From NCBI GenBank assembly GCA_019155205.2, contig JAHNZQ020000227.1, positions 228,600 to 292,599 of the forward strand: a stretch of 64,000 bases of DNA, written 5' to 3'. Position 1 is the stretch's first letter. Each line of letters begins with the position of its first letter. Of the stretch, positions 1 to 64,000 are shown piece by piece. Position numbers and translations under genes: made by a program. The notes below the pieces were generated by a model that saw only the letters and a program-made list of their open reading frames with translations, was not told where the DNA came from and made no database searches. Source of the DNA: Gracilaria vermiculophylla. Taxonomy: Eukaryota > Rhodophyta > Florideophyceae > Gracilariales > Gracilariaceae.

Positions 1-2112
1 CTGATTGAAACTCTTATCGTGGGCAGACCGCACTGTTTTCGCCAACACGGCCAAGGCTTCTAAACGATGTTGCATGTCACTGGTCTTCCCACAGATAATG
101 CGTTCCACAAGGGCAGAACCACATGAACCAATGTCCATTTGAACCACCTTATGAAATGCTTCACTTCGCGCTGCGGCCAGTTCCGGAACATCAACGTCGG
201 GATAGCGTTCTGGATCGATCCGCACAATTTCCATGCAGAGTTCCGCAGCCGCAGACCGCAAGGTCCCCTTGGTTGTAAAGTTCGATTCCGCCCGAGAAGC
301 CAGTGTTCGCAACGCTGCTGCGACAACATTCGCGTCGACGACAGTACTTCCCCCATCAGACTTGTTTATTTCAATCAACAGACCAAGTAACCGCGGTACA
401 GACATGGGCGCAGATAACTTCTTTCTGAGCTCAACGTAGTCTTTCTCAATGGCTCTTCTGCTGTATGCCACGTCTTCGCCATCCTCGGATGAACTTGTCA
501 TTGAAAACGATTCTATGCTGCTCCAATCGTCTTCATACTGCCACTCTTCATCCAGATTTGATTGAGGCCAAATAAGACGTTTCCTACCGTTGCTTTTTTC
601 GTGTTCGGGCAATGTGATTTGGACTTGCGACTTGTCGAGGTCTTGCGTATTGTCTTCGCTTTGGCCTCCTGATGATGTTGATTCCTTCGTTGCAGCTCCC
701 TCATTTTGGGGTTTCTCTTCCTCATTGTCATCAGATTCTTCTCGTTCTTCCTCCTCCGAGTTCGAAATATCTTGTCCTACATGCTCCGCTAGCTCCGAAA
801 AATCAGTATCGCCGCCATCTTCCAAGCGCTCATCTCCAATTGTTTCCTTCTCCATTCTTCGAACATTTGTAGATTCCTCTCTTTCGAACTTCAAGACTTT
901 TTCGTCTTTGCAAAACCTTGATGATGCTTCTCCGATGACCATTCCATGGCGCCGAGCCCTCGCGTCGTTTGCGCTTAATCTTGCATGTACACCATCTACC
1001 AGAACCATCATCACTGTATTCGAAATGGAAGAAACACTCTCAGGTGACCTTGCAAGGTACTTCAAATAGTACAAGATAGTTCGAGTCACTTGCCTTTGCA
1101 TTGCAATGTCCTCAGATGATGCAAACTCTTCACCACTCCATACCTCTGAGGCAGTTACCAGCGCATCTTCAGCCTTTTCTGTCTCACAGCCCCGTATCAC
1201 AGCTCGTACAAGACGTCCAATAGATCTCTTTGGTCGCTTAAAAACCGGTTGTTGAAATGGGAGAACATGAATGCAACAATCCAGTGCAACTGGACTTTGG
1301 CGAAGCAACTTGCAGAGACAGTCATGGATTAGTTTCTCTTTACGATTGGCCTCAAATCTTTGGTTCAATAAGGCCCGTGTGAGAGGGGCTGTAGATCGAT
1401 GAGACGCCAAAGATATCAGCTGCACAATCTTTCCAATATCACCAAAGCACAAAAACCGGTGAATCAATGTTTCAGCGCGTTTCATTGTTACCATCCGTGC
1501 TACTAGATCTTTAAGCACCCTCTCTCGCTCTATGTCTGATATTGACGGCTGGTTGTATATAGCTTCTGATAGAGTATCAAAGTAATCGTTTTCATCAACC
1601 AAATCCTCGCTGTTGTACTCTGTCAATGAACTGCTCAGTAAAACATTAATTACTCTCGATGGCAGATGCAAGAGAAAACTCACTTGGTCCGAACCTATGG
1701 GCTTGGAAAGAACCTCGGTTAAGCGCGAAACTCCTCCAGTTTTCCTACTCACAAACAGCACCAAAGTACGCGCAACGACCTCACCAACGTCAGAATTGAG
1801 ATTCAATGCGCCGCACAAGTCACGAAAGGCTATAGCATGATTTCCATGCAGAAAGAAGCCTTCAAACATCATCCACACATCATTCCCAAAAGGTGGTGAC
1901 CCGTGAAGCAAAGATGGGCAAACCTTGTCCAATAGCGCTTGGCTCACTTGAGAATATACATCTGGAATGGAAGATATTCTTGATATTCGAGTACTGATAG
2001 TAGATAAGGTAGAGATGATTTGGTCATTACTGGCGTCAGGGCTCAATTCTGCCACCAACTTCCCTACTTCACGATCATACCAACCTTTGCTGTCTCCTGG
2101 AATACTAACCAT
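1..2112 (-). CDS. TEL2: TEL2/TELO2 telomere-maintenance protein, C-terminus cut by window edge
   Basis: Reading the minus strand from the ATG at 2112 gives about 704 open codons that run off the left edge; an in-frame stop lies eight codons upstream of the ATG, so this is the start. In the TTT complex (TEL2-TTI1-TTI2) TEL2 is an HSP90-linked co-chaperone that stabilises PIKK kinases such as ATM, ATR and mTOR. Visible family signatures: a helical N-terminal region; the segment GMVIGEASSRF near residue 388 followed by VLKFEREES, matching the 'GMVVAE..S' and 'LKFQYEE' blocks of animal TELO2; an acidic linker (about residues 430-510); then a C-terminal helical region with RLEALAVLAKTVRSA, matching the conserved end of the family. 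Identification is by remembered family motifs, not a search. It is divergent from the 2374 gene, with 261 bp between starts. Confidence 0.82.
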   Translation of the reverse strand, partial: MVSIPGDSKGWYDREVGKLVAELSPDASNDQIISTLSTISTRISRISSIPDVYSQVSQALLDKVCPSLLHGSPPFGNDVWMMFEGFFLHGNHAIAFRDLCGALNLNSDVGEVVARTLVLFVSRKTGGVSRLTEVLSKPIGSDQVSFLLHLPSRVINVLLSSSLTEYNSEDLVDENDYFDTLSEAIYNQPSISDIERERVLKDLVARMVTMKRAETLIHRFLCFGDIGKIVQLISLASHRSTAPLTRALLNQRFEANRKEKLIHDCLCKLLRQSPVALDCCIHVLPFQQPVFKRPKRSIGRLVRAVIRGCETEKAEDALVTASEVWSGEEFASSEDIAMQRQVTRTILYYLKYLARSPESVSSISNTVMMVLVDGVHARLSANDARARRHGMVIGEASSRFCKDEKVLKFEREESTNVRRMEKETIGDERLEDGGDTDFSELAEHVGQDISNSEEEEREESDDNEEEKPQNEGAATKESTSSGGQSEDNTQDLDKSQVQITLPEHEKSNGRKRLIWPQSNLDEEWQYEDDWSSIESFSMTSSSEDGEDVAYSRRAIEKDYVELRKKLSAPMSVPRLLGLLIEINKSDGGSTVVDANVVAAALRTLASRAESNFTTKGTLRSAAAELCMEIVRIDPERYPDVDVPELAAARSEAFHKVVQMDIGSCGSALVERIICGKTSDMQHRLEALAVLAKTVRSAHDKSFNQ

Positions 2113-2373
2113 GAAGTTTGTTACCGACTGCAGCCACTACTCTGAGAGGACCTGGATGGGTAAGCGAGACTAGCTCAAACGCCTCTGTTGAAAAACGTGC
2201 ACGTGCCAATTTTCATTTCCAGCGCTCCACCACCACGAAACTCCTCGCATTCATTCCTCCACTGTGAAAATGCGATCTAGGCGCCGAGAGCAAATATTAA
2301 CTAGCCACGTTCGCCGACCTGTGCCGTCACTCTTAACACCTCCTGGAGAGGCGGTGCGGTAAGGAAAACGAAG

Positions 2374-3858
2374 ATGGCCTTTGCTGCTCCGCGTATGATT
2401 GCAGGTTTTCGAGGCGCCCAACTTGGAAAATCGACACAACTGGCACCGAGGCGCTGCGCGTTTAAACAGGCCGGCCAGCCATTGCGATGCGAGCTACAGC
2501 CCCATCGAGCTGACGAAGGTGCCGCGCAGTCTATCATCCCAACTGCGCAGTACAAGCTGTGTGTCTTGCGCTCTGTATCAGACGTTTCGAAGGAAGAGTG
2601 GGATGATTTTGCGGGCCGTGCATGCGGCAGTCCCTTCTTATTACACGATTGGCTTCGGTGTTTGGAACAATCCGAGTGTGCGTCTTTAAGCACTGGGTGG
2701 GAACCTCATCATGTCGTTCTTCGCGACGTGCGTTCTGAGGAGCTTATTGCAATCGCGCCTGCATACATGAAAACTCATTCGATGGGAGAGTTTGTATTTG
2801 ACTCCGAATGGGCTCATGCCGCTTATGGTGCTGGTATATTGTACTACCCAAAGCTGTTGCTTGCAGTGCCATTTACGCCGGCCGCTGGACGGCGAATTCT
2901 CACGCGGGAGAGCTCTGCGGAACATCGAGGCGTCATTTTGAATGCGTTTGCTAGGGCTCTAGCTCAGCTTTGCGATGCCTTACAAATCAGCTCGGTGCAC
3001 GTGAACTTTTGTCGCGATGACGAGGTGCGAGCATTGGCCAACGCGGGTTTCTTACAACGGAAAGGTGTTCAATACCATTTCACGAACTACAAGAAAGGAC
3101 AAAATGGGATTGCCCAAATCGAAGCACAGCTGAATGCAAACCCGGCCCAAATGGATGATAGCTTGTTTTCCAGCGAAACGAAACAAAGAATCCCATATAT
3201 TGATTTTGAAGATTTCTTGAGTGAATTCAAGTCCAAACGCCGTATCAAGATGCGAAGGGAGCGTACTATTGTTCTTGAAGAATCGAGCTTGACAATGAAT
3301 GTCGTGCATGGTGAGCAAATCACTGAAGAGCTAATGGACCAAATGTTTCACATATATAAGTCTACGATTGACAAACAGTTTTATGGAAGACAATACTTAA
3401 CAAAAAGCTTCTTTCGAATGCTTTCAAAGTGTGAAGATTTTAAGAAACATATCTGCCTGGTGCTAGCGAGATCTGCGGTCGACAACAGAATCATCGGTGG
3501 CACATTTAATATAATCAGTGAAAAAGAAGGGGGTGCGTTTTACGGTAGGTACTGGGGATGTATGGAAGAAGTTCGATATCTTCATTTTGAAGCTTGTTAC
3601 TACGCTGCAATAGAGTACTGCATTAAGAACGGCCTCTCCAGGATGGAACCGGGGGCTGGCGGTGGTGACTTCAAGTATATGAGAGGTTTTGAGCCTAGCA
3701 TCACCAAGTCCATGCATTACATACGCGATAAGCGTCTATCTCAGGCCGTCGAAAGGTATTTAGACCTTGAATCACTGCACATTGACGGTGCAGTGGTGCA
3801 GATGCAAATGGAAAGCGCGATACGATCGAAAGCACCAAAGAGTCTCGGGAATATTTGA
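2374..3858 (+). CDS. FemAB-like/DUF482 GNAT-fold acyltransferase, probably plastid-targeted
   Basis: This 494-residue protein belongs to the bacterial 'peptidogalycan biosynthesis/recognition' FemAB-like family (Pfam FemAB_like). Family signatures seen: SPFLLHDWLRCLEQSECAS near residue 87, IAPAYMKTHSMGEFVFD, the basic stretch FKSKRRIKMRRERT, GGTFNI, and the C-terminal block HFEACYYAAIEYCIKNGL ... EPGAGGGDFKYMRGFEP. It is longer than the usual bacterial 380-400 residues because of an N-terminal extension (MAFAAPRM..., Phe at position 3, rich in Arg/Ala/Ser), which looks like a red-algal plastid transit peptide, and an insertion of about 40 residues just before the basic stretch. The substrate in algae is unknown; bacterial relatives are thought to transfer aminoacyl or acyl groups. 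Bacterial, perhaps cyanobacterial, ancestry is inferred. The ATG at 2374 is the first Met in frame. Confidence 0.8.
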   Translation: MAFAAPRMIAGFRGAQLGKSTQLAPRRCAFKQAGQPLRCELQPHRADEGAAQSIIPTAQYKLCVLRSVSDVSKEEWDDFAGRACGSPFLLHDWLRCLEQSECASLSTGWEPHHVVLRDVRSEELIAIAPAYMKTHSMGEFVFDSEWAHAAYGAGILYYPKLLLAVPFTPAAGRRILTRESSAEHRGVILNAFARALAQLCDALQISSVHVNFCRDDEVRALANAGFLQRKGVQYHFTNYKKGQNGIAQIEAQLNANPAQMDDSLFSSETKQRIPYIDFEDFLSEFKSKRRIKMRRERTIVLEESSLTMNVVHGEQITEELMDQMFHIYKSTIDKQFYGRQYLTKSFFRMLSKCEDFKKHICLVLARSAVDNRIIGGTFNIISEKEGGAFYGRYWGCMEEVRYLHFEACYYAAIEYCIKNGLSRMEPGAGGGDFKYMRGFEPSITKSMHYIRDKRLSQAVERYLDLESLHIDGAVVQMQMESAIRSKAPKSLGNI

Positions 3859-5178
3859 CAACGCAGCGTTCATCGCTTGTGTCTCCTTTTCTAATCTGTT
3901 GCCCGATGCTGTGCTGCGCTGCGAGGGGTCTCAATCCTTAATGCACAAGAAACCGTAGTGTTCAGATTCCGTTTCACGCATTGTTTTGTAATTGTAAACA
4001 AGTCGAAATCGTTTGTAGTGCGAATTGCTGTGCGGTTGTGCAAACGGAGTAACGGTACTGAACAAATGCGAGACCGCGAGACCAAGTGATACCAGCATAA
4101 CATGCATTCACGGCGACCAATGAATTTTCATGTAATGTATCAAAGCAAGAGTGCTCTTTTACTATGTGCTCCAGTAGAAACTCTTTTTCAACTGACGGGA
4201 TCTAAATTGAAGGTATGCGGTAGAAGGGGGTTCTGCAACATCCATGGCAATGGTTGAAATGCCGTTAGCAGACCTGTTGATGAGGCCGTTCTAAGCGTGC
4301 TGCTTAGTGAGCATACTAACTGATGTGTCGGACAATACCCCATGTCGGATCATATTCGAAATCCGTTTCTGTAGCAACCATACACATGGCCTTTGAACAA
4401 GCACCCCGCAGACGGGCCATCTCATAGCGCTTCATTCAACACAATCACCATCGAACACGGACCGACTCGATTTACACCCATGGTAAGGTAAGATTGTCGA
4501 GAACAGCCGAGCAAACGCTCTTGATACAAGTGTGATGCACCAGAACGTGATAGGTCTGCAGTTCCCCCTTGTCAGATGTACACTATGGAGTGGTTTTTAA
4601 TGAGCGCTTGTCCGTGAATCATTAAAGTAGAGAATGTTCGAAGCTCTCTCCAAGCATCAACAAAAGTTTTAAACTTGCTTTTTCTCAATGGAAAAACCAT
4701 GCGATGTTTAGATGCTTTTACATGGGTAAGTCTCTATTACGACAATCTCACCCATTGACGTGCGTCACGGCAAGATCCAGCATCGTGACATTGTGCTCTA
4801 AGGGTATATTCCGATCTGTATTTAAAATTGAAGGAGGTCGATGAGAGATATGCAGATTCACGGGGGGCGAGAAGCTACGAGTGCCTCCGTGCAAGACGGA
4901 TGGGAAGCGGTGGAACTGCGATGGGCTGCGGACATACTTCAGTGGACGTTTGTAAAGGTTTTACTTTAACCCATACAATGTGATGGACTGTGCTATACAT
5001 CAGTGAACGTTTTTGATCGTTCGACTTGGACCCTTATAAAACGTAGACGGGTTCTCCAGGCTGAAAGCAACTGCCAGTTATAACTGCAGTGCAACCATCA
5101 GTGTTTCCGTGCAGTCAACTGCTTTCCTCAATAATTGCGTAAACGTCTCCTTTCTGCTACTTGCCAAAGTCGTGTATT
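3859..5178. other. Intergenic, no gene seen
   Basis: About 1.3 kb of mixed composition with only short, scattered open frames and no recognisable protein. A TATA-like TTATAAAA lies at about 5034-5041, and two similar stretches (cttcagtggacgttt near 4938 and atcagtgaacgttt near 4999) look like a weak local duplication. Confidence 0.5.
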
Positions 5179-6298
5179 CTATTTTTTTTTCTTCTCCGGA
5201 CTTGCAGGTCCACTACTTTGAGGACTGCCACTGGATGTGCTTGTTGTTCCTTGAGGAACATTCTCTTTAATTACCTTCTTGTAATGCCTCTTTCGCCCCA
5301 CAGCCGCTTGAAGCATGGCTCTAAGTTCTTTCAGCTCTTTTGCTTGTTCTTCATTCTCCCTCTTGGTTTCTTTCATTTCCCTCTTGGTTTTTTTTCATTT
5401 CCCTTTTGGTTTCTTTCATTTCCCTCTTGGTTTCTTTCATTTCCCTCTTGGTTTCTTTCAACTTCCTTTTGGTTTCCCTCCTTTCTTTCGCTAGGTTCTC
5501 AAGAGGAATCTGTGGGTTAGTTATATTGAAAATGGCGGAGGGTTTGTGGGTTCCATAAGGACCCATGTCTACTGGGGTGTCGCCGCGAAATACTTGTACT
5601 GGAGCCCAAGAATTTGTTTTTGGATCTCTGTCACGAATCTCAATACGCTCGTCTTTTTTGCTTTCGTCCTTGCAATTGACGTCTCTGACAATTGTAATTA
5701 ACTTCTAGACATTTGCTCTGCAGTATTCGTCCGGTTTGACTTCGGTGTCCGTTTTTTCGTTGTGGCTCGTAATTTCCACAACTGATTCGATGGGGCCGAC
5801 TGGATGCGTAATTCTACGCGATTTCGGGGAAAGCTGATTTCTTCGTGACGTGGGCAAGGGGGCTGCCGTGCAAAGATCCGGCCTGCGTATGGTTCTTCTC
5901 GAAAGCGGGGAGTCAGGATTGGGTTTCGGACGCGGAATAGCAAGACCTTCTTGTGATGCTGGTGAATATTTGGTCTTTCCTTTGACAACTCGAGCGGCAC
6001 CCTCGCTTTGTAGGAACTTGACCATTCTATCATGGGGCTCTTCCGCCATGGGCAATGCCACGAGAATACCTTCCACGCATTCGTATCTTCCATACACTGA
6101 AGTGTCTATGTCCAAAAATTCCTCCACCGAGCAGGGCTTCAGATCTAGCGAGCCTATTTCAGTTGTTGTTTCAACCGAACCAGAAGCATTTAAAGAAGAT
6201 ACAAGTTCCGAGGGTTGAACATTTGGTTGAGAATCAGACTCGCGAATTTCAGCCTCAGGCATGGGCTGAGGAGAAGAAGATGATACCGGGGACTCCAT
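5179..6298 (-). pseudogene. Broken Uma2-family (PD-(D/E)XK) nuclease gene with coiled-coil tail
   Basis: The frame from ATG 6298 encodes a Ser/Pro-rich leader, then a Uma2-like core: LDIDTSVYGRYECVEGILVA, HDRMVKFLQ, RRPDLC (the RPD motif), VESVVEITS-type strand (read as IESVVEITS) with a conserved Glu, and EVKPDEY. It stops at TAG 5705-5707, but the same frame continues at once with KLITIVRDVN ... VQVFRGDTPVDMGPYG and a KETKREM heptad repeat, until an 8-T run at 5388-5395 (one base more than the neighbouring repeats would give) shifts the frame. The next frame then continues the coiled coil to a stop at 5179. So there is at least one nonsense and one frameshift. Uma2 proteins are abundant in cyanobacteria, often with charged coiled-coil tails; lateral origin is inferred. 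A sequencing error in the T run is possible but would not explain the TAG. Confidence 0.72.
5355..5470 (-). repeat. 21-bp tandem repeat encoding KETKREM heptads
   Basis: About five imperfect copies of a 21-bp unit (plus strand ggtttctttcatttccctctt). On the minus strand it encodes the heptad KETKREM of the Uma2-like coiled coil. One copy holds the T8 run that breaks the frame. Confidence 0.85.
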
Positions 6299-9229
6299 GG
6301 AGCTGCAATTATACCTTATGGAAAGAGCGTTGCCTTGAGAATGTAAAGAAAGTGGCGAAAGCGAGCTCCCAGCTTCAGATGGAAAGAGAATGTCGCGAGT
6401 CGATGAATGCTTGACGACTAGATGGGACTCTACATGACTTCAAAGCTTTAACAGTGTCTTCTGCAGCGATATGGGCGTCCAGGGAACGTGATTGCCATTG
6501 AGTGTATCCATCATGTGCAGCGGCCCAAAATTGGATTGATTTGATGCTACTTATGTGTGACCATATGTGCCTCAAATCACGAAATCCGTTTTTGTTGAGA
6601 CCAAACGCGGTAGACATGCGATTACAGTCCGACCCTAAGTCTCAAATAGCCGAATGCCACTGGCCGTGCAACGCAAAGTGATGCATCTGAGAAAGAAAAC
6701 AGCGGACCTGGCGCCGAAAATGACGACGGTCATACCAAATCCGTAACTAATCAACTTTACAAGAATCTTCTCGTGGAATGAATACCGGCAATCATACTAC
6801 AGTATGTTCTCTATGCAAGGAAAATGTCGCCCGAAAACTTTTGCGCGCAACGCCGTGACGTCAAACAAGTTGATAACCGTAAACTCCGAAAACGTCTCGA
6901 ACAACTTGACCCCCGCCACCGCTACATCAACCAAAAATGATAAAGCAGAAAAGATTCCGGTTTACTGGTTTTGATGTTATGTTCCTTTTGAGAGCAATCC
7001 GAAAAGACCATGCATTTGTTCCGAAATGGGGAGAGCTGGTCACCAATGCCAGCCCGCAACGGCTACGCCCGGTACTGCAACTTGGCAGCGTGTGGAAGTA
7101 AAAGTTTTAACGCTGTAGGGTAATTGCAAGATGACCATTGACAAACCAATTTATTCTCAGCTCCTGCAAGGTGAAACCTCTTCTGCTCCTTACTTTCTGA
7201 TCGGCGAGAGAGTCCTGGTTTGCCACCACTTGGCCAAGTTGCGCATAGAGGAAGACAGGAAGATGGCACACAGGACAACAAATCCTGGGCTTTGCGTGCG
7301 TCATGGCCAAAGAAGATGCGCTTCGCCATCCTGCAGTAGACAATTTTCAGAGTAGACACGGATCGGAGACAACACAAGCTAGCTAGGCATGTGCCGTTCG
7401 AGTAGCGCACACGCTGCCAACACCCAAACGGGGGGCCTCAATTTCAATTGTCGCTCCTTTTCTTAGACACCAAAGTTCCGACTCCTTTGACGACATTAAG
7501 CGGAGGTCTTGTTATTATATTATATTCCTGCTCCGATGGGTTTTCACAGATGGTGGCTGCTCGCTTCCCAGAACCACTGCACATGGGGACTACACCACAT
7601 CTTCCGTTTCTTGGGCGTAGATGTTGTTTGATGATGGGCATTAGTGAAAGAGCACCCCGTCATTCTCTATGTGGATGAAAAATAGCGATGGTGCCTTTCA
7701 CGATATCGAAAATTTCTCGATCTAGGCTAAAATGTGCAACACAATGATCCGCCCGCTACTCAAAAGTCTTAGATAATCTCGAAGATATGAATATCATCTA
7801 AACATGAAACACCTTTCTGAAGAATCGTTGCATGTGTATAACCTTTACTCTACTTCGGTTTGGAATATTTTCATGATGCTGTCTTCAAAAACTCGAGACT
7901 GCGCACGGGCGTGACTGCAAACAGCAACTGTATCTGAGCGTGGCACAAATTCGTAATTGATTTAAGATGATCATGTTTTGTTGTGCCTCATTGTGGTGCA
8001 GCAACTAGATGCTTCCACTGTTTTTCAAGGCCTTGGAATGGGTGTAAATGCAGTATTTCTCACAACAAGCCATGCTCATGATTTCAATGTTGCTCGCAAT
8101 GGCGATATCATGATACTGGACTTGTATGGCACCCGAAGCATCAAAAATGGCTTGCGGACCTGACAGATTCTGTGGTTTGGCGATGTTGACTGACACAAGC
8201 TACGTAAAACCAGCAGTCACTCCTGCCGTTTGAAGAGCAACAACGGCTGTATCCGCCACTACAAAGTGATGGCGGAAATTATATGTGCTACTTCATCGGT
8301 GGATAAAGTAGTTTCCTTTATATCGTGTTCAGACAGGAACAAGGAGAGCACAAGGTACCGTATCCTTGGAGGCACCTGTCCCTGCGCGTCCGACATCTGC
8401 ACGACATAGCAAAACTGCGAGAATGTCTGTGGGTGTTGTAGAGAAGATGGTTTGGATGGAAATTGCATTGCAGGCCTGTTTACTTGTATTAAGCTTGTGA
8501 GAGAAAAAGGTGGCGAAAAGAACGGGAAGGCACTTCCCCAGTGAGGTGTCAAAAAGTTGAAGGGCGCTTTCTCACATCAAGTGCGCGTCCGGAATTATTG
8601 TGAGCCCCGTAAATTAGGCCATGTTCAAACGCTTGAAGGGCCATACATACAGCGATTCATGGCTCGGCATGTTGCGTTGACATGTGAAAGAGCCAGTTGC
8701 CATGTCCTTCACTCCGGACGACGGTGAGTCTCGTCAGCGGCACATTCCTTGACGGCGAATTAGCTTAAGTTGTTCCACGCTCGAACACTGGACGGTAAGT
8801 AGACTCTGTGAGTGATTGGCCACGTGTGTTGCGTGGATGTGAGAAAAAGTGCGAAAAAATGCGCAACGTGCGCTGCAGTCTGGACACGAAACGACGAGAG
8901 CGCCCGCGCAGCGCTGTGAAGTGGCGCGCGCACGTGAGACGTTCCAGCACGAAATTTGGTGCCAAATAGCGCGTGTTGAAAATGCGTTGAGCCAATCTGG
9001 CAGCTTCTGGATGGCGGTATCCAGCGACGTGTCGCATCCCATGTGCCCATTTATGCTGCGCGCTGGCACACACACGCCCACAGCGGCGCGCCAGCCCGCC
9101 GCGACGCGCATCACATCGCCGCGCAGCAGCCGCATCCCAACCCTCCCCGCAGCGGCGCGCCTCAGCCCGCCGCCCGCCGCCCGCCCGCCCGCCGTCGCCC
9201 GCCGCCAGGCGCAGCCAACGCCTCCCGAG
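6299..9229. other. Long intergenic stretch, no supported gene
   Basis: About 2.9 kb with only short unconvincing open frames on both strands. Composition moves from ordinary to very GC-rich after about 8850. I see no protein family, tRNA or intact mobile element here; the last 400 bp form the left part of the GC-rich island upstream of eIF2-alpha. Confidence 0.5.
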
Positions 9230-9526
9230 ATGAAGCACCTGCTCCGCAAGGATGCGCGCCCGCCCGCAAAGGTTATCGAGCAGCCCAACGCGCTCAAGCG
9301 CCGCCGAACGGATTTCGCCGCGCAGCCTGCGCAGCCGAAGAGATTGCACCCCAGCCCTCCGCGGCACGATGCGCCCCTTGCTGTGCGCCGCGCCGCGCCG
9401 CCGGCCTCCGCGGAGAGCCTGAGACTGCTGTGGGGCGCCTACGCGCAGAGCAACTCCACGCTGAGACAGTGCCACTTTCTTCGCTTGCAGCGGCAGCAGC
9501 AGCGGCTTGGCGCCGCACCTGAGTAG
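9230..9526 (+). CDS. Possible small basic protein, 98 residues (doubtful)
   Basis: An ATG-started frame in a GC-rich island encodes 98 residues beginning MKHLLRKDARPPAK, with a basic KRRR cluster, Pro/Ala-rich middle and a Gln/Arg-rich end (LQRQQQRL). I recognise no family. Both strands of this island are open over hundreds of bases because stop codons are rare at this GC level, so the frame may be fortuitous. It is listed because the reading is less repetitive than its overlapping competitors and precedes eIF2-alpha in the same orientation; it could equally be 5' flank. Confidence 0.22.
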   Translation: MKHLLRKDARPPAKVIEQPNALKRRRTDFAAQPAQPKRLHPSPPRHDAPLAVRRAAPPASAESLRLLWGAYAQSNSTLRQCHFLRLQRQQQRLGAAPE

Positions 9527-10309
9527 CATCGCGCCTGCTCCCGTTGCGCACGTGTGAAGAGCTCACCGGCGTTTGCATCTTGCGATTCGCCTCGGCTCGT
9601 CCCGTGCGGCGCGCCATCGCTGCGCGCCCTCGCACTTTCATCCAAAACAACTCTTCATTCACCTGTTGCACGCCAGTTGCCAACCAGAGTCTTTCGTGTG
9701 CCATAAATGCGCTTCCGCAGAAGCGCGAAACCCCCCCCCCCCCCCCCACATGTGCGTCGAAACCGCAGCCAAGCACGTGCAAGCACTGCGAGCCAGGTGC
9801 CGCCATCGGCCAGCAAAATGGCCGACACCGCAACCGGTGGATCAGCAACGACCCCCGCCCGCGCACTTGCTCATTGCAGCCCCCCGCCCCCGCATTGCCC
9901 CTGCTTCCGTGAAGAGCATTGTTTCCAGCCCAACGACGCCAGGCGCGATGCAACGTCACGCGCTTATAAATTTTTCTTCGTATTACAGCAGTTTGTGCGC
10001 TGGACACGTCTTCGGCTCCTTGGTGCTCCGCGCGCCGCAGCGAGCGCGCCAGCCCCTGCGGCGCCGGCCGCCGCGTCTCTCTCCGCGCGCCCGCTACCCG
10101 CCGCCCGCCTCGCTTCCTCCGCGTTCAACGCGCGCGAATGTAAGCAAAACCTGCGCGCAGATCCGGCTCCAAGTGCAGTTCACAACTTCTCTTCGTTGGT
10201 GAGATTTGCTGGTCGCCCCAATTGCTCCACTGCCCGTGCCCCTCGCTCCGCATCCAAACCAACTGCTGCCCACAGCCGGCGCACAGTGCCGAAGCGCGCA
10301 GCGTGCACC
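9527..10309 (+). promoter_or_regulatory. GC-rich 5' flank of eIF2-alpha with C17 tract and TATA-like box
   Basis: It contains a 17-C homopolymer at 9731-9747 and the sequence TTATAAATTT at about 9964-9973, the only obvious TATA-like site in the island, roughly 340 bp upstream of the eIF2-alpha ATG. The eIF2-alpha frame stays open upstream to about 9707, but that sequence is low-complexity Arg/Ala/Pro and does not resemble any eIF2-alpha, so I treat it as untranslated. Confidence 0.45.
9731..9747 (+). repeat. Poly-C tract (C17)
   Basis: An uninterrupted run of 17 C in the GC-rich flank of eIF2-alpha. Confidence 0.95.
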
Positions 10310-11236
10310 ATGGCCACCAGGCACGTCAATCTAGAATGCCGTATGTACGAGAACGAGTTTCCGGAGCCCGACGATGTCGTCATGGTGCAGGTCAAGGAGA
10401 TCCAAGACATGGGCGGCTACGTGCACCTGCTCGAGTACAACAACTGCCAGGGCATGATCATGCTCTCGGAGCTGTCCCGCAGACGCATTCGCTCCGTCAA
10501 CAAGCTCCTCAAAGTGGGCCGGCAGGAAGTGGCCGCCGTCGTCCGCGTCGACAAGGAGAAGGGCTACATCGACCTGTCCAAGCGCCGAGTGGCGCCGGAG
10601 GATATCGCCAAGATTGAAGAAAAATGGAACAAATCTCGCACCGTGCATTCCATTGTGAGGCATGTTGCAGAGACCCTTGGCACCGACGTTGTGCATCTGT
10701 ACGAAAGGTGGGGCTGGCCGCTATATCGCAAGTACGGACATGCATACGACGGGTTCAGAATGGCCGTCAATGATCCTGATTCAGTTCTCGAAGGGTTGGA
10801 TATAACGGAGCGCGAACGTGAAGAGCTGTTGCGAAATGTGAGGAGACGGCTCATGCCACAAGCAGTCAAGCTACGCGCCGATATTGAAGTCACGTGCTAT
10901 CAGTTTGAAGGCATTGACGCCATCAGAGCTGCGCTAAAGGCTGGTGAAGCCACTGGTGATGAGAAGCGACCCATCAAGATCAAGTTGGTAGCACCACCTT
11001 TGTACGTAATAACTACATCTAGTCTACAGAAGAAGAACGGTGTTGATGCGTTGAACAAAGCTTTGGAAGTCGTCAAGAGCGAAATATCAAAGCGAAAAGG
11101 AAAGTTCGTTCTTAAGGTTGCTCCGAGAACAGTTTCTGAGAAGGATGATAAAATGCTTGCGTCCATGATGACGGACCTTGAAAATGCCAACAAAGAAGTT
11201 GCCGGAGATGACGATAGCGATTCTGATTCGGAGTAA
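10310..11236 (+). CDS. EIF2S1: Translation initiation factor eIF2 subunit alpha
   Basis: A 308-residue protein, close to the usual 300-315. eIF2 delivers Met-tRNAi to the 40S subunit, and its alpha subunit is the target of stress kinases. The N-terminal S1/OB domain is plain: EFPEPDDVVMVQVKEIQDMG, LLEYNNCQGMIMLSELSRRR and VDKEKGYIDLSKRRV. Ser56 in LSELSRRRIRS corresponds to the regulatory phospho-serine (Ser51 of mammals). The helical middle (SIVRHVAETLGT) and C-terminal domain (PQAVKLRADIEVTCYQFEGI) follow, ending in an acidic DDDSDSDSE tail. The ATG at 10310 is chosen because homology begins six residues later. It is convergent with the PsbP-family gene, with only 23 bp between stop codons. 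Confidence 0.97.
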   Translation: MATRHVNLECRMYENEFPEPDDVVMVQVKEIQDMGGYVHLLEYNNCQGMIMLSELSRRRIRSVNKLLKVGRQEVAAVVRVDKEKGYIDLSKRRVAPEDIAKIEEKWNKSRTVHSIVRHVAETLGTDVVHLYERWGWPLYRKYGHAYDGFRMAVNDPDSVLEGLDITEREREELLRNVRRRLMPQAVKLRADIEVTCYQFEGIDAIRAALKAGEATGDEKRPIKIKLVAPPLYVITTSSLQKKNGVDALNKALEVVKSEISKRKGKFVLKVAPRTVSEKDDKMLASMMTDLENANKEVAGDDDSDSDSE

Positions 11237-11259
11237 AGGTAGATGAGCGTTTTTTTGGT

Positions 11260-12012
11260 TTATGTGTATTGTTTTTTCACCGTGAACGAGTCTAGCATTT
11301 TTGCAAACGTTTGCCTAGTCTGGTCGTCAAAATTGTCCAGCTTTGCTTGTGTTGTGAGCACATATAACTGGCCGCCTGTAACTGTGACCTTTGCAATGTA
11401 CCGTTTGACGCCTCTGGAGGAGTCGACGGTGTAGTCCAGCGTATAGTACGTTAGTCCATTCTTGGTTTCGGAGGAGGTGGATACAATTGTTGCGCTGTTT
11501 ACGCTTTCCTTCTTAGTTTCGACGGCAAGCACCTTTTCGCCGACTTGCCGCGGCGTTCCGAAACTTTCTATGGAAGGAATCTTGACAGAATCTACCACCA
11601 GGCCGGCTGTGGTTGCCGCATCTGCATCACTTGTTATTAGAACTTCGCTCAGGTGAGTTTTTATAGGCTTTTTCTTTACGTTCCAGTTCGATGGATACGT
11701 GAAGGAGAATCCCAGAGATATGGGCCCGTTGTACGTTTGAAACGATGGTTGCTCCGCGAACGCCGCCTCGGAGAGCGGAAGAGCTGAAAACGCAGCAAGG
11801 GCGACTAAGTGCAGAAATGCTCTTCTGTCTGTTTTCCCGGAGTCACTGCTCGCTGGCTGTCCGGAGCTGTTCATACATGCAACTGCCCGGCGTAAACGAG
11901 AGGGCTTCGCGGGCGGAGTTGTCCGAGGAGCAGTCTGAGGGGAGCATATCAGGTTATTCTTGGATGGCAGGAGCCGAAAGTTATTAGAGATGAACGCTGA
12001 GGACGGCGACAT
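11260..12012 (-). CDS. PsbP-family thylakoid lumen protein
   Basis: 250 residues from ATG 12012. The N-terminus is bipartite: a transit-like stretch (MSPSSAFISNNF..., rich in Ser/Arg/Pro), then a twin-arginine thylakoid signal TDRRAFLHLVALAAFSALPL with an AFA cleavage site. The mature part has the PsbP fold signature: YNGPISLGFSFTYPSNWNV, LITSDADAATTAG, SFGTPRQVGEKVL, and YYTLDYTVDSSRGVKRYIAK. PsbP relatives assist the oxygen-evolving side of photosystem II or other lumenal complexes; which subtype this is (PsbP-like or PsbP-domain protein) cannot be told here. Its 3' end nearly touches eIF2-alpha. The frame is open for 38 more codons upstream but has no ATG there. Confidence 0.88.
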   Translation of the reverse strand: MSPSSAFISNNFRLLPSKNNLICSPQTAPRTTPPAKPSRLRRAVACMNSSGQPASSDSGKTDRRAFLHLVALAAFSALPLSEAAFAEQPSFQTYNGPISLGFSFTYPSNWNVKKKPIKTHLSEVLITSDADAATTAGLVVDSVKIPSIESFGTPRQVGEKVLAVETKKESVNSATIVSTSSETKNGLTYYTLDYTVDSSRGVKRYIAKVTVTGGQLYVLTTQAKLDNFDDQTRQTFAKMLDSFTVKKQYT

Positions 12013-12365
12013 GCTTGAGATGCGCAGCGCTTCCGGATGGCAACGACCGTTGAAGAAGAACGGTGTACCAAGGTGGCAGCGCGATGTGATGAGCTGCGTT
12101 GGAGATATGAGGCCATGCTCTCTCACTCATGCATTCCTGAATGGACACAAAGTGAACCCTTCACAGCAATAAAAAAACATGCATGCGCTCTCCGTACATG
12201 AATGGCGCAGCGCGCGACGCGCGAAGGCACCCGTCCGAAATGCATGACCCAGCGCAATTGCAAAATAATGACGGGGCTTGTTTCGTCTCCCCATCGCGTA
12301 CGCGGCAGCGGGTGTTGTCGCCGTGGCTGGCTCTCTCTCATAATTACCCGCCCCATTGCATCGCC
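12013..12365. promoter_or_regulatory. Shared divergent promoter region (PsbP-family / CENP-B-like)
   Basis: 353 bp between the two start codons of divergently transcribed genes. Open frames extend into it from both sides, but it shows no domain sequence. I see no clear TATA box. Confidence 0.4.
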
Positions 12366-14753
12366 ATGAGAAACACTTTGAATCAAGGACAGCGCAAGCT
12401 GCTTATTGAAGAATATCATCGCCGCTCACGTGCCGGTGAGCCATCTTCACAAAACACCCTAGCAGAATGGGCCGCTCAGAAGTTCAACCTCCAGCAGAAA
12501 CCCAGTCAGGCGACTATCTCGCGCCTGCTCAAGAACAGACTCAGCATCTCTAAGTCCAGAGCGCCGGACAGCGCCAAACGAGCGGCTGTTCCCAAACAAC
12601 CGGCGCTTGAAGACGCCCTTTTTTCCTGGGTTGTTGACCAGAAAGTTCAAGGCGGTCGCGTGACAAGCGGCACCGTCAGGGATTTCGGAAGACGCCTGTT
12701 AAAGCACGTGAATGAAAAGCTCCCGGGCGGCAGACACTTGGAGTTTCGTTTTTCCAATGGCTGGATGGAGAAGTACAAGAAGAGGTATGGGCTAAAGTTT
12801 TGGCGATCAAACGAAGGGCACGACGACGAACGCGATGAATGTGTACTTCAACAAGGTTATCCCGCTTTTGTTCGAAAGCTATCTGCCTTCAAGGATGACG
12901 ATATTTGGACTGCCGCTGAATTCGGTGTTCAATATCGTATAAATCCTGACTCTAGTATTTCTACTACAATGGGTCAAGATGAAAACAAGATGACTGTTCT
13001 GGCTTGTTGCAACAAGAGTGGTTCAGAAAAATACCCTCTCTATATCATTGGAAAGAGCTCCACAAGCTTTTCGATAGACGAACAAACAATGAAGGATATC
13101 AATTTTGAATACACCTCCAACATTAGAGCGTGGATGACGGCCAAACTTTTCTTCCACTGGCTCCACTCTTTCGACGCTTTCATTGGTAAAAACCGAGAAC
13201 GAAAGGTGTTACTGGTATTGAATTCATGTAGTGCTCATGGAAATCATGAGACGGTGCCTTTGTTGAAGAACGTTGATATCTTATTCTTACCATCCACTTG
13301 TATGGCAAAGACGCTCGCCATGGAATGTGGAATCACATCCCTTCTCAAGCTGGCGTTTAAAAGACAACAGCTGTTTAGCGTTCTCGATGGCGTTGATCAA
13401 GGCCTCAAAAATGCCTTTAATGTTAATCCAGTTGTTGCCATGAGATGGCTTAGTCATGAATGGATAACACTGCCACCCAACCTGATTCAGAGATGCTGGC
13501 AGCAAAGTTTGGGAAACATCGACCCCGATGATCATCAAGTTCTCGTCGAGAGCAGACGTGAAGAAGCTTATGAAATCAATGAATTGTTGAACGATGTGGG
13601 GAGGGTCTGTAGTGGTGTCAGCATTAGAAGCCTACTTTGTTCACTTGACGATAGTGACTGCATCGAAACTGTCAACTTGGATACCCTTGGTGATTCCGTT
13701 GTGGACCGATTACTTACTGAGAAGATGGACTCATCACCGGCCACTACGCCTCTCAAGATTCCTGTACTACCACCAGTTGAAGAACAGCTTAAGGCTTTCG
13801 CCATTGTCCGGCAGATCTTGGATCAACGAGGTATGACTGACAAAAAGCTTCGGGCAGTTGTTCGTGATGTTCAACGTGAGATTCGTATCGAACTTACTGC
13901 TCAGACCGGCAGAAACACGCTCTTTAGTCTTGAAAGATCCAACCAGTTGCCCCAGAGTATTCAGGCTCGACAAGTCGAAAAAACTCAACACGCACAGCAC
14001 ATTCAACAATCTCCAAAAAGAAAGGCACCTCCTTCGTCTCAGCTGAATTTGCAACCAAATCAATTCCAAAGGTTACGGCCGTCTCCACAGCATCAGCAAT
14101 CCCCAAAATCATCCCAGTCTCACCAGTCTCAAAGTTCTGAGCATTCTGAGAATTCTCAACCCTCAGAACAAACTAAACATGTGCAACGAAGCCATTGTTT
14201 GGAAAAGAACTACCGCACTTCATCTCCCGTTCAAGTTCAGGGTTCAGCTGCTGCATCACTTTTGAGTTGTTCTGCCAGAACCCGTTCAGATGTCAAGAGC
14301 AGTGAGGTTCCATCTTTTGATCACAATAAGATATCAACAGGTATGGAATCAAGAGTATTGGTATCAACAGGGTTGCCGAAAGATTCGGTAATGCAAGTCG
14401 ATTCCCCACAGCTTCAGGGAGAACATGCAAACGTTGGTCCGACTTCCAACGTTCCTATCGCCCCCTCCGACGACGAACGCCAAGTTAGAGACGAAGAAAA
14501 TTTGATATCAACAGAATTGGCGAAAGATTCGGAAATGAAAAGCGATGCCCTGTCGCTAGAGGGTGAACATGCAAATATCGGTCCGAACTCTGATATCCCT
14601 ATCACCCTCTCTGACAACGAACCCCAAATTAGAGACGAAGAATCAACTGCGAGAACTAAAGCAACTGTGCCACACAAAGATATCCAGTCTAGTGAGGAGG
14701 ACATGCAAAGGAAAACGGGTCGCGAATCAGAGAGAGTGTCGGAGATATCATGA
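12366..14753 (+). CDS. CENP-B/pogo-type transposase-derived protein, catalytic acids lost
   Basis: 795 residues from ATG 12366, uninterrupted. Domain order is that of pogo/Tigger transposases and CENP-B: N-terminal helix-turn-helix (LLIEEYHRRS ... SQATISRLLKNR, about residues 10-56), CENP-B-type second HTH (about 80-150, FSNGWMEKYKKRYGLK), then the DDE_1 fold (about 175-400: VLACCNKSGSEKYPLYIIGK, AWMTAKLFFHWL, FLPSTCMAKTL). The three catalytic carboxylates are altered: 'ADE' is AAE (Ala184), the 'LLLDN' Asp is Asn286, and the 'PLDQG' Asp is Glu320 in AMECG. The tail (about 560-795) is disordered, Gln/Ser-rich, with a duplicated 48-residue unit. I see no flanking terminal inverted repeats. Loss of catalysis with a full-length frame suggests domestication as a DNA-binding protein; function is inferred only. 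Confidence 0.85.
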   Translation: MRNTLNQGQRKLLIEEYHRRSRAGEPSSQNTLAEWAAQKFNLQQKPSQATISRLLKNRLSISKSRAPDSAKRAAVPKQPALEDALFSWVVDQKVQGGRVTSGTVRDFGRRLLKHVNEKLPGGRHLEFRFSNGWMEKYKKRYGLKFWRSNEGHDDERDECVLQQGYPAFVRKLSAFKDDDIWTAAEFGVQYRINPDSSISTTMGQDENKMTVLACCNKSGSEKYPLYIIGKSSTSFSIDEQTMKDINFEYTSNIRAWMTAKLFFHWLHSFDAFIGKNRERKVLLVLNSCSAHGNHETVPLLKNVDILFLPSTCMAKTLAMECGITSLLKLAFKRQQLFSVLDGVDQGLKNAFNVNPVVAMRWLSHEWITLPPNLIQRCWQQSLGNIDPDDHQVLVESRREEAYEINELLNDVGRVCSGVSIRSLLCSLDDSDCIETVNLDTLGDSVVDRLLTEKMDSSPATTPLKIPVLPPVEEQLKAFAIVRQILDQRGMTDKKLRAVVRDVQREIRIELTAQTGRNTLFSLERSNQLPQSIQARQVEKTQHAQHIQQSPKRKAPPSSQLNLQPNQFQRLRPSPQHQQSPKSSQSHQSQSSEHSENSQPSEQTKHVQRSHCLEKNYRTSSPVQVQGSAAASLLSCSARTRSDVKSSEVPSFDHNKISTGMESRVLVSTGLPKDSVMQVDSPQLQGEHANVGPTSNVPIAPSDDERQVRDEENLISTELAKDSEMKSDALSLEGEHANIGPNSDIPITLSDNEPQIRDEESTARTKATVPHKDIQSSEEDMQRKTGRESERVSEIS
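14327..14650 (+). repeat. 144-bp in-frame duplication in the CENP-B-like tail
   Basis: The sequences starting at 14361 and 14505 (both near atatcaacag/gtatcaacag) are diverged copies with a 144-bp period, encoding 48-residue units that share GEHAN(V/I)GP and the pattern PI.(P/L)SD(D/N)E; a third partial copy of the first motif starts near 14331. Confidence 0.75.
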
Positions 14754-15975
14754 CATTTTGTGACGAAATAATCCGCAGTTCAACCGCACCAAACCCAAGA
14801 TCCATAAGTTACAGATATTTGTGCGGAGTTCAGTCATCCTGAGCTTGTCAAGGAAGACCACTCGGAAGCTGTAGAAATCAGTGAAACATCCCCCATGATA
14901 GGGCGCCACGTCATGTGTATCTTAAGTAGTGTATGACCTTATTCTCTCTGTGAGCCTTAATTCGCCGGCTTATGATTGAGATGCACATTTGAAGAAACAT
15001 GCCTGCGTACATATCTGCGTTTAGTCTCTTTTGGAACATTGAGTAAATTCAATCTCTTTCCCATGAAGTAGTGTACAGTTGGGTTTATGTCAATCTGAAG
15101 CTTTCATGTCGTAACCGTTCTCATCTCCCTTTAACTCCCACTAAGGCAGACTGAGGCTCGTACTGCTAACTGTGTCGTACGTAGTGAAAGCTTAAAAGTC
15201 AAGATCCTTAACTGCGGTAATTATCATATAGAGTAGATCGCCTCGTCCCCCTGCCAAATCCAAACGACAACTTGTACGCAACCAGATAGAGCAAAAACCA
15301 GATAAGGACAGGAGATTCAACACGCGTCATCCAAATGTGCTTTCAAGATATTGCGTATCTGTTCGTAATTCTGTAGCATTAGCCTCCTGCGGAAAAGAGA
15401 AACTTTCATACTTTGCTGTTTTGCTCTGCACGAGGAACTTGTGAAGCAGGAGTTAACAAGACGAAAGTGATGATGCAGATATTATACAAATCATGCAAAG
15501 AGCTAAAGTTTTCATTCCGTGATTGAAGGACGCACTGCAACAGGAAATAAGAACCGAGGGTTCAATTTTCGAAAGCTCAGAGAACGGAGAATTCAGAACT
15601 TGCTTGTGCCGAAGATAATTGCATTTTGCGCCTCTCTCTCACAAACCCAATGATTGACAAACATTTGTTCTATGGTTATCTTTTTTTGTTTTCTAGTGAA
15701 GCCTCAGTTGAAAGCTGTAGATACTTGGGGCAGTGCTCACCAGCGCGCTAGAGATCCATGTCACCCGAAACTGAATGGGTTCTGGAGACTCTGGCGTTGC
15801 AAAAAACTGAAGCTTGGCAGAAGTTTCAAGGCAATCACGTGTCTCTTAGCTCTCTTTGCGTATAATCTTCACCGAGCGAGTCACGAAGACTTTGTGGTTT
15901 AATGGACATCGTAGTACAAGACGAATGAAATCTATATCATCTCCGAGGAAGCCTTGATCAAAACATTCAGGACAA
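14754..15975. other. Intergenic, no gene seen
   Basis: 1.2 kb of moderately AT-rich sequence with short frames only (the longest, 82 codons near 15654, has no recognisable content). No repeat or RNA gene identified. Confidence 0.5.
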
Positions 15976-17052
15976 ATGAAGCACATTCAACCGCAACTCG
16001 GAGTTGTCCGGAACGCTTCGTCTCTGCCTGGATTCTGCTGTGAAAGCACATCGATTCAGCACCGATGCGAAGATGAAGTTCAGCAGCTGGATCCCAGCAT
16101 GAGACGTCGCAAACGTGTGCAACATATTTTTCTGAAGCCGTTCAAGATCGGCTCCGCAGCCAAACGCTCTACCTTTGGTACACGAATACTTTGCTGTTTG
16201 CCTTTCGTCTCGAATGAGATGCAAGAAGGGGTCTTTGTAAGGCAACATATCGTCGATGGAAGGATCGTTCATGGTCAGAAAAACAAGCAAAAGGTCGCAT
16301 ATTGCTCTGACCGACTCGAGGCAGGCAACGCGGACGTGAAGGACGTCTGTCAGAACGATTTCGAACGCTCAGGATCAATAGAAAGCGCAACATCGTCGGA
16401 CACGAGTAAAAGCGAGGAATGCAGCTCGTCTTATAATTTACATTTAGAAGATGATCTTAGGTTTACTGAATCTGGAAGCGAACAGTGCTTGGGTGATGGT
16501 CTTGTGTCAAAAGTAAGATCAGTAGATTTCAGACATGACATTCCAAGCCAACCTGGTGTAGTAGAGCATAATCCAAACATCAGAACCCACTTAAGGTTAC
16601 CGAAAGGATCTTCGCTCTTCTTGCAGAACTCGGACGCTAATGAAGAGTCCGAACGAAGGAACATTTCAGTGAGCGGTATAGAAAACAGTAGCAAGCAGGG
16701 TGAGGACGAAGAAGTATCTCATGCTTGCGAACGAGAACCGTTGCCCCTAGACAAATCACCAGAAGAGGACAGGAATGAGGCAGACATAACAATGATAAGG
16801 CAGACCGGAGAGAACTTCTCAGAAATGGTCTTCCCTTCACCGTTTTTGAACGATGACGTGGAGGAGGAACTGTCGGAGTGCTGCAACCCGCCGTATCCGC
16901 TGGTTCATTCTCCCATTGCAGAGTCATATCAGGATTCTGATCATTCCTCATTAGCAGGTCGTTCTTCAGATAACGATGAATGGGATGAGGAAGTGATAGT
17001 GTTTAGCAGGAGTGGTCGGCTCTCATCACCTATCCGGGAGGGCGGTGGTTGA
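15976..17052 (+). CDS. Hypothetical acidic, Ser-rich protein, 358 residues
   Basis: An uninterrupted ATG frame in ordinary-composition DNA, so less likely to be chance than frames in the GC islands. The first 100 residues are basic with Cys (SMRRRKRVQHIFLKPFK, RILCCLPFVSNEMQEG); the rest is acidic, Ser/Glu/Asp-rich and probably disordered, ending in NDEWDEEVIVFSRSGRLSSP. No signal peptide, membrane segment or known domain is visible. The same-strand neighbours (CENP-B-like upstream, phycobilisome linker downstream) are each about 1 kb away and give no functional hint. It could be a fast-evolving regulatory protein. Confidence 0.55.
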   Translation: MKHIQPQLGVVRNASSLPGFCCESTSIQHRCEDEVQQLDPSMRRRKRVQHIFLKPFKIGSAAKRSTFGTRILCCLPFVSNEMQEGVFVRQHIVDGRIVHGQKNKQKVAYCSDRLEAGNADVKDVCQNDFERSGSIESATSSDTSKSEECSSSYNLHLEDDLRFTESGSEQCLGDGLVSKVRSVDFRHDIPSQPGVVEHNPNIRTHLRLPKGSSLFLQNSDANEESERRNISVSGIENSSKQGEDEEVSHACEREPLPLDKSPEEDRNEADITMIRQTGENFSEMVFPSPFLNDDVEEELSECCNPPYPLVHSPIAESYQDSDHSSLAGRSSDNDEWDEEVIVFSRSGRLSSPIREGGG

Positions 17053-17978
17053 TGTAGGGTCTTATTTATTTTGTAAACGGATCACGCAGGAAGTGTCATT
17101 TGCTGCGAACGTATCGAAGACCTTGGAAGTTGCGATTGTCTGCAGAGCTTGGAAGTCCAGTATTCTACTATCAAGGGGACTACGGGAAACTACTTGATTA
17201 CAAAACGATTTCCTAACCCCTACACCCCTAACCCAACTCTGCAAGCGACTAGAACAACCTTCTTATTACACAATCCCTCGGTAGAAAGTTCAATCATCCG
17301 TAGTTGTGTTGCACATATAGTTTCATTATTGGACCTTGTCATTGCCGATACGGTGCATCAAGCTATGGGAATGCTGGTCGAGCGGAGTACCTATGGGTTA
17401 TGACACATCAGTTTTTCTCAACTTGGATGACAACACTAGGAAACAACAGGTAGTTAGGAAGGGAAGGGAGGGATGCAGGACTAGCTAAGGTATCCTATGC
17501 TTTGATATCCATCCGTTCAGAACTTTTATCCACGCAATTCGATTGCTGCCAATTCGGTTCTTTCGTAGTTGACGGTACATTTGGCATTTGGCGCCTACTC
17601 GATAAACTGCTAAACGTTTTACGAGACTCGCCGGGGATGAGCATATTGTAGACTTTCCGCAGGGGGATGAGGAGAAGCATGGCGCAATGTGATTGGCTAC
17701 ATCGCGAGGCGGAAATCTTGAGCTCCACACACCTCCCACGACGGCCACGCCCCAACCTGCTGGAGATATTTGCTCGGATGCGTGCACTGATTGCTGTGAC
17801 TATCTCCTCCAGCCAGAGCGGGGCGAATTCGATGCGGGTGAGGCACCTTCGAGGTCGACTGTTTTCGTAGACGCCTTTGCTCGTTTCGCCATCTGCGTGG
17901 TAGTTCTTGTTATTTGTTCAAGCGCTCACCTAAAATTCCGCTCGTGTATTTCCGTTGCGCAGAGTTGACGTCGCAACC
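17053..17978. other. Intergenic; 5' flank of phycobilisome linker
   Basis: 926 bp without a gene. It holds a C-rich telomere-like tract at 17212-17236 (cctaacccctacacccctaa...) and, nearer the linker gene, an inverted CCAAT box (ATTGG at 17692-17696), about 285 bp before the ATG. Confidence 0.45.
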
Positions 17979-19451
17979 ATGAGCGCTTTCGTGCCAGGCC
18001 TACCGCTCTCGTCCACCCGTGTGTTCATCACTGGCTCAAACGTTCAAATCGACGGTCGCCCTTTCCGTCAAACTGAAAACCTTGCATGTCCTCAAATATC
18101 AGCTATTAAGCTCCCTTCGTTGCCTAAGTTGCCTTCGTTGCCTTCATTGCCCGGGTTTCGCAAGAAAGCCGCAAAGCCGGCTTCAGCACCCCCCAAACCA
18201 AAGCCCGTTGAGAAACTGAAGGTCGGCGGCGTACAAGTTGATCGAAATGTGAACCCCGCACCGAAGAGGACTACTCCAGTTACGAAGAGGGATTTTCCGA
18301 AGAAGGAAACGAGCACGCTCCCCAAGTTCTACAACCCTTCCACAGCGCGCTATGAATTCGTGGCAGATGCGAAGGGTCAGAATGCCACGCCGTTTGACAT
18401 TCGCGTGGGTCGCGAAACAAACACAACCAACCGCCGTGTCAATGAGCAAGGCACTTTTAGAAATATGGATCCATACACGGATGATCTTGTGTGGGCTAGG
18501 CCTGGCTGGTCCTCCGAGGAAGCCAGGGTTGCTGTACGTGCTGCTATCCGACAAGTTTTCGGAAATGCCAATCTCTTTGAAAGCGAACTGGCCGAGCTGG
18601 CCTTCCCGATCAGTTGCGTTACAGACACGGCTGACATGAAGGAGTTCGTGAGAGCTCTCGGATTATCAGAAGCATACCGCAAACGCTTTTTTGAAAGTTG
18701 CAGCAACACTCGGTTTGTGGAGCTGAACTTCATGCACTTTCTAGGTCGCGCCCCACACAATCAAGCCGAAGTTAGCCAACATATTCAGATTATTACTCAA
18801 CAAGGATTCAATGCCGAAATCAACTCATACATTGATTCCGATGAGTATGATACACTCTGGGGCGAAAGTCGTATCCCGGCTGTCAACTTCAGGGGCGGCC
18901 ACCCTTACAATAACGATATGAACAAAATTGCTGTTCTGAACGGAGGATATGCCACAACCGATCGTGCATCAACTCGAGCCTATCTGAACAGAGGCGATGC
19001 AACCGGTTTCAATCCATACTCCATTCGGAAGGGTTTGCCCGAGGCATGGCGAGGAGAAAACGATGCTCGCGCCTCGGCTGGACCACTGAATTCTTTCAGC
19101 GACAAGGCATTTTGGAATCAGCAGCCGAACCCCTTGCAGGAAGCAGAACTTCAATGGACATCTCGCTACGGGAAGTGGAACAAGTTCTATTACAAAGACT
19201 CCATCGTTTATAAAGAAGTCATGCGACCTAAGCTCACACATTCCGATGCGGAACTTGAAGAAGCAGCAGCAATTCTCAAGTACGGATCCACTGTCGCAAA
19301 GAACTACATTGGGAGCCGAAAGATTTTTGATATGGCCCCCATCATCGAGCTACGCCCGCCAACTTCCCAGGTTGCCCCAAATGGCCTTCTGTCTGTGACC
19401 ATGAAGAAGATATCGTTCCCGATCCCATCCGATTTGAAGCAGCCAGTGTGA
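17979..19451 (+). CDS. Phycobilisome linker polypeptide, plastid-targeted
   Basis: 490 residues from ATG 17979. Linkers join phycobiliprotein hexamers and tune energy flow in phycobilisomes on the stromal face of thylakoids. The N-terminus MSAFVPGLPLSSTRVF is a red-algal-type transit peptide. It is followed by a Pro/Leu/Lys-rich stretch (LPSLPKLPSLPSLPGF), a basic Pro-rich segment, and a PBS_linker_poly domain (about residues 175-300: RAAIRQVFGNANLFESELAE, FVRALGLSEAYRKRFF, RFVELNFMHFLGRAP, INSYIDSDEYDTLWGE). A roughly 190-residue C-terminal extension (NGGYATTDRASTRAYLNRGD onwards) continues beyond the domain. The size and single linker domain fit a rod-type linker rather than the multi-repeat core-membrane linker; the exact named subunit cannot be assigned. 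This gene is the strongest taxonomic marker in the window. Confidence 0.93.
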   Translation: MSAFVPGLPLSSTRVFITGSNVQIDGRPFRQTENLACPQISAIKLPSLPKLPSLPSLPGFRKKAAKPASAPPKPKPVEKLKVGGVQVDRNVNPAPKRTTPVTKRDFPKKETSTLPKFYNPSTARYEFVADAKGQNATPFDIRVGRETNTTNRRVNEQGTFRNMDPYTDDLVWARPGWSSEEARVAVRAAIRQVFGNANLFESELAELAFPISCVTDTADMKEFVRALGLSEAYRKRFFESCSNTRFVELNFMHFLGRAPHNQAEVSQHIQIITQQGFNAEINSYIDSDEYDTLWGESRIPAVNFRGGHPYNNDMNKIAVLNGGYATTDRASTRAYLNRGDATGFNPYSIRKGLPEAWRGENDARASAGPLNSFSDKAFWNQQPNPLQEAELQWTSRYGKWNKFYYKDSIVYKEVMRPKLTHSDAELEEAAAILKYGSTVAKNYIGSRKIFDMAPIIELRPPTSQVAPNGLLSVTMKKISFPIPSDLKQPV

Positions 19452-19691
19452 ACATTTCAAGTGCTGCTTAGTCGGCCGAAAGCATTGTAGCGTGACTTCT
19501 TAAGGAGTTCAGTATTCTTTACTTAATTTGTTCCGCTTTGTCTTTTTTCAGTCATGAGCTGATGTCTGTCAATAGGCATCGCAAAAAGAAGTCACTTACG
19601 TGTGAGCCTCTTTATTCAGTAAACTTCAAAAGGCCATCCTATTCACATGTCGTCTTCGTTTATGGTTGTATGCACGGCCAGTTCTATGTAA

Positions 19692-22600
19692 TTAGTTTCT
19701 GAAGCGGTACCTGATGTACGGAACTTCAACATCTTCGCCAGCTTCATCGTTACAACATACCTCCATTACAAGATACTTCTGAGAAGGTGAGAACTGCATC
19801 TTACCGACTGTCGCCGCAACCTTTGACAGCGGCATCGGCATTCTTTCTTTCAGCTTGGCAGCCGACGTGAAAGAAGAATATAACATGCTCACGCCGCAGG
19901 AAACCATGCTGATTTCCAAGTTGTATCGTTCCTTGAAAACAGCAAGGAAACGCTCCAATGAAATATCTTCCCCTTCGTTGATGTCAAACCGGTCCCAAAG
20001 CGTCCATTTTCGACCGCCCCCCATTTCAGTCATGGGGGACGCAATTGGCTCAGAGAATGCAAAGAATGGAAGCGCGAGATTCGCAAAACCATTCTTGAAC
20101 AACTCCAACGTCTTTGTCTGTTTCTTCATGAATTCTTCGGAATAAGCGTTTGGCCGGATCCACGCAGCGTCATCAAGTACTCTGTTCAGATCGGTGACGC
20201 CAATCTTCACCAACTTGAAGAGTTCTATACACACCATACCCGCAACAAACGCAGTGGTTGTGGCAATCGCCGGAATGATCTTTCCGGCAATCATCTTCGA
20301 TTTGTGGCGATCTGCAGGCTCAATAGAATAATTGGCCGCCCTGAGGTTCGAGCAAGCAGTGATGAAATCAATGTGATGATTGGAATCATCGTCCTTCTCA
20401 AACTCGATAGGGCACATCTGGAACCCAGTGAGTGTCTTTTCGCTCAGCAGTTTCCGTTCTATTTCCTCAAGAAGAGCGTCATCTGCATCGGCTGGGTTTT
20501 CCACCTGCTCCTTCGCTTCGGCATCCGTGGTTGCAATCCTTACTCCCGACTTTGGAACAAACTCCGGAACCATGACAGCCGCCGCATGCTTACCCATCTG
20601 CTGAATGTCTTCCTGGGACGGTTTCAAGCCATAGTTTTCGGCTCTCAAGCACGCAGCTGCAACAATGAATTCCATATGCAAAGGGTTGTTTGCATCAAAT
20701 TCGATGGGGTCAGGCGCTCGCTTCGTGCCTGACCAAAAAGGGACACCGTTCTTGTCCACATTATCCTTGGGAAACGTATGAAGCAACTGTCGAATGTCAG
20801 TTGAAAACAGCTTCTCGAAAATCCTTCGTGCCCATTCCGCGCAATCTTGTATTGTGTGCGGACGATCATCGATCAAACAGGCCTTGATAGTTAGAAGTGT
20901 CGAGAGCATTTGCCCGGGGCCCTGCCTTCGCAACTCATCCATGTACTCCTGTTTCTTGCTTAAAAAGGCATTAGTCTCCTCAGCAGAGGAACGGAATTCA
21001 CCCTCAAAGTAGTCACGAGCCCACTGCAATGTGTGCTCAATTTGATAGGGAAAGTTCTTCAGCGTACAAATCGGGATTGATTTCTCCGGGGGATCTCGCG
21101 AGGAGCCGTAGCTCTCAGTTAGATGAGGAACAATCACCTGTGTGTTTCCCTTTGTTCCCAAAGTTCCACTTTCCAAGAGACTCTTCTTGTAATACACACA
21201 GCGCTGATCCACATAGAGACGGGCCTGAATATTATCAAGAGCATTGCATACTCCAGAAAGTGAGTCCCAGAACTGATCATTGAAAACATCCTCACTCTCG
21301 GGACCGACACGAGTTTCATAAGCTGTGACCTTAATCTCAGGATTCATGGCTTTGATAGCACCTGCGGCAGCAGAACTCTTAGATTTACCGATGTCTGTAT
21401 CACGGAACAAAAACTGCCTCGAAAGGTTGGACTTTTCAATAGTATCCATGTCAGTCACGAAAATCTCGCCCTTCGGCCCAGAACCAATTCCCATCATAGC
21501 AAATGTCTTGAGCACCTCACACCCGATGGCACCAGCTCCAACAACAAAGTATTTCAAGTTTTGAATCTTTTCTTGGAACTCATTTCCAAAGATGGCGATT
21601 TGACCATCGTACCGAGATCCCCGAGGGGCACAATCCGCTTCGGAAGGCATAACATGCGGTAAAACTTCCATACAATCGAAATACATAAACTGACGAATGG
21701 GCATAAACTTGCCGGATACGGCCTTGAGAACCTCTTGTGCAGCAATACCCCCCAATCCAGCAGCCAGGGGAGATATGTTCCCCGCACAGGTTTTGGAGAA
21801 TACTTGAACCACTTTGGCGTCGGGTTGTCCTTCGGCCACTTTGACAAGCTTGGCAAATTCTGCTGCGGCTACATCTGATCCAGGCGTGGGCAGTGCACCG
21901 TTTGGACACTCGTCCAATGCGGCAAAACAGGCATGGATGGTGCTCATACGATCCATCTTTGCAAAATCGGTAATGATGTACTCCGGAGCGGCGTACGCAT
22001 CGGACAAAGTCTTGAAGGACACGTCGACTGGCATCTTGACCTCAGTGACGTAACCTCCACGAAGGTAGTCTGAAAATGAAGCAATATCCTCTGAATCCTC
22101 TAGGGCAAAGGTGTAAGGGCCGAGAACCTTGACCTTTCTCGGTTTTCCGTCGTTGATCTCAACCATTCCCTGCACCTCTGTGAAAGTGACGTAGTTTCCA
22201 GTTTCGAGGTCATGACGCTGCTCGTCAAGACACGTGACCACCGGCGGAAACTCCTTTGTGATGGCGGAGACCAGGACGGACTTGGGCTGCTCACCAGTGG
22301 CGTCGTGGACGGTGAATTTGGGTCCAAAATCACAAAAGATAGAAGCAAAGACACCGCGAGAAGAGGCGGAAATGAACTTGATTTCGGATTTGTGGCAGAT
22401 GGCGTCGACTGCTCTCTGCGCAGAAAAGGACTGGTTAATCATGACGACGACAGCAAAGGGCTCAAAGACGGAGGGATCCGGTTCGGTGAGATTGATGGAA
22501 CGATCAAAAACTGAGACGGAGACGTACGGGTTGAGGGAGGTGAGGTTGTCGATACAGGCATGGGCGCGGGGCGTCTTGGCGGAGACGTGGTGGTGTGTGA

Positions 22601-22850
22601 GGTAGAAATTGGACGAAAGGTCGGGGGTGGAAGCGGGCTGCGGGTCGTAGATGGAGACGGATCGGACGCCAGCCAGAATGACGTTCTTGGCGATTTCAAC
22701 GCCAAGGCCGTCGCAGCCGATGATGAGCACGGCGGACTTGGCCATGGCGCGCATGGCGTCATGGCCAAGCACGTAGAGCTGGCGGGAGTAGAGGTCCTCG
22801 TCAATGTTGTCGGCGTCGACCATGGTGGAGTTGGCAGCGTTGGAATCCAT
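19692..22850 (-). CDS. UBA1: Ubiquitin-activating enzyme E1 (UBA1)
   Basis: 1052 residues from ATG 22850, the usual size. E1 adenylates ubiquitin, holds it as a thioester and passes it to E2 enzymes. Seen in order: [16 protein letters not shown] and inactive adenylation half ([14 protein letters not shown]), active adenylation half with nucleotide loop [17 protein letters not shown] and [18 protein letters not shown], catalytic cysteine at residue 595 in [20 protein letters not shown], second catalytic-cysteine region, [16 protein letters not shown], and a C-terminal ubiquitin-fold domain ending [11 protein letters not shown]. The frame continues upstream without an ATG through a basic Pro/Thr-rich segment containing CKRARR. 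It is head-to-head with a RING protein gene and convergent with the linker gene (240 bp). Confidence 0.97.
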
Positions 22851-23449
22851 GTCGGGGTTGGCAAGTCGTCGCGCTCGCTTGCAAGGAGTTGGGGTGGTTT
22901 GGGCGGCGCGCTTGCCAGAGGTTGCGGTGGGTTCCGTTGCGGAGGGGAAGCGCGTGCTGCGCTGCAGGGACGTTGGGGGGGAGGGAGGTGGGAGTGCGCG
23001 CACGGGAAGGTGACGTAGGTCGGCGGGGGACGTGGCCAAGCGCGCGAGGGGCTCACATGAGTATCTGCGGCGACGAACGGTCTCAGCCAGGGGCGAAAAC
23101 GCGGCGCGCGCTGCACCGGCTGGCGCCGTGTGTTGCGCCGCGGATCAAAGGCGCGCGGGCGCAAGCGTGGAGGCCGCGGGGCGTGGGCGCGTGTACACGC
23201 GGCGCGGCTGTCCAGCGGCGGCGGAGCGCGTGAGCGGTGCCGCCACGGCGAGGGCGCGGCGTGACGGGGGCGCGTGACGGGGGCGCCGCGCGCGGCGCGG
23301 AATCTGCACGGCGCGCGCGCGAGATGCGTAAAAGCGGCTGCGCGCGGCGCACGGCGCTGCGGGCCGGCTGCGTGCCACCCGCCGCCGCCAGCAGCTGCCG
23401 GCAGCGAGCTGCTCCGCCGTCGCCGCGCCTCGCCGCACGCCCACGCCGC
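22851..23449. promoter_or_regulatory. Divergent GC-rich promoter between UBA1 and the RING gene
   Basis: About 600 bp, extremely GC-rich and dense in gcgcgc. Both flanking frames extend into it, and it is open in several frames on both strands, so coding content cannot be judged by open frames alone. No TATA box seen. Confidence 0.4.
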
Positions 23450-24073
23450 ATGGCGCCGGCCGCGCTGCCGCACGCCGTGGGCGCGCTCCGCGCCGCGCGC
23501 GGCGAGGCCTCGCAGCTGGGCGCGGTGTACAATGCGGCGTCGCCCGCGCCGGCGTCCACGTCCGCCGACCTGTTCGTCGTCATCGTCGTGTCCGTGTTTC
23601 TGTTCCTGGCCGCGTCCATTCTGCGCCTCGTGCCGTGGGTGGTGCCCATGAGCACCAGGCCGCGGCTGTCGGCGCGGCGTGCGCTGGCGGCGGCCGCGCA
23701 GTTCGAGCCGATTGGCGGCTTTGCCAACCTGGGTTACGGCACGCTCGAGTCCGGCACCGGCCCCGACGCGCGCGCGGGCAGCAGGGGCGCGCCCAGCTAC
23801 GAGATGCTGCTGGAGATTGAGGAGCGCATCGGCTACGCCAAGCAGGGGCTGACGGAGAGCCAAATTGGCATCCTGCCCACGTACGGCTGCGACGACCGCG
23901 ACCGTGAGCGCCATGAGCGGCGCGGAATGTACTGCGCCATCTGCCGCGACGTGTACGCGCACGGGGACCGCGTGTGCATCCTGCCGTGCGGCGACGAGTT
24001 TCACGCCGCGTGCATCTCGCCGTGGCTCAAGCAGCAGGCGACGTGCCCTCTGTGCCGCTGCAGGTTTGCATAG
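23450..24073 (+). CDS. Membrane-anchored RING-H2-like E3 ubiquitin ligase
   Basis: 207 residues from ATG 23450. One strong transmembrane segment (DLFVVIVVSVFLFLAASILR, about residues 45-65) is followed by a cytosolic linker and a C-terminal RING finger: CAICRDVYAHGDRVCILPC, then GDEFHAACISPWLKQQATC and PLC. Spacing matches RING-H2 proteins, but the usual CxH pair is C-G-D, so an Asp stands where the zinc-binding His is expected. A single-pass, C-terminal RING layout is common for membrane quality-control E3 ligases; substrate unknown. It is divergent from the E1 gene. The frame is open upstream to 23237, but that part is Arg/Ala-rich without features, so the ATG just before MAPAALPHAV is preferred. 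Confidence 0.75.
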   Translation: MAPAALPHAVGALRAARGEASQLGAVYNAASPAPASTSADLFVVIVVSVFLFLAASILRLVPWVVPMSTRPRLSARRALAAAAQFEPIGGFANLGYGTLESGTGPDARAGSRGAPSYEMLLEIEERIGYAKQGLTESQIGILPTYGCDDRDRERHERRGMYCAICRDVYAHGDRVCILPCGDEFHAACISPWLKQQATCPLCRCRFA

Positions 24074-25366
24074 CGCGCGCCCCTGGGGCGGCTGCCGTGG
24101 TGTTTGTTTGACGGCTGTTGACGGCGCGCTTGCACGGCGCTAGCGGCTGTGCGGCGCGCGCCAGTGGTGCTCCGCCCCTGCACGCGGTGCGCGCGACGCA
24201 TGTGACGGCGCGCGAAGCACCCGTCGAGCGCGCCGCGTGTGCGCCGCCGCGGCGCCGCGCCGCGCCGCGCCGAGTTGTGCATTGACGCCAAGCGCGGCGC
24301 CGCGCGCGCGCCGAGGCGTGTGCTGTGCATCGTGCGCGCGCGTGGCTTGCGCAGGCGCCAGCGCACGTGGGGCGCGCTGCGCGCAGCACGCGTTGCGGCG
24401 CGCCACGTCGCCAGCGCCGGCGGGCCAAGCTCTTGTTGTGGCGCCGGCTGGCCACGCTTTTGTTGTCGCGCCGGCGCGCGGCTGCGCGTCCACCGGGCGC
24501 GGCGGCGCGGCGCGCGCGCCGGCTGGTCGTGCCTCGGCGGCGTGTGGCGCGTGCGGCCCCCCCCCTCCCTCCCCGCCGCGGGGCTGTGCTGCGCGCTTCC
24601 GCACCGCCCCCCGCGCGCACAACGGCGTGCAGCAGTTGAGCCGTTGCTCGGTGCAGTAACGCGTGGTGGTTGCACAAGCGTACTGTACTGCCGCTCAAGT
24701 TGGGCGGACCTGCACAACTGGCCTCATGTGAGGCCAGCATTGGCGAAGCTCCACAACTGCAAAAAACTGACACCTGAGCTCTTGTTTACAACGTCGTATC
24801 TGCGTTCCGCTGGTTCGACGTCAGCCAACACAACTCGCGCAGTTTCTCATCCCATTGTTCCGTGTGTTGATGACGGAGCAATCAACGTACTTGTTTCATG
24901 TTACTAACGTAACCCGTACCAGTGATTCTCGAAAATTACCGACCAACGCCTTGACACTTGGGCGACGCAACGTTTGCACTCCTAGTCTTTCGGTATTACA
25001 CAACATTTACTGCTCAAGTCTGTTTGTTTTTGTATTTAATTAAACTTTTCACTATTTCTTCCTGTAATGTATTCATCCCACACTCCATTTCCCCTTTTCT
25101 GTAAACACTGCGCTCATACCGCATGAGGCACAAATTTCGTCCCTCTGCCACACTTGCGTTCGTATTCACGACGCCCACTCCCTTTTGCAATCGCCCTCAT
25201 GCTCCTGTCGTGATCGACCCGCGATGCCATGCCACTTTCATAGCGACGATTCTCAGCTCACTACCCCAATCTTCCCCAGTTCAATGTGACAATGTGAATG
25301 ATTTTTATCGAGTACAAATCCATCGCTCAGCACCAACGCATCAAATGCCTATGCATTTGAACAACA
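24074..25366. other. Intergenic; GC-rich left half, AT-rich right half
   Basis: Up to about 24650 this is an extreme GC island (gcgc-rich, with a C-rich tract near 24550). The many overlapping open frames on both strands are Arg/Ala-rich composition artefacts with no domain. The composition then drops abruptly, and no gene is seen before ALG9. Confidence 0.5.
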
Positions 25367-27139
25367 ATGGAAGCAACCACCAAAGTTCGCAGCACCCGCA
25401 CGCCCCCACAAATAAGCTCCCTGCCATTCACCCTGTGCGCCGTACTCCTTGTCCTCATCCGCGCACAAGCCGCCTTCTTCAGTCCAATCGCAGACTGCGA
25501 TGAGACGTTCAACTATTGGGAGCCCTTGCACTTTCTGCTCTACGGATTTGGTCTGCAAACATGGGAGTACAGTCCGCAGTATTGCCTTCGATCCTACGCC
25601 TTCCTTCTTCCCTACGCTGCTCTTTCCAAATTTGCATCGCTTATTCATCCGTACTTGCTGCAACTCACCGCCTCCACCACCCCCACCGACTCAAAACTCT
25701 TTGCCTTCTATTTCATCCGCTTCGTCCAGGCGTTGTCGTCTGCCTTCGCCGAACTGTCCCTCATTCACGCAACTTACGGCCTCTTTGGATCACCGCCGGC
25801 TGCTTTCCTCTTCCTATTTCTCGCCACGTCCCCCGGTCTCTTCCGCAGCGCTGTCGAACTGCTGCCCTCGTCCTTTGCCATGATCTCTCTTTGTTTTGCG
25901 CTCTCCTCATGGATGAAAAATAACAACTTCCGCGCAGTGCTGTGCGTCGCCTTGGCTACATTGCTGGGCTGGCTCTATGCTGCTGCGCTTGCCATTCCCA
26001 TCGCCATTCACATGATTCTTCAACCAAACGGTGTCCTCAACTTTCTACGCAATTCTGTGCTCTGCGCTCTGCTCATCGCTGCCTTTATGCTCCCTGTCGA
26101 CTCCTACATGTACGGAAAGTTGGTCTTTGCGCCAATCAACCATGTTTGGTACAACGTTTTTCCTCAGCAAGGCACGGGGTCTCACCTATTTGGCGTGGAA
26201 AGTTGCAACTTCTACTTGCTCAACCTTATCCTCAACTGCAACCTTGCCGCGCTGTTCACCGCATGTTTTCCAGCGCTTCTGCTCCTCGCCTCTTGCACAT
26301 CCCTCTATGACATTTCCGCTGTGCAGCTGTGGAGGAGAATTGTTTATCTCTCTCCAACGTACGTGGCTCTCGCAATCTTCTTGCCACAGCCACACAAAGA
26401 GGAGAGGTTTTTGGCCCCTTGCTATCCATTCATAGCTCTCATTGCTGCCGTTGCTGCGTCGGACTGCCTGAGGATGCTATCGAGGCTGTTTGGAAATGGG
26501 CGTGTGGTGAAGCTCATCAAGTTCGGCGTGTTGTGTTCCACAGTGCTTGTTTCGATGGGCGCTGGGCTCAGCAGGGCATACATGCAAGTGCACTCCTTTC
26601 ATGCCCCACTCGCGATTTATCGAGAGCTACGCGAGAACGAGTTAAACAAGCTCGCCAACCGGACAATGAACGGCGCGGAAGAAGGAAGCATAAACATCTG
26701 TGTGGGGAAGGAATGGTACCGGTTTCCCTCAAGCTTCTTCCTTCCTGACCGCCGTTTCCGTCTGAGGTTTGTGCGCTCCTCCTTCACGGGCCTGCTGCCA
26801 AAGCCATTCGCAGAGAACGAGAACGGAACAAGGCTCATACCTCGAGGCATGAACCCGTATAATCGAGAGGACCCGGAGCAATTTTTCGATTGGAGGCGTG
26901 GGGGGGGTTGCCATTACTACGTCGACTTTGATTTGTCCCATCGCAATGTGCATAGCGATGCAGATGAGGAAAACCCAATTCCCATACACGCTCGGCACGT
27001 ACTGCTTCGGAAGCATTTCCTGGACAGTGATGCATCGCAATCAGGATATCGAGCGTTTGCTGTGCCATACTCCCGCTCAAAGCTAGTGTACGGTGAATAC
27101 CAAGTAACCAAGAACATAGATCTCCTGCCTGTAATCTAG
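25367..27139 (+). CDS. ALG9: ALG9 alpha-1,2-mannosyltransferase (GT22)
   Basis: 590 residues, intronless. ALG9 adds alpha-1,2-mannose from dolichol-phosphate-mannose to the lipid-linked N-glycan precursor in the ER lumen. The diagnostic GT22 first-loop motif is clear: ADCDETFNYWEPLHFLLYGF followed by LQTWEYSPQYCLRSYAF. Multiple hydrophobic segments follow (for example AAFLFLFLATSPGLFRSAVE and PALLLLASCTSLYDI), the lumenal motif INHVWYNVFPQQGTGSHLFG is conserved, then HKEERFLAPCYPFIAL (the family's K-EERF block), and the C-terminal lumenal domain ends with CHYYVDFDLSH. The ATG at 25367 precedes the first hydrophobic segment by about 17 residues, as expected. ALG6, another lipid-linked oligosaccharide enzyme, lies about 3.8 kb downstream. 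Confidence 0.95.
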   Translation: MEATTKVRSTRTPPQISSLPFTLCAVLLVLIRAQAAFFSPIADCDETFNYWEPLHFLLYGFGLQTWEYSPQYCLRSYAFLLPYAALSKFASLIHPYLLQLTASTTPTDSKLFAFYFIRFVQALSSAFAELSLIHATYGLFGSPPAAFLFLFLATSPGLFRSAVELLPSSFAMISLCFALSSWMKNNNFRAVLCVALATLLGWLYAAALAIPIAIHMILQPNGVLNFLRNSVLCALLIAAFMLPVDSYMYGKLVFAPINHVWYNVFPQQGTGSHLFGVESCNFYLLNLILNCNLAALFTACFPALLLLASCTSLYDISAVQLWRRIVYLSPTYVALAIFLPQPHKEERFLAPCYPFIALIAAVAASDCLRMLSRLFGNGRVVKLIKFGVLCSTVLVSMGAGLSRAYMQVHSFHAPLAIYRELRENELNKLANRTMNGAEEGSINICVGKEWYRFPSSFFLPDRRFRLRFVRSSFTGLLPKPFAENENGTRLIPRGMNPYNREDPEQFFDWRRGGGCHYYVDFDLSHRNVHSDADEENPIPIHARHVLLRKHFLDSDASQSGYRAFAVPYSRSKLVYGEYQVTKNIDLLPVI

Positions 27140-27827
27140 GCTCGTTTACAGTGTTTATACTTTATCGCCGCGGACTGCTTTCCACGCGGACAGCAAAGGC
27201 GATAGTTTCTGACAGTGACGTTCGGTGAGCTATTTGAAAGCATTCATGACTCTTCAACAACACACGTAAACCCTCACGTGAGGCCTTTGTAGACGGCATG
27301 CAAGGGGATCAAGAGGCCGCTATGGAGTTTTGCTATCGACTTCAACTATAGATGGAACATAACAATAATTGCGGTGGATGCGCACACCTCCTCTTAAGCA
27401 TTCCGCCAGTATTCCTGCAACTGCTCATTTGTGAACAACAAAGCGTAAATACGTGTAACCAGCATCCATAGAACTCAGACACACAAAAATAGGTTTCCCC
27501 AAAAACCTCCATCAATAGCTTGACTGCCATAATTGTGATCTCCGTCGTTCACCAAACTCCACCCATCCTAACCTTGAACGGAGCCATGGAAAATTTAAGC
27601 GCCTCACCAACACCGTCGCCATCCACAGGAGGCTGTGCCCACCTTTAACCGCAATCTACTATGTCTACAAAAAAAAAGTTAAACGCTCAAGATCTTTTCA
27701 GCTGTTAAACACGACTCGAGATCAACTAAAAAAAGCAAAAACTTGATCGGCTGGCTTGGCCGATCAGTGGCACTTGCTCACCAAGTCATAAATCACATGT
27801 TCACACGGCAGTTTGGAAATTGCATGA
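27140..27827. other. Intergenic, no gene seen
   Basis: 690 bp between the 3' ends of two convergent genes. AT-rich, with poly-A tracts near 27669 and 27729. No open frame of interest. Confidence 0.5.
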
Positions 27828-29069
27828 CTAACTCTCTGAGCTGCAGCTGACGTACAGCACGTGGGGAGCGAGAGTATTGAAGACGACTTCTTTTGGAAGA
27901 GCTGAGAACAGGTTGCCTTCCGCACACCAACAAGCAAGAACTGTCTCTGCGCGCTCCCAAGCTTCTTCCTGAGTCCCGTTTGATATAGAATCGACCAAGC
28001 TGTGCACAGCTTTCGCTGGCGAAAGTCCAAGGAACTGGACCAAAACTTTTCGATATCTGCGCCAATCTTGAAACAGCTTCCAGAACACCCGGTTGCGATC
28101 GGAGATGTTTGCATGCGTAGAGACGATTAGACGCGACGTTTGGCACGAAGACGCCACCGGTCTTCGCGCGCTCGACCGCACCAGACGGCGGTCAACCGAG
28201 AAGCGCGGCGACTCGAAATCGGCTTGGGGCGATCCCATCGTGTTTTGCATTTCCTGAAACGCGCTGTTGAGCTCCTGCGGCGTGATGTACGATGCATAAA
28301 CATCAATCTTCCACGGCGAGAGGTAACAGAAACGGAGCAAGGATTCAACGGCAATCATAAGCTTGCGGCCGGCCTTGGTCTTCGAGTCCATTCTGCTTTG
28401 ATCCATCACGTCACATGTGTCCATGTAGTGCACGAGATCGTCCCATATTGAGGGCTCCAGCTCGGAGCGCATGAGCGACAAGCCCTCCGGGTCCTCGTCC
28501 TCCGCTATCAAAGCGAGCACTTCCAGCATGCTGTGCTTGAGCTCCTCCTGCGTGATGTCGTGCAGAAAGTCGTAAAACTCCTTGGGCATGGCCAGCGACA
28601 GCACGTTGTTCTGCAGCAAGAGATTGCCCTGAGCCGGGTCGTACTCGCCGTTTTGGGCCACCTGCCAGATGAGGCGGTTGACTTGCAGGTCGGCGCGCGT
28701 GGCCGGGTACAAGTTGAAGCAGGCGACTGTGCGGTCGTACTTGGTGGCTCGCGCCAGGCGGCTGGTGCCTCGAAGAAGCTTCAAGGCGTGCTGCGAGTGG
28801 AGCCATTGCACCGGTTTCGGGCCGTCCGGGCACGGGGCCGGGACGACGAGTTGCGGGGCGCGGCTTTTGGTCTCGTAGTTGGCAAAGGCTATTGTGGGCT
28901 TGGGAATGGAACGGCTGGGCGTTCGTCGATTGCGGGCTTGGTATGGGCGGGGCGTTCCCGGCGGTAGGTCGAGCGGCGAAACAAAATCGCCGTTGGTGGT
29001 TCGGAAATCAGGGGACATGGGAGTGTAGCGCAGCAAGTTGAGCTCATCCTCGGAGTACCAAGACGGCAT
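27828..29069 (-). CDS. Hypothetical protein, 413 residues, with N-terminal YxxxxL motif
   Basis: The frame starts at ATG 29069 (MPSWYSEDELNLLRYTPMSP); 64 further open codons upstream lack domain character. The protein has a disordered basic N-terminal quarter, then a mostly helical, charged region (for example KEFYDFLHDITQEELKHSML, EVLALIAEDEDPEGLSLM, RKLMIAVESLLRFCYLSPWK) and a second helical block near the C-terminus (VFWKLFQDWRRYRKVLVQFL). I do not recognise the family. The beginning resembles the YxxxxL region of eIF4E-binding proteins such as 4E-T, but the hydrophobic residue after Leu is Asn here, so this is a weak hint only. Codon use and open length support a real gene. Confidence 0.65.
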   Translation of the reverse strand: MPSWYSEDELNLLRYTPMSPDFRTTNGDFVSPLDLPPGTPRPYQARNRRTPSRSIPKPTIAFANYETKSRAPQLVVPAPCPDGPKPVQWLHSQHALKLLRGTSRLARATKYDRTVACFNLYPATRADLQVNRLIWQVAQNGEYDPAQGNLLLQNNVLSLAMPKEFYDFLHDITQEELKHSMLEVLALIAEDEDPEGLSLMRSELEPSIWDDLVHYMDTCDVMDQSRMDSKTKAGRKLMIAVESLLRFCYLSPWKIDVYASYITPQELNSAFQEMQNTMGSPQADFESPRFSVDRRLVRSSARRPVASSCQTSRLIVSTHANISDRNRVFWKLFQDWRRYRKVLVQFLGLSPAKAVHSLVDSISNGTQEEAWERAETVLACWCAEGNLFSALPKEVVFNTLAPHVLYVSCSSES

Positions 29070-30972
29070 GATTTGTGAACGAGTTACGCGGCGACAGGCA
29101 GTGCAGGCGACGGGGGGGAGGAAGGGGGGAGTGGGGCCGAAGAGATGCAGCGACGGCGAAGAGGGAAATGAAGGGGGGGCGGCGCGATGCGTACGAGGGC
29201 GAGGGCACGGGCGGTGAGTGGCGGCGGGGAGGGAGGCGCTCGACGGAAGACTTATGAGCACAAAGTGCGCTGGTGGGCAGCCGTGGCGCGCGCCACCAGC
29301 GCGTGGGAGGCATGACGTGGATATCTGTTTTGGGCATGGCGCGGTGCATTACAGGGGCTGTGGACATGCGTGGGTTGTGGCTGGTGAGCCACACACGGCG
29401 GCCGAGTGGGGTGGAGGTTTTGGCGAAAAACGTTTTTTGGCGCACGCAAGGCTCTCGAGCGCGTCCGATTCGCCGCATGCTTGGCCGTTTGCGCCTCCTT
29501 GTCACTCGAAACTGCGCCACGAGCACCATGGCGCCGAATGAGAATGCGCAGTGGGTGCGGAAAAGGCATCCGCAGCGCCTTTTCGGCAACGCGCAGCACG
29601 TGCCGCGGTGTGGACGGGTGCGACTTGCACCGCGCCTTCACCAACATGCGATGGAAAGCGCTGCACCGAACATACCGTGAGTGTTGCGCTGCATGCGCTT
29701 GTGCTGTGCCGTTCGTCGTCGAACAACGTAAGCCTGCTCTCCCCGCCAGATGTAACCGGTGCGGCTGAGCGGTGCGCGCTCAACGAATGCGCATCCGGGC
29801 GCACGCAGGTCGAGAGACCACATCGCCTCGACAACCAGCGCTGGTCAGGCGCGCATCGCAGCGCGAGTGAAACAACTCGCCTTTACCACCACCAAGGCTG
29901 TACCACACTGCCGACGGAAAAGGGTGCGGGAGACAACGTGACGGCTGCTAGCAGCGCCTCAACAAGCGCACCTCAACACGAGCGCGCGAGCCAGCGACAC
30001 GCACAGTGCTCGCGTGTATGCATGCTGCGGATGGATGCATCGCGCGTCTCCGAGCCGGTGCAACATGAAGGGCTCCAAAGGCAGTGCACGCACAAAAGTG
30101 GACATGAAAGCACACACGAAAACAATTGTCCCCCAGCACAAGTCGGTTCACAATCGCCACAAACGATGTGCATCGAAAACGAAAAGCAACTGTTTACTAA
30201 CTGGTGATGGTGTCGAAACGCGATCGAGTCGGGTGCGCTTCTTTTGACTGCGGGCAGTGCAATTGTTCGGCACGACACTTGATCACGCGCAGCGATGCGC
30301 GGCGGGGGGGACGGAGTGCACGCAGCTGAGAAAGCGTTTGGGCGAACAGCGATGCTCTGTGCAAACAATGTGCTGCGGTAAAGAGGGTGCATTCGTCGCG
30401 CTGTGCTTAACACAAACCGGTGCATGCTCGTGCCGTTGCATCTGCGCACAGAGGGGTGTGTTGCGCTCGCACTCGTTGCTGCTGTTTTCCTCGCGCACGC
30501 GTGCGCCGCCGACGGCGGTATACACGCAGGGGTGTACACGACGGGGGGGGGGCAGAAACAGCTTACAGTGGTTTCCCGTGCTGAACTTATTTTTGGAACA
30601 CGTTTCTAATGGCGATGCGGAATGGCGTGATGCCTCCCGCCGGGGCGGCCAAGCTCGCAGATAAGTATACCTTTCGTACATGGCAGTCACAAAGGCTGTA
30701 CCTTGCCGTCCATGGCGAGGAAGCGCTCCGTTGGCACAACGGCGCCCGACATTTTCTTTGTCGCACGATTACCATGCGGCACTTGTCTATCCGGATCGTT
30801 CCAGTTGCTGTGTTGGTGGTTGCGACTCGCTCTTCAACTGCACGCTCACTTCTCAGGTGAACGTGTGTGTGTGCCAGAGCAACGAAAACAAAGCGTGTCC
30901 GTGTCGGTTGACTTGGCGTGCAATCTTCCACACACCACCTGCCCTACCTGCCCACCAACCCTGTTCCAAACC
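29070..30972. other. Intergenic / divergent promoter, no supported gene
   Basis: 1.9 kb between divergently transcribed genes. Open frames up to about 218 codons exist on both strands, but they are Cys/His/Arg-rich with no domain and overlap one another. A G10 run lies at 30543-30552. Nothing recognisable seen. Confidence 0.45.
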
Positions 30973-32644
30973 ATGAGTGCAGCGTCAAATGATCCATCGC
31001 ACACCTCCGTCCACAACAAGCTCCTTAGTTCAACAAAAAATGATTCAACACACAGTCATCCCGAACAGGCGCTGTGCCTCTGGCATCTGAACGCCCTGTT
31101 TTTCTTCGCCATCGCTCTGCGAGCAGCGGTAGCCTTTCATCCATACTCAGGTGCGTGCAGTCAAACCTCGCAACCGCCAACAACAACCTGTGCCTTATGC
31201 TTTGCTCTCATCCGAAACGCTAACTCATTACTAAACCAAAACAATGTCAGGCGAAAAAACGCCCCCCACGTATGGCGACTTCGAAGCTCAGCGCCATTGG
31301 ATGGAGATTACGCTCAATCTCCCGCCCCGCCACTGGTACACAAACACAACCGAGAACGATCTGTCGTACTGGGGTCTTGACTATCCGCCGCTCTCTGCCT
31401 ATGTGTCGCTTCTCACGGCCTACTTCATATCCCTCGCAGACCCTGCCGCAGTTGCTCTCCATCGTTCACGCGGATATGAGACACAGCTAACTCGCGCCGC
31501 CATGCGTCTCAGTGTCATTATTGCCGACATTCTTGTCTTCTTTCCGTCTTTGTTCATCTTGCTTTCTACAGTACATCACAACAGCAACCGCCCTTCGCGC
31601 TTCTTCTCTCATCAGCCAGTACAGCTTGGCAGATCACTCGCTTTTTGTCTCACCCTCCCAGCACTGTTGATGATTGATCATGCTCACTTTCAGTACAATA
31701 ACATCAGTTTGGGGCTCTTCATGTTCTCACTTGCATGTTTCCTACAGCAAAGAGACATGTTGGGAGCTGCGCTTTTCTGCTCCGCCATTTACTTCAAGCA
31801 GATGCTACTATACTACGCCCCCTGTATCTTTTGTCTTCTTGTCGGTCGAATGTATCGACTGTCCACATCCCGCGGAATCAAACCGGCATTCGTGTATGCG
31901 TCCAAGATACTGGCATCAATCGCTCTCGTCACATGCCTCACATTTGCTCCGTGGCTTTCTGACCGCCAGCTCCTTTTCGCTGCGGTAGCTCGACTTTTTC
32001 CGACATCAAGAGGTTTGTACGAGGATAAAGTAGCCAACGTGTGGTGTTCAATCTCCGTGCTGTTCAAAGCGAACCAGTGGTTCTCGCAGCAAAACTTGTT
32101 GCTGCTTTGCGCACTGGCCACCGTCGCCGCTTCACTGCCGTTCTGCGTGGCGTTGATTTCGAACCCTTCCACAACGAGAATTCTGCTCGCCGCGTTCGGA
32201 TGTGCTCTTAGTGCGTTCCTGTTCTCGTTTCAAGTACACGAGAAGCAAATCCTCATTCCGCTCATTCCCATTGCTGTGCTCCATAGCCAGTTTCCCCGAT
32301 TGTCTGCATGGATGTCATTCGCTGCCGTGTTTTCCATGTTTCCCTTGCTGTCTCGGGAAGGCTCAGGAACGGCGTATCTTGCAACGATTGCAATCCATGC
32401 ATCCGTCATATCGTTTTCTGCGACCTCCATGCGCACTAGCGCCCAGGACCACATGTGTGCGAAGTGGATTCCTCTCACAACTGTGGCGGTCACCTTCGCG
32501 GCATTAGGTCTGAATTTTGCTCTTATTTTCGTCGCTCCCCCATCAAATGCGCCGGATATCCTCGTCTTGCTCAATACGGCCTTCGCTTGTGGCCACTTTG
32601 TCATGATCTACATTTTCTCTCTTCGATATGTATTTCTGTACTGA
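30973..32644 (+). CDS. ALG6: ALG6 dolichol-P-glucose glucosyltransferase (GT57), one intron
   Basis: Two exons, 30973-31150 and 31251-32644, join to give 523 residues. ALG6 adds the first glucose to the lipid-linked Man9 oligosaccharide in the ER. The splice is set by homology: exon 1 ends FFFAIALRAAVAFHPYSG and exon 2 resumes EKTPPTYGDFEAQRHWMEIT, which is the contiguous GT57 block; then NTTENDLSYWGLDYPPLSAY is diagnostic for ALG6 rather than ALG8. Later motifs are DHAHFQYNNISLGLFM and QVHEKQILIPLIP, among about ten hydrophobic segments. Reading the long second frame alone from an ATG at 31244 would start inside the intron and lose the first membrane segment. The ATG at 30973 (MSAASNDPSH) gives a short cytosolic head. 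PSD follows 207 bp downstream on the same strand. Confidence 0.93.
31151..31250 (+). other. Intron of ALG6 (100 bp)
   Basis: Donor GTGCGT, acceptor TCAG at 31247-31250, branch-site candidate GCTAAC at about 31219-31224. Splicing joins TCA G|GC, restoring SGEK in the conserved block. Confidence 0.9.
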
Positions 32645-32851
32645 TTAACTCAAGTCCTCTCGAAATCGATCACGCTCTCCATTTGCACTTATCGCTTCCT
32701 GATCAACGCTCAGATTGTGCAAAGGAGTTCAAGATATCCTTGTTTACAAAACATCAACGCATGACACAAAAGTGATTCCTGATCGATAATTTCAAACTCG
32801 TTAGCCCTTGAAAAGTTCTGCCAAACTACTTGTAGAACGACGGCAGTTTAC

Positions 32852-33955
32852 ATGATGAGAATGAGAGTCGCTCGCAAAACCAATTCCAACACGCATGGGA
32901 GGATGTTTGGGCGTTTCGTTTTGCTGAGCACGGGGGTCGGCATTGGAGCTTTGGCTGCCGCTCACTGGAAGGAAGGCCCAAAAGTATCAAAGAAAGCACA
33001 CGTCCTTCGCGCAGTTCCTTTGAATGTGATTGGGGTTGCAGCCCACTACGCCGCTTCCGTTCCGATCCCCCGGCCGTTCAGAAACGCTGCATACTCTCAA
33101 TACTGTTCCTTCGTAGGGTGTGATCCATCGGAAGCAGATAAGAATCTGGAAGAATTCCGCTCTCTCGCGGAGTTTTTCGCCCGAGGAATTCGGGCCGATC
33201 TGCGACCAATAGACCAACAAGGAAATATGATCGTGCCATGCGACGGTCGTGTTCTCGCAGCTGGACCCGTTGGAGCGTACGGGTCGATTGACGTGAAAGG
33301 CGTGAAATACAGGATTCGGGATCTTGTGGGGGCAAATGAGAGAGAGCCATTAGCTGTCACCTCTGTTGCTGTCGCGGATCGTGAAGAAAGTGGATCAAGG
33401 CTTTGGTATGTCGTGATTCATATGAGTCCAGGGCACTGCCACAGATTCGTTTCGCCCACAAAATGGGTTGTAAAAGATAGAAGAAACATAGAAGGGTACC
33501 TGCTTTGGATGAATCCAGGAATCGAGGGCTTGTACACGCAGAATGAACGAGTTGCAGTGGTTGGGAGATGGGATTATGGCCTACTGGCGGTTGCAGCTGT
33601 GGGCGCTGCCGGTAGAGGATCCATTGTTTTAGATGCCGATGGCGAACCGTTTCAACCCCGTATACGTCCAAGTCTAAATCGGGTGTCTGTACGCACCTTT
33701 GAAGATGACAAAGTATTGAAGCGAGGTGAAGCACTTGGACAGTTTCGCCTGGGATCTGCCATCGTGCTCCTATTTGAGGCCCCTGAGGCTAGCTTAAGAT
33801 TTGCTGTGCAAGAAGGTGATTTGGTCAAATTGGGGCAGAGACTGGTTTCCGTCGAGGGCTCGCCCTCAAAGGAAGTCAAATTAGAATCAATGGATTTGAC
33901 AACGAAGAAAAGCACTGTATCGCCTTCACGAGCGAGATTTAGGCGGGCGTGGTGA
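32852..33955 (+). CDS. PSD1: Phosphatidylserine decarboxylase, mitochondrial type
   Basis: 367 residues. The enzyme makes phosphatidylethanolamine from phosphatidylserine, normally at the mitochondrial inner membrane. The basic N-terminus (MMRMRVARKTNSN) and one hydrophobic segment (FVLLSTGVGIGALAAAH) fit targeting and anchoring. Family motifs: FRSLAEFFARGIRADLRPI, VPCDGRVL with the catalytic Asp, VIHMSPGHCHRFVSP with the catalytic His, and the self-cleavage site near the C-terminus. Here the usual LGST is LGSA: the serine (Ser302) that becomes the pyruvoyl group is present, but the following Thr is Ala. The protein therefore probably still splits into beta and alpha chains. The ATG at 32852 is directly followed by a second Met. 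Confidence 0.92.
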   Translation: MMRMRVARKTNSNTHGRMFGRFVLLSTGVGIGALAAAHWKEGPKVSKKAHVLRAVPLNVIGVAAHYAASVPIPRPFRNAAYSQYCSFVGCDPSEADKNLEEFRSLAEFFARGIRADLRPIDQQGNMIVPCDGRVLAAGPVGAYGSIDVKGVKYRIRDLVGANEREPLAVTSVAVADREESGSRLWYVVIHMSPGHCHRFVSPTKWVVKDRRNIEGYLLWMNPGIEGLYTQNERVAVVGRWDYGLLAVAAVGAAGRGSIVLDADGEPFQPRIRPSLNRVSVRTFEDDKVLKRGEALGQFRLGSAIVLLFEAPEASLRFAVQEGDLVKLGQRLVSVEGSPSKEVKLESMDLTTKKSTVSPSRARFRRAW

Positions 33956-34152
33956 CAAGCAGTCCTCCTTTGTCGTTGTTTTTCTTTGAAACAGCGTATT
34001 ACCAATTCCCCTGTAACAAGTTGGACAGTAAACATAATATTCACAGACAGAGAGTAGTCAATATTCATAAGCTGGGATCATTTTGTACATCTTCTGTCCC
34101 TGTGACGACGCAACATTCTCTTCTTTGATCGACAGGGAACTGTCATAGTGCC

Positions 34153-36666
34153 CTACCCGAACCGAAAGCCTCTAGCCGCAGCTTCCTTCTTCAATCTATC
34201 GGTTGTAGATTCAAGATGTGAACTGACTTGGTCGAGGCGATTCGTTATCCCAGACTCTTTCAGCGATGACCCAAATCTGTCGAACAATGAAAACATAGAA
34301 CCAAGTGCCACGTTTTGACTTTCAGTGTTAGCGCCCATGCCATCGGAAGAGTCATTAACCGGCTCTGACTCGAGCGTTGAGAGGCTCGTGTCGACCATAG
34401 AGCGATCTTGCAAAGAATTTCTGGGTGATGCAGGATTGCCTTTGCTAGACCCAAGTCTTTGCGATGGGCCGATCCTTCGCGAGTAATTCAAAACGAGTGG
34501 AGCAGCTTCTGCGCGACGAAGACCTTTGATTTCCAGTATCTGTTGAAAATCTTCGGCAGTTCCGTTGGGCACAAGAGCCACATAAGTGTCCACGCTCACA
34601 TCAAGCGGCGCCAAAATCACTTTCAGCATTGCTTCAACATTACCCATCTCGCGATTTACTTGCTTCACAAAGGACGCAGGTGCAGCGATATGCACAGATG
34701 GCGGTAACTCGAGAAGGGCAGCTTTCAGCGCTGATGAATCAAGAAGAATCTGTTGAGCACCGAAATTGTTCATCTGCTCACAATGATAAACATGTTTCCT
34801 GTAACGAGCGAGGAACGATACGGCGAGTTTCTCAAGGAAAAATCTGAAATGGTGTTTCTCGAGCGATTTGATGAGATCATTGGCAGTAGTGACCAACTTT
34901 GTGCTGATACTTTGTGCCCAGGTACTAGTGTCTCCAACTTCGGACCATTTTGCCCAATTCTGGGAAGACATGACCTTCAAATCTATTTCCAAGTCCTCGT
35001 CAATAAGCGCCACTATCGATTGCACACCCTTGGCCGAAACAGCCGAAAACTTTTCTCTTTCCGCCGACAAGTCAATATCCATCACGAAAGCCTGTTCCAC
35101 AGTTCTACGTAAGCTTTCTTCCAGCTGCTCCACGGTGGTAGAACAATACTCTGCTGTGTTGACAATCGCACAAGCGCGTTGGATCGTTCTTTCGTACACC
35201 TCGGGGTTCGTGCTATCTGCCAGGGGGTTTTGCGAGAACCCAGGAAGTTGTTTAACAAGGGCGGACGCATAAAATGAGAGGTGCTTTCGGAACACACGAT
35301 GCAATGAAAACAGCGGTTGTCGGACATCTAACGAAGCACATGTTCGCATAGACTTCTTAATGACGAGAAACAGCTCCGTGCCTGACTTGAGGACATTGCT
35401 ATCTTCGCAAACCCATGTCTCATCTCGCAGCAGCTCGTTTAGCACAATCTTTAGGTGTTCGTCCTCTTGGTTAATATAGGCGCCCATCCACGGCCCGAAG
35501 CTCTCGCTTATCATGCCCACAAAAGAAGAACTTCCTTTCGCATTGAAACGACGGTCCAACTCAATTTCAAATTCCTTTGTTTGACTCAGGGCGCGAATCA
35601 TTACGGCGACATCCCTGTCCGCCCCGACGTCCAGCGTTCGCGAAGTCCAGTTTTTCAGTTCCGCCACAATGCCTTCAGCTACCCGTCGCGCTACTCCCCA
35701 TTCGTGTGGAAATACTTTGCCCCAACCCCGGTCAGTCTGCTCTCCACCCAATCGCGCCCAATTTGAACGCAGTTCTTTCCGTAACCACGAAAACCGCTTG
35801 TCGACGCTAGCAAGGCCGCTTTTGTCCATTTCAAACGCAGCCCGAAAGGCAGCCTTTCGGGATTTAATGTACGATCCCAATAGTTCTGCTCGAACAGTTG
35901 ACCCCATAGCTTCCGAAACAAGACACGCTGTGTGCAAGCGGTTCACCGCCGAGTCAAATTTTGGAGATGGAGATGTTGCAAGAGACAAGACATCCGAGTA
36001 TCGTTTGAATTCCGTGAGAACGGTCGCGCGAAGCGTTTCGGTGGCGACGGCAGCCCGGGCGCGCAGTTGCGACAGCTGCTTTGGCGCACGTTGGGAATCG
36101 AACAGGGCGAGAGAGTCGCGCACGGCGGTGAACACATGAAGGTGCCCGGAAATGCTTTCCAGGGAGGTTGAAGTGGCTGCATGCTCGAGCTTTATCACGG
36201 CGTCATCTAGGGTGATTAGCGCTTCCATTGCTCTCGAAGTGGCAGTTGTGTTCTCAAGCGCAGTGTATAGCGGAGTGGCTGGCTCTAGCGCTTCTGTCAA
36301 ACTCATGGTCGCAGTTTCAGCCTCTTGCTTGAGTTCGGAGAGCGAAGCTTCGGCAGTTGAAAGGGAAGACAACGTGCTTTGCACATTCTCATTAATGGGA
36401 TTGGTATCGTTTCGATGGCGATCAATGAGAGATGAAAGCTCTGTATCAAGACGATGCAAAGCAGCATCAATCTGATCCAGAAAGTCAGTTAGGTTGGCTT
36501 TGAGATTTTGTTCAGTAGGAAAGCGATTGTTAAGATACGAAGATACATCGATTGGAGAGTCGAGCGGAATGCTTAGAGCGGTAATTTGTTCTAGTTCGGG
36601 AAGATCCACGGGTTGCGGATTCGCGGACAGAGCTTTATTTTGCACGCGTAGGTTTAAACGACTCAT
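34153..36666 (-). CDS. VPS53: VPS53 subunit of the GARP/EARP tethering complex
   Basis: 837 residues from ATG 36666, intronless. VPS53 with VPS51, VPS52 and VPS54 tethers endosome-derived vesicles at the trans-Golgi. Family features: N-terminal IPLDSPIDVSSYLNNRFPTE matching the conserved 'F.P..YIN..FPTEQSL' start, followed by coiled-coil helices (LTDFLDQIDAALHRLDTELS), the middle CATCHR-type region with GPWMGAYINQEDEHLKIVLN, and the block IVNTAEYCSTTVEQLEESLR, which is diagnostic for VPS53. The last 120 residues are Ser-rich and disordered, ending LDQVSSHLESTTDRLKKEAA. It is convergent with PSD (197 bp) and divergent from the FKBP-MsrA gene. Confidence 0.93.
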   Translation of the reverse strand: MSRLNLRVQNKALSANPQPVDLPELEQITALSIPLDSPIDVSSYLNNRFPTEQNLKANLTDFLDQIDAALHRLDTELSSLIDRHRNDTNPINENVQSTLSSLSTAEASLSELKQEAETATMSLTEALEPATPLYTALENTTATSRAMEALITLDDAVIKLEHAATSTSLESISGHLHVFTAVRDSLALFDSQRAPKQLSQLRARAAVATETLRATVLTEFKRYSDVLSLATSPSPKFDSAVNRLHTACLVSEAMGSTVRAELLGSYIKSRKAAFRAAFEMDKSGLASVDKRFSWLRKELRSNWARLGGEQTDRGWGKVFPHEWGVARRVAEGIVAELKNWTSRTLDVGADRDVAVMIRALSQTKEFEIELDRRFNAKGSSSFVGMISESFGPWMGAYINQEDEHLKIVLNELLRDETWVCEDSNVLKSGTELFLVIKKSMRTCASLDVRQPLFSLHRVFRKHLSFYASALVKQLPGFSQNPLADSTNPEVYERTIQRACAIVNTAEYCSTTVEQLEESLRRTVEQAFVMDIDLSAEREKFSAVSAKGVQSIVALIDEDLEIDLKVMSSQNWAKWSEVGDTSTWAQSISTKLVTTANDLIKSLEKHHFRFFLEKLAVSFLARYRKHVYHCEQMNNFGAQQILLDSSALKAALLELPPSVHIAAPASFVKQVNREMGNVEAMLKVILAPLDVSVDTYVALVPNGTAEDFQQILEIKGLRRAEAAPLVLNYSRRIGPSQRLGSSKGNPASPRNSLQDRSMVDTSLSTLESEPVNDSSDGMGANTESQNVALGSMFSLFDRFGSSLKESGITNRLDQVSSHLESTTDRLKKEAAARGFRFG

Positions 36667-37039
36667 GTGTACGAGAAAGGGGGAGAGGGGGGTGTGGTGG
36701 GAGACGCGGGGTAGGGCTGCAATAATGGTGAGTTAGATGAGGAAGTCGGGCTGGCGTTGATGTGAAGATGAGTCAGTTGCTCAAGGTGTACAGTCAACAG
36801 TTGGCAGGGGTGACATGCATTGCGATCTTTCAGCAGTTTCAAGATACTACCGTCAGTCAGGTTGTACACGTGGGGTTCCGTCAGTTGGCGTAAGCCTTGT
36901 CAGAGAGCGTTCAGCTCCACACAACCCACCTCGCTGGGCACGACAAAGAAGAGGGGAGCAAGCTGAACCTCCCAAGAGTGCTGAAGCGCGCGACGTCGAC
37001 AACATATTATCTGTAGATATGCTTTACCTCAATCCAATC
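36667..37039. promoter_or_regulatory. Divergent promoter between VPS53 and FKBP-MsrA
   Basis: 373 bp. The FKBP-MsrA frame is open back to 36815, but this leader lacks protein-like character. No TATA box seen. Confidence 0.35.
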
Positions 37040-38509
37040 ATGAAGCGCACCGCTTTTGTTCAGCCTCTTATCGTAGGCCGTGGCTGTTTTATCCACGGAA
37101 GGACACGCCAGGCTGCGCTTACGTCATCGTCGCCAAGTTCACTGAGGTTCTGCAGCGGCTCCCGACGAACGGCAACCAATTTTAAACACATTAACGTGCG
37201 CGGCACCAGGACAGTTTCAATGCGAATTGCCTCTGATGGTGACTCTGTTAATGTCCATTACACGGGTTTCTTGGATGACGGAACTCAGTTTGATTCCTCC
37301 AGAGGCGGTGCACCACTCAACTTTGTCATCGGCGCTGGCACGGTGATTCGAGGGTTTGACGATGTACGTATGCATATCTTGCAAGAGGGAAATGCGCAGA
37401 AAGAATTGGCAACATCTAACATGAGCACGGACATCAACGCGAGAAGGCTGTGCGGGGTCTGCGCGTAGGGGAGTCTCGGCGATCTCGGATTGAAACTGAG
37501 ATGGCGTACGGGCAACGGTCCGATGAGCTTATCATTAGTATTGCGGCTGCTAGCGTGCCAAAAGAGATGAGTTTGAAGGTGGGAGATCGCGTGCCGCTGT
37601 CAAATGGATTGAAGGCGACCGTGCTTGAGACAAATGAAAAAGAGGTGCGACTCGACGCCAATCACGAACTTGCTGGAAAGGCTCTGACGTTTGATATGGA
37701 GCTTGTTGGGTTCCACGAACCAGTGCTGCAAGCGGTTCAAAAGGGATTGAAACGAGCGATATTTGGACTGGGATGCTTCTGGGGTATGTACAGCGCTGTT
37801 GCATGTTGACGATGCAGCGGGATTTTCGATGATATGCGTCATGCGTTTTCTAACCAGATGTTGTGTTGGGCGACTTTAGGGGCTGAACTGGCGTTTCAGA
37901 GAATGAAAGGAGTTGTGAGCACCAAGGTGGGGTACACGCAAGGGGACACGGTGAATCCGAGCTACGAACAGGTGTGCTCCGGGACGACCGGGCACGTGGA
38001 GGCAGTGGCGGTGGACTACGACGAATCCGTCGTGAGCTACGACGAACTGCTGCAAATGTTCTGGGAGAGACTGGGCAAATCGGCGTTGACACTTAATCAG
38101 GTGGGCAATGATGTACGTTTTGGTGAGGGTTGAAGCACTGGACGGCGCTTTTCGATTTGGCTAACGTGGAGCATGTGCTGTTTGTGTAGGTTGGAAGCCA
38201 GTATCGGAGTGGAATTTACTGTCTGGACGATACGCAGCGTAAGAAGGCGGAGGAATCATGCAAATCGGCCAGCGAACGGCTCGGGCAGCGCGTCGTAGTG
38301 GAGGTGAGGGACAGCGAAGATGTGGCGTTCTACGTCGCTGAAAGCTACCACCAGAGGTACGTCGCGGAGCGCACTCGCGCGCGCGAGCAGGCGGCGACTG
38401 ACTCGAGTTTATGTGCGGTTGCGGCGGGCGCACATGTGACAGGTACCTGGAAAAAGGCGGGCAGAGCGCGGCGAAAGGCGCGACGGAGACGATTCGGTGC
38501 TACGGCTGA
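37040..38509 (+). CDS. FKBP (SlyD-like) - MsrA fusion protein, plastid-targeted, five exons
   Basis: Exons 37040-37363, 37447-37783, 37880-38112, 38190-38356 and 38443-38509 join in frame to give 375 residues. An N-terminal presequence (MKRTAFVQPLIVGRG..., about 60 residues) resembles red-algal transit peptides. Next comes an FKBP prolyl isomerase (VNVHYTGFLDDGTQFDSS, VIRGFDD|AVRGLRVGE, EMAYGQRSD) with a SlyD-type inserted flap domain (RVPLSNGLKATVLETN, VRLDANHELAGKALTFDMEL). Then a complete MsrA: GCFWG with catalytic Cys218, FQRMKGVVSTKVGYTQGDTV, GHVEAVAVDYDESVVSYDEL, GNDVGSQYRSGIY, ESYHQRYLEKGGQSAAKG and the C-terminal recycling IRCYG. MsrA repairs methionine-S-sulfoxide, so one polypeptide would combine refolding and oxidative repair. 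An alternative ATG is at 37019. Confidence 0.88.
37364..37446 (+). other. Intron 1 of FKBP-MsrA, with NAGNAG acceptor
   Basis: Donor GTACGT; branch candidate TCTAAC at 37415-37420. The acceptor is GAGAAG: splicing after the first AG (37443) adds one Lys, after the second (37446) gives the canonical FKBP junction. Either keeps the frame. Confidence 0.8.
37784..37879 (+). other. Intron 2 of FKBP-MsrA (96 bp)
   Basis: Donor GTATGT, branch candidate CTAAC at 37850-37854, acceptor TTTAG. It splits the catalytic GCFWG codon set: TGG G|GG GCT restores FWGAE. Confidence 0.9.
38113..38189 (+). other. Intron 3 of FKBP-MsrA (77 bp)
   Basis: Donor GTACGT, branch candidate CTAAC at 38161-38165, acceptor TGTAG. 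The junction GND|VGSQYRSG is the conserved MsrA block. Confidence 0.9.
38357..38442 (+). other. Intron 4 of FKBP-MsrA (86 bp)
   Basis: Donor GTACGT, acceptor GACAG; the branch site is weaker (CTGAC near 38398). AG|G TAC CTG restores HQRYLEKGG. Confidence 0.85.
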
Positions 38510-38628
38510 GGGGGCGGTTCAAAAATTCAAACGGTGCGCCGGAGGAAGCGGCGGGAGACGGCGGCGACGGCAGTGGTGGCGGCGCAGAGGCGCTCGGGGC
38601 GACGACGCGGGAGGGATGCGGCAGCGGC

Positions 38629-38647
38629 GGGGGGGGGGGGGGGGGGG
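38629..38647 (+). repeat. Poly-G tract (G19)
   Basis: An uninterrupted run of 19 G, 120 bp after the FKBP-MsrA stop codon. Confidence 0.95.
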
Positions 38648-39036
38648 TAAGCCGCGCTGCTAGGGCGCCAATGGAAGCGGCTGCTCACCGGCGCGCGCGC
38701 GCGGCGCGACGCGGCGCGTAGGACCTTACAGCGCGCGCGCGCCGCTCATGAGTTTTATAAACGAGCGCCAAAGACGGGCGCAGGGCGCATGCGCCATTGC
38801 GCCAGTCTGGCGGCGCCACGCTTGCGCGCGCGGGGGGGGCGGCGCGCGCGCGCCGCACGCGCGCGGCGGCGCCGTCAGCCGCGGCGCGCGTCGCGCGCCT
38901 GCGCTTGCTGAGCGCGCCGCGGTGGCGCCGCCCAGTGCGCGCGCTGTCGCGCCTTCGCTCCCTCCGCGCCCTGCGCCGCTCTTGACTGCGCCTCACCTGC
39001 GCCCCTGCGCCCGCGGCTGCCTTGCCGCGCTTTCGA

Positions 39037-39059
39037 CCCCCCCCCCCCCCCCCCCCCCC
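39037..39059 (+). repeat. Poly-C tract (C23)
   Basis: An uninterrupted run of 23 C, about 490 bp upstream of the next ATG. It is complementary to the G19 run 390 bp away. Confidence 0.95.
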
Positions 39060-39547
39060 GCCCGACCCGTGCGCGCCGCTACCCGCCCTGCGCCGCCGTC
39101 CCCGCGCTCCGCGCCGCCGTCCTCGCGCAACCGCAAGCGCTCGACTCGCCCTGCGTCCCCAGCTCCTTCCCCCTTCCCCCCCTGCTACCCCCGTCGCCCG
39201 CGCCCCCACCCCCCCCCGCTACCTCGCGTGTGTCTCCGCCACCCCATCTCCCCCGTCGCTGTGTGTGCGCGCCCGCTCAGCGCCCCCGATTACACCGTTG
39301 CGCTGTGCGCCTTTATACGCCCAAACCACCCCCCTCCCCCTTATTCGCCTCTCACATCACTTGCCCGCGTCGCTCGCCCCCGTCTCCGCGCTCTCCTATT
39401 CGCTTCCCTTTCGAGACTCTGTTCCTCGCCTAGCCCTTGCTTTGAGCTGCGCTCCGCGCCTCCTCTGCCTTGCACGCCGCCCCGCACCGCCCACCACTAT
39501 CCCCCCTCCCTATCTTCCTTACTTGTCCTCCCCGTTTGCACCTCGAC

Positions 39548-42500
39548 ATGACCACCACCGCTCCCCCGCCCCCGCCCTCGCAGACTGACCCCATAACCTC
39601 CGATCCGTATGTCATCTACCAGCTTCGCAAACCGAGTCAGAGGGGCACCGCTGTCATTCCTAGGTTCGTCCCCAACACCCATGCGCCCGCCTTCTCACCG
39701 GCAAACTATCGCTTTGCAAGGGTATGGGCGACGGACACCTCAATCCCGCTGTTTCAGGCCCCGCGCTCGTTTGAGTTCGCCCCCTCCCTGGGCTCCGAAT
39801 CCACCATATGGTCGGACACCTCAAGCTACTTGTCGTTATCCACGCTACGTACTGCTCCTTCTGAACGACCCTCCCTCTTGCATGCCACGCAGCAGCCTAT
39901 TTTCCTCCCGCGCCGCGCCTCCCTCGCCCACTCGCCCACCCCGTCCGACTTCAATGCCGACCCCCATTTCAAGTACCCTTCCGCTCTGTCCGAGTCTGTC
40001 GATGAGGATGCCGTCGTCGATGACTTGCTGGCTTCCATGAACACCCCGCAGTTCCCGCAGTTGCGAAACGCTCCCTCGCCTCATCGATCCAACGCCCTCA
40101 TTCATCCAGACCCTCGCCCCATGCATCGATCCAATGTGCGCTCTTCACGCGCCGTGCGCAACCACCACCATCACCGCCCCATCCTCGGCTCGCTGCTGCC
40201 GTCCATCACCAAGAAGAGGCGCTCGTTGTGGCAGTGGCTCTTTTGCTCGGACACCACCGCTGCCTCCACTGCCGTGCCCTCCGCCAGCACCTCGAATGCT
40301 GCGCGCGAAATCACCCATGCGCCCCCCGCTCCGAACCGCCGCGCGCCAGCGCCTCGCGTGCGCAACGCGCACGACGCGCCGCCGTCGAAGCAGTCCGGCA
40401 GCAAACATCGCGGCCAAAGCTTGGAGCGCTCCAGTCGCTCCTCGTCAGACAAGCATCACACTGCGCGCGCGCCGTGGAACTTCCTCGCCAAGGGGCTTCT
40501 GTCGCGCGACCGGTCCAAGTCTAGGGACCGCCGTGCGGGCGGGAGCGATCGAAAGCGCGATGGCCACAGGCCTTTCAAACACACGACGTCTACGAAGGAT
40601 TTAGCGGCTGACTCGCAACGCACCAAACAGAACCGTATCGTGTTTCAGAAAACAGCTGCGAAGACGCCGCGGGCAGAAAAGCACGCTTCTACGCACCGCG
40701 CCAAGAGAAAAGACATTCATGGTGGAAAGACGCATCATTTGAAGACCGACAGTTCGCAGAATGGCGCTAGCCGCTCTCATCGGGCTCGAACTGAGAAGAA
40801 TGACAACCGCTCTAAACCGGAACAGTCGCATTTGGATCGATCCCGTTCAGAGCGACACCGATCTGACCGTTCTAACATTGAGAAGGACAAGTCTCCCTCC
40901 AAATCGCCACGTCCTCGCAATGAGCATAACAGTAATGAAATACGAAAAGAAGACAGACCGAGGGTCGAGCGTGCTCGAGCAGACCGCCCAAAGCAAATTT
41001 CACCTCGAAAGGATCGGCCACGTCGTCCTGGAGCGCAGCAAATACCTAACAACGTTGTGCATTCAGCCATGAACAAGGGAAAGGTGCCTTCCATCATTGA
41101 CCACGCTGCTGCGGCAGCCAAATCACATGGAGATATGCAGCGAATGCCCAGCGCGGACAGTGCGGACCCAGTCACCAGCCGAATTAGCTCAGACTTGTCT
41201 AGTTCTACGTATGGGAAAACTTCTAGATCAGATTCCGGACAGTCTCCGCTGCTTCGCAAGGCGGATTACCGGACGGTATCTTTGCAAGAAGAAGATCCCA
41301 AAGCCAGCGCGATTGGCAGCGACGTTTCCTCATTAATTTCTGGGGGTCTAGAGAAGAGGGCGTCCCCTGTACCATATGCAAGCTATCAATCCCCTGTGCG
41401 TTCCCCTAATGCTCCGCCAGAGAATTTGTCCGGAGGCGTGAGTGTGGGACCTCAACCGTACCGGCCTGCATCGCCTAAATTTCCCGGGGTGTCGCTAAAG
41501 AATGGCGCCCTTGTGAAGGATTCTCAGCGACCAACGTCTCTCAAGGAGTCGACGAATCTACCAATCCATTCCTCAAAAAAAGGGATGTCCACGACGGGCG
41601 GGATGAGTGTGCCTTATCGAAAACTTGAAGCTGCAGGGTCTTTGCCACGGCAGAAAAGTCGCGAACGGCCTGCTGGAGGTACTCTTTCGCAACACAGCAG
41701 CCTTTTATTTGACGCGGACGATACCGCTTCGACTGGGTTGACCTCCTTGGCAGATGAGAGCGTAAGCACCCACAAATCAGTTAGCACGCGCATGAGTGCT
41801 CTGAACGAAGATTTTCCGTTCGTCGTGGAGACAGACGCGCAAGCTGTGGACGAGCCCAGAGCTGCAGCCGCTGCAGGCACCAAAGGTGTGGAGTATCAAA
41901 GCCTCATGGCCTCAGAAGGGCTTTTCACTCAAAAGCCAATCTTTCAGAACTCGGCGTTAGTACTTAACACGAGGGTTTCACCGTCATTTGAAAGCAGCAC
42001 TACCAGTCCACGGTATCACAGTGATTGGAGCCATCCGCATGCAACCCCGATTGATGTGTTTTGCCAGTGCAGTTGCACATGTGTCTATGAAGAAGAATGT
42101 CGACGAAAATGTGAATTAATGTACGAAAGAAGTTCATCGGCGTCTTCTTCATCGCGGTCGCGTCAAGGATATCGTGGTTTTACAAGTCTCCCCCCTGCGA
42201 TTCATACCAACGGCATGAGGATTGAGCAGATTATGCGGCAAGAGGCAGCGTCGGGTCAAGACTTTTCTGACCCGAGAGTAATAGAAGCGATGCCATCGCG
42301 AAGGAATAGTACTCAGCGGAGATTGGCAAGAGCAAGTGAAGTGGACGAGCTTCCTGATCTCTACACGTCACAATTGAAGAAGGACGCATCCCTCTATCCG
42401 CGCCCCTCAGATGCCGAACCTGCGCCTTACAGTCAGACTGGTGATCCATGGCAAGGACGTTCGGGAACATCGAACCTGCATCAAGGTCCTGCACTGCGTA

Positions 42501-42856
42501 ATCTAAGTAATAGAAATGTTCCTCACAAGCGGCATCAGCCTTCCCGCCCTAGAACAGGCGGTGAAATTGCGGCTGTTGCTGTTGAGACGGACGCGGCAAA
42601 GGCGAATCAAGTGAGCGGCCTCAAGCCGCCAAACACAAGACGCTACAGTAGCAACAGTTCATCTCATCATAGCTGCGACAATGAGGGAAGCCGCAAGGCC
42701 CATGCAAGGAGAAGAGGGCGGCACAGTGTGGGTGCGCAGGAACAGATTGCAAAGAGAAGGGCTGGGGATGTGGGCTTTGATCAGGCCATGGGCGGACGTT
42801 CTGGAAGCCACTCATATCCCAGGACAGCGCATCTATCACAGATTCAAGCTTTATGA
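39548..42856 (+). CDS. Large disordered Ser/Arg-rich protein, 1102 residues
   Basis: Uninterrupted frame from ATG 39548 (MTTTAPPPPPSQTDPITSDP). I recognise no family. Composition changes along the chain: Pro/Ser-rich N-terminus, a short hydrophobic-aromatic patch after basic residues (KKRRSLWQWLFCSD), a long basic Arg/Ser/Asp/His region (about residues 300-510, with SRDRSKSRDRRAGG and ERHRSDRSNIEKDKSPSKSP), then a Ser/Thr-rich region, and near residue 835 a cysteine cluster VFCQCSCTCVYEEECRRKCE that may bind metal. The RS/RD-rich region is reminiscent of splicing-related or cytoskeleton-associated proteins, but that is inference. Composition loses its extreme GC bias after about 40.6 kb while the frame stays open, which supports real coding. 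Confidence 0.72.
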   Translation: MTTTAPPPPPSQTDPITSDPYVIYQLRKPSQRGTAVIPRFVPNTHAPAFSPANYRFARVWATDTSIPLFQAPRSFEFAPSLGSESTIWSDTSSYLSLSTLRTAPSERPSLLHATQQPIFLPRRASLAHSPTPSDFNADPHFKYPSALSESVDEDAVVDDLLASMNTPQFPQLRNAPSPHRSNALIHPDPRPMHRSNVRSSRAVRNHHHHRPILGSLLPSITKKRRSLWQWLFCSDTTAASTAVPSASTSNAAREITHAPPAPNRRAPAPRVRNAHDAPPSKQSGSKHRGQSLERSSRSSSDKHHTARAPWNFLAKGLLSRDRSKSRDRRAGGSDRKRDGHRPFKHTTSTKDLAADSQRTKQNRIVFQKTAAKTPRAEKHASTHRAKRKDIHGGKTHHLKTDSSQNGASRSHRARTEKNDNRSKPEQSHLDRSRSERHRSDRSNIEKDKSPSKSPRPRNEHNSNEIRKEDRPRVERARADRPKQISPRKDRPRRPGAQQIPNNVVHSAMNKGKVPSIIDHAAAAAKSHGDMQRMPSADSADPVTSRISSDLSSSTYGKTSRSDSGQSPLLRKADYRTVSLQEEDPKASAIGSDVSSLISGGLEKRASPVPYASYQSPVRSPNAPPENLSGGVSVGPQPYRPASPKFPGVSLKNGALVKDSQRPTSLKESTNLPIHSSKKGMSTTGGMSVPYRKLEAAGSLPRQKSRERPAGGTLSQHSSLLFDADDTASTGLTSLADESVSTHKSVSTRMSALNEDFPFVVETDAQAVDEPRAAAAAGTKGVEYQSLMASEGLFTQKPIFQNSALVLNTRVSPSFESSTTSPRYHSDWSHPHATPIDVFCQCSCTCVYEEECRRKCELMYERSSSASSSSRSRQGYRGFTSLPPAIHTNGMRIEQIMRQEAASGQDFSDPRVIEAMPSRRNSTQRRLARASEVDELPDLYTSQLKKDASLYPRPSDAEPAPYSQTGDPWQGRSGTSNLHQGPALRNLSNRNVPHKRHQPSRPRTGGEIAAVAVETDAAKANQVSGLKPPNTRRYSSNSSSHHSCDNEGSRKAHARRRGRHSVGAQEQIAKRRAGDVGFDQAMGGRSGSHSYPRTAHLSQIQAL

Positions 42857-43457
42857 AGGCAATATATGTATGGTAAAGAGACAAGCTTTGGCAGTTTGCA
42901 AGACAGTGGTAGAATAGAGGCGCGGACTTTGTGACAAAGATTAGTCTGTTTGGCTGAGGGTCTCAGTCTCGGCAGCGGAGGTTGCCGCAGCAGGTGGCCC
43001 GTGAAGTTGTGTACGTAGGCAGAGCTCGAGACTCGGGAATGGCAGGGGAGGCATCGTGCAACGTGAGCAAGCTTGCAGCATCGCTGTTTGGGCCGAGGTG
43101 CGTCATCGCATTGGTCACGGGCACAGGCGGAAAAACGGCGGCGGCGTAGAAATTTTGGGCGAAAAAAGAAGCCGTTGTGGGCAGCGCTCGGGCCAGCGCA
43201 GTCGGGTGGCACCCGCAGCTTGATGGCTTCGGCACTGCAAAGCGTGCAGGCAGATTGCGAACGTTTACAAATTGTCACTGTTGCAGCTTGCAGCACGGCA
43301 TTCTGTGTAATTGATCGCGCCGCCAGCAGCGGACGCCCGCCGACGGCTTGCTTTTTCAAGTACGTCATCGAGCCATTCGTAAGCGGCTGTGAGCACAGCT
43401 CGGCTTCGGGGTTCACTCGCCCAAGTCCCGCGCCGCCGCAACACGTTCGGCCGCGCA
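42857..43457. other. Intergenic, no gene seen
   Basis: 600 bp upstream of the AlkB-like gene. Frames on both strands are Arg/Ala/Cys-rich and unconvincing. The AlkB frame is open back to 43389. Confidence 0.45.
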
Positions 43458-44237
43458 ATGGCCGCCGATCGCTTTTGTTTGCCTTCCCTCTTTCCGTCGG
43501 CCAAGTCCCGCCCGAGCTCCGTGCCGGGGTTCATTCTCCGAGAAGATGCATTCACCTCTGAGGAGGAGGCAGCGCTCATTCACGCCGTGGATACGTCGTC
43601 TGCGCAATGGACCCGGCGTCGCACCAGAATCACCAAGAACTACGGGCCATACTATTTTTACCAGGAGCGCGACACGGCCGAGGGGCGTTTTCGATACACC
43701 GACGGCAAGATCATGCACACGCCGCTTCCCGACTTTCTCCACACGCTCGTCATGCCCATCATCACGCGCGAAGTGCCGGAGATCTCCGCCTTCCAACCAA
43801 ACCAGTTGCATGTGGCGCTGTACAAGAAGGAGGAGCAATCCAAAATTCACATGCACAATGACAACAAGATGGGGGAGCTGGGGCCGTACATAGTCGGCAT
43901 GTGCCTCCTTTCGGATTGCTACATGACTTTTGTCAGGCCGAAAGACGGTAAGAAACGCGTTCTACATCTGCCGCGGCGTTGCGTCTACGTTATGACCGGC
44001 GAGAGTCACCACGAGTGGCGGCACGGGATCCTGAAGGGTCAAACATCAGGTGACAGGGTGAGCTTCACGCTGCGAGAAGTGCGCAAGCTTGCCGTTGAGG
44101 ATGGGGCGCGAGTCAAGAAAAGCAGTCACATGCCGAGTGCGAAGAGCATTCGCGATCAGGCTATGAGGGATGAAAGGGCCCATCGAAGAGAGATGGACCG
44201 GCCAAACATCAATCTCGCTGACTCTCTCGGTACCTGA
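43458..44237 (+). CDS. AlkB-like Fe(II)/2-oxoglutarate dioxygenase
   Basis: 259 residues from ATG 43458; the frame is open 23 codons further upstream. AlkB-family enzymes oxidatively demethylate nucleic acids or proteins. The double-stranded beta-helix core is visible: NQLHVALYKKEEQSKIHMHN leading to the iron site H133-N-D135, then MGELGPYIVGMCLLSDCYMT, the distal His189 in HHEWRHGI, and the 2-oxoglutarate-binding Arg in RVSFTLREVRKL. All three iron ligands are present, so it should be active. An N-terminal FILREDAFTSEEEAALIHAV is typical of the family's start. Which ALKBH subgroup it belongs to, and whether it acts on RNA, DNA or protein, cannot be told. The C-terminal 50 residues are basic and charged. 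Confidence 0.85.
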   Translation: MAADRFCLPSLFPSAKSRPSSVPGFILREDAFTSEEEAALIHAVDTSSAQWTRRRTRITKNYGPYYFYQERDTAEGRFRYTDGKIMHTPLPDFLHTLVMPIITREVPEISAFQPNQLHVALYKKEEQSKIHMHNDNKMGELGPYIVGMCLLSDCYMTFVRPKDGKKRVLHLPRRCVYVMTGESHHEWRHGILKGQTSGDRVSFTLREVRKLAVEDGARVKKSSHMPSAKSIRDQAMRDERAHRREMDRPNINLADSLGT

Positions 44238-44904
44238 CCTTGTTTCGCTTGGCTGTTTTCTACTCAGTTTAACAGTTCTTACCACCGCTCCTGGCCTGTG
44301 CGCGTCCTACTTTACATATAAGCCGCTCCCCATGGCACGTGGGTGCGTGGGTCAGGCACAAGAAGGCCACTGTGATCCACTTTTGTGCCCCTGCGCTTGT
44401 TTCCGTCGTACACGGTACTCCTTGTAGTACATTAGCAAAGCCATGCGGTTCACCATATTTGGCGCTCTAGCGGGAGACTCATCTGTAAACATAAACATCA
44501 AAAGCTTTTGCGCTGCACTTTCCGTCCGGCGCTGTCGCGGGGGCTTACGTTGTGCATCGATGGAATTGAATTTTTCTTCGTCATGGTGGAGTACGGAGAC
44601 TCGCCGTTGACGGAATTTAAATGCCCAAAACCAGTTGACAATCATTTTGCCCCGCTGCTTGGAACCTTTGAAAATAAGCAAAAATCAGTCTCTCGAAAGG
44701 CTGACATCGGCTGGTCAACAGGTCCTCACACAAACCACACTACCAGTTTAAGCCGCTTCTCGGCTGTTGAGCCTTATCGCCCCTCCCCGCTCCGCCCTCC
44801 GCCCCTCCCCGCCCGTGCCGAAGCATAGCCAAGATTTCCCTGGCAGCGTCAAGCGGGGCGTCCCGGCCTCACAGCGTACTTTTGTAAGAGCCCCGCCCCC
44901 AACG
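44238..44904. other. Intergenic; 5' flank of ArfGAP
   Basis: 667 bp without a recognisable gene; the ArfGAP frame is open back to 44767 but lacks domain sequence there. A weak TATA-like CATATAAG lies near 44315. Confidence 0.4.
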
Positions 44905-46260
44905 ATGGACCCGACGAAGAAGATATTGCGGGAACTACAGATGCGTCCCGAAAACAAAGTGTGCGCGGATTGTGGAACCAAAAACCCGCAGTGGGCTACG
45001 GTTTCATACGGCACTTTCATCTGCCTCGATTGCTCCGGCCAGCACCGGGGGCTTGGCGTTCACATTTCGTTCGTTCGCTCGGTGGGCATGGATAAATGGA
45101 AGGAGTGGGAGGTGAAGCGTATGCAATGCGGCGGGAATGCCAAGTTTGTCAAGTACTGCAAGGAGAACGGCATGCACGGCGCGGAGATTAGCAGCAAGTA
45201 CAATTCTGAGGCGGCGGCGGTATACGCGGCCAAGCTGAAAAGTGAGGCCACTGGAGAGCCGTATCAAGTCCCACCCCCTGCAAATCGCCCGAAACCAAAA
45301 ATGGCCGCTCCGGGATCCTTGGGCTCCACTGGCATGGGTGGAGTCACCACTCTTAGCTCATCTGGAGGGCGCAGAACAAGCGGCTTGGGAATGGGTTCAG
45401 TTGGTGGAAACGGAAACATGAACAGCATGGCAAGTGGCATGGGGTCGAGTATGGGGTCTAGCATGGGATCGGCCATGGGTTCCAGCGTAGGCTCTGGCAT
45501 GGGCAGCATGGGTAACGGGGCCATGGGCACCGGCATGAGTCACAGTACGGGAGGTGCTTATGGGTCTGGTGCACCGCGAATGGGGGGGATCTCTTCCGAC
45601 ATGTGGCATCAGAGCAATGGAAACCCAGCGGCAATGTCGAGCACATCGTCAGCGAGCTACGGCGGAAATGCAAAGAACTCCGGGTTCGGGGGCTTCAGCG
45701 GCTTTGGCTCTCTGGGGTCCAACGCGCCTGCCACGCTGAACAACGTGGGACAGAACCTCACCCGCAATCTATCAAGCATTGCCTCGACTGTGCAAAAGTC
45801 TGATGTAATGGGTCACGCAAGCAAAGCAGCAGCGCAAGCCGGGGGCATGCTATCGTCTTGGTTCACAAATGTATCCACGCAGGCAAACAAGATAATGAAC
45901 GAAAACGACGGACGCCAAGACCTTCGAGCAGGGCTTCGCAGAAATCTGGCCGAGGCACCAGGGGCAAACAGTGCTGGATTCAAAGGCTTTTCATCGGACG
46001 ATTTTGCAAGGAGTTCATACGGAACTAACAACAGCAACTCTAGCGAAACAGTGCCGACAAATCGTACGAATGGTGTATCGTATGCACAAATGAGCTCATC
46101 TTACCAAGCGAATCAGGCTGGAACGACGCAAAGCAGTAATGCGCCCAGCACTGCTGTAGCTGCGGGAAGTGGAAATGCAGGCGAAAACGCGTGGGGTGGG
46201 TTTGACGATGTGCCATCCACACCAAAAGAAACGAGCGATCCATGGGGTGCCTGGAATTGA
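44905..46260 (+). CDS. ARF GTPase-activating protein (ArfGAP1/AGD6-like)
   Basis: 451 residues from ATG 44905. ArfGAPs stimulate GTP hydrolysis on Arf1 and drive COPI coat recycling at the Golgi. The N-terminal zinc finger is complete: [20 protein letters not shown] then [20 protein letters not shown] (C-x2-C-x16-C-x2-C with the catalytic Arg in HRGLG), followed by [20 protein letters not shown]. The rest is low complexity: a Met-Gly-Ser repeat (about residues 180-212), then amphipathic helices of ALPS type (for example [20 protein letters not shown]) that could sense curved membranes, and an aromatic C-terminus WGGFDD...DPWGAWN resembling coatomer-binding tails. It belongs to the ArfGAP1 type rather than those with PH or ankyrin domains. 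The first Met of the homologous region is chosen as start. Confidence 0.93.
45415..45545 (+). repeat. Met-Gly-Ser-coding microrepeat in ArfGAP
   Basis: Imperfect 12-bp units (atggggtcgagt-like) encode [12 protein letters not shown] steps. They are in frame and probably length-variable. Confidence 0.8.
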
Positions 46261-47026
46261 GGAAGGCGCTTGCAAGGTAGATCAAGTATGTCAATATAGA
46301 TACAAGCGGAAGGCACTTGGAGTAGGACTTAAGATGATTGATACATTTCTTATTCAGACTTTGTAACTTGGGATATATGAGGCTCAAACACTAACCCACA
46401 ACAGCCGGGGACTTTTGAGTAACAAACAGTGCCTGTCGAATTATAAGGCGCGATGCGGCTCTCCAGCGCCACTGGCAACGAGCGTAGCCAAGATGAAAGG
46501 TACAACAAAAAGCCACAAACATGGTGCGTTTGGAATCCTGAACACATGTACTCGGCCCTCACGTGGTAGATGCACAAAATTTGTTTTGTGCTTTAAACTA
46601 CTTATCACCAGCAATTGGGACGAAAACTGTTGTTGATGACCTGTGGTATCGGTAAAAGAATGGAGCGTTGGGCGGCTATGGCACCGCATGCGCCCGCGAA
46701 AACGTCAGGAGCAGGTTGCTTTTGCAGATACCATTCGTACTACGAAGTTCGTAGTGGTAGCTGTCCACGGACAGCTGTGCCGAGTTGGATTCGAGAGCCG
46801 AAACCAGATCAACGTACCATGTGTATGTGTTAAAATAATGGAATATGTTATTGGCAAACCACCCCGGCGTCGAGCTTGATTTGCACGCCCAAACGCGACT
46901 GGCGGTCGACCTCGGGCGGGGCGCGCAATGCGCGCTTGGCCCACCTGCCCGTGAGCGCAACTCCGCGTCGATCAGCTGCATTCTGCGGACGCACCTGATC
47001 GCGGAGCGCGCCGTTTGCACTCCGTC
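46261..47026. other. Intergenic, no gene seen
   Basis: 766 bp. AT-rich on the left, then rising GC before the mS26-like gene. No open frame of interest. Confidence 0.5.
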
Positions 47027-47706
47027 ATGGATCGCGTGGCGAGAAGGCTGATGGCGAACAGAGCGTCTGCGGCAGCGCTGCCATGCCGCGCTCTCTGCAC
47101 AGAGAAGGCGCCCAGGCCGCCGCGCCCGCGCGGCGACTCGGACTTCGTCAAGCGCCGCAGGTCGTACAGAGACGCCATGCACCAGCTGAGGCTGCGCTTT
47201 GCCGACGAATCGCGCGCGCGACAAGAGAGCGCGCGAGCGCAGCGCAGCGTGCGGCACAGCCGCGCCGACGACGGCGAGCACGAGCGCAACGCTCGCAAAC
47301 GGTAAGGCGCTGCATCCCGCTGCGCGAGGCGCGCGCGCGCGCGGCGGGCGCGGCGCTTGCTAACTGGCCACCGTGCACGCGACGGCGGCGCGCGCGCAGC
47401 GAACGGTCGATGCAGCGGCTGCAGGAGCACAGGGAGCGGCTGCGACGCGTGCAGCAGCTGAAGCAGGAGCGCGCCGCGTTCAAGAGGGGCGTGTGGGAGA
47501 GAAAGCAGCAGCAGCTGGCGGACAGGCGCGAGAGCGTGGTGCAGCTGCTGGTGAATGAGGCGCCCAAGTGGATCACGGAGGACACGCTGGACAAACACGT
47601 GGAGCAGGCGGTGGACGAGTTCTTCATCGAGGGGGTTGCGGACGCCAGGCGAGACGAGGAGGCGCTGCGCGTGAGCGGGGAGGTGGGTGGCCCGGTGGCA
47701 GCGTAG
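47027..47706 (+). CDS. Probable mitochondrial ribosomal small-subunit protein mS26, one intron
   Basis: Exons 47027-47301 and 47400-47706 join to 193 residues. The N-terminus (MDRVARRLMANRASAAALPC) is basic and Ala-rich like a mitochondrial presequence. The remainder is a long, highly charged helix: HERNARKR|ERSMQRLQEHRE, LKQERAAFKRGVWERKQQQL and then APKWITEDTLDKHVEQAVDE, which matches the 'W/FIT.E.LD..IE.AL' ending of mS26. The intron is supported because exon 1 would otherwise stop at once in the middle of the helix, and splicing (CG|C) restores it. Family assignment rests on the C-terminal motif and overall layout only; another coiled-coil mitoribosomal protein is possible. Human mS26 is about 205 residues, so length fits. 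Confidence 0.6.
47302..47399 (+). other. Intron of mS26-like gene (98 bp)
   Basis: Donor GTAAGG, branch candidate TGCTAAC at about 47358-47364, acceptor GCGCAG. It restores the helix ARKRERSMQ. Confidence 0.85.
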
Positions 47707-48336
47707 CATGACAGCGGGCGGAGACGCGCGCCGCAGCGCTGTCTCACCACCCTGCCGCCCGGCTGCCGGCGGGGTGGGGGGCGCGGCGCGCGAGGGGGGG
47801 CGGGATACGCGCACTGCAGCGCTGTCTCAGCACGTTGCCGCGCGGGCGACGCCGCAGCCCGGGCGCCGGGGAGTGGGGCGGTGTGCCGGCGCGCGGCGAT
47901 GGCGGTGGCGGTGCGACGCGGCAGCGCGGACAGCTTACAAGCGCCAGCTCGCGCAGGCAGCACGGGCGCCACGCGGGCGCGGGGAGCGTGCCCGCGGCAC
48001 AGACACGCGTTAGCGCCACGGCGCCCCGCGGCGCGCGCCCGCGCATAATACGCGTCTGTAAGAATCATGCCGTGCCTCGCCCCCCCGCGTGCTTGCTTGC
48101 CATGCCAATCATCGCGCCCCCCGCGTTAATCAAAAACCGCCCATTCCGAGAGATTGCCTACTTGCTTCTTACCGTACCGCCCTCCCCAGCCCCTCTCTCC
48201 CCGCCCACTACAGAGACCGTACCTCGCATCTCCCACACGTAACGGCCTCTCTCAACGCAACCCCTCCACCCTGCGCCTGTCTCTGCTTCTCCGTCCCGGC
48301 CCTCTCGCTCTCCTCCCCCCCCCCCGCGCGCTCTCC
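47707..48336. promoter_or_regulatory. GC-rich 5' flank of the PH-kinase gene
   Basis: 630 bp. gcgc-rich on the left, then a pyrimidine-rich leader with a C11 run (48315-48325) ending just before the ATG. No coding evidence despite open frames. Confidence 0.45.
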
Positions 48337-51306
48337 ATGGCCGCCCTCCCAGACACTATCGCCCGTGTGAGTGACTCCGTGGCGACTATCCCCACGTTGG
48401 ATCGTACGCCCTCTCACTCCAGAAAGCATCTTCCGGCCGTTCATCACAACCGCCCATCTCCCACCCAACTACCGCCCCGTCGTCTCCCCGAGCCGCGCTT
48501 CTCCGATGGCGAGCACCCGCGCAGAATAGCCAACCTGGCCGCGCTGGCCACCCAGCGCTTGCGTCCGCGCGAACCGCTGCACACCGTGCGCTACATTGCG
48601 CAGGTTGACATCGACGGCTGGATGGTGCGGCGCACCAAGGTCGGACAGAAGATCAATATGTTTGTCGTGCTCGAGTCCACCACGCTTTCCGTCCTTCGCA
48701 GCAGGTCCGCGCCTCCTCGCTACCAGGTCAACGTGCGTAGCACCCGCGTCAACGTGCACCTCCCGGAGCGCGAGATGCACATCCCTCTCCAAGGCGCCGT
48801 TGGCGGCAAGGATCGCTTTCTTCGTCTCCACATTGCCAGCGAGCAAGATGCACACCGCTGGAAGTACGCGCTGGACAATGCTGTCAACAGCCACATAACC
48901 GACTACTACACCTTGGACAAGACGCTGGGAAGCGGCGCGTATGGAGACGTAGTGTTGGCGTACGATGTGCGCACAAACGAGAGGCGCGCCGTCAAGATCA
49001 TCAAGCGCGGAAGGAACATGAAGAGCCAGGAGCATCTTGAGAGGGAAATGCAGGTCATGAAGAGTATTTCACATCCTAACATCGTCAGCACCTATCAAAT
49101 CTTCGACCTCAAGGAGACTATCTACATTGTCATGGAATACATGCCTGGTGGTGACCTGTTTGATTTTGTGGCACAATACGAGTGCCTTCGCGAGTCTCAG
49201 GCCAGCCAGATTATACGCTCCTTGTTCACTGCCGTCGAGTTTCTTCACCGCCATTCCATTGTTCATCGCGATCTTAAGCCAGAAAACATCCTCTGCGTCA
49301 ATCGCGGCTGGCCGTTACAGATAAAAGTCACCGATTTCGGGTTTGCCAGCTTCCTTGATCCTTCAAATGACCAAGACAACACGATGCGCACCCAGGTCGG
49401 AACCGCCTACTTCATGGCACCGGAGATTATTCTAAACAAGGGGCACGGCCCGCCGGTTGACTCATGGGCTTGCGGTGTTATTCTTTACACCATCCTCACA
49501 GGAAGGCTTCCCTTCGCGGGTAAAAACACCAAGCAGTACTTTGATAACGTAATTGAAGGGCGCATTCTTTTCCCCAATGTGTTGTGGAAAGGCATATCGG
49601 AAGACGCAAAGAGTCTTGTGAAAGGGCTTCTCAACGTCGACCCAAACAAACGCCTAACGCCCCTCGGGGCTTTACAGCACAAATGGGTCATGGCATCTCA
49701 CGCTCCGGAGAATGCAATTCGGCGAGACAGGTCAAACCTCCATTCGAAGCGACGCCGCCTATTCAAGGCACGCAAGGCAATTATTGCAGTTGCTATGGCA
49801 AACAAGTTTAAAGCTACGATACCCCAGGTTGTTGATAAAGTAGGCGACTCCACGAAAAAAGTTGTAAATGGTATCGAACATGGCGTGAAAAAGACCGCAG
49901 ACGGAGTAGGAGAGGGAATCAAGAAGACCGCTCACGGCGTGAAGAAAGTTAGCGAAAATATTGGGGGAGGGACCAAGAAGGTTGCCGAAGAGATAGGAGA
50001 AGGAACGAAGAAAGTTGCAGATGGAATAGCCGGTGGAACAAAGAAAGTTGCCGAGGGCATCGGCACTGGTGTGAAGCTGACTGTTGATGGTGTTGAGAGT
50101 GGTGCAAGAAAGGTTGGCGAAGGTATGAAGAAGACTGGGGACGGTCTTGGCTCTGCAGCTAAGAAAACAGCGGAAGGGGTCAGTGTAGGCCTACGAAAGA
50201 CAGGCGAAGGCTTGGAGGTTGGCATAAAAATGACTGCCGGTGGGGTGAAGAAGACTGCCGATGGAGTTAGCCATAGTTTGAAGAAGACTGGAGAAGGCAT
50301 TGGCGGTGGGATCAAGAAAACTGCCGAGGGCGTGAAGAAGACCGCTGACGGAGTGGGATATGGACTCAAACGCACAGGGGAGGGTATTGGCGGTGGTCTG
50401 AAAAAAACTGCAGATGGAGTCAGTCATGGTTTGAAAAAGACCGCAGACGGAATGGGTCAGGGCCTGAAGAAGACTGGGGGAGGTATTGGGGATGGTCTGA
50501 AGAAAACGGCTGATGGTGTTGGTCATGGATTCAAAAAGACTGGGGAAGGCTTCAAGCGTGGAGTGAACATTGTGCGACGAGATCGTAGTAGGGACGGGGA
50601 CACTGAACAAAATATTCATTCCACATCAAGTCAATCGGGTTCTGTCCCTCATCCTGCGAGTAAGAGGCCACTGTTCAGAAGAAGAGTGAGGACATCACAG
50701 TCTATAAGCAACGTATCTGATTCTGATTCTCAACGACAGGACGAGAATACAGAGCTTCCCTTGCCTGATGTGGAGAGCGCACCGCTTTGCCGTGTTCTCG
50801 ATGATAAGGCTGCGTTAGCACCGAACAGATCGACGCTCTCACAAGGAACTGAAACGTCTTCTGACACAAAACGGTCGAGTTCCGAATACTACTCTGCAGT
50901 GGAAGAACATAGTTCCACAGAGGAAGGCTGGTCAACATCACTTAGTGTTTGTAAGGAATCCAGACAAGGGCCGTGTGTGAGCGAAATTAGGAGCGACGAG
51001 GGCCGCCTGAGTGGTGCCTGCCAGGCGAAACAGGGGATGATTCCGTTGGATACGGGGGCGAAGCGCCAGAGCCCACATCCTTCGATCAACAAGTTTTCAA
51101 ACGCGTCTACGTTCACTTGTGGGACGAACAGACCAAACTTGCCACCGCTAAGTGGCATCACGCTGGGGTTCTCGGACGATCGGATGACTGAGCGTTTGGA
51201 CAGTGAAGGGATGTTTTCCACTGCACTTGGCCCATCGTCGAGCCTGCGAAGGACGGCAGCGTTGCTTCTGACACCCACGCAGCCGTCCGCGCTCGATACG
51301 CAATGA
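48337..51306 (+). CDS. PH-domain Ser/Thr kinase (CaMK-like) with 11-mer amphipathic repeat tail
   Basis: 989 residues from ATG 48337. Order: disordered N-terminus; PH-like domain (about 85-188: AQVDIDGWMVRRTKVGQKIN, ... EQDAHRWKYALDNAVN); kinase domain (about 190-455) with LGSGAYGDV, AVKII Lys220, EYMPGGDLFDFV, HRDLKPEN (His310), DFG (Asp333), MAPEII and RLTPLGALQHKWV, all residues expected for activity; a basic linker; then about residues 495-745 a run of some twenty 11-residue repeats of pattern G-(L/I/V)-K-K-T-(A/G)-(D/E)-G-(V/I)-x-x, occasionally 7 or 18 long; and a Ser-rich tail. The repeat resembles the KTKEGV repeats of synucleins and the 11-mers of group 3 LEA and perilipin proteins, which form 11/3 amphipathic helices on membranes. 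A lipid-surface kinase is inferred. The kinase type is CaMK/SNF1-like; no calmodulin site identified. Confidence 0.88.
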   Translation: MAALPDTIARVSDSVATIPTLDRTPSHSRKHLPAVHHNRPSPTQLPPRRLPEPRFSDGEHPRRIANLAALATQRLRPREPLHTVRYIAQVDIDGWMVRRTKVGQKINMFVVLESTTLSVLRSRSAPPRYQVNVRSTRVNVHLPEREMHIPLQGAVGGKDRFLRLHIASEQDAHRWKYALDNAVNSHITDYYTLDKTLGSGAYGDVVLAYDVRTNERRAVKIIKRGRNMKSQEHLEREMQVMKSISHPNIVSTYQIFDLKETIYIVMEYMPGGDLFDFVAQYECLRESQASQIIRSLFTAVEFLHRHSIVHRDLKPENILCVNRGWPLQIKVTDFGFASFLDPSNDQDNTMRTQVGTAYFMAPEIILNKGHGPPVDSWACGVILYTILTGRLPFAGKNTKQYFDNVIEGRILFPNVLWKGISEDAKSLVKGLLNVDPNKRLTPLGALQHKWVMASHAPENAIRRDRSNLHSKRRRLFKARKAIIAVAMANKFKATIPQVVDKVGDSTKKVVNGIEHGVKKTADGVGEGIKKTAHGVKKVSENIGGGTKKVAEEIGEGTKKVADGIAGGTKKVAEGIGTGVKLTVDGVESGARKVGEGMKKTGDGLGSAAKKTAEGVSVGLRKTGEGLEVGIKMTAGGVKKTADGVSHSLKKTGEGIGGGIKKTAEGVKKTADGVGYGLKRTGEGIGGGLKKTADGVSHGLKKTADGMGQGLKKTGGGIGDGLKKTADGVGHGFKKTGEGFKRGVNIVRRDRSRDGDTEQNIHSTSSQSGSVPHPASKRPLFRRRVRTSQSISNVSDSDSQRQDENTELPLPDVESAPLCRVLDDKAALAPNRSTLSQGTETSSDTKRSSSEYYSAVEEHSSTEEGWSTSLSVCKESRQGPCVSEIRSDEGRLSGACQAKQGMIPLDTGAKRQSPHPSINKFSNASTFTCGTNRPNLPPLSGITLGFSDDRMTERLDSEGMFSTALGPSSSLRRTAALLLTPTQPSALDTQ
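49838..50570 (+). repeat. 33-bp tandem repeat array (synuclein/LEA-like 11-mers)
   Basis: About twenty diverged 33-bp units, e.g. around ggtctgaagaaaacggctga at 50493, coding for GLKKTADGVxx. Third positions differ widely between copies while the protein pattern is kept, which points to selection on the peptide. Confidence 0.88.
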
Positions 51307-51450
51307 CGGTATTCGCTGTTAGCGATGGCGGAAGTGCTGAGGTAGTGTAGGTAGATATCGAAGCATACATGTGCCGAGTGTACAAGAGCGTTTATGTTTA
51401 CCGTGTACAAAAATTGCATAAACACACAACCAGTTGTACGAACGAGTTTT

Positions 51451-51954
51451 TCAGAATGGACCCCACTTGAGCTTACGGCCGCCGATCACGTGAAGATGAA
51501 GGTGATACACGCTCTGCAGCCCGTCCTTGCCGTTATTGATGAGGACGCGATAGCCGGCCTGTAGGTTTTCCAGTTGGGCAACCTTGGCCGCGGTCAGCAT
51601 CAAGTGGCCCAGCAGCTCCTTGTCACCCTCTTGGGCCATGGAGAGCATGGGTATACGGCGCTTGGGGATGACGATGATGTGGACCGGGCTCTGCGGGTTG
51701 ATGTCGTGAAAGGCAAGGCTGTGGTCGTCCTCAAACACGATGTCGGCGGGGATCTCCTTGGCGAGGATTTTGTCGAAGACTGTTGGCTGCGAGAAGTCTG
51801 CCGGCGGCGGCGCGCCCTGCTCGGCGGCCATCATGCGCACGGCGCTGGCGGGACGGGAGCGACTTACGCGAAGGCCGGCGCGCGCGCACGAGCTCAGCAG
51901 GAGCATCGCCGCGGAGGAGCGCTGCAACGAGGCGGGCGCGCCGACGAACGCCAT
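51451..51954 (-). CDS. HINT1: HINT histidine-triad nucleotide hydrolase with organelle presequence
   Basis: 167 residues from ATG 51954. HINT proteins hydrolyse nucleoside phosphoramidates and aminoacyl-adenylates. The domain is complete: TVFDKILAKEIPADIVFEDD, HDINPQSPVHIIVIPKRRIP, LINNGKDGLQSVYHLHLHVI and GGRKLKWGPF, with the catalytic triad motif H-L-H-L-H-V-I. The N-terminal 45 residues (MAFVGAPASLQRSSAAMLLL..., Ser/Arg-rich, no acidic residues) are not part of the family and begin with the red-algal 'MAFV' transit motif, so plastid targeting is likely; mitochondrial targeting is an alternative. A second in-frame start (MMAAEQGAPP) could give a cytosolic form. It is divergent from PRP5, with 263 bp between starts. 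Confidence 0.92.
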   Translation of the reverse strand: MAFVGAPASLQRSSAAMLLLSSCARAGLRVSRSRPASAVRMMAAEQGAPPPADFSQPTVFDKILAKEIPADIVFEDDHSLAFHDINPQSPVHIIVIPKRRIPMLSMAQEGDKELLGHLMLTAAKVAQLENLQAGYRVLINNGKDGLQSVYHLHLHVIGGRKLKWGPF

Positions 51955-52217
51955 GGCCCGCCGCCGACGTCCGCGCGCGCGCGCGCACGCGCCGCGCTGC
52001 GCTGCCAAGTCGGCCGCCGCGATTTGCGCCGCCAGTGCATCTACCAGCGAACCCAAATCGCGCGGCGCTGCGATGCGGCATCGCGCAGCCGAACGCGCGC
52101 CGTTGAGTTTGCGGCCGCCCCCCGCCCGCCCCCCTCTCCCCCTCCCACCGCCCACCCCCGCGCGCCGCGCGCGCCGTCGCCGCGCCGCCTAGCAGCACGC
52201 AGCCATCTTCGCGCGCC

Positions 52218-55178
52218 ATGCAGCCCGCACGCCAGAGACGCTCGCGCTTCGGTAGCGTGGCGAGACCGCCGCACTCGGCTGCCCGCCCCGCGGCTGCGCG
52301 CGGTGCCGTCGCCACACCGCCCGCCAGTGCGCCCATCGTCCTCTCTACCTTCAAGCGTGGTAAGTCTCAAAAGCGTCGCCAGCGAGCAGGGGGCATAGCC
52401 GCCCCTTCTGCACCTGACTTGGAAAGTAACGACCGACATCGCTCCCCCGACCCTCCGGCCCCTCGCCTCTTCAGCAACGACGAGCAAGAAGAGCATCAAG
52501 AGCAACAAGAGCGCGAGCACCAACCGAGTCCGCTGCCGCAATACCACTACAGTACGTACGCGAGAACACCTAAGAAACGCCCGCTATTCCTTCGCAACGC
52601 TGAAAGAGCAGCTGAATCTGATCCATCAGTTCCACCCATCCGAACAACCAACAATCCAGATGATGCCGTTGATCCCTTGGAAAACTTCATGAAAAATGTG
52701 GACAGTGAACTCAACGTGAAGAGGCACCGTGTAGACGCCCAGCCACACAACAGTAGTGACACTTCCGACGATTCTACTGATGACGACGCCGATACGAGCA
52801 GAGCAGCAAAGGCCCCGAAACGGCGTGTGTACGAGAAGGTGGATCACTCTAAAATTCACTACCCTCCTTTTCAGAAGAATCTCTACATCGAGGTTCCTCA
52901 CATATCAAAAATGACCCATGCACAAGTCGCAACTCTGCGTCGTAAGCTGGGAAACATAAGGATTCGCGGCAAACGATGTCCTCGCCCAATAACCGACTGG
53001 GCGCAATGTGGCTTATCCGCCTCCATCCTTAGTATTCTGGAGCGCCTTAACTTTCACACTCCTACCGGCATTCAATCCCAAGCTATCCCATGCATCATGA
53101 GCGGCCGCGATATCATTGGAATAGCCCGCACCGGCTCTGGTAAAACGCTTGCATTTCTGTTGCCAATCTTTCGTCATATAGCCCTCAGGCAGAGGGCGAT
53201 GCCGGGGGAAGGCCCTTCTGCGCTCATCATTGCGCCCACTCGCGAACTTGCCATCCAAATCTACGGTGATGCAAAGAAGTTTTCAACTGCCATCGACATT
53301 CGTTCCGTGTGTGCCTACGGCGGGAGTGGAGTCAAAGACCAAATAGCAGAACTCAAGCGTGGTGCTGACCTGGTCGTCTGTACACCCGGTCGCATGATCG
53401 ACCTTCTTGCAATGAATGGCGGCCGTATCACCAATCTTTTTCGCGTAACGTTTGTGGTTCTCGACGAGGCTGACCGCATGTTCGACATGGGATTTGAACC
53501 ACAGTTAACGCGGATTGTAGAGAACATTCGCCCAGATAGACAAACCGTAATGTTCTCAGCAACCTTCCCACCTCAAGTAGAACGACTTGCTCGGAAAATA
53601 CTCACACAGCCAGTGGAGATTATGGTCGGTGGTAATTCGGTGGCGGCATCCACAATTGACCAACATGTTGAAGTGCGCAGCGAAGAATCGAAGTTTTTCC
53701 GATTGCTGGAGCTCCTGGGGGTATGGTATGAAAAGGGGTCCACTCTTGTGTTTGTTGATCGTCAAGACAATGCCGATAGGATATTTCGAGACTTGTCCAA
53801 GGCTCGTTACAAGTGTTTGTCATTGCATGGCGGTATGGACCAGGCTGATAGGGACTCCACAATAGTGGATTTCAAAAATGGGGATGTGAAAGTGCTCGTG
53901 GCAACGAGCGTCGCTGCTAGAGGCTTGGACGTAAAGAACTTGACTCTGGTTGTAAACTACGATGTTCCGGGTCACTACGAAGATTATGTCCACCGTGTGG
54001 GCAGAACAGGTCGCGCAGGAGCAGCAGGCACAGCATATACTTTCATAACTCCAGACCAGGAAGCTTATGCCGCGGATATGGCCAAAGCACTGTCTACAAG
54101 CGCAAGAACTGCCGCTGAGCAAGAAGCTCCGATTGGAGACGAAGAAGCCGCGAAAAAAGCCGGAGACGAGGCAGCGGAAGCGGCTGTTCCGGATGAATTG
54201 AAAGCTCTCGTAGAGAGTTTTGAAAGGAAACGCAGAGCCGGGATCGTGAAATATGGAGCAAGTTCTGGATACGGTGGTCGTGGGTTTAAGTTTGACGAAA
54301 ATGATGAATACACCGCCGCTCAGAAAGCCTTGCGAAAGATGCAAGCCAAGCAGTACGGACTGGACGGTGATGAAGGAGATGATGACGACGAAAGAAAACG
54401 AGAAGATGAAAGCATCGACGATGATGATGACGAAAACGATGATGACGAGGACGGCATTGTCCGCATCAATAAGTCTGTGAGTGCCAATGGCATTCAAAAG
54501 GAAAGCGGGACATCCTTTATTTCATCTCTGTCTGGTTTGATACCGGATCGTCCGCTTGCCGCTTACGAAGTACAGAATCTCTTAGCAGAAGCCGTTAAGC
54601 GGGCTGAGGCATCTGGCAATGCCAAAAAGTTGGACGAAAAAGCTCGTAAAGCTCTCGTGGCAACAGCGAAAGCTCGTGTGTTATCAATTGTCAGCCTTCG
54701 AAATAAGACAGCAGAAGCGCAGAGGCGAAATCCAAGTGGTCTTACTCAAAGTGCAAGCCTCGCAACCTCGAAGTATATCGGCAGCAGGTCCCAGACTCCT
54801 GGAAACACCGGGCTATTGGATGCTGACGGAGAGAACATTGGAAACGAGTATGCTATGAAAAACAATGGTTCAGAGCCACGTTTTGCATGCGAGCTGGAAA
54901 TTAACGATTACCCACAACACGCTCGGTGGCAGGTCACAAGGAAGAATTCTCTGAACGATGTCGAAGAGTTCACTGGATGTGTGGTAACAACCAGAGGAAA
55001 CTTTTACCCAGTGGGTAGAAACCCTCCTCGTGGAGAAAGAAAGTTACATTTCTTGATAGAAGGCCCTACCAGACGAGCTGTGAAGATGGCGAGACGTGAC
55101 ATTAGACAGAAACTAGAAGAAGCCTCTGACGTCTCAAGACCATCCGACCATCAGTACTCGAAATACTCGGTTGTGTGA
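52218..55178 (+). CDS. PRP5: PRP5/DDX46 DEAD-box RNA helicase
   Basis: 986 residues from ATG 52218. PRP5/DDX46 remodels U2 snRNP during branch-site recognition in pre-spliceosome assembly. The family-specific entry is present: VDHSKIHYPPFQKNLYIEVP and CPRPITDWAQCGLS. Helicase motifs follow in order: Q motif PTGIQSQAIPCIMSGRDIIG, motif I ARTGSGKT (304-311), PTRELA, GG, TPGR, DEAD (416-419), SAT, then domain 2 with FVDRQDNADRIF, ATSVAARGLDV and HRVGRTGR. The N-terminus is basic and acidic by turns; the C-terminus has an acidic stretch DDDDENDDDEDG and a conserved tail. The gene has no introns itself. Its presence agrees with the conserved CTAAC branch sites seen in this window's introns. Confidence 0.95.
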   Translation: MQPARQRRSRFGSVARPPHSAARPAAARGAVATPPASAPIVLSTFKRGKSQKRRQRAGGIAAPSAPDLESNDRHRSPDPPAPRLFSNDEQEEHQEQQEREHQPSPLPQYHYSTYARTPKKRPLFLRNAERAAESDPSVPPIRTTNNPDDAVDPLENFMKNVDSELNVKRHRVDAQPHNSSDTSDDSTDDDADTSRAAKAPKRRVYEKVDHSKIHYPPFQKNLYIEVPHISKMTHAQVATLRRKLGNIRIRGKRCPRPITDWAQCGLSASILSILERLNFHTPTGIQSQAIPCIMSGRDIIGIARTGSGKTLAFLLPIFRHIALRQRAMPGEGPSALIIAPTRELAIQIYGDAKKFSTAIDIRSVCAYGGSGVKDQIAELKRGADLVVCTPGRMIDLLAMNGGRITNLFRVTFVVLDEADRMFDMGFEPQLTRIVENIRPDRQTVMFSATFPPQVERLARKILTQPVEIMVGGNSVAASTIDQHVEVRSEESKFFRLLELLGVWYEKGSTLVFVDRQDNADRIFRDLSKARYKCLSLHGGMDQADRDSTIVDFKNGDVKVLVATSVAARGLDVKNLTLVVNYDVPGHYEDYVHRVGRTGRAGAAGTAYTFITPDQEAYAADMAKALSTSARTAAEQEAPIGDEEAAKKAGDEAAEAAVPDELKALVESFERKRRAGIVKYGASSGYGGRGFKFDENDEYTAAQKALRKMQAKQYGLDGDEGDDDDERKREDESIDDDDDENDDDEDGIVRINKSVSANGIQKESGTSFISSLSGLIPDRPLAAYEVQNLLAEAVKRAEASGNAKKLDEKARKALVATAKARVLSIVSLRNKTAEAQRRNPSGLTQSASLATSKYIGSRSQTPGNTGLLDADGENIGNEYAMKNNGSEPRFACELEINDYPQHARWQVTRKNSLNDVEEFTGCVVTTRGNFYPVGRNPPRGERKLHFLIEGPTRRAVKMARRDIRQKLEEASDVSRPSDHQYSKYSVV

Positions 55179-55697
55179 TATAAAAATTGAATCCAAACGA
55201 GAAGCAAATAATGAATTGAAAAGTTACGTACAGTAACCGTGTGTTTTTGTCTCGCCCTTTAGTAAAACACAAGATGGCGACATAACTTCGGTGACAAGTG
55301 ATATACAGATCGTATGCCACTACGGAAGTAATAAGTGTTTGAACCTGCCGTTAATCGCTGGTCTTTTTCAGGGGCGGAGCAAAACGGAGCGCGCGACTGT
55401 TTTTACGACACTGGTATTCCCTTGGAGGTATTTTTACCACTATCACAATGGTGGGCAGTTCTCTATAAAGACTGAATCTGCCGTCGTTGCATGACGAGCA
55501 CCCTTAAAAAAATCCAAAGGTCTGAAACGAATCTTCAACTCGTGCTAGTTGGATAAAGCAACAATAGAACGTCCATCTTATTAATACCGAATTATGTGCA
55601 ATGTGCTGCACACAGTGCAGTGCACAGCCACGAGGATCGGACAAACTCACGCCTGCTGTGGATTGCGATGACGGTTGGACGACTGGACTTGTCGAAC
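55179..55697. other. Intergenic between convergent genes
   Basis: 519 bp, AT-rich, with no open frame of interest. Confidence 0.5.
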
Positions 55698-57518
55698 TCA
55701 CCAGCATTCCATTTGAAGACGAGATTCCGCTTCCATTCTCTTCACATACAGCTCTGAGGCCTCTTCATCCAGACCACCAAACTTTTTGACGACGGCAACG
55801 AGGGCTAGCCGCACTGATTTTGGCATTGATCCAGCAGCGCCGGCTAGGTATACATAAGCACCTTTGTAATGTATCAAGTCCCAAATCTGCTTTCCATGTT
55901 CCTCCAACCGGTGTTGCACGTATGTTTTGCGAGACGGGTCGCTCCGAGAAAACGCAGTTATGAGCTCGGTTAGTCTTCCGTCTCTAAGGTACGCTTCAAA
56001 GTCGTTCTTGTATAAAAAGTCTCCATCCTTCACACGACATCCAAAGAAAAGAATATTGGACGTAATCTGTCGCTTTCGTGTACTCGTGTACGACCTCATA
56101 GGCGCTACGCCTGTCCCAGGGCCTACAAGAACAGATGGTCGCTCGCCATTGAACCTTAGAGACGTCCCATTTTCAAGAAAAACTGGCACACATTCCCCCT
56201 TACTCAACGACTTTAAAAAACTAGAACACACCCCAACCCGCATAAAACGTAGTGGAGTTACATACTTCACAATAGATGCGCATATGTGAATCGAACCGTG
56301 ATGGGCCTCCGCAGAAGAGGCAATCGAAAATGCCCGAGGCCGTAACAATGGAATCATATCAATCAAAGAGTCGAGCGGTGGACGGGCTGAAGGAAAATCT
56401 CTCAAGACCAACAGAATAGTTCGCTTCTCACGATATGCATATTGGGTTAAATCGTCTGTCCCTTCCCTTGACGCAAAGTGCAAAAGCTTCTCTCTTTCCA
56501 TCTCCAAAGTCGCAAACGGTGCAAGCTGCTTAAATAACCTTCGACGCGGCGTTGCGCTAAGATCAAGTTGTGCAGATGCCAATTGTCGCAAAGTGCACGG
56601 CATTTTTATGTTGAAATGCAGGTCCCCGAATTGGCGTTTGCTCGCCCGCACTGAAACGTCCACCAACTCATCCCCATCGAAACCGGTTAGCTCGAAAAAA
56701 GCGTTCACAGCTGATTCACTGTTCCTCGGCATGATGTGAATGATGTCTCCAGGTTTGTAAGTTAGCAACTGAGTTTCAGGGGCGCAACCCGCGACGTCGA
56801 GCTGGACGTGCAGCACTTCTTTGTCATCAGTCAGGGCATCAGGGTTTGTCAGGACTTGCACCCGATCCACAACCGAATCGTGGAGCGGATTGGTTGCCGC
56901 CGATGGCCTTCGCCTGGCTTCGCCCGGTTTCCACTTTTGGCTCGCGCTCGAGTGCTCTCTGCTGAGTCCAAGGCGCTGCACTTCGACACGCGGAACACTT
57001 TCAAAATCATTTACAAGCGTTGAAGTTGAGTTAGGAGTCAGAGCATCAAGAATAGATTCCATCCACGGAAGAAGTTGGGTATCATAGCCACCCTGCTCAC
57101 TATCGTCGCCAAGAGCGAGCGGAGTGATCAAAGAAGCACCGAGGTCTATTAGTCGAGTGCAGAGCTTCCTGGCGGCTGCATTGAACTTGACATAGGCTCT
57201 GTCACCCAATCCAAACATCGCGAAGTTGAGGTGCGAAAGCACCGTTGGAGGAAGGTTGGCACGTCGGATGAAGGCCCAGAAGGTTCGCATGGTGATGGGC
57301 ACATGGCCATCTCCACATGTTGAAACAATGAAAATGAACTTGTGACCACGAGACGCATCGCTAGGAAGATTGGCCAGCGGGTATTCATCAACAGCGCTCA
57401 AAGACTTCAACTGTACACCGCGTTCTACAAGCTGCTGAGCCAGTTGTTGAGAAACATCCTCTGCGGTTCCGGTGGCGGTCGCATAAAGCACATGACAGAT
57501 GATGGATGTTCCAGCCAT
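55698..57518 (-). CDS. NDOR1: NADPH-dependent diflavin oxidoreductase 1 (NDOR1/TAH18)
   Basis: 606 residues from ATG 57518. TAH18/NDOR1 passes electrons from NADPH through FAD and FMN to the Fe-S protein DRE2/CIAPIN1 at the start of cytosolic Fe-S cluster assembly. Seen in order: FMN flavodoxin domain (YATATGTAEDVSQQLAQQL, FIVSTCGDGHVPITMRTFWA, FAMFGLGDRAYVKFNAAARK), connecting/FAD domain (YKPGDIIHIMPRN, PRAFSIASSAEAHHGSIHIC) and NADPH domain (VLVGPGTGVAPMRSYTSTRK, VYLAGAAGSMPKSVRLALV). There is no N-terminal membrane anchor, which separates it from cytochrome P450 reductase. The flavin-site 'RPRAFSIAS' block is intact. Six further codons upstream are open but start at a non-ATG. Confidence 0.94.
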   Translation of the reverse strand: MAGTSIICHVLYATATGTAEDVSQQLAQQLVERGVQLKSLSAVDEYPLANLPSDASRGHKFIFIVSTCGDGHVPITMRTFWAFIRRANLPPTVLSHLNFAMFGLGDRAYVKFNAAARKLCTRLIDLGASLITPLALGDDSEQGGYDTQLLPWMESILDALTPNSTSTLVNDFESVPRVEVQRLGLSREHSSASQKWKPGEARRRPSAATNPLHDSVVDRVQVLTNPDALTDDKEVLHVQLDVAGCAPETQLLTYKPGDIIHIMPRNSESAVNAFFELTGFDGDELVDVSVRASKRQFGDLHFNIKMPCTLRQLASAQLDLSATPRRRLFKQLAPFATLEMEREKLLHFASREGTDDLTQYAYREKRTILLVLRDFPSARPPLDSLIDMIPLLRPRAFSIASSAEAHHGSIHICASIVKYVTPLRFMRVGVCSSFLKSLSKGECVPVFLENGTSLRFNGERPSVLVGPGTGVAPMRSYTSTRKRQITSNILFFGCRVKDGDFLYKNDFEAYLRDGRLTELITAFSRSDPSRKTYVQHRLEEHGKQIWDLIHYKGAYVYLAGAAGSMPKSVRLALVAVVKKFGGLDEEASELYVKRMEAESRLQMECW

Positions 57519-58045
57519 TCTTGCGCGAAAAGACAATAATGCTGATGGCTGACAACGATAACCGCTTTGGGATTTGCACTTGATCTGAAAAGCGTATCAA
57601 AAGGGGTGTTTGTGAGATAGACCATGCTCACAATGCTTTTAACTTGTGCACCAGGGGCAAAGCGGAAACGGTTGAAGTTCAGAGACCACTGGCTTTAATA
57701 ACCCTGGACGCCATGGAAAGGTTCTTAAGGCGTGGGCTCGACGACGTTGACAACACCCCAAGTTGAAGATGACCGCATCCAACTGCACCATGCGTTCAAC
57801 GGCGTCCCGTGCGACGAAGCGGGCCAGGGACTCGCACATGGGTGAGGACATTCGCGAGTTTTGTGAAAACATTAATTATGGGCATTAATTAATTCAGATC
57901 CCGAATGGCCGCTCTCCCAGATCCCATCGGATATGAGATTCGCGCCGAGTACCGAAGGGATGGACTGAGCGGCAGTGCGCGGGCAGTGGTCATTGAGCGC
58001 GCACGAGTGGTTTGCCGGAGGGCTTTCTGAAAGACGAGCACAAGC
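57519..58045. promoter_or_regulatory. Divergent promoter between NDOR1 and lumenal FKBP
   Basis: 527 bp. Short frames only; tandem TTAATTA-like sequence near 57880-57892. No gene seen. Confidence 0.4.
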
Positions 58046-58672
58046 ATGTGGAGAAAGCAAGCCGCGTTCACGACGAGCACGACGTTTGCCGTCAGGACGA
58101 AAAGCGAGCCAGAGCACGCGTGCATGTGCGCGTCGAGCACGCAACGGACAAGCAAGGTGTCAAGGAGAACGATGATATTAGCGGCTCTAAGCTGCACGAC
58201 TCCGAGCGCAGTGCTGGCGTACTCGTCGCCGTACAAGCCTTCAGAAAACGAATCAAAGCCGCTGCCAGAGCGGCTGTACGATGCGAAGGCGCGAAGCACG
58301 GTGAAGCTGCCGTCGGGGCTGGAGTACTTCGACCTGACGGTCGGGGGCGGCGAGGAGGCGAAGCGAAACTCACAGGTTTGGATTTACTACACGACGCGGC
58401 TACGAGGGCTGAACGGCATCAAGCTGGACAGCTCGTACGACGAGAAGCTGCCGTCGGCGTTCAGCTTTCGCGTGGGGGAGGACAACGTTGTGGAGGGGCT
58501 GAGCGAGCTGGTGGAGGGCATGCAGGTGGGCGGGAAGCGAAGGGGCGTGCTGCCGCCGCAGATCGCGTACAGGAGCGTGGAGCAGAGACCGGTGGTGAGG
58601 GACTTCTTCGCCAAGCGGCGGCTGCTGAGCGTGCTGGAAACGAAGCGGGACGCGACGATCGTGTTCGAGTAA
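58046..58672 (+). CDS. Thylakoid-lumen FKBP-type prolyl isomerase
   Basis: 208 residues from ATG 58046. The N-terminus is bipartite: a transit part (MWRKQAAFTTSTTFAVRTK) and a twin-arginine signal SRRTMILAALSCTTPSAVLA, so export to the thylakoid lumen by the Tat path is expected. The FKBP domain follows: SGLEYFDLTVGGGEEAKRNS, QVWIYYTTRL, AFSFRVGEDNVVEGLSELVE and GMQVGGKRRGVLPPQIAYRS, ending in the final strand SVLETKRDATIVFE. Plant lumenal FKBPs form a large set implicated in photosystem assembly; this one is of the same kind but cannot be matched to a particular member. Some hydrophobic active-site residues differ from FKBP12 (YYTTRL for VHYTG), so isomerase activity may be weak. It is convergent with the 58789 gene. 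Confidence 0.85.
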   Translation: MWRKQAAFTTSTTFAVRTKSEPEHACMCASSTQRTSKVSRRTMILAALSCTTPSAVLAYSSPYKPSENESKPLPERLYDAKARSTVKLPSGLEYFDLTVGGGEEAKRNSQVWIYYTTRLRGLNGIKLDSSYDEKLPSAFSFRVGEDNVVEGLSELVEGMQVGGKRRGVLPPQIAYRSVEQRPVVRDFFAKRRLLSVLETKRDATIVFE

Positions 58673-58788
58673 GTTGGGCGCGCGCGGAGCGGCAGCGCAG
58701 CAACGAGCGCGGCAGAGCACTAACGCGGGAGGAGCTGTTTACCGAACCGGCGCGCAGCGTGGAGCTGGTCAAGTTGCGGTGAGCGGGG

Positions 58789-59121
58789 TCAAAGGTCGTC
58801 CGGGGAGGCGCGGAGGCTCTTGGTGAAGTTGGAGCGGTACGAGGGGTTGACGGCGAAGAGCAGGGGCCAGGCCAGCGCCAGCGGCAGGCGGAACGAGCTC
58901 TGGTACGACGTGCGGTGGAAGCCGCGGTAAAAGCGGTAGGCGCCGTAGAACCAGGCGCCCAGCACGAGCCAGTTGGGAATAAAGGGCAGCAGCGACATTC
59001 TCGGCGGGTGGCGCGCGCGGCGGCTGAGCGCGGGCGCTCGTGTGACGCACAGCGCCCGTGGGCGCGAGCGCGAGAGGAGCGCGCGGCGCGCGGAAACGGG
59101 CGGCGCGAAGGCGAAGCTCAT
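58789..59121 (-). CDS. Small plastid-targeted membrane protein, 110 residues
   Basis: From ATG 59121 the protein begins MSFAFAPPVSARRALLSRSR, a clear red-algal-type transit peptide with Phe at positions 3 and 5 and many Ser/Arg. The mature part is short and hydrophobic: SLLPFIPNWLVLGAWFYGAY, then RFYRGFHRTSYQSSFRLPLA and LAWPLLFAVNPSYRSNFTKS, i.e. one or two membrane segments and a positively charged end. It resembles small conserved cyanobacterial/plastid proteins with an 'R/G-F..T.Y' and 'A..P.Y...F' layout, but I cannot name the family. The frame is open 104 codons upstream; that part is composition-driven. It is convergent with the lumenal FKBP gene, with 116 bp between stop codons. Confidence 0.72.
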   Translation of the reverse strand: MSFAFAPPVSARRALLSRSRPRALCVTRAPALSRRARHPPRMSLLPFIPNWLVLGAWFYGAYRFYRGFHRTSYQSSFRLPLALAWPLLFAVNPSYRSNFTKSLRASPDDL

Positions 59122-60175
59122 GGCGGCGGCGGTGGTAGCGGCGGCGACGGTGGAGGCGGCGGCGCCAATGCGCAGGCCGAACTGGGGCCGCGGGTTAGGC
59201 TTGAGCTCAGCCGGGGGGGCGGGCGAGTGGCGAGCGAGCACAGCGCGCCAGTTGGCCAGGTGGCCAGGTGGCCAGCGCTGGGCAGCGGCGCGGCGAGCGC
59301 TGCACGGCAGCACGACAGGGCGCGTGGGCGGAGCGGAGTGAGTGCGACAGGCGTGGAGCATGCGAGGTGCAGCGTGATGGTGCGCTTGCGAGCGCAAGAA
59401 GAGCGCGCGCGGGAACGTGGCGGGCGTGGGCACACGCGACGCGGACCAACAGTGGACGCTGCGGTGTCACGCTTCTGCTCGAGGAGGGAGCGAGGTGATT
59501 TTTATTGAGTGGTGCTTTCTCCCGCGCAGTTCACGTGCGCAAGCGGCGAGCTGTGCGACCCGTGCAACACGTTGCGCGGTGAGTTGGCGCGCCCATCGAG
59601 CGAGGCAGAGACGACACGTGGCTGAGCACACGAGTTGGACCTTCACGCCTCGACCTTCTCCTTCGCGTGCCGGGCGACCTCGGCGCTCTTTTTGAAGGTA
59701 AGGTGGGCGCACCACGTGTACGACGTGTTTGGTGGCAGGAGGCTGCGGGGGGGTTTGCTTGTGGGCAAGCAAGCTTGCTGGCGGCGCCGTGGGGCGGGTG
59801 TTGACAGTGCCACTGGTGGTGCGCGTTGCGTGTGGAAGAGCAAAAAGATAAAAATAGAGGCCAACGCCCGTTGAATCTTTTGATGTTTGATTCGAGTTGT
59901 CGAGCTCATCTGTGAACGACAGGCACGTTTCGACGTACGAAGAGTTGCCGCGACGAGCGGATTGCATCTCAACATGGCGCGAGGCGCGAATCTTGCCGGT
60001 CGGAAAGCGCCCACAGATTCGGCCAATCGGCGCAGTGCGCGTGAGCGCATCGCGCGCTGCTCGCGGCCGTCACACACACGTCGCTGACGTAATGCGCCAC
60101 CTCGTGCCGTATTCAACTGGCACCGCCCCCGCCCTGCTTGTGCGTGAGCTGCCCGCCACTGCCGTCCGTGCCGCC
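59122..60175. promoter_or_regulatory. Divergent GC-rich region, no supported gene
   Basis: 1.05 kb between divergently transcribed genes. It includes a small tandem (ggccaggtggccag) near 59256-59275 and several Ala/Arg-rich open frames without domains. The frame of the next gene is open back to 59897. Confidence 0.4.
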
Positions 60176-60209
60176 ATGCTCCTCGCCGCTCTCTCCGCCC
60201 TGGCCGCCG

Positions 60210-60247
<38 letters not shown>

Positions 60248-63200
60248 TCGCACAGCTGCCTGTCGTCCACCGACGCCGTTTACGCCCTGCCCAACACTCC
60301 GCTAGCGCACCTCAACCCGTGGCTCGCCGCGGATGCCCTCTACGCTCGCCTCCGCCGCGCCGGGTGTCCGAAGCACCGTTCCGACGGCGCCGTGTGCTTC
60401 GACAAGCCGGCCGTCGGATCCGGTCTGGCTCAGCTCCCCTCCGGCCAGTTCCTGGCGCTCACGGACCGCGGCCCGAACCAGGACTGCGACACTCTCTACC
60501 GTCTCGACCCCGTCAAGTACGCCCACGCTCGGGGGAAGAGTGGAAAGGGCTTCCCTTTGCCCAAGTTTGCGCCCACCATCGTCCACCTAGCCGTCGCCGA
60601 CGACGCCACTCTCAAACCGCTCAAATACGTCCCGCTGCGCGGTTTCCATGGTGCCCCCATCACCGGCGTCTCCAACACTCGCCGTGATGACACCCCGTAT
60701 GGCCCAGACTGCGCTGCTGATGTCTTGCCGTATGACCCCTCCGGTTTGGATACCGAGGATCTCGCCGTCATCCCGGGCACCCACTATGTTGCCATTGCTG
60801 ATGAGTACTCCCCATCGGTCGTCGTCGCCAACTATCACACCGGTGTCATCGTTTCTCGTCACGTGCCGCGGAACCTGCGGTCGGAGCTTGGAGCCGCGTC
60901 GTATCCAATTGTGGCTGACATTCCTCCCGTATTTGCCAACCGCCGGAAGAACCGCGGCTTTGAGGCCATTGTCGTGGACAGACATGCCAAATATGTCATT
61001 GCCATCTTGCAATCCCCCATGCTAGGCGACGACGATGAGTTCACCGTCAACAACCTCATCATCCGCGCTGCATACTTCTCTGTCTCGATTTCCGACAGGG
61101 GCACGCCCATGCTCGCATACGAAAAGTCTTTTATCATCGAAGCTTCCAATCCGGATGCCTACGAGAACAAGACCAATGCCGCCAAGCACCTCAAGTACTC
61201 TGGTGCCCAATACCTCGCTGAGAACAAGTTCATCGCCCTTGAGCGTGCCAACGGTCAGGTCAAGCTCTTCCTCGTTGACTTTGAACACGCCACCAACATC
61301 GAGGCAACTAAGTATGCTGACAATCTTGCGCTCGAAGCCGAAACCAACGGCGAGAAGACCGCCGCTCAGCTGGGTGTCGTCGCTGCTTCGAAAACACTTG
61401 TTTGGGATTCTGCCCCGGTTGTCGGTGGTTCCGTCAACTTCACTGGTGCCTCCAAACAGGAAGGGTTCGTCGTCGATGTCAACGACCCCACAAAGGTGTG
61501 GATGCTCAACGACAATGATTTTGGCCTCGAATCAAATGGTCCAGTTGAAATGCGCAAGCTCTCGCTGGGTCGCTCCATCGCTGGTGCCACCGTTTGTGGC
61601 ACGCCGGAGCATCCGCCGCAGCCCGTCATTGATGTCAAACCGTCTAAGGCGATCAAGCTTGTTAACTCTCAGACTTTCCGCATTGCCAACGAGCCGGGCC
61701 TCGGCGCGGCTGAAAACCTTGACGTGGACGAGGACGCTCAGCGCGCCTACGTCGCCAACGATGACACCGGGGCTCTTGACATGTACGACATCTCTGTGTC
61801 CCCTCCTGCCCCCATGAAGTCGTACTCTGCTGGTGCCCCGTACAAACCGACTTCTGCCTCTGTTTGCAAGTTCGGAGATCTTGTTGCCGTTGCTTTCGCG
61901 AACGATGACGACGAGTTCGCCTCTGGACGTATTGATGTGCTTTCCAAAGACCTCAAGCTTTACCGAAAGATTCAGGAGTTCTCTTGCTTCCTTCCAGATC
62001 ATGTGAAGTGGTCTGACGACTGTAAGTTCTTGGTTGCTGCGTGTGAGGGTCAGGGTGCCTCCGTTCCAGGAGGTGTCTTGATCGCCGATTATGGTGCCCC
62101 TGGAACTGGGGATGGTTTCCGAGGTGTTGTCACCGCTAACTTCACGGCTTTCGACGGCCTTGCTGCCAAATTGGCTGAGAACGGTGTTCGTCTTATCGAA
62201 TCTAAGACTCCGAGCGTCGACCTCGAGCCGGAGTACGTTACCATCTACGGTAAGAACGCCTTCGTCACTGTTCAGGAAGCCAATGCTATTGCTGTCGTCG
62301 ATCTTTACGAAAGAAAGATCACTGAGCTCAAGCCTATCGGTTTCATTGATCGCAGCCGCCCTGGATTCGCTCTGGATGCATCCGACAAGGATGATGGCAT
62401 CAACATCAAGAACTATCCGTTCTTGTACGGCATGCCGCAGCCTGATACTATCCAACACTACGTTGCCGGTGATGGAAACGTGTATTTAGTGTTTGCCAAC
62501 GAGGGTGACTCAAAGGATGATGCTGAGGAGGCTCGTGGAGCAGATATTACTGATCCCGAGGAGCTCAACAGAACTGTTGTGGCAGGCCTGAAAGATCTTG
62601 TTGAAGACGAGACCGCTCTTGGCCGCCTCAAGTTCTCTTCCATCATGGGATATAATCCTTCTACCAACACCCAGGAGAAGATGTTCCACTTTGGTTCTCG
62701 CTCTTTTAGTATTATGTCCTTAAACGGCACGGTTGTCTTCGACTCTGGCGAATGGTTTGCTCGTATCCAGGAGAGGCATTTTCCACAAATTTTCAACGCC
62801 AACTCACTTGATTCTGAAAATCTGAGCGCGTCTCAGGCGGATGTTTTCGACGATCGGTACGTTGTTGTTGACTCTTTTCTTTAATTTTTTTTTGTCTCTT
62901 GCTAGTGTTCCAGTTTTCTAAATTCAAGCAAGTTCTAACAGCAATACTCATGTTTATCTGTTTGACCTTTCCTATCATAGTTCTGATGACAAAGGCATGG
63001 AACCGGAATCTCTTGCTCTCATGGAGAAGGACGGAAAGACTTATGCTTTCATCGGGTTCGAGCGCCCCTCTATTATTTCTGTCTTTGATATAACGAATCC
63101 GAGAGCACCTGTTTTCGTAGATGCTGTCCAAAATCACCCGATCAATGAGCCGATTGACAAGGTTTTCGCTGAAAAGCGTCAGGGCGACCTTGACCCAGAG

Positions 63201-63287
63201 GGACTGTTTGCTTCAAGCAAACTGAACAAGCTGATTGTCTCCGGATCCATATCGAGCACCGTGACTGTATATGACATTAAAATGTGA
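60176..63287 (+). CDS. Secreted phytase-like / choice-of-anchor I beta-propeller protein, one intron
   Basis: Exons 60176-62856 and 62981-63287 join to 995 residues. The signal peptide MLLAALSALAAV is followed by a poly-Ala run. The first half (about 50-470) resembles the esterase-like phytase domain: LPSGQFLALTDRGPNQDC, LDTEDLAVIPGTHYVAIADE, KQEGFVVDVNDPTKVWMLND. The second half has the choice-of-anchor I repeats: AENLDVDEDAQRAYVANDDT, LEPEYVTIYGKNAFVTVQEA, NAIAVVDLYERKITELKPIG and, across the splice, FDDR|SDDKGMEPESLALMEKDG ending SSTVTVYDIKM. Related bacterial proteins are secreted or wall-bound, and relatives are linked to alkaline phosphatase or biomineral surfaces; a phosphate-scavenging role is inferred only. 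ATG 60092 is an alternative start, but the signal peptide favours 60176. Confidence 0.88.
60212..60247 (+). repeat. (GCC)12 microsatellite coding poly-Ala
   Basis: Twelve GCC codons in a row extend the hydrophobic core of the signal peptide. Confidence 0.95.
62857..62980 (+). other. Intron of the phytase-like gene (124 bp)
   Basis: Donor GTACGT, branch candidate CTAAC at 62935-62939, acceptor CATAG. CG|T restores FDDRSDDKG, a conserved block. Unspliced reading stops at 62884. Confidence 0.92.
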
Positions 63288-63545
63288 TTACAACGTACAG
63301 TCTGTTTCAAAATCACATCACGTTGGCGTCAAAGAAAAAACCTTATAGGGATTACGCCATAGCGAAATTCTGCATCGAAACTGCAAAGATACTGTAATGT
63401 TGAAAGTCGTTGTACTTGCAGTCGCAATCCTCACATACGTTACAAAATTAGTTTACGCTTTAGACTACAGGAGCATGTCAGGAGTATTACATCCCTTGAT
63501 GCCTCACCTTATGCCTATTGTTCTATACCCTCACCCATTTGCATC
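63288..63545. other. Intergenic, no firm gene
   Basis: It contains part of a 72-codon ATG frame (63397-63615) whose first 21 residues look like a signal peptide (MLKVVVLAVAILTYVTKLVYA), but nothing else supports it. Confidence 0.35.
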
Positions 63546-63878
63546 ATGTCCCGAGGTAGACAGCGCGACTACGCGCAAAACAAATGCATCAGACTGGTAC
63601 ACATGTGGCGGCTGACGACGCTTTTTCTCATAAGACGTCGAGCCGTACGCCCCTCTACTGTTGACTCCCGCTTACTTTTGCGAGCTTTTGAGCAGTACAT
63701 CAGGGTAAGAAAGGACTATGAGTCTCAGATACTTTATTCGGAACGAATTTCAGCTTCGCAGTTCAGCTTCAACTTCATTGCTCTATCCAACTCGGAATGT
63801 CTCTTCTTATTTAGATTTGAAAAGAACAAAATCAAGACTCTCGTCACTTTAAATGGATGGCCGTCGTCCAGGATGTAG
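63546..63878 (+). pseudogene. Possible Harbinger-type transposase N-terminal fragment
   Basis: 110 open codons. The end of the frame, ALSNSECLFLFRFEKNKIKT followed by LVTLNGWPSS, resembles the segment 'L.D.E..F.FRF...DI..L...L.IP' found ahead of the DDE domain in PIF/Harbinger-like transposases of fungi and algae. The frame then stops at 63876-63878, and the remaining 122 bp to the window edge do not continue the similarity in any frame I could follow. It is either a decayed fragment or the first exon of something cut by the edge. Confidence 0.3.
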
Positions 63879-64000
63879 TGCAAACTACGAACGTGGCACA
63901 GACACGAGCCGCGTCGCGGAAGCACCACCAAGGTGTTCAAGCTTGCTCTCAATGAGAGGTGGCACAGCGAGAGAGCCCTCTGATAGGGTCGACACGAGCC

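Follow-up and report, generated by a model that had tools for sequence, protein, structure and literature searches.

Locus and domain layout

The window analysed here, a stretch of 64,000 nucleotides from Gracilaria vermiculophylla, carries on its forward strand the gene of a multidomain protein kinase, hereafter P0001, with the following features.

48337..51306, + strand: single open reading frame of 989 aa, from ATG at 48337 to TGA at 51306; PH-like domain, CaMK-type kinase, basic segment, 11-residue repeat array and tail
48589..48888, + strand: PH-like domain, aa 85-184; Pfam PH match below the cutoff, profile match in 20 of 38 family members, AlphaFold strands and helix
48907..49689, + strand: Ser/Thr kinase domain of the CaMK group, aa 191-451; Pfam, PDB relatives, invariant catalytic residues
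49717..49818, + strand: conserved basic segment behind the kinase, aa 461-494; weak alignment to the autoinhibitory/calmodulin-binding region of CaMKI/CaMKIV
49813..50571, + strand: 11-residue repeat array, aa 493-745; 253 aa, 23 cores, four 7-residue slips
50572..51303, + strand: C-terminal tail, aa 746-989; low confidence in the model, motifs recurring in relatives

The initial annotation of this DNA had given the frame as 48337..51306, which is exact, and its reading of a PH-like domain, a CaMK-type kinase and an 11-residue repeat array in one protein is confirmed. The N-terminus of P0001 aligns from residue 1 with P0002-P0006. Separate genes, or a spliced junction between kinase and array, can be ruled out: both parts lie in one frame, as expected if they share an mRNA, and both are present in P0006, the 993-aa frame of a relative, which is recognisable by name as a Trinity transcript.

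The Pfam PH profile matches P0001 at E=0.0022 (aa 91-183), below the Pfam cutoff for this protein; within the family, 20 of 38 members match it with E-values no higher than 0.1, the best being 8.4e-08. In the full-length AlphaFold model, which was built on a 38-sequence alignment, the region is predicted as eight short strands at 85-165 with a helix (169-184) at their C-terminal end, pLDDT being mostly 82-94 per 10-residue block with a dip to 63 at 151-160. Beta strands capped by such a helix are the secondary structure of a PH-like fold. A Foldseek search with the whole model returned only kinases among the best 50 of at least 2000 matches and is uninformative for the PH domain.

The kinase domain is matched by Pfam Pkinase at E=1.4e-75 (aa 191-451). 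The catalytic residues G198/G200/G203, K220, E237, H310-R311-D312, N317, D333-F334-G335 and A361-P362-E363 are intact, and all are invariant over the 38 sequences of alignment A1, which was drawn from P0001-P0041 and leaves out P0014, P0022 and P0040 (the last without a kinase domain). Among the PDB matches listed, the closest structures are CDPK and CaMKI. With its complete domain, catalytic residues and nearest CaMK/CDPK relatives, P0001 is a CaMK-group kinase; AlphaFold models the domain, like the PH-like region, with good confidence, and the activation loop (335-355) and the remainder of the protein with low confidence. The name 'calcium-dependent protein kinase' of the Gracilariopsis chorda record was rejected, as no EF-hand family is among the 14 Pfam families listed for P0001 (E up to 10, a scan in which HMMER filters drop most matches above E ~0.1).

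Downstream of the kinase, the alignment to 1a06 and 4fg9 extends to chain residue 313, with few identities within the post-kinase segment itself, and AlphaFold places a low-confidence helix at 473-494. The segment (461-494) is thus weakly CaMKI/IV-like and a candidate autoinhibitory/calmodulin-binding region. Motifs of the C-terminal tail common to relatives are SSEYYSAVEEHSSTEEGW-like and RPNLPPLSGITLGL-like. An LIR/Atg8 reading of the tail motif EYYSAV was dropped, since the hydrophobic residue that such a motif generally requires is not kept in P0007, P0012 and P0015.

Several other features were seen in the window. A HIT-domain protein (2e-28) is encoded at 51451-52155 on the minus strand and a DEAD-box helicase with a KH domain at 52218-55178 on the plus strand; on the other side, at 44767-46260 (plus strand), lies the gene of an ArfGAP-domain protein (7.1e-34), another membrane-surface protein. 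A 144-bp tandem repeat (14358-14642; two copies, 77% matches) falls within an open reading frame at 12183-14753.

Repeat sequence and helical register

Within the array, identity at a lag of 11 residues is 0.409 versus 0.123 in shuffled sequence (z 14.1; 0 of 2000 shuffles as high). The 11-residue period given in the initial annotation therefore stands, while its count of about 20 repeats rises to 23 cores by a seven-position pattern and four 7-residue slips, unmentioned before, have to be added. The core consensus is mostly G-(L/V/T/I)-K-K-T-(A/G)-(E/D)-G-(V/I)-x-x. Four of the 22 core spacings are of 7 residues, rather than 11, following the cores at 529, 591, 631 and 660. In composition, the array is 25% Gly, with a mean hydrophobicity of 0.097, a net charge of +19, a hydrophobic fraction of 0.29 and a charged fraction of 0.30.

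Treated as one helix, the whole 253-aa array reaches a hydrophobic moment of 0.432 at 99 degrees, a value that 0 of 1000 shuffles attained; a finer angular grid gives 0.439 at 98.9 degrees. Its hydrophobic stripe is single and phase-continuous. In an angular profile computed without any motif, one face carries V/I/L/T and then A/G, both flanks are lined by Lys and the opposite side by Asp/Glu, an arrangement shared with lipid-surface helices. The earlier reading would have fallen had an amphipathic face at 11/3 periodicity been absent; moment and profile both show one. The array has an amphipathic register at about 98-99 degrees, a feature of 11-mer helices on lipid surfaces.

The slips do not disturb this register. 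Across P0001 and its relatives, 229 of 355 core spacings are 11 and 56 are 7, and the rest are larger sums of the two except for two spacings of 19, so that sums of 7 and 11 account for 353/355. These spacings are not independent events, because the 7-residue slips are partly inherited; the four slips of P0001 sit at different places. A looser repeat pattern, applied to a 43-protein set, also yields spacings of 4 and 26. Units of 7 and 11 keep the stripe in register because each nearly completes whole helical turns. When the four 7-residue units of P0001 were swapped in silico, the moment was 0.439 for length 7 and 0.430 for length 11, and the weakest values among lengths above 7 were those for 9 (0.239) and 13 (0.285). 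The drop was smallest at 4, 11 and 15 and largest at 9, and it was graded, with 8 and 14 retaining 0.39. The spacing pattern suggests that an uninterrupted stripe along the helix has been selected for, be it lipid-facing or coiled-coil.

In the full-length AlphaFold model, residues 495-989 are under pLDDT 50 and the array is almost all coil. Modelled alone from single-sequence input, it was predicted to form helices at 3-121 and 142-251 (pLDDT ~75) with a strand-like break between them, the mean pLDDT of the five models ranging from 38 to 75.

A conserved kinase family

The initial annotation had suggested looking in red-algal proteomes for the same PH-kinase-11-mer order. A search with the repeat region, which scored the 7998 candidates sharing most words, matched 39 proteins, 38 with a kinase domain and one (P0040) without. 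A second search, from a divergent relative, gave 36 matches, 31 of them already in the first; the new ones are P0123-P0127, with a kinase domain in P0123 and P0124. The best named relatives are from Gracilariopsis chorda (P0002), Gracilaria domingensis (P0003) and Agarophyton chilense (P0005), all of which we take to be Gracilariaceae, and named relatives carry generic-kinase labels in their records. From a kinase search (best 120 of 6988 matches listed), the only others used were P0041, P0042, P0043, P0044, P0046, P0047 and P0054.

A 53-row tree, rooted at its midpoint and with long branches flagged (P0123 and P0124 were submitted and are not among the rows), unites 41 proteins, P0001 included, in one group with support 100/99; all seven own-genome kinase paralogues tested fall outside this group. 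Measured across 43 proteins, the array is present in 39 of the 41 clade members, where its moment peaks at 98-99 degrees (none of 200 shuffles per protein as high) and its length ranges from 62 to 277 residues. P0041 has an array stretch of only 18 residues by the pattern used, and in P0043 the post-kinase motif was not found. P0123 and P0124 also peak at 99 degrees, but their lag-11 z is only 1.3 and 0.9. These comparisons place the gain or retention of the array in a single lineage of a PH-CaMK-like family.

The architecture of P0001, for which the initial annotation knew no counterpart, is hence that of a conserved family, and it is a new domain combination of known kinds of parts. To our knowledge, no other protein kinase has a perilipin/synuclein-type array. 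No description of a kinase with such an array was found among the open-licence papers listed, nor was the P0001 protein found in titles and abstract starts of those listed on Gracilaria lipid droplets or on red-alga amphipathic helices and lipid droplets.

Searches of the alga's own genome covered a 44.8-Mb assembly of 27 contigs. The kinase search listed 47 matches, P0001 itself and split matches included. Loci L002-L008 are related CaMK-type kinases without the array, several with a PH-like part: the match covers the PH part in L002, L003, L004, L005 and L008 and starts downstream of it in L006 and L007.

Possible roles of the array

Synuclein repeats have the core KTKEGV, which the K-T-x-(D/E)-G-V of P0001 resembles; synucleins differ in their other architecture, P0001 having 23 cores. 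Neither perilipin nor synuclein profiles are among the 14 Pfam families listed for P0001. In excerpts of the perilipin literature (PMC5889406), perilipin 4 (Plin4) and perilipins 1-3 likewise have a long array of 11-mers, interpreted as a 3-11 helix, and share with P0001 a weakly hydrophobic face, few aromatics and a net positive charge. Moments published in Table 1 of that source are 0.257 for Plin4, 0.30 for alpha-synuclein, 0.35 for Plin3 and 0.48 for CCT-alpha; the mean 33-mer moment of the P0001 array, 0.44, is above the first three and near CCT-alpha, the HeliQuest values and those of our own script being roughly comparable. By the same excerpts, Plin4 consists of 29 33-mers without insertions or deletions, whereas the P0001 array mixes 7- and 11-residue units, and the latter is more charged (0.30 vs 0.15) and has fewer hydrophobic residues (0.29 vs 0.35). 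A 132-aa Plin4 fragment, shorter than the 253-aa array of P0001, is described there as reaching a fraction of lipid droplets (PMC5889406). Unlike in perilipins, the array of P0001 is fused to a kinase and a PH-like domain.

CTP:phosphocholine cytidylyltransferase alpha (CCT-alpha), as portrayed in excerpts of two papers, is like P0001 an enzyme followed by an 11-mer amphipathic-helix region (PMC7665022, PMC5889406); its autoinhibitory helix becomes a membrane helix, and membrane binding lifts the inhibition (PMC7665022). It differs in having an unrelated catalytic domain and an array about four times shorter (59 vs 253 aa). With CaMKI and CaMKIV, P0001 has in common the kinase and, by a weak alignment, the post-kinase segment. 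A PH domain with a CAMK kinase has been reported in the oomycete Phytophthora (PITG_06259, PITG_08008), and the available excerpt of that report mentions no 11-mer array (PMC3019232).

Weak Pfam matches to lipid-surface families occur in the family, namely ApoLp-III in 24/38 members (best 1.2e-09), Senescence in 13/38 (best 2.6e-06) and Apolipoprotein in 11/38 (best 7.3e-05); the ApoLp-III match of P0001 (aa 491-622) is below the Pfam cutoff. The senescence domain of ERD7 is, according to an excerpt of the source, necessary and sufficient for lipid-droplet targeting (PMC8079945). These matches argue little for lipid, because families without a tie to lipid also match repetitive arrays weakly, here the suprabasin repeat (10/38, 5.4e-06) and GBP_PSP (3/38, 1.6e-12).

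The design is conserved and its repeat array resembles helices of the lipid-coating type; P0001 is therefore probably a kinase working on a lipid surface. It is likely, in our judgement, that P0001 is a red-algal CaMKI-like kinase held on such a surface by its PH-like domain and long 11-mer amphipathic helix. We infer lipid binding, and a lipid-surface role, as initially proposed, is the best reading. The N-terminal PH-like domain and the array behind the kinase would then tether the enzyme to lipid from both sides. In solution the Gly-rich array is probably disordered; a Gly content of 25% speaks against a helix that is stable in water. Contact with a lipid droplet, or with an anionic membrane rich in packing defects, would turn it into a helix with some 3.65 residues per turn, whose V/I/L/T/A side chains enter the lipid while Lys stays at the interface. 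As to which surface, lipid droplets are, speculatively and by way of Plin4, the leading candidate, and anionic membranes would fit a net charge of +19 equally well.

Activity regulated by lipid, on the analogy of CCT, is a speculative extension. Because the array starts directly after the CaMKI/IV-like segment, its folding on lipid might, again speculatively, help to detach this segment from the kinase, the part played in CCT by the M domain. A kinase switched directly by the lipid surface, in which the helix, on folding at lipid droplets or stressed membranes, draws an autoinhibitory-type segment from the active site and the output reads lipid-surface availability, possibly with Ca2+/calmodulin, is conceivable but doubtful.

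The main rival to lipid anchoring is oligomerisation: the array would be a hendecad/heptad coiled coil joining kinase molecules without lipid contact. The hendecad core comprises positions a, d, e and h, to which the more hydrophobic 11-mer positions 2, 5, 6 and 9 correspond, and coiled coils with stutters show mixtures of 7 and 11, so that the register evidence fits both structures alike. However, the array is a quarter Gly, which occupies positions 1 and 8 in 20/23 and 21/23 units (position 8 being partly fixed by the pattern), the would-be core is often Thr, Ala or Gly with about two bulky aliphatics per 11 residues, and Lys on both flanks with acid opposite is a better fit to a lipid helix. 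We regard the coiled coil as unlikely. An LEA-like protectant or flexible charged spacer, keeping the kinase soluble or functional in dehydration or salt stress, would suit the low mean hydrophobicity, the charged and Gly-rich composition and the unstructured array of the full-length model. Yet a spacer is unlikely to hold one stripe in register across four 7-residue slips, or to do so in 39/41 clade members, and no LEA family, LEA group 3 included, is among the 14 families listed for P0001 or among 25 of 31 listed for the 38 members. The link to LEA proteins and dehydration drawn in the initial annotation is accordingly not supported, and we give this explanation little credence.

A recent product of DNA slippage without function might also be suspected, as the array contains a DNA tandem repeat (33-bp period, 49941-50054, 72% matches). 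Codon identity between cores is nevertheless 0.70 at position 1 and 0.73 at position 2 against 0.345 at position 3, where 0.255 is expected from composition. With third positions near random while the first two agree, the array is old and conserved at the protein level, and it persists even where identity in the PH-kinase part has fallen as low as 49%, as in P0025. Slippage is thus contradicted and hardly credible.

If P0001 does sit on lipid, red algae would have a kinase physically located at a lipid surface. The array lengths of its relatives form a natural series for how much 11-mer helix targeting needs, and through its mixed 7- and 11-residue units the family also offers a natural experiment on register.

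An array search of the alga's own genome returned P0001 itself, the locus L010 weakly (2.7e-4) and one more match at E=0.44. L010 (G000:C12, near 599385-600002) has a different 11-mer array of about 237 aa with VKEGAEKAKDS-type repeats; its N-terminal part looks coiled-coil by eye, and the array ends near a Cys-Cys C-terminus. It has an Apolipoprotein match of 1.2e-06, below the Pfam cutoff, and its array has a moment of 0.27 at 98 degrees, which none of 300 shuffles reached.
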